Source: Thermoleophilaceae bacterium (lineage in GTDB: Bacteria; Actinomycetota; Thermoleophilia; Solirubrobacterales; Thermoleophilaceae). From it: DNA of 12,883 nucleotides. Below the pieces are notes generated by a model that worked only from the letters and a program-made list of their open reading frames with translations, made no database searches and had not been told where the DNA came from. The translations under genes were made by a program, and so were the position numbers. Location of the stretch: contig JACCZP010000066.1 in NCBI GenBank assembly GCA_013695885.1, forward strand, positions 1 to 12,883. Direction: 5' to 3'. This document shows positions 1 through 12,883 of the stretch, one piece after another; within the stretch, counting starts at the first letter, position 1; the number at the start of each line of letters is the position of its first letter.

Positions 1-165
1 GGCGCAGGCAAGCGCCCCTGACGGGGAGGGTTCCGGGTCGCGCGGCCGGAGCGGCCCGGCCACCGCCACGGGTGCGCGCCCTCCGCGGAACGCACCACCT
101 GACCCGGACGGGGGCACGCGCTCCCGACCGCGCCCACCCGCGCGCTGAGCCGCGTTTCTGAGGAG
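1..165. other. Unassigned upstream region before ndk
   Basis: No gene can be assigned here. One plus frame is open from base 2 to a TGA at 146-148, but its translation is low-complexity Gly/Ser/Arg/Pro typical of non-coding GC-rich DNA. Another frame ends at a TGA at 19-21 and could be the last few codons of an upstream gene, but too little is present to judge. Two short GC hairpins are visible: CCCC/GGGG at 15-18 and 23-26, and GGCCGG/CCGGCC at 44-49 and 56-61. Neither is followed by a T-run, so a terminator is possible but not supported. The last bases hold the ndk ribosome binding site. Confidence 0.4.
160..165 (+). promoter_or_regulatory. Ribosome binding site that decides the ndk start
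   Basis: GAGGAG directly abuts an ATG at 166, leaving no spacer, but lies 6 nt before the second in-frame ATG at 172. The spacing favours the start at 172, which also gives the usual Ndk N-terminus MERTL. Confidence 0.7.
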
Positions 166-171
166 ATGCCC

Positions 172-576
172 ATGGAGAGGACTCTGATCCTGGTCAAGCC
201 CGATGCCTTCGGCCGCGCCCTGACCGGCGAGGTGATCGCTCGGTTCGAGCGCAAGGGGCTCCGGATCGCCGCCATGAAGCTGACGAGGGTCCAGCGCGAC
301 GTCGCCGAGCAGCACTACGCCGAGCACTCCGAGAAGCCGTTCTTCGGGGACCTCGTCGAGTTCATCACGAGCGGTCCGCTCGTGGCGCTCGTCCTCGAGG
401 GCCACGAGGCGATCGTGGCCGCCCGGCAGGTCATCGGGTCGACGAATCCCCTCGAAGCCACCACCGGCTCCATCCGGGGTGACTACGCGCTCGAGGTGCA
501 GACGAACCTCGTGCATGGCTCGGACTCGGCCGAGTCCTCCGAGCGCGAGGTGGGGCTCTTCTTCCCCGAGATCTAG
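172..576 (+). CDS. ndk: Nucleoside diphosphate kinase
   Basis: This cytosolic enzyme transfers the gamma phosphate of ATP to nucleoside diphosphates through a phosphohistidine, balancing NTP and dNTP pools. The protein is 134 residues from the ATG at 172, close to the usual length of about 135-150. Visible motifs are the N-terminal strand [12 protein letters not shown] with the nucleotide-contacting Lys9, the segment EHSEKPFF, the loop TGSIRGDYA, and the active-site stretch NLVHGSDS with catalytic His115. The common KPDG is KPDA here, a mild variation. An ATG at 166 would add two residues (MP), but the ribosome binding site spacing argues against it. maf follows 25 nt later on the same strand. 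Identification is essentially certain. Confidence 0.96.
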
Positions 577-601
577 GGCCTCGCGCCGATCCCGACGGGG
601 C

Positions 602-1183
602 ATGACCGGGTCGCGTGAAAGAGCGACGCCGCCGAGGCTCGTCCTCGCCTCCGGATCGCCCCAGCGGCGGGCGATCCTCGAGCAGCTTGGGGTGGCCTTC
701 ACGGTCGAGCAGCCGGAGATCGACGAGCTGGCTCAGGGCGATCCACGCACCGTGGCCGTCGAGAACGCCTCCCGCAAGGCGAGGGCGGTTCGCGGGGAGC
801 TCGTGCTCGGGGCGGACACCGTGGTGGCCGTTGACGGACGGTCGCTCGGGAAGCCGGCCGACGCCGAGGAGGCGCGGGAGTTCCTCGCATGCCTGTCCGG
901 GCGCGATCACCTCGTGGTCACCGGCGTGGCACTCCGGGAGGGCGACTCCCTGCGCACGGGCTGCGGGGTGACCCGCGTCCGCTTCCGAGCGCTGCGCATC
1001 GCGGATGTCGAGGCCTACGTCGCCACAGGAGAGTGGGACGGTCGCGCGGGCGGATACGCGATCCAGGGGCGAGGTGCCCTTCTCGTGGCCGAGGTGGAGG
1101 GCGACTACTGGACGGTGGTCGGTCTGCCCGTGGCGGAGCTAGCGCGCATGGAGCCGGACCTGCTGCTGTCTCCGGCCGGCTGA
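602..1183 (+). CDS. maf: Maf-like nucleotide pyrophosphatase
   Basis: Maf/YhdE-family proteins hydrolyse non-canonical or excess nucleoside triphosphates (dTTP/UTP type) to the monophosphate and have been linked to septum inhibition. From the ATG at 602 the product is 193 residues, normal for the family. Motifs in order are LVLASGSPQRR (residues 13-23, the phosphate-binding S-x-S-P-x-R-R type), GADTVV (70-75) with the metal-binding Asp72, LGKP (82-85), TGEWDGRAGGYAIQG (142-156) and VVGLP (172-176). The frame stays open upstream into ndk, but homology begins just after 602, so that ATG is preferred; only a weak GACGGGG lies upstream. Its place just before mreB matches the maf-mreBCD linkage of other bacteria, although a reversed GNAT gene now separates them. 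Confidence 0.93.
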   Translation: MTGSRERATPPRLVLASGSPQRRAILEQLGVAFTVEQPEIDELAQGDPRTVAVENASRKARAVRGELVLGADTVVAVDGRSLGKPADAEEAREFLACLSGRDHLVVTGVALREGDSLRTGCGVTRVRFRALRIADVEAYVATGEWDGRAGGYAIQGRGALLVAEVEGDYWTVVGLPVAELARMEPDLLLSPAG

Positions 1184-1217
1184 GAGCGCCCCCGCTCGAA
1201 GACGCCGTCCCCCGGAC
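1184..1217. terminator. Possible bidirectional terminator between convergent genes
   Basis: The short space between the converging maf and GNAT stop codons holds two small hairpins: GAGCG/CGCTC with a CCCC loop (1184-1197) and GTCC/GGAC with a CCC loop (1207-1217). There is no T-run on either strand, so this rests only on location and stem formation. Confidence 0.3.
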
Positions 1218-1219
1218 CG

Positions 1220-1666
1220 CTAGACGTCGAGCGAGTAGTCGATCCACTCCTCGCGGCGCGCCCCGACCCGTTCGTAGAGCGCTTGGGCGCGATCGTTGTC
1301 GGGGGCGGTCTGCCACTCGAGTGCCCTGGCTCCGTGCTCTCGGCAGAGCCCGCGACTCGCGTCGATCAAGGCCGCTCCGACTCCTGCCCCCCGCGCCTCG
1401 GGCACGACGAAGAGATCGTTCATGATGCCCACGCGATGCGCGCTCAGGGTGCTCCAGCTCCAGAAGACCGTTGCGAAGCCCACGGGAGACCGCCGGCCGC
1501 CGCGGGCGATGAGCTGGGCCCCTGCCTGCTCGGGGTCGGCGATCAGCGCCCTCGAGAGCGCCTCGAGGGCCTCGCGTCGGGGCCGCACCCCATAGAACCC
1601 GCAGTAGTCCGACACCAGGGGGAGGAGGTCCGCGAGGTCCTCTACGGTCACCGTCGCGATCGTCAC
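1220..1666 (-). CDS. GNAT-family N-acetyltransferase
   Basis: The 148-residue product has the GNAT fold signature, so it should transfer an acyl group from acetyl-CoA to an amine; the substrate cannot be read from sequence. Motif A is clear at residues 85-100 (LFVVPEARGAGVGAAL), containing the R-x-x-G-x-G/A pyrophosphate-binding loop. It is preceded by the strand VGIMNDL and followed by a C-terminal LEWQTAPDNDRAQALYERVGA typical of motif B (residues 116-136). The start is GTG at 1666, fixed by an in-frame TAG 12 nt upstream. No Shine-Dalgarno is visible, and that TAG is part of a TAGGCT hexamer 6 nt before the GTG. The gene lies against the direction of its neighbours, facing maf and diverging from mreB. 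Confidence 0.85.
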   Translation of the reverse strand: MTIATVTVEDLADLLPLVSDYCGFYGVRPRREALEALSRALIADPEQAGAQLIARGGRRSPVGFATVFWSWSTLSAHRVGIMNDLFVVPEARGAGVGAALIDASRGLCREHGARALEWQTAPDNDRAQALYERVGARREEWIDYSLDV

Positions 1667-1672
1667 GGAGCG

Positions 1673-1678
1673 AGCCTA
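1673..1678 (-). promoter_or_regulatory. -10-like hexamer of the GNAT gene (leaderless start)
   Basis: On the minus strand TAGGCT lies 6 nt before the GTG start and matches TAnnnT. There is no Shine-Dalgarno, so transcription may begin at the start codon. No clear -35 is visible. Confidence 0.4.
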
Positions 1679-1740
1679 CGACCGCGTGTCCCGGGACGGG
1701 AAAGCCCTGCGAGCCGCAACCTTGCCGGCCGCCTCGCGCG

Positions 1741-1770
1741 TTGTGCGCCCTGGACGGCGTCCGATACACT
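1741..1770 (+). promoter_or_regulatory. Possible upstream promoter for mreB
   Basis: TTGTGC at 1741-1746 and TACACT at 1765-1770 are separated by 18 nt and resemble a housekeeping -35/-10 pair. They lie in the roughly 200-nt divergent region between GNAT and mreB and would give a leader of about 90 nt. This is a weak consensus match. Confidence 0.3.
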
Positions 1771-1852
1771 TCCCGCCGCGAGCGGGTCGCACTCCGCCAC
1801 CCCGGTGCCCCGTCTTCGATCAGCTCGCACGGCGCTTCCGGCTTCCTGCGCC

Positions 1853-2920
<1,068 letters not shown>

Positions 2921-2930
2921 GCTCCGGCGC

Positions 2931-2935
2931 GGAGG
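2931..2935 (+). promoter_or_regulatory. Ribosome binding site of mreC
   Basis: GGAGG lies 9 nt before the GTG at 2945 and supports that non-ATG start. Confidence 0.75.
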
Positions 2936-2944
2936 TCCTTCTCC

Positions 2945-3832
2945 GTGTACGACAAGACCGCGGTCCGTAGACGTCGGGCGGTCCTCGGGGTGCTCGTCGC
3001 CTCGTCGCTCGTCCTGCTCACCTTCTTCTTCGGGGACTCCGTTCCCACCGGGCTCCGCGCCGTGCAGCGCGGGGTCCAGGTCGTGCTGAGCCCGCTCGAG
3101 TCCGGCGCCAGCCGCGCGCTCAAGCCCTTCCGCGACATGGCCGGGTGGACCGGCGACGTCTTCTATGCCAGGGGCGAGAACGAGCGCCTGCGCAGCGAGA
3201 TCGCGCGGACGAGGTCCGAGCTGGCCCGGGCCCACACCGACGCCCGCGAGCTGGCGGCGCTCCGCGGCCTCGCCAGGCTCTCCCGGCGTGTGGGCTACCC
3301 GGGCGGCACCCAGCCGGTCACCGGACGGGTGATCGCGCGCTCGCCGACGGTCTGGTACTCGAAGGCCCAGATCAACAGCGGGTCCGACGACGGCGTCGAG
3401 GTGGGCGACCCGGTGGTGACCAGGGACGGCCTGGTCGGCCGGGTCTCCATGGTCAACGGCGGCTCCTCGGTCATCACGCTGATCACCGACGAGCAGAGCG
3501 CGGTCTCCGCCCAGGTCATGCCCGGGGGATCCGGCGGTGTGGTCAAGCCCGAGGTGGGCAAGCCGAACGACCTGCTGCTCGACTACATCGAGCGCGGCCG
3601 GAAGGTGCGCCGCGGGACGATGGTGCTCACCTCGGGTACCGCCTCCTCCAAGCTCGAGTCGCTGTTCCCGCGCGGGATCCCGATCGGTCGCGTGCGCCAG
3701 GTGGACCCGGCCGAGTTCGAGCTCTACCAGCGGGTGCACATCGAGCCCTTCGCGGACATCCGGCGCCTCGACTTCGTGCAGGTGCTCACCGACGGTCCCG
3801 AGGCCGAGGAGGAGGAGGTCTCCTTCCGATGA
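2945..3832 (+). CDS. mreC: Rod shape-determining protein MreC
   Basis: MreC is a bitopic membrane protein whose periplasm-side domain binds and activates PBP2 in the elongasome. The 295-residue product has a short basic cytoplasmic N-terminus (VRRRRAV), one transmembrane helix at about residues 12-29, a coiled coil at about 75-110 (GENERLRSEIARTRSEL onward), and then the paired beta domains typical of MreC. Visible family motifs are VTGRVIARSP, NSGSDDGVEVGDPVV and DGLVGRVSMV (about residues 125-180), with a later FPRGIPIGRV (about 240-250). The start is GTG with a strong ribosome binding site, 24 nt after the mreB stop. The C-terminus is acidic (EAEEEEV). The last codons overlap mreD by 4 bases. 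Confidence 0.95.
   Translation: MYDKTAVRRRRAVLGVLVASSLVLLTFFFGDSVPTGLRAVQRGVQVVLSPLESGASRALKPFRDMAGWTGDVFYARGENERLRSEIARTRSELARAHTDARELAALRGLARLSRRVGYPGGTQPVTGRVIARSPTVWYSKAQINSGSDDGVEVGDPVVTRDGLVGRVSMVNGGSSVITLITDEQSAVSAQVMPGGSGGVVKPEVGKPNDLLLDYIERGRKVRRGTMVLTSGTASSKLESLFPRGIPIGRVRQVDPAEFELYQRVHIEPFADIRRLDFVQVLTDGPEAEEEEVSFR
3808..3818 (+). promoter_or_regulatory. Ribosome binding site of mreD
   Basis: A triple GGAGGAGGAGG inside the end of mreC ends 10 nt before the mreD ATG. Here the Glu-rich MreC tail also encodes the ribosome binding site of the next gene. Confidence 0.7.
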
Positions 3833-4404
3833 TCGCCTCCGGTGGCGCGGTCGCGCGCGTGGCGGCCCTCGTGCTCGTGGGCTGCATCCTCCAGATCTCC
3901 TGGCTGGCCGCCGTGCGGATATTCGGCGCCACGCCCGACCTCATCCCGCTGCTCGTCGGCGCGGTGGCGCTCTACGCGGGCGCGGTCTCGGCCGCCACCA
4001 CCGGCTTCTTCTGCGGCCTGGTCATCGACCTCGTGCTGGCCACCACCCCGGGCGCCTCGTCGCTCGTGCTCACGCTCGTGGGCTACGGCCTCGGCCGCTA
4101 CCGCGACCTGCGCGACCCCGGGCACGGTCTGGTGCCCATCCCGATCGCGGCGGTGGCCACGGCGGCCTACGGCATCGGCCTCGCGCTCGTTTCGTTCCTG
4201 CTCGACCGCACGTCGATCAGCGGGCTGGCATTCCAGGAGGTGCTCCTCACCGTGGTGCTGAACGCGGTGGTAGCTCTTCCGGTGTTCGCCCTCGTGCGCA
4301 GGGTCCTGGGCCCGGTCCTCACCGTCGACCCGAGCGAACCCCGCCGCCGCCGGCGCACGGTGCGCGAGAAGGGGCCGATCGGCCTCAGGGGCCTGGAGGT
4401 CTAG
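3829..4404 (+). CDS. mreD: Rod shape-determining membrane protein MreD
   Basis: MreD is a small polytopic membrane protein of the elongasome that associates with MreC and PBP2. The start is fixed by the ATGA overlap with the mreC stop (3829-3832) and by the ribosome binding site, giving 191 residues. About six hydrophobic segments can be read (roughly 10-30, 37-52, 55-72, 76-90, 101-126 and 137-158). The family-typical segment GFFCGLVIDLVL (59-70), containing G-x-x-x-D, lies in the third. The C-terminus is basic (RRRRRTVREK) and probably cytoplasmic. Primary conservation in this family is low, so the call rests on topology, length and position between mreC and mrdA. Confidence 0.92.
   Translation: MIASGGAVARVAALVLVGCILQISWLAAVRIFGATPDLIPLLVGAVALYAGAVSAATTGFFCGLVIDLVLATTPGASSLVLTLVGYGLGRYRDLRDPGHGLVPIPIAAVATAAYGIGLALVSFLLDRTSISGLAFQEVLLTVVLNAVVALPVFALVRRVLGPVLTVDPSEPRRRRRTVREKGPIGLRGLEV
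4395..4399 (+). promoter_or_regulatory. Ribosome binding site of mrdA
   Basis: GGAGG within the last codons of mreD lies 7 nt before the ATG at 4407. This fixes the PBP2 start although the reading frame is open far upstream. Confidence 0.75.
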
Positions 4405-4406
4405 GG

Positions 4407-6284
4407 ATGTACCGCGAGGTCGAGCGACGCCCCGCGCTCTCCCCCCAGCTCGCCCTCCGGGTCGCGGTGATCGGGGGTATCGCGCTCGTGGCTTTCGGGA
4501 TCGTCTTCTTCCGGCTCTGGTACCTCCAGGTGCTGAGCGGCGACCAGTACGTGGCCGCGGCGAACGACAACCGGGTCCGCGAGATCAAGGTCGCGGCTCC
4601 GCGCGGCGAGGTCGTGGACCGCGAGGGCCGGGTGCTCGTGGACAACCGCACGGGTCTGGCCGTGAAGATCCGCCCTGACCGCCTGCCCGAGGCCGAGGCG
4701 GCGAAGACGCGCCTCTACGACCGCCTGGCCGACGTCCTGCCCGGCCTCTCGCGCACCGAGATCCGCACCCGCGTACGTGAGCAGCTCAGGGCGCAGCCCT
4801 TCTCGTCGGCCACCGTGAAGCAGGACGTGCGCCTCCCGGTCGTCCAGTACATCCTCGAGCACCAGCGGCGCTTCCGCGGCGTAGAGGTGGAGCGGGTCTT
4901 CCTGCGCTCCTACCCCCGCCGGCAGGTGGGCGCCCACCTGTTCGGGACGGTCGGCGAGGTGACGAAGGAGCAGCTCGAGGAGGACGAGCGCTACCGGGGC
5001 GTGTCGCTCGGCGACCGCGTGGGGCAGTCGGGCGTCGAGTACGCCTACGACCGCTTCCTGCGCGGCAAGAACGGCACCACCCGCGTGCAGGTGGACGCTC
5101 TCGGCACGCTCAAGGGTCGTTTCCCTCCTCAGGAACCGGTCCAGGGCCGTCAGCTGCGCCTGAGCGTGGACTACGAGGTGCAGCGCACCGCCCAGATGGC
5201 CCTGGGCAGCGCGCAGGGTGCCTTCGTGGTCATGGACGTCCGCAACGGGGAGGTGCGTGCGCTCGGATCCTCCCCGTCGTTCGACCCCAACCAGTTCGCC
5301 AAGGTCATCAAGCCGTCGGACTTCAAGCGCCTCTCCTCCGAGGAGAACGGGGCGCCGCTCTCCAACCGGGCGATCCAGGGCCTCTATCCCACGGGGTCCA
5401 CCTTCAAGCTGATCACCGCCGTCGCGGGCCTCGAGGGCGGGCTCATCTCGCCCGGTGAGGCGGTCTACGACGGCGGGTCGCTCCAGGTGGGAGGGGTGAC
5501 CTTCAAGAACGCCGGCGGGGTCGTCAACGGGCCGGTGGCGCTGCGGCGCGCGCTCTCGGTCTCGAGCGACGTGTTCTTCTACCGCCTCGGGCTCGAGGCC
5601 AACAACGCCGGCAACGGCAAGCTGATCCAGGACTGGGCCAAGCGGCTCGGAGTGGGGCGCAAGACCGGGATCGACCTGCCGGCGGAGGCCGAGGGGCTGA
5701 TCCCCACACCGGAGTGGCGCAACCGCCTGTTCCGCAAGAAGCTCACCGACCGTCCGTGGTCGGCCGGCGACAACATCAACCTCTCGGTCGGTCAGGGCGA
5801 CGTGCAGGCCAACCCCCTCCAGATGGCCGTGGCCTACGCGGCGATCGCCAACGGCGGCTACGTGGTGCGCCCCCATCTCGGCCTTCGCATCGAGGACGCC
5901 GACGGCCGGGTCATGCAGGAGCTCGAGACCAAGGCGCGCCGGAAGGTGAAGGTGGCCCCCGAATACCGCCGGGCCATCCTCGACGGTCTGCGCATGGCCG
6001 CCAGCGCGCCGGGTGGCACCTCAGCCGACGTGTTCAAGAAGTTCCCCATACCCGTGGCCGGCAAGACCGGCACCGCGGAGAAGGGGGCCGGGCGCGCCGA
6101 CCAGTCCTGGTACCTCGCGCTCGCGCCCTATCCGAACCCCCGCTACGTGGTGGCGGTGACCTTCGAGGCCGGAGGGTTCGGTGCCGAGACCGCCGCCCCG
6201 GCCGCCCGCCGCATCCTCGCCTCCCTGTTCGACGTGAAGGGCGAGGAGAAGAAGGTCGTCAAGGGCTCGAGTAGGACCAACTAG
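4407..6284 (+). CDS. mrdA: Penicillin-binding protein 2 (elongation D,D-transpeptidase)
   Basis: This class B PBP cross-links peptidoglycan during side-wall elongation together with RodA. The 625-residue product has an N-terminal membrane anchor at about residues 16-38. The pedestal domain contains the class B motif APRGEVVDREG (64-74) and QSGVEYAYDRFLRG (207-220). The C-terminal transpeptidase domain carries STFK with nucleophile Ser331, SSD (386-388, the SxD version usual in PBP2 rather than SxN) and KTGT (553-556). All catalytic motifs are intact. It begins 2 nt after the mreD stop. The tail after about residue 608 is Lys/Ser-rich and probably disordered. Confidence 0.96.
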   Translation: MYREVERRPALSPQLALRVAVIGGIALVAFGIVFFRLWYLQVLSGDQYVAAANDNRVREIKVAAPRGEVVDREGRVLVDNRTGLAVKIRPDRLPEAEAAKTRLYDRLADVLPGLSRTEIRTRVREQLRAQPFSSATVKQDVRLPVVQYILEHQRRFRGVEVERVFLRSYPRRQVGAHLFGTVGEVTKEQLEEDERYRGVSLGDRVGQSGVEYAYDRFLRGKNGTTRVQVDALGTLKGRFPPQEPVQGRQLRLSVDYEVQRTAQMALGSAQGAFVVMDVRNGEVRALGSSPSFDPNQFAKVIKPSDFKRLSSEENGAPLSNRAIQGLYPTGSTFKLITAVAGLEGGLISPGEAVYDGGSLQVGGVTFKNAGGVVNGPVALRRALSVSSDVFFYRLGLEANNAGNGKLIQDWAKRLGVGRKTGIDLPAEAEGLIPTPEWRNRLFRKKLTDRPWSAGDNINLSVGQGDVQANPLQMAVAYAAIANGGYVVRPHLGLRIEDADGRVMQELETKARRKVKVAPEYRRAILDGLRMAASAPGGTSADVFKKFPIPVAGKTGTAEKGAGRADQSWYLALAPYPNPRYVVAVTFEAGGFGAETAAPAARRILASLFDVKGEEKKVVKGSSRTN

Positions 6285-6301
6285 GCCCGCGCCGGACGAA
6301 C

Positions 6302-6307
6302 TAGGCT
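6302..6307 (+). promoter_or_regulatory. -10-like hexamer before rodA
   Basis: TAGGCT lies 12 nt before the rodA ATG. No Shine-Dalgarno is present, and the TAG is an in-frame stop for rodA that limits upstream extension. It may be an internal promoter with a very short leader, but the spacing is the longest of the five similar sites. Confidence 0.3.
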
Positions 6308-6319
6308 GACTTCCCACTG

Positions 6320-7513
6320 ATGCAGGCCACCGCGCCCTTCGGAACCGCCTCGGCCTCTTCGCGGGAGACCCGCCGGGGGTTCGGCGACATCGACCTCCTT
6401 CTCGTCCTCGCGGCCGTGGGTCTCATCGCGTGCTCGACGTTGACGATCGGGACGGCCACCGTCACCGACGTGGACGGCAGCCCCTACTACTACCTGACCC
6501 GCCAGGCCATCTACGGTGCGGTGGGCGTCTTCCTCATGCTGCTGGTCCCGCGGTTCGACTACTCGCGCCTGCGCGAGCTGTCGGTGGGCATCTACGCGAC
6601 GATGATCGCCTCGATCGTCCTCGTCTTCCTGGTCGCGACCGCCACTCGGGGGTCCAAGCGCTGGATCGAGCTGCCGTTCTTCACGTTCCAGCCGTCGGAG
6701 CTCGGCAAGGTGCTGCTCGTGCTCGCACTCGCGGCGTTCGTAGTCGACCGCGCCCGGCGCCTCGGCGAACGCGAGACCACGAGCCGGATCGTGCTGCTCG
6801 CCCTGGTGCCGGCCATGCTCGTGATCGCCCAACCCGACCTCGGCACCGGGCTCGTGTACGTTGTCATCACCGGGGCCGTGCTGTTCGTGGCCGGTACCAA
6901 GTGGACCCATTTCGCGGTGCTCGGCGCCCTGGGAGCCGTGGCGGTGGCCGTGGTCCTCGCCGGTGCTCCCGCGGTCGGGATCGAGGTGCTGAAGCCCTAC
7001 CAGGTGGACCGCCTGACCGCCTTCATGTCACCGACCGACGACCCGCAGTCGCAGGGCTACCAGCTGAACCAGTCGATCACCGCCATCGGGGCCGGTCAGA
7101 AGACCGGCCGCGGCCCGGCGGGGGCGACGCAGACTAGGCTCGACTTCCTGCCCGAGCACCACACGGACTTCATCTTCAGCGTGGTGGGCGAGGAGTTCGG
7201 CTTCCTCGGAGCCGCCCTCGTCCTCTCGCTCTTCGCCCTCCTCATCTGGAGGGCCCTTCGCATCCTGACCACGGCGAAGAACCTGTACGGAGCGCTCATC
7301 GCGGGCGGGATCGTCGCGATGCTGATGTTCCAGATCTTCGTCAACGTGGGCATGACCATCGGGATCATGCCCATCACCGGCGTTCCCCTGCCGCTCATGA
7401 GCTATGGCGGGTCGTCGGTGATCGTGACCTTCCTGGCCGTTGGACTGCTTCAGTCGATCCACGTGCAAGCGCGCGCGGCGGCTGCCTCCAAGGGCCGTGA
7501 GCTGATCGCATGA
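6320..7513 (+). CDS. rodA: SEDS peptidoglycan polymerase RodA
   Basis: RodA is the integral membrane glycosyltransferase that polymerises lipid II in the elongasome; PBP2 is its cognate transpeptidase and is encoded just upstream. The 397-residue protein is almost wholly hydrophobic, with about ten membrane segments after a 20-residue cytoplasmic N-terminus. Family signatures are RGSKRWIELPFFTFQPSE (110-127), QPDLGT (171-176), the large extracellular loop with FLPEHHTDFIFSVVGEE containing the conserved catalytic-type Asp283, and GVPLPLMSYGGSS (354-366). The start is the ATG at 6320, since an in-frame TAG lies at 6302-6304. There is no clear ribosome binding site. The stop is followed 9 nt later by the TTG of the RNase gene. 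Confidence 0.95.
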   Translation: MQATAPFGTASASSRETRRGFGDIDLLLVLAAVGLIACSTLTIGTATVTDVDGSPYYYLTRQAIYGAVGVFLMLLVPRFDYSRLRELSVGIYATMIASIVLVFLVATATRGSKRWIELPFFTFQPSELGKVLLVLALAAFVVDRARRLGERETTSRIVLLALVPAMLVIAQPDLGTGLVYVVITGAVLFVAGTKWTHFAVLGALGAVAVAVVLAGAPAVGIEVLKPYQVDRLTAFMSPTDDPQSQGYQLNQSITAIGAGQKTGRGPAGATQTRLDFLPEHHTDFIFSVVGEEFGFLGAALVLSLFALLIWRALRILTTAKNLYGALIAGGIVAMLMFQIFVNVGMTIGIMPITGVPLPLMSYGGSSVIVTFLAVGLLQSIHVQARAAAASKGRELIA

Positions 7514-7518
7514 GAGGA
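7512..7518 (+). promoter_or_regulatory. Ribosome binding site of the RNase E/G gene
   Basis: GAGAGGA overlaps the rodA stop codon and sits 4 nt before the TTG at 7523. It supports that rare start codon and translational coupling with rodA. Confidence 0.6.
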
Positions 7519-7522
7519 ACCA

Positions 7523-9517
7523 TTGAGAAAGCAAGTGCTCGTCACGGTGGACCGTGGCGAAACCAGAGTCGCCATCCTCGAGGCGGAGGGCACCCCTCCG
7601 GCTAAGGACGTCGCAACAACCCAGAACGGCTCGCGGGGCGGCGGTCGCCGCCGGCGCGGGCGCTCGGGATCCAGCGCGCCCCCGGAGGGCTTCCGGATCG
7701 CGGAGCTCTACGTCGAGCGGCTCGGCAAGCGCTCGATCGTGGGCAACGTCTACAAGGGCAAGGTCGACAACGTCGTGCCCGGCCTCGAGGCCGCCTTCGT
7801 GGACATCGGCCTCGACAAGAACGGCTTCCTGCACGTCGACGACATCGTCATGCCGGGGGTCGAGGTGGCCCGCCGCGGGCGGACCGGGGGCAAGGGCAAG
7901 CGCATCACCGAGCTGCTGAAGCCCGGCCAGGAGGTGGTCGTCCAGGTCGAGAAGGATCCCCTGAAGACCAAGGGCGCGCGGCTCTCCATGCAGCTCTCAA
8001 TCGCCGGCCGCTACCTCGTCTACGTGCCTCAGGGCGAGGGCGTCGGGGTGTCGAAGCGCCTGCCGGACTCAGAGCGCGAGCGCCTGCGCAAGGCCGCCGC
8101 GAAGCTCGACCTCAAGAGTGGCGGGGCCATCGTGCGCACCGCCGCCGACGGGGCGAGCCGCGAGGACCTCGAACGCGAGACCCGGTACCTCTTCCGCCTC
8201 CACGACATCCTCCTCGGCCGCGTCGAGGAGACCGTCGCTCCGGCCATGGTCTTCCAGGAGGCCGACCTCTCCGTGCGGGTGGTGCGTGACATCTTCTCCG
8301 CGCACTTCGAGCGCGCGGTGGTGGACGACGAGGGCCAGCGACACCGGCTCACCTCGTTCTTCACGCGCACGGCGCCCGAGCTCGTGGATCGCGTCGAGCT
8401 CTACGAGGACGAGGAGCCGCTTTTCGAGAGCTACGCCGTGGACCGGGCGATCGAGTCCACGCTCTCCCGCCGGGTGGACCTGTCCTCCGGCGGATATCTG
8501 ATCATCGACTACGCGGAGGCCCTCACGGTCATCGACGTGAACTCGGGTTCGTTCACCGGCCGCGGCCGCGGGACGCGCCTCGAGGACATCATCACCCAGA
8601 CCAACCTCGAGGCCGCCGACGAGGTGGTGAGCCAGCTGCGGCTGCGCGACATCGGCGGGATCATCGTCATCGACTTCATCGACATGTCGCGCGCCCGCAA
8701 CCGCGACGCCGTGCTGAAGGTCCTTCGCAAGGCGCTCGACCAGGACCGGACGAAGACCTACGTGGTGGACATCTCGCCCCTCGGCCTGGTGGAGATGACC
8801 CGCCAGAACGTGACCGACGGCGTGCGCGAGATCCTCACCAAGACCTGCCCGACCTGCAAGGGCGAGGGCGTGGTCCTGAGCGAGGAGACGGTGGCCATCC
8901 AGGTGGAGCGCAAGCTGCGCGACCTGGCCGCGGAGCGGCCGAAGCCGGAGGCCTTCCTCGTCCAGGTCCACCCGCGCGTTGCCACCGCGCTGATGGCCGG
9001 GCCGGTGCGCCGCCTGCTCGAGCTCGAGTCCGAGGTGGGCAAGTACTTCCACTTCGAGGGCAGCGAGGCGCTGCCCCTCGACCACTTCGCGGTGTCTCTC
9101 GAGGGTGACCGCGACGAGGTCGAGGAGCGGGCGCTTCCGTTCCGGGTCGGGGAGGAGGTGCTCGTCACGCTCGAGGAGCCCCACATGTACAACGAGGACG
9201 ACGCCGTGGCCAAGGTCGACGGCTACGTGATCTCGGTCGGCGGGGGAGTGCGCGCGATCGGTGAGAAGAAGCTCGTGCGCATCGACCACGTGGGGCGCTC
9301 GGCGGCCTCGGCGAGCATCGTGGGGGAGCCGGACGGGTCCGGGGCTTCGGCCTCGGCTTCGGGCTCGGACGACGACGAGGACCCGGACGGTCGCAGCCGG
9401 CGCCGGCGTGGCCGGCGTGGTGGCCGGGGGAGGGGTCGCGGTAAGTCGGAGGTGGCCGCGGAGGCGGCGGCGGAGACGGCGGCGGCCGAGGCCGGCGGCG
9501 GGGGCTCGTCGGATTAG
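7523..9517 (+). CDS. rng: Ribonuclease E/G family endoribonuclease
   Basis: This is an endoribonuclease of the RNase E/G family, which cleaves single-stranded RNA in mRNA decay and rRNA maturation. The 664-residue protein opens with QVLVTVDRGETRVAILE, then has a Gly/Arg/Ser-rich insert (about 21-56) before the usual ELYVER (61-66). An S1-type RNA-binding region follows (about 72-160, starting VGNVYKGKVDNVVPGLEAAF). The DNase I-like catalytic domain holds Asp338 in VIDVNSG and Asp384 in VIDFIDM, the expected metal-binding pair. CPTC (442-445) is the zinc-link motif of the dimer. Residues about 537-600 resemble a TRAM RNA-binding domain. The tail after 600 is acidic, then Arg/Gly-rich (624-640), then Ala/Glu-rich, and is probably disordered. 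The start is TTG. Confidence 0.93.
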   Translation: MRKQVLVTVDRGETRVAILEAEGTPPAKDVATTQNGSRGGGRRRRGRSGSSAPPEGFRIAELYVERLGKRSIVGNVYKGKVDNVVPGLEAAFVDIGLDKNGFLHVDDIVMPGVEVARRGRTGGKGKRITELLKPGQEVVVQVEKDPLKTKGARLSMQLSIAGRYLVYVPQGEGVGVSKRLPDSERERLRKAAAKLDLKSGGAIVRTAADGASREDLERETRYLFRLHDILLGRVEETVAPAMVFQEADLSVRVVRDIFSAHFERAVVDDEGQRHRLTSFFTRTAPELVDRVELYEDEEPLFESYAVDRAIESTLSRRVDLSSGGYLIIDYAEALTVIDVNSGSFTGRGRGTRLEDIITQTNLEAADEVVSQLRLRDIGGIIVIDFIDMSRARNRDAVLKVLRKALDQDRTKTYVVDISPLGLVEMTRQNVTDGVREILTKTCPTCKGEGVVLSEETVAIQVERKLRDLAAERPKPEAFLVQVHPRVATALMAGPVRRLLELESEVGKYFHFEGSEALPLDHFAVSLEGDRDEVEERALPFRVGEEVLVTLEEPHMYNEDDAVAKVDGYVISVGGGVRAIGEKKLVRIDHVGRSAASASIVGEPDGSGASASASGSDDDEDPDGRSRRRRGRRGGRGRGRGKSEVAAEAAAETAAAEAGGGGSSD

Positions 9518-9665
9518 GCCGTCACCGCGTGCGGGGTCTCGCCCGGTCCGTGCGCGCCGCATCAGCCTGTCCTACCCGACGGCGTCGCACCGCCGTTGCG
9601 GGCTCTTCGCACTTCCGTAACGCCTGAGGCCCCGCCGTGCGTCTCGGGCCGCCACGCTCGGGGAG
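9518..9665 (+). terminator. Gap after rng with a possible terminator hairpin
   Basis: This 148-nt gap separates the mre-rng cluster from the following genes. It contains ACGGCG/CGCCGT with a 6-nt loop at 9579-9596, followed by T-containing but not T-rich sequence, then the small stem TGCG/CGCA around 9597-9612. A weak or factor-dependent terminator is possible. No clear promoter for the downstream gene is visible. Confidence 0.3.
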
Positions 9666-10664
9666 ATGCCGGACGAGATGACACTTAGGTCGGATATCCG
9701 GCCCAAACTTGCCGGTGTCGATCTCGAGCGGGCGATCGTCCGCCTCGCCGAGCGCCAGCACGGCGTCATCGCCCGGGGGCAACTGCTCGCGCTCGGCCTG
9801 GGCGCGAGCACGGTGAAGCACCGCGTCGGACACGGCCGGCTCCACCCGATGCACCGCGGCGTCTACGCCCTCGGCCACCGGCGCCTCTCCGTTCACGGTC
9901 GGTTCATGGCCGCGGTGCTCGCCGCGGGTCCCGGCGCCGTGCTCAGCCATCGCTCCGCGGCCGAGCTGTGGGGGATACGCGCCTCGGCGAGCCAACGGGT
10001 CGAGGTCAGCGCCCCGACGCGGCGCCGCGCGGGACGGGGCGTCCGAGCTCACCTCGCCTCTCTCGCGAACGACGAGCTCACCGAGCTCGAGGAGATCCCC
10101 GTGACCACAGCCTCCCGCACACTGCTCGACCTCGCCGCCGTGCTCGACGGTCAGCGCCTCGAACGCGCTCTCCGCGAGGCCGAGTTCCGCCGGCTCGGGG
10201 ACGCGACGTCGCTCACCGTGCTCCTCGAGCGCCATCCCCGCCGCCGCGGCACCGCTCTCCTGCGCCGGATCCTCGCCGCCGGGCGCCTCGGCGACGGCGT
10301 CACCCGCGGCGAGCTCGAGGATTGCTTCGTCGCCTTCCTCGACGCCGCGGGCCTGCCGCGGCCGGGGCTCAACCGCCACATCGAGGCCGCCGGTCGCCTT
10401 ATCGAGTGCGACTCCGTCTGGCGGGACGGGCGGCTGATCGTCGAGCTCGACGGCCACGCGACTCACGGCCGGCGCAGCGCCTTCGAGGACGACCGCGCCC
10501 GGGACCGGGCCTTGAGCGCCGCCGGATGGCGGGTGGTGCGCGTCACCTGGCGCCAGCTCGAGCGGGAGGCTGGGCCGCTGGAGAGCGATCTCCGGCGGCT
10601 GCTCGGGGAAGGCGAAGCGAAAGCGACCATCGGGGCGCGGCGGGGAGGAGATTCGACCCCCTAG
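9666..10664 (+). CDS. AbiEi-like N-terminal and DUF559 C-terminal domain protein
   Basis: The 332-residue product combines two recognisable parts. Residues about 18-70 (RLAERQHGVIARGQLLALGL and HRGVYALGH) match the winged-helix N-terminal domain of AbiEi-type antitoxin proteins. Residues about 214-312 resemble DUF559, a Vsr/PD-(D/E)xK-like nuclease fold: Glu216 in RGELED, Asp249 in ECDSVW, ELDGHATH (260-267), EDDRARD (274-280) and GWRVVRVTW (287-295). Putative acidic active-site residues are therefore present. Biochemical function is not established for this architecture, and many copies occur in actinobacterial genomes. No AbiEii-type nucleotidyltransferase toxin is adjacent, so a toxin-antitoxin role is not supported here. 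The start is ATG 9666 or ATG 9678; GGGAG at 9661-9665 fits the second better. Confidence 0.8.
   Translation: MPDEMTLRSDIRPKLAGVDLERAIVRLAERQHGVIARGQLLALGLGASTVKHRVGHGRLHPMHRGVYALGHRRLSVHGRFMAAVLAAGPGAVLSHRSAAELWGIRASASQRVEVSAPTRRRAGRGVRAHLASLANDELTELEEIPVTTASRTLLDLAAVLDGQRLERALREAEFRRLGDATSLTVLLERHPRRRGTALLRRILAAGRLGDGVTRGELEDCFVAFLDAAGLPRPGLNRHIEAAGRLIECDSVWRDGRLIVELDGHATHGRRSAFEDDRARDRALSAAGWRVVRVTWRQLEREAGPLESDLRRLLGEGEAKATIGARRGGDSTP
9680..9719 (+). repeat. Nested inverted repeats at the start of the DUF559 gene
   Basis: Within the first codons lie a perfect palindrome CGGATATCCG (9691-9700), a hairpin CCGGC/GCCGG with an 8-nt loop (9698-9702 and 9711-9715), and outer arms GACAC/GTGTC (9680-9684 and 9715-9719). 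The stretch is more AT-rich than its surroundings. It could be an operator or RNA structure near the ribosome binding site; its role is unknown. Confidence 0.4.
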
Positions 10665-10667
10665 CTT
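10662..10667 (+). promoter_or_regulatory. -10-like hexamer before the glycosyltransferase gene
   Basis: TAGCTT lies 7 nt before the GTG start, the classic distance for a leaderless transcript. Its first three bases are also the stop codon of the preceding gene, so chance is possible. The nearest purine-rich stretch (10642-10650) is about 24 nt from the start, too far for a ribosome binding site. Confidence 0.4.
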
Positions 10668-10674
10668 CCCGGCG

Positions 10675-11751
10675 GTGAGCGCGAGGCGCATCGGGGGACT
10701 CGTTCGGCTCCTGCTCGCCGGCCTCGTCCTCGCGCGGCTGTCGCGGGGCCGGCGGCGCCGGGCGCCGCTCGCCGGCCGGAGCGGTCCGCTCGACGCGGTC
10801 AGCGTGGTCGTTCCCGCTCGGAACGAGGCGCATCGGATCGGGCCGTGCCTCGAGGAGCTGGTCGCCGATCCGGGGGTGGCCGAGATCGTGGTCCTCGACG
10901 ACCGCTCGGAGGACGGCACCGCCGAGCTGGCCGCCTCGCTCGGGGCTCGCGTCGTGGCCGGGACGCCACTCCCGGACGGCTGGGTCGGAAAGCAGTGGGC
11001 TCTCCAGCAGGGCATCGAGGCGGCTGGGTCGGACGTCGTCGTGCTGCTCGACGCCGACACGCGCGTGCGCCGCGGACTGGTGGGGGCGGTCCTCGAGGAG
11101 CTGCGCGACGCGGACCTGGTGAGCGTCGCGCCGCGGTTCGTGTGCCGGGATGCCCTGCTGCGCTGGCTGCATCCCTCGATGCTCGCCACGCTCACCTATC
11201 GCTTCGGGCCGCTGGGTGCGGAGGGGGAGGCTCCGGCGCCTCGCCGCGCGATCGGGAACGGCCAGTGCCTGGGTGCACGCCGCGAAGCGCTGCTGTCCTC
11301 CGACGTCCTCCGACGGACCCGAGCCCACATGACCGACGACATCGCGCTGGTGCGCGCGCTGGCTGCGGACGGCTGGCGGGTGTCGTTCGTCGACGGCGCC
11401 GATCTGCTGTCGGTGGAGATGTACGCGAGCGCCGCCGAGGCGTGGCGGGAATGGCCGCGCACGCTGGCCATGGCCGACGTGACGAGCCCGGCGTGGAAGG
11501 CCCTCGACTCGGCGGTCATGGTCCTCGTGATGGCCGTGCCGGTGCTGCGCCTGGCCTCCGGCCGCGCCGGGCACCTGGACCGGGCTCTGCTCGTGGTGCG
11601 GGTCGCGCTGCTGGGGGCTCTGGGGCGCTTCTACGAACGCCGCGGCCTGCCCTTCTGGCTGTCTCCGCTGGCGGATCCGGTGGCCGTGGGGCGGCTCGTG
11701 TACGCCACGCTGCGGCCGGTGAGGGCCTGGCGCGGGCGCAGCTACGGGTGA
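10675..11751 (+). CDS. Membrane-anchored family 2 glycosyltransferase
   Basis: The 358-residue protein has the GT-A fold of family 2 glycosyltransferases: VSVVVPARNEAHRIG (42-56), VVLDDRSEDGTA (72-83), the nucleotide-sugar metal site LLDADTR with DAD at 126-128, and a later acceptor-side acidic motif MTDDIAL (219-225). The segment LPDGWVGKQWALQQG (99-113) is typical of the subgroup that includes hopene-associated HpnB and carotenoid glycosyltransferases CrtQ/CruC, so a lipid or isoprenoid acceptor is plausible but unproven. A weak hydrophobic segment lies at 8-22, and two stronger membrane segments at about 279-295 and 303-317, so it is probably membrane bound. The start is GTG, 10 nt after the DUF559 stop, without a Shine-Dalgarno. 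selD follows after 65 nt. Confidence 0.85.
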   Translation: MSARRIGGLVRLLLAGLVLARLSRGRRRRAPLAGRSGPLDAVSVVVPARNEAHRIGPCLEELVADPGVAEIVVLDDRSEDGTAELAASLGARVVAGTPLPDGWVGKQWALQQGIEAAGSDVVVLLDADTRVRRGLVGAVLEELRDADLVSVAPRFVCRDALLRWLHPSMLATLTYRFGPLGAEGEAPAPRRAIGNGQCLGARREALLSSDVLRRTRAHMTDDIALVRALAADGWRVSFVDGADLLSVEMYASAAEAWREWPRTLAMADVTSPAWKALDSAVMVLVMAVPVLRLASGRAGHLDRALLVVRVALLGALGRFYERRGLPFWLSPLADPVAVGRLVYATLRPVRAWRGRSYG

Positions 11752-11802
11752 GCGCCTTTCGTGGCGGCGGGGTGCGCGGTCCCGGGCGCCCTGGCGTCGA
11801 CC

Positions 11803-11808
11803 TATCCT
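11803..11808 (+). promoter_or_regulatory. -10-like hexamer before selD
   Basis: TATCCT, 8 nt before the GTG at 11817, matches TAnnnT and suggests a leaderless selD transcript. No Shine-Dalgarno is seen upstream of that start, and no convincing -35 is present. Confidence 0.45.
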
Positions 11809-11816
11809 CGCCTGCG

Positions 11817-12851
11817 GTGGACGAAAAGACCCGCATAAGGCTGACGAAGTACTCGCAGAAGGCCGGGTGAGCGTCGAAGTTCGCTCCAGGGGACCTGGAG
11901 CAGGTGCTCGAGGGCTTCGGCCCGGCCGAGGCTGAAGGCTTCGCCAGCGGAATCGAGACCCGCGACGACGCGGGACACATCCCCTTCGCGGGAGGACTGC
12001 TCCTGCAGTCGGTCGACTTCTTCACGCCCATCGTCGACGATCCGCGCCGCTTCGGGCAGATCGCGGCCGCGAACGCGTTCTCGGACGTGTACGCGATGGG
12101 TGGGCAGGCGCTCACCGCGCTCAATCTCGTGGCGTGGCCGTGCTCGCTCGACCTGGCCGCGCTGCGCGAGGTGCTCGAGGGGGGCCTCGAGAAGGTCGAG
12201 GAGGCGGGCGCCAGCCTGCTCGGAGGCCACTCGGTGCAGGACGACGAGCCGAAGTACGGGCTGGCCGTCACGGGTTGGGTGGAGACCGACCGCGTGGTGC
12301 GCAACGCGGGCGCGCGGCCCGGCGACCGCCTCGTCCTGACCAAGCCCCTGGGACTCGGCATCCTCGCTACGGCGCTGAAGCGCGACCTTGTGACCGAGGC
12401 CGACGTCGAGGAGGCGGTCGAGACCGCCGCGCGCCTTAACCGCGGCGCCTCCGAGGCCATGCGTGCGGTGGGGGTGTCCGCCGCCACCGACGTGACCGGC
12501 TATGGCCTGCTCGGCCACCTCGGCGAGATGCTGGCCGCGAGCGGGGTCGGGGCCGTGGTCCGCCGCAGCGCCGCGCCGGTTTGGGACGGAGCGTCCGGCC
12601 TCGCCGCCGAGGGCTGCTACCCGGGCGGCCTGGACGCCAACCGCGACCACGTCCTCGACCGGGTCTTGCGTGACGGCGTGTCCGAGGAGGACCTCCTGCC
12701 CCTCTACGACCCGCAGACGAGCGGCGGGCTGCTCATCGCGGTGGCCGAGGAGCGGGCGGAAGACCTCGTGGCGGAGCTGAAGGTCCGCGGCGAGCGTGCC
12801 GACGTGGTGGGCGAGATCGTGGCCGGTACGGGAATGCGCGTGGTCCGGTAG
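11817..12851 (+). CDS. selD: Selenophosphate synthetase with in-frame UGA (selenocysteine)
   Basis: SelD uses ATP and selenide to make selenophosphate, the selenium donor for selenocysteine and 2-selenouridine. From the GTG at 11817 the product is 344 residues, matching the usual length of about 345. The N-terminus reads IRLTKYSQKAG, then UGA at 11868-11870 (residue 18), then ASKFAPGDLE. In SelD this position is the catalytic Cys or Sec, followed three residues later by the essential Lys (Lys21 here). The rest is intact: ETRDDA (47-52), VDFFTPIVDD (66-75), AAANAFSDVYAMGG, LLGGHS, GLAVTG, LTKPLG, TDVTGYGLLGHL and PQTSGGLL. A start at 11904 (GTG, codon 30) would lose the active site. The UGA must be read as selenocysteine for a working enzyme; a base-call error in a Cys codon (TGT/TGC) is the alternative. 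Confidence 0.93.
11883..11901 (+). promoter_or_regulatory. SECIS-like hairpin downstream of the selD UGA
   Basis: GCTCCAGG (11883-11890) and CCTGGAGC (11894-11901) form a perfect 8-bp stem closing a GGA loop. The loop begins 20 nt after the UGA, within the range expected for bacterial SECIS elements, and its leading GG fits the G-rich apical loop recognised by SelB. A further outer pairing GAGC/GCTC (11869-11872 with 11906-11909) may extend it from the UGA itself. The bulged U of the E. coli fdhF element is not evident. Confidence 0.65.
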
Positions 12852-12883
12852 CCGTCTGGCCGCGTTCCGAGCCGCCGCCGCAC

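Follow-up and report, generated by a model that had tools for sequence, protein, structure and literature searches.

Bacterial selenophosphate synthetases (SelD) that carry selenocysteine (Sec) in place of the catalytic cysteine are already in print, Rubrobacter included, and the gene described here is ordinary for its kind. Rubrobacter xylanophilus is entered with five selenoproteins and SelD in Table 4 of PMC1794560, and it carries tRNA-Sec according to the accessible part of PMC5330540. As far as the available text of PMC1794560 goes, Sec-to-Cys changes of SelD are reported and Cys-to-Sec changes are not. A conversion from Cys to Sec is argued for the Sec-SelD of Pasteurellales (Haemophilus) in the accessible sections of PMC4561486. 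Among the papers listed for Thermoleophilia and selenium (20, of 285 and of 157), no title or abstract opening dealt with Sec-SelD of this class, from which we do not claim absence from print.

The DNA analyzed here (the window) is the whole stretch of 12,883 nucleotides of contig JACCZP010000066.1 from a Thermoleophilaceae bacterium. Its selD resembles that of Rubrobacter in having a TGA-encoded Sec, and the copies in metagenome-assembled genomes (MAGs) of this type are 68-71% identical to it; unlike Rubrobacter, the window genome is Thermoleophilaceae-like and its selD follows an ndk-maf-mreBC-mrdA-rodA-rng block. In the Rubrobacter-type loci L014 and L018, selD is followed by what reads as a membrane-protein-like frame. 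The Sec of the Pasteurellales enzymes occupies the same SelD position as in the window, but a Cys-to-Sec change is argued there, whereas the tree of the window gene favours Sec as the older state. The window selD opens no new kind of biology. The relevant features of the window are as follows.

10675 to 11751, plus strand: glycosyltransferase family 2 frame, the upstream neighbour of selD, with an ordinary TGA stop at 11749-11751
11817 to 12851, plus strand: selD, predicted to contain Sec; 344 residues including U18, from a GTG start to a TAG stop at 12849-12851
11868 to 11870, plus strand: in-frame TGA, read as selenocysteine (residue 18)
11883 to 11901, plus strand: bacterial SECIS-like hairpin, with an 8-bp stem (11883-11890 with 11894-11901) and a GGA loop (11891-11893)
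11904 to 11906, plus strand: GTG at which the standard open reading frame (ORF) call begins, with residues 1-29 lost

With TGA translated as U, positions 11817-12848 form one 344-residue SelD frame that contains exactly one TGA. The TIGR00476 selD profile covers residues 8-313 of this frame and scores 350.6 bits (cut-off 125), and thus SelD homology spans the TGA; the AIRS and AIRS_C domains (AIR synthase related) are both present. The original prediction had put the TGA at the catalytic Cys/Sec site, with the signature RLTKYSQKAG before it and the Lys at +3 and all later motifs after it in the same frame. Both parts hold: the signature covers residues 8-17 and the Lys is residue 21, and in alignments U18 and K21 stand opposite the Cys and Lys of the solved SelD chains 3u0o and 2yye, which we take to come from E. 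coli and Aquifex. In SelD the Cys or Sec is catalytic and lies, together with the Lys at +3, in a glycine-rich N-terminus. The GTG start aligns with residue 1 (Met) of the Rubrobacter-type relatives. An Rfam search of the window at the gathering cut-off gave no match, and a tRNA search of the window found none. Positions 9666-10664, which separate the rng-like gene from the glycosyltransferase, encode a protein with an AbiEi_4 antitoxin-type N-terminus joined to a DUF559 endonuclease-like C-terminus.

It had also been foreseen that a standard call would start at 11904 and lose the first 29 residues. Such an ORF is indeed listed after the TGA under table 11 (GTG 11904, 315 aa), and the database protein P0005 is the same short product (315 aa, 99% identical, aligned from residue 30), which comprises 12 member sequences on 3 contigs. 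At residue 18, the 120 closest listed homologs (of 7997 scored) comprise 34 with Cys, one with Trp, and 85 that begin after this position, some of which may be fragments, as they are known as protein only. A genuine stop at the UGA, with translation of nothing but the 315-residue product from GTG 11904, would agree with these calls. That product, however, would be devoid of both the catalytic Cys/Sec and the Lys, conservation with SelD extends over residues 8-29, and the choice of codons just after the TGA is constrained (see below), all of which makes a genuine stop very improbable. The Sec reading corrects this annotation, whose product lacks the SelD active site.

Among the listed homologs, P0012 has Trp at the Sec site, probably because its source translated TGA as Trp. 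Reassignment of TGA to another amino acid in the window genome, for which this entry might speak, is nevertheless barely conceivable: TGA is also an ordinary stop in this genome, as at the end of the neighbouring glycosyltransferase, all four in-frame TGAs seen lie at known Sec sites, and a tRNA-Sec with anticodon tca is present.

The hairpin at 11883-11901 has its loop 20 nt after the TGA and a folding energy of -13.3 kcal/mol, and it conforms to the bacterial SECIS model printed in the accessible part of PMC13188914. Only 2 of 200 shuffles of these 19 nt fold as well, a figure for a stretch chosen after it had been seen. We then compared the 45 nt from the TGA with 1000 synonymous recodings per gene and recorded the fraction of these that folded at least as well. 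For the six close Sec copies (the window and L014-L018) the fractions were 0.032, 0.004, 0.002, 0.008, 0.046, and 0.027, and for the four close Cys copies they were 0.919, 0.305, 0.808, and 0.601. The hairpin is thus kept through codon choice in all six Sec copies and is missing in all four Cys copies. In agreement with this constraint, where the six Sec copies share an amino acid they also use the same codon at seven of eight positions within residues 21-30, compared with 37 of 181 positions outside residues 19-33; a single run of eight shared-amino-acid columns out of 184 reaches seven identical codons. The invariant Ala codon here, GCT, is rare in the window selD (3 of 49 Ala codons). Weaker results were obtained when the 45-nt fold of selD was compared with dinucleotide shuffles (z -1.72, 11 of 200 as good) and when other limits of the folded segment were used (z from -0.57 to -2.90). 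By a simple contiguous-stem score, the published limit of -7.5 kcal/mol is reached by 5 of 14 TGA copies from the class and by none of 20 Cys copies; the nine remaining TGA copies score from -4.6 to -6.0 kcal/mol.

The TGA itself is widespread among relatives. Among 80 homologous loci, which are the best 80 of 406 confirmed and hence not a random sample, 78 have TGA at codon 18 and the other two TGT. All five nearest loci, from Rubrobacter and other Actinomycetota MAGs (68-71% identical), have TGA. A survey of 399 genomes of the class gave a SelD match at E <= 1e-60 in 210 of them, and at least 46 rows from at least 45 genomes contain one TGA; where its position was examined (14 of the 46 rows), it falls at residue 18 every time. 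One of the genomes with TGA at residue 18, G387, belongs to the same order as the window genome. These observations bear on another explanation, namely an error introduced during sequencing or assembly, or a nonsense mutation that made a pseudogene of a Cys-type selD. Four same-family copies at 70-73% identity do have Cys. Yet the remainder of the selD frame is intact, and the window copy has the SECIS-like hairpin, which is absent from the four Cys copies. Codon 18 is TGA in relatives as well, and three more genes of the window genome have TGA at Sec sites, so that an error or pseudogene is extremely improbable.

The original prediction expected a Sec-decoding background in the same genome. 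The assembly (G000; 2,085,160 bases, 416 contigs, 87.15% complete) contains the following elements.

C273, 180 to 271: tRNA-Sec (selC), 67.7 bits (cut-off 47), anticodon tca
C197, TGA at 2148-2150: fdhA (formate dehydrogenase alpha) with one TGA, NF041513 1696 bits (cut-off 1400), NQARI-U-HSSTV
C51, TGA at 2531-2533, minus strand: grdA (glycine reductase protein A) with one TGA, PF04723 192.8 bits, CFVUTASGAMD
C51, TGA at 4773-4775, minus strand: grdB (glycine reductase protein B) with one TGA, TIGR01918 390.3 bits, LTATUGTGTRCG

We take the TGA positions in FdhA, GrdA, and GrdB to be the classical Sec sites. This documents four selenoprotein genes, those of SelD, FdhA, GrdA, and GrdB, in a single Thermoleophilaceae-like genome. 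For GrdA no Cys homologs are known according to the accessible part of PMC1794560, and on that account GrdA alone argues for Sec decoding. Downstream of their TGA codons, the 45-nt segments of fdhA and grdB showed no fold excess over shuffles (z 0.31 and 0.58), and therefore no SECIS is claimed for these two genes.

The expected background is thus present as regards tRNA-Sec, fdhA, grdA, grdB, and the hairpin, and searches of this assembly (87.15% complete, 416 contigs) failed to find two expected genes: selB gave no match over the cut-off, and selA was not detected by two profile searches, of which the first matched 4 of 14 control genomes (one over the cut-off) and the second was run without a control. 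The best match to the selB model, on contig C170 (189.5 bits, under the cut-off), is EF-Tu by reading and lies beside EF-G and ribosomal protein genes, so it was rejected as selB. In G007, a genome of the same family, selA (495 bits) overlaps selB (305 bits) within a single contig, and hence one gap could remove both. We take their absence from the window genome as a probable assembly gap. A tRNA-Sec of at least 55 bits (a threshold chosen here, because the family cut-off of 47 also admits other tRNAs) occurs in 27 of 61 genomes, the window genome included, and selB is over the cut-off in 22 of the 27; the other five (G000, G005, G011, G025, and G028) are assemblies of 140 to 416 contigs. In G007 and G019, selA and selB precede tRNA-Ser; contig C68 of the window genome instead opens with what reads as the tail of fdhB, followed by a membrane subunit and further genes, so this arrangement did not locate selA and selB. 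On contig C197, positions 1527-6007 (L148) include fdhA with its TGA, and C68 from position 1 (L136) carries the apparent end of fdhB and then the membrane subunit; the two may be neighbouring contigs.

The frame, the position of the TGA, the codon constraint on the hairpin, tRNA-Sec, and the three additional selenoprotein genes of this genome agree in indicating that the window almost certainly contains a functional selD whose product is predicted to use Sec as its own catalytic residue. From established biology, SelA and SelB would be expected in this organism, as would actual read-through of the UGA and activity of the enzyme. SelB, loaded with Sec-tRNA-Sec, would bind the hairpin immediately downstream of the UGA and insert Sec at residue 18. 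The enzyme would then make selenophosphate from selenide and ATP, which SelA would use to make more Sec. As Sec depends on selenophosphate, making this SelD would require its own product.

Within the family, Sec is not the only state of SelD. The actinobacterial lineage guessed from the sequence proved right: the SelD of the same-family genome G019 is identical over 340 residues to P0017, a protein of a Thermoleophilaceae bacterium. The SelD proteins of genus g8 (G007, G019, G025, and G029) are close to that of the window (70-73% identical over residues 3-342), but all four have Cys at residue 18, encoded by TGC or TGT, and none has the SECIS-like hairpin. G007 and G019 possess tRNA-Sec and selB all the same, in G025 tRNA-Sec is accompanied by a possible selB fragment (128.9 bits, below the cut-off), and in G029 (74% complete) neither was seen. 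Fifteen further SelD proteins compared from the same family or order (L099-L113), 46-52% identical to that of the window, have Cys in every case. One TAG was flagged in the SelD of the same-family genomes G005 and G018, and a TAG also in that of G047. For G005 and G018, UAG recoding was considered and rejected: residue 18 is encoded by TGC, and there is no stop inside the aligned part (to residue 308). Their TAG lies at the very end of the match and is presumably an ordinary stop.

A maximum-likelihood tree was built from 57 chosen SelD sequences with residue 18 masked where present. The window protein groups with two truncated homologs (support 99/94), and this group is sister to 16 Cys sequences (92/87); the branch joining the two has support 98/88, and the Rubrobacter-type Sec copies lie outside it. 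The topology favours one Sec-to-Cys change in the Cys sister clade as the simplest reading. The position of this clade, apart from the other SelD of the same order, suggests that it may have arisen by transfer or by old paralogy. A different history, in which the active site switched between Sec and Cys within one Thermoleophilaceae-like family while Sec decoding was kept, and the window gene regained Sec from Cys with a newly built SECIS, appears unlikely. Were the ancestor that the window copy shares with its Cys sister clade of the Cys type, the window would record a Cys-to-Sec regain, unlike any SelD in the 2006 survey, and among the works compared such a change is otherwise argued for Pasteurellales only. 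The window and genus g8 offer a natural Sec/Cys comparison for the question of why SelD keeps or drops Sec.

Several observations concern the glycine reductase genes. In the window genome, which is actinobacterial, C51 1185-5672 (L137) is a reductase locus of the glycine/sarcosine type, in which grdA and grdB, each with TGA, are accompanied by frames similar to thioredoxin and thioredoxin reductase; GRDB was found in 9 of the 61 relatives searched. On C273 (L001 1-271), a same-strand frame directly 3' of tRNA-Sec runs off the contig edge, and judged by reading it is similar to the beginning of the frame that precedes grdB in G007 (L144 from 2029); because of this resemblance, selC appears to adjoin the grd genes. 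A short segment containing the Sec codon is absent from the grdB gene of G007 (L144 4440-4760, on G007:C19), through either a deletion or an assembly fault. In the grdB genes of G019 and of the window genome (L137 4380-4860, minus strand, on C51), compared together with L143, the TGA is kept.
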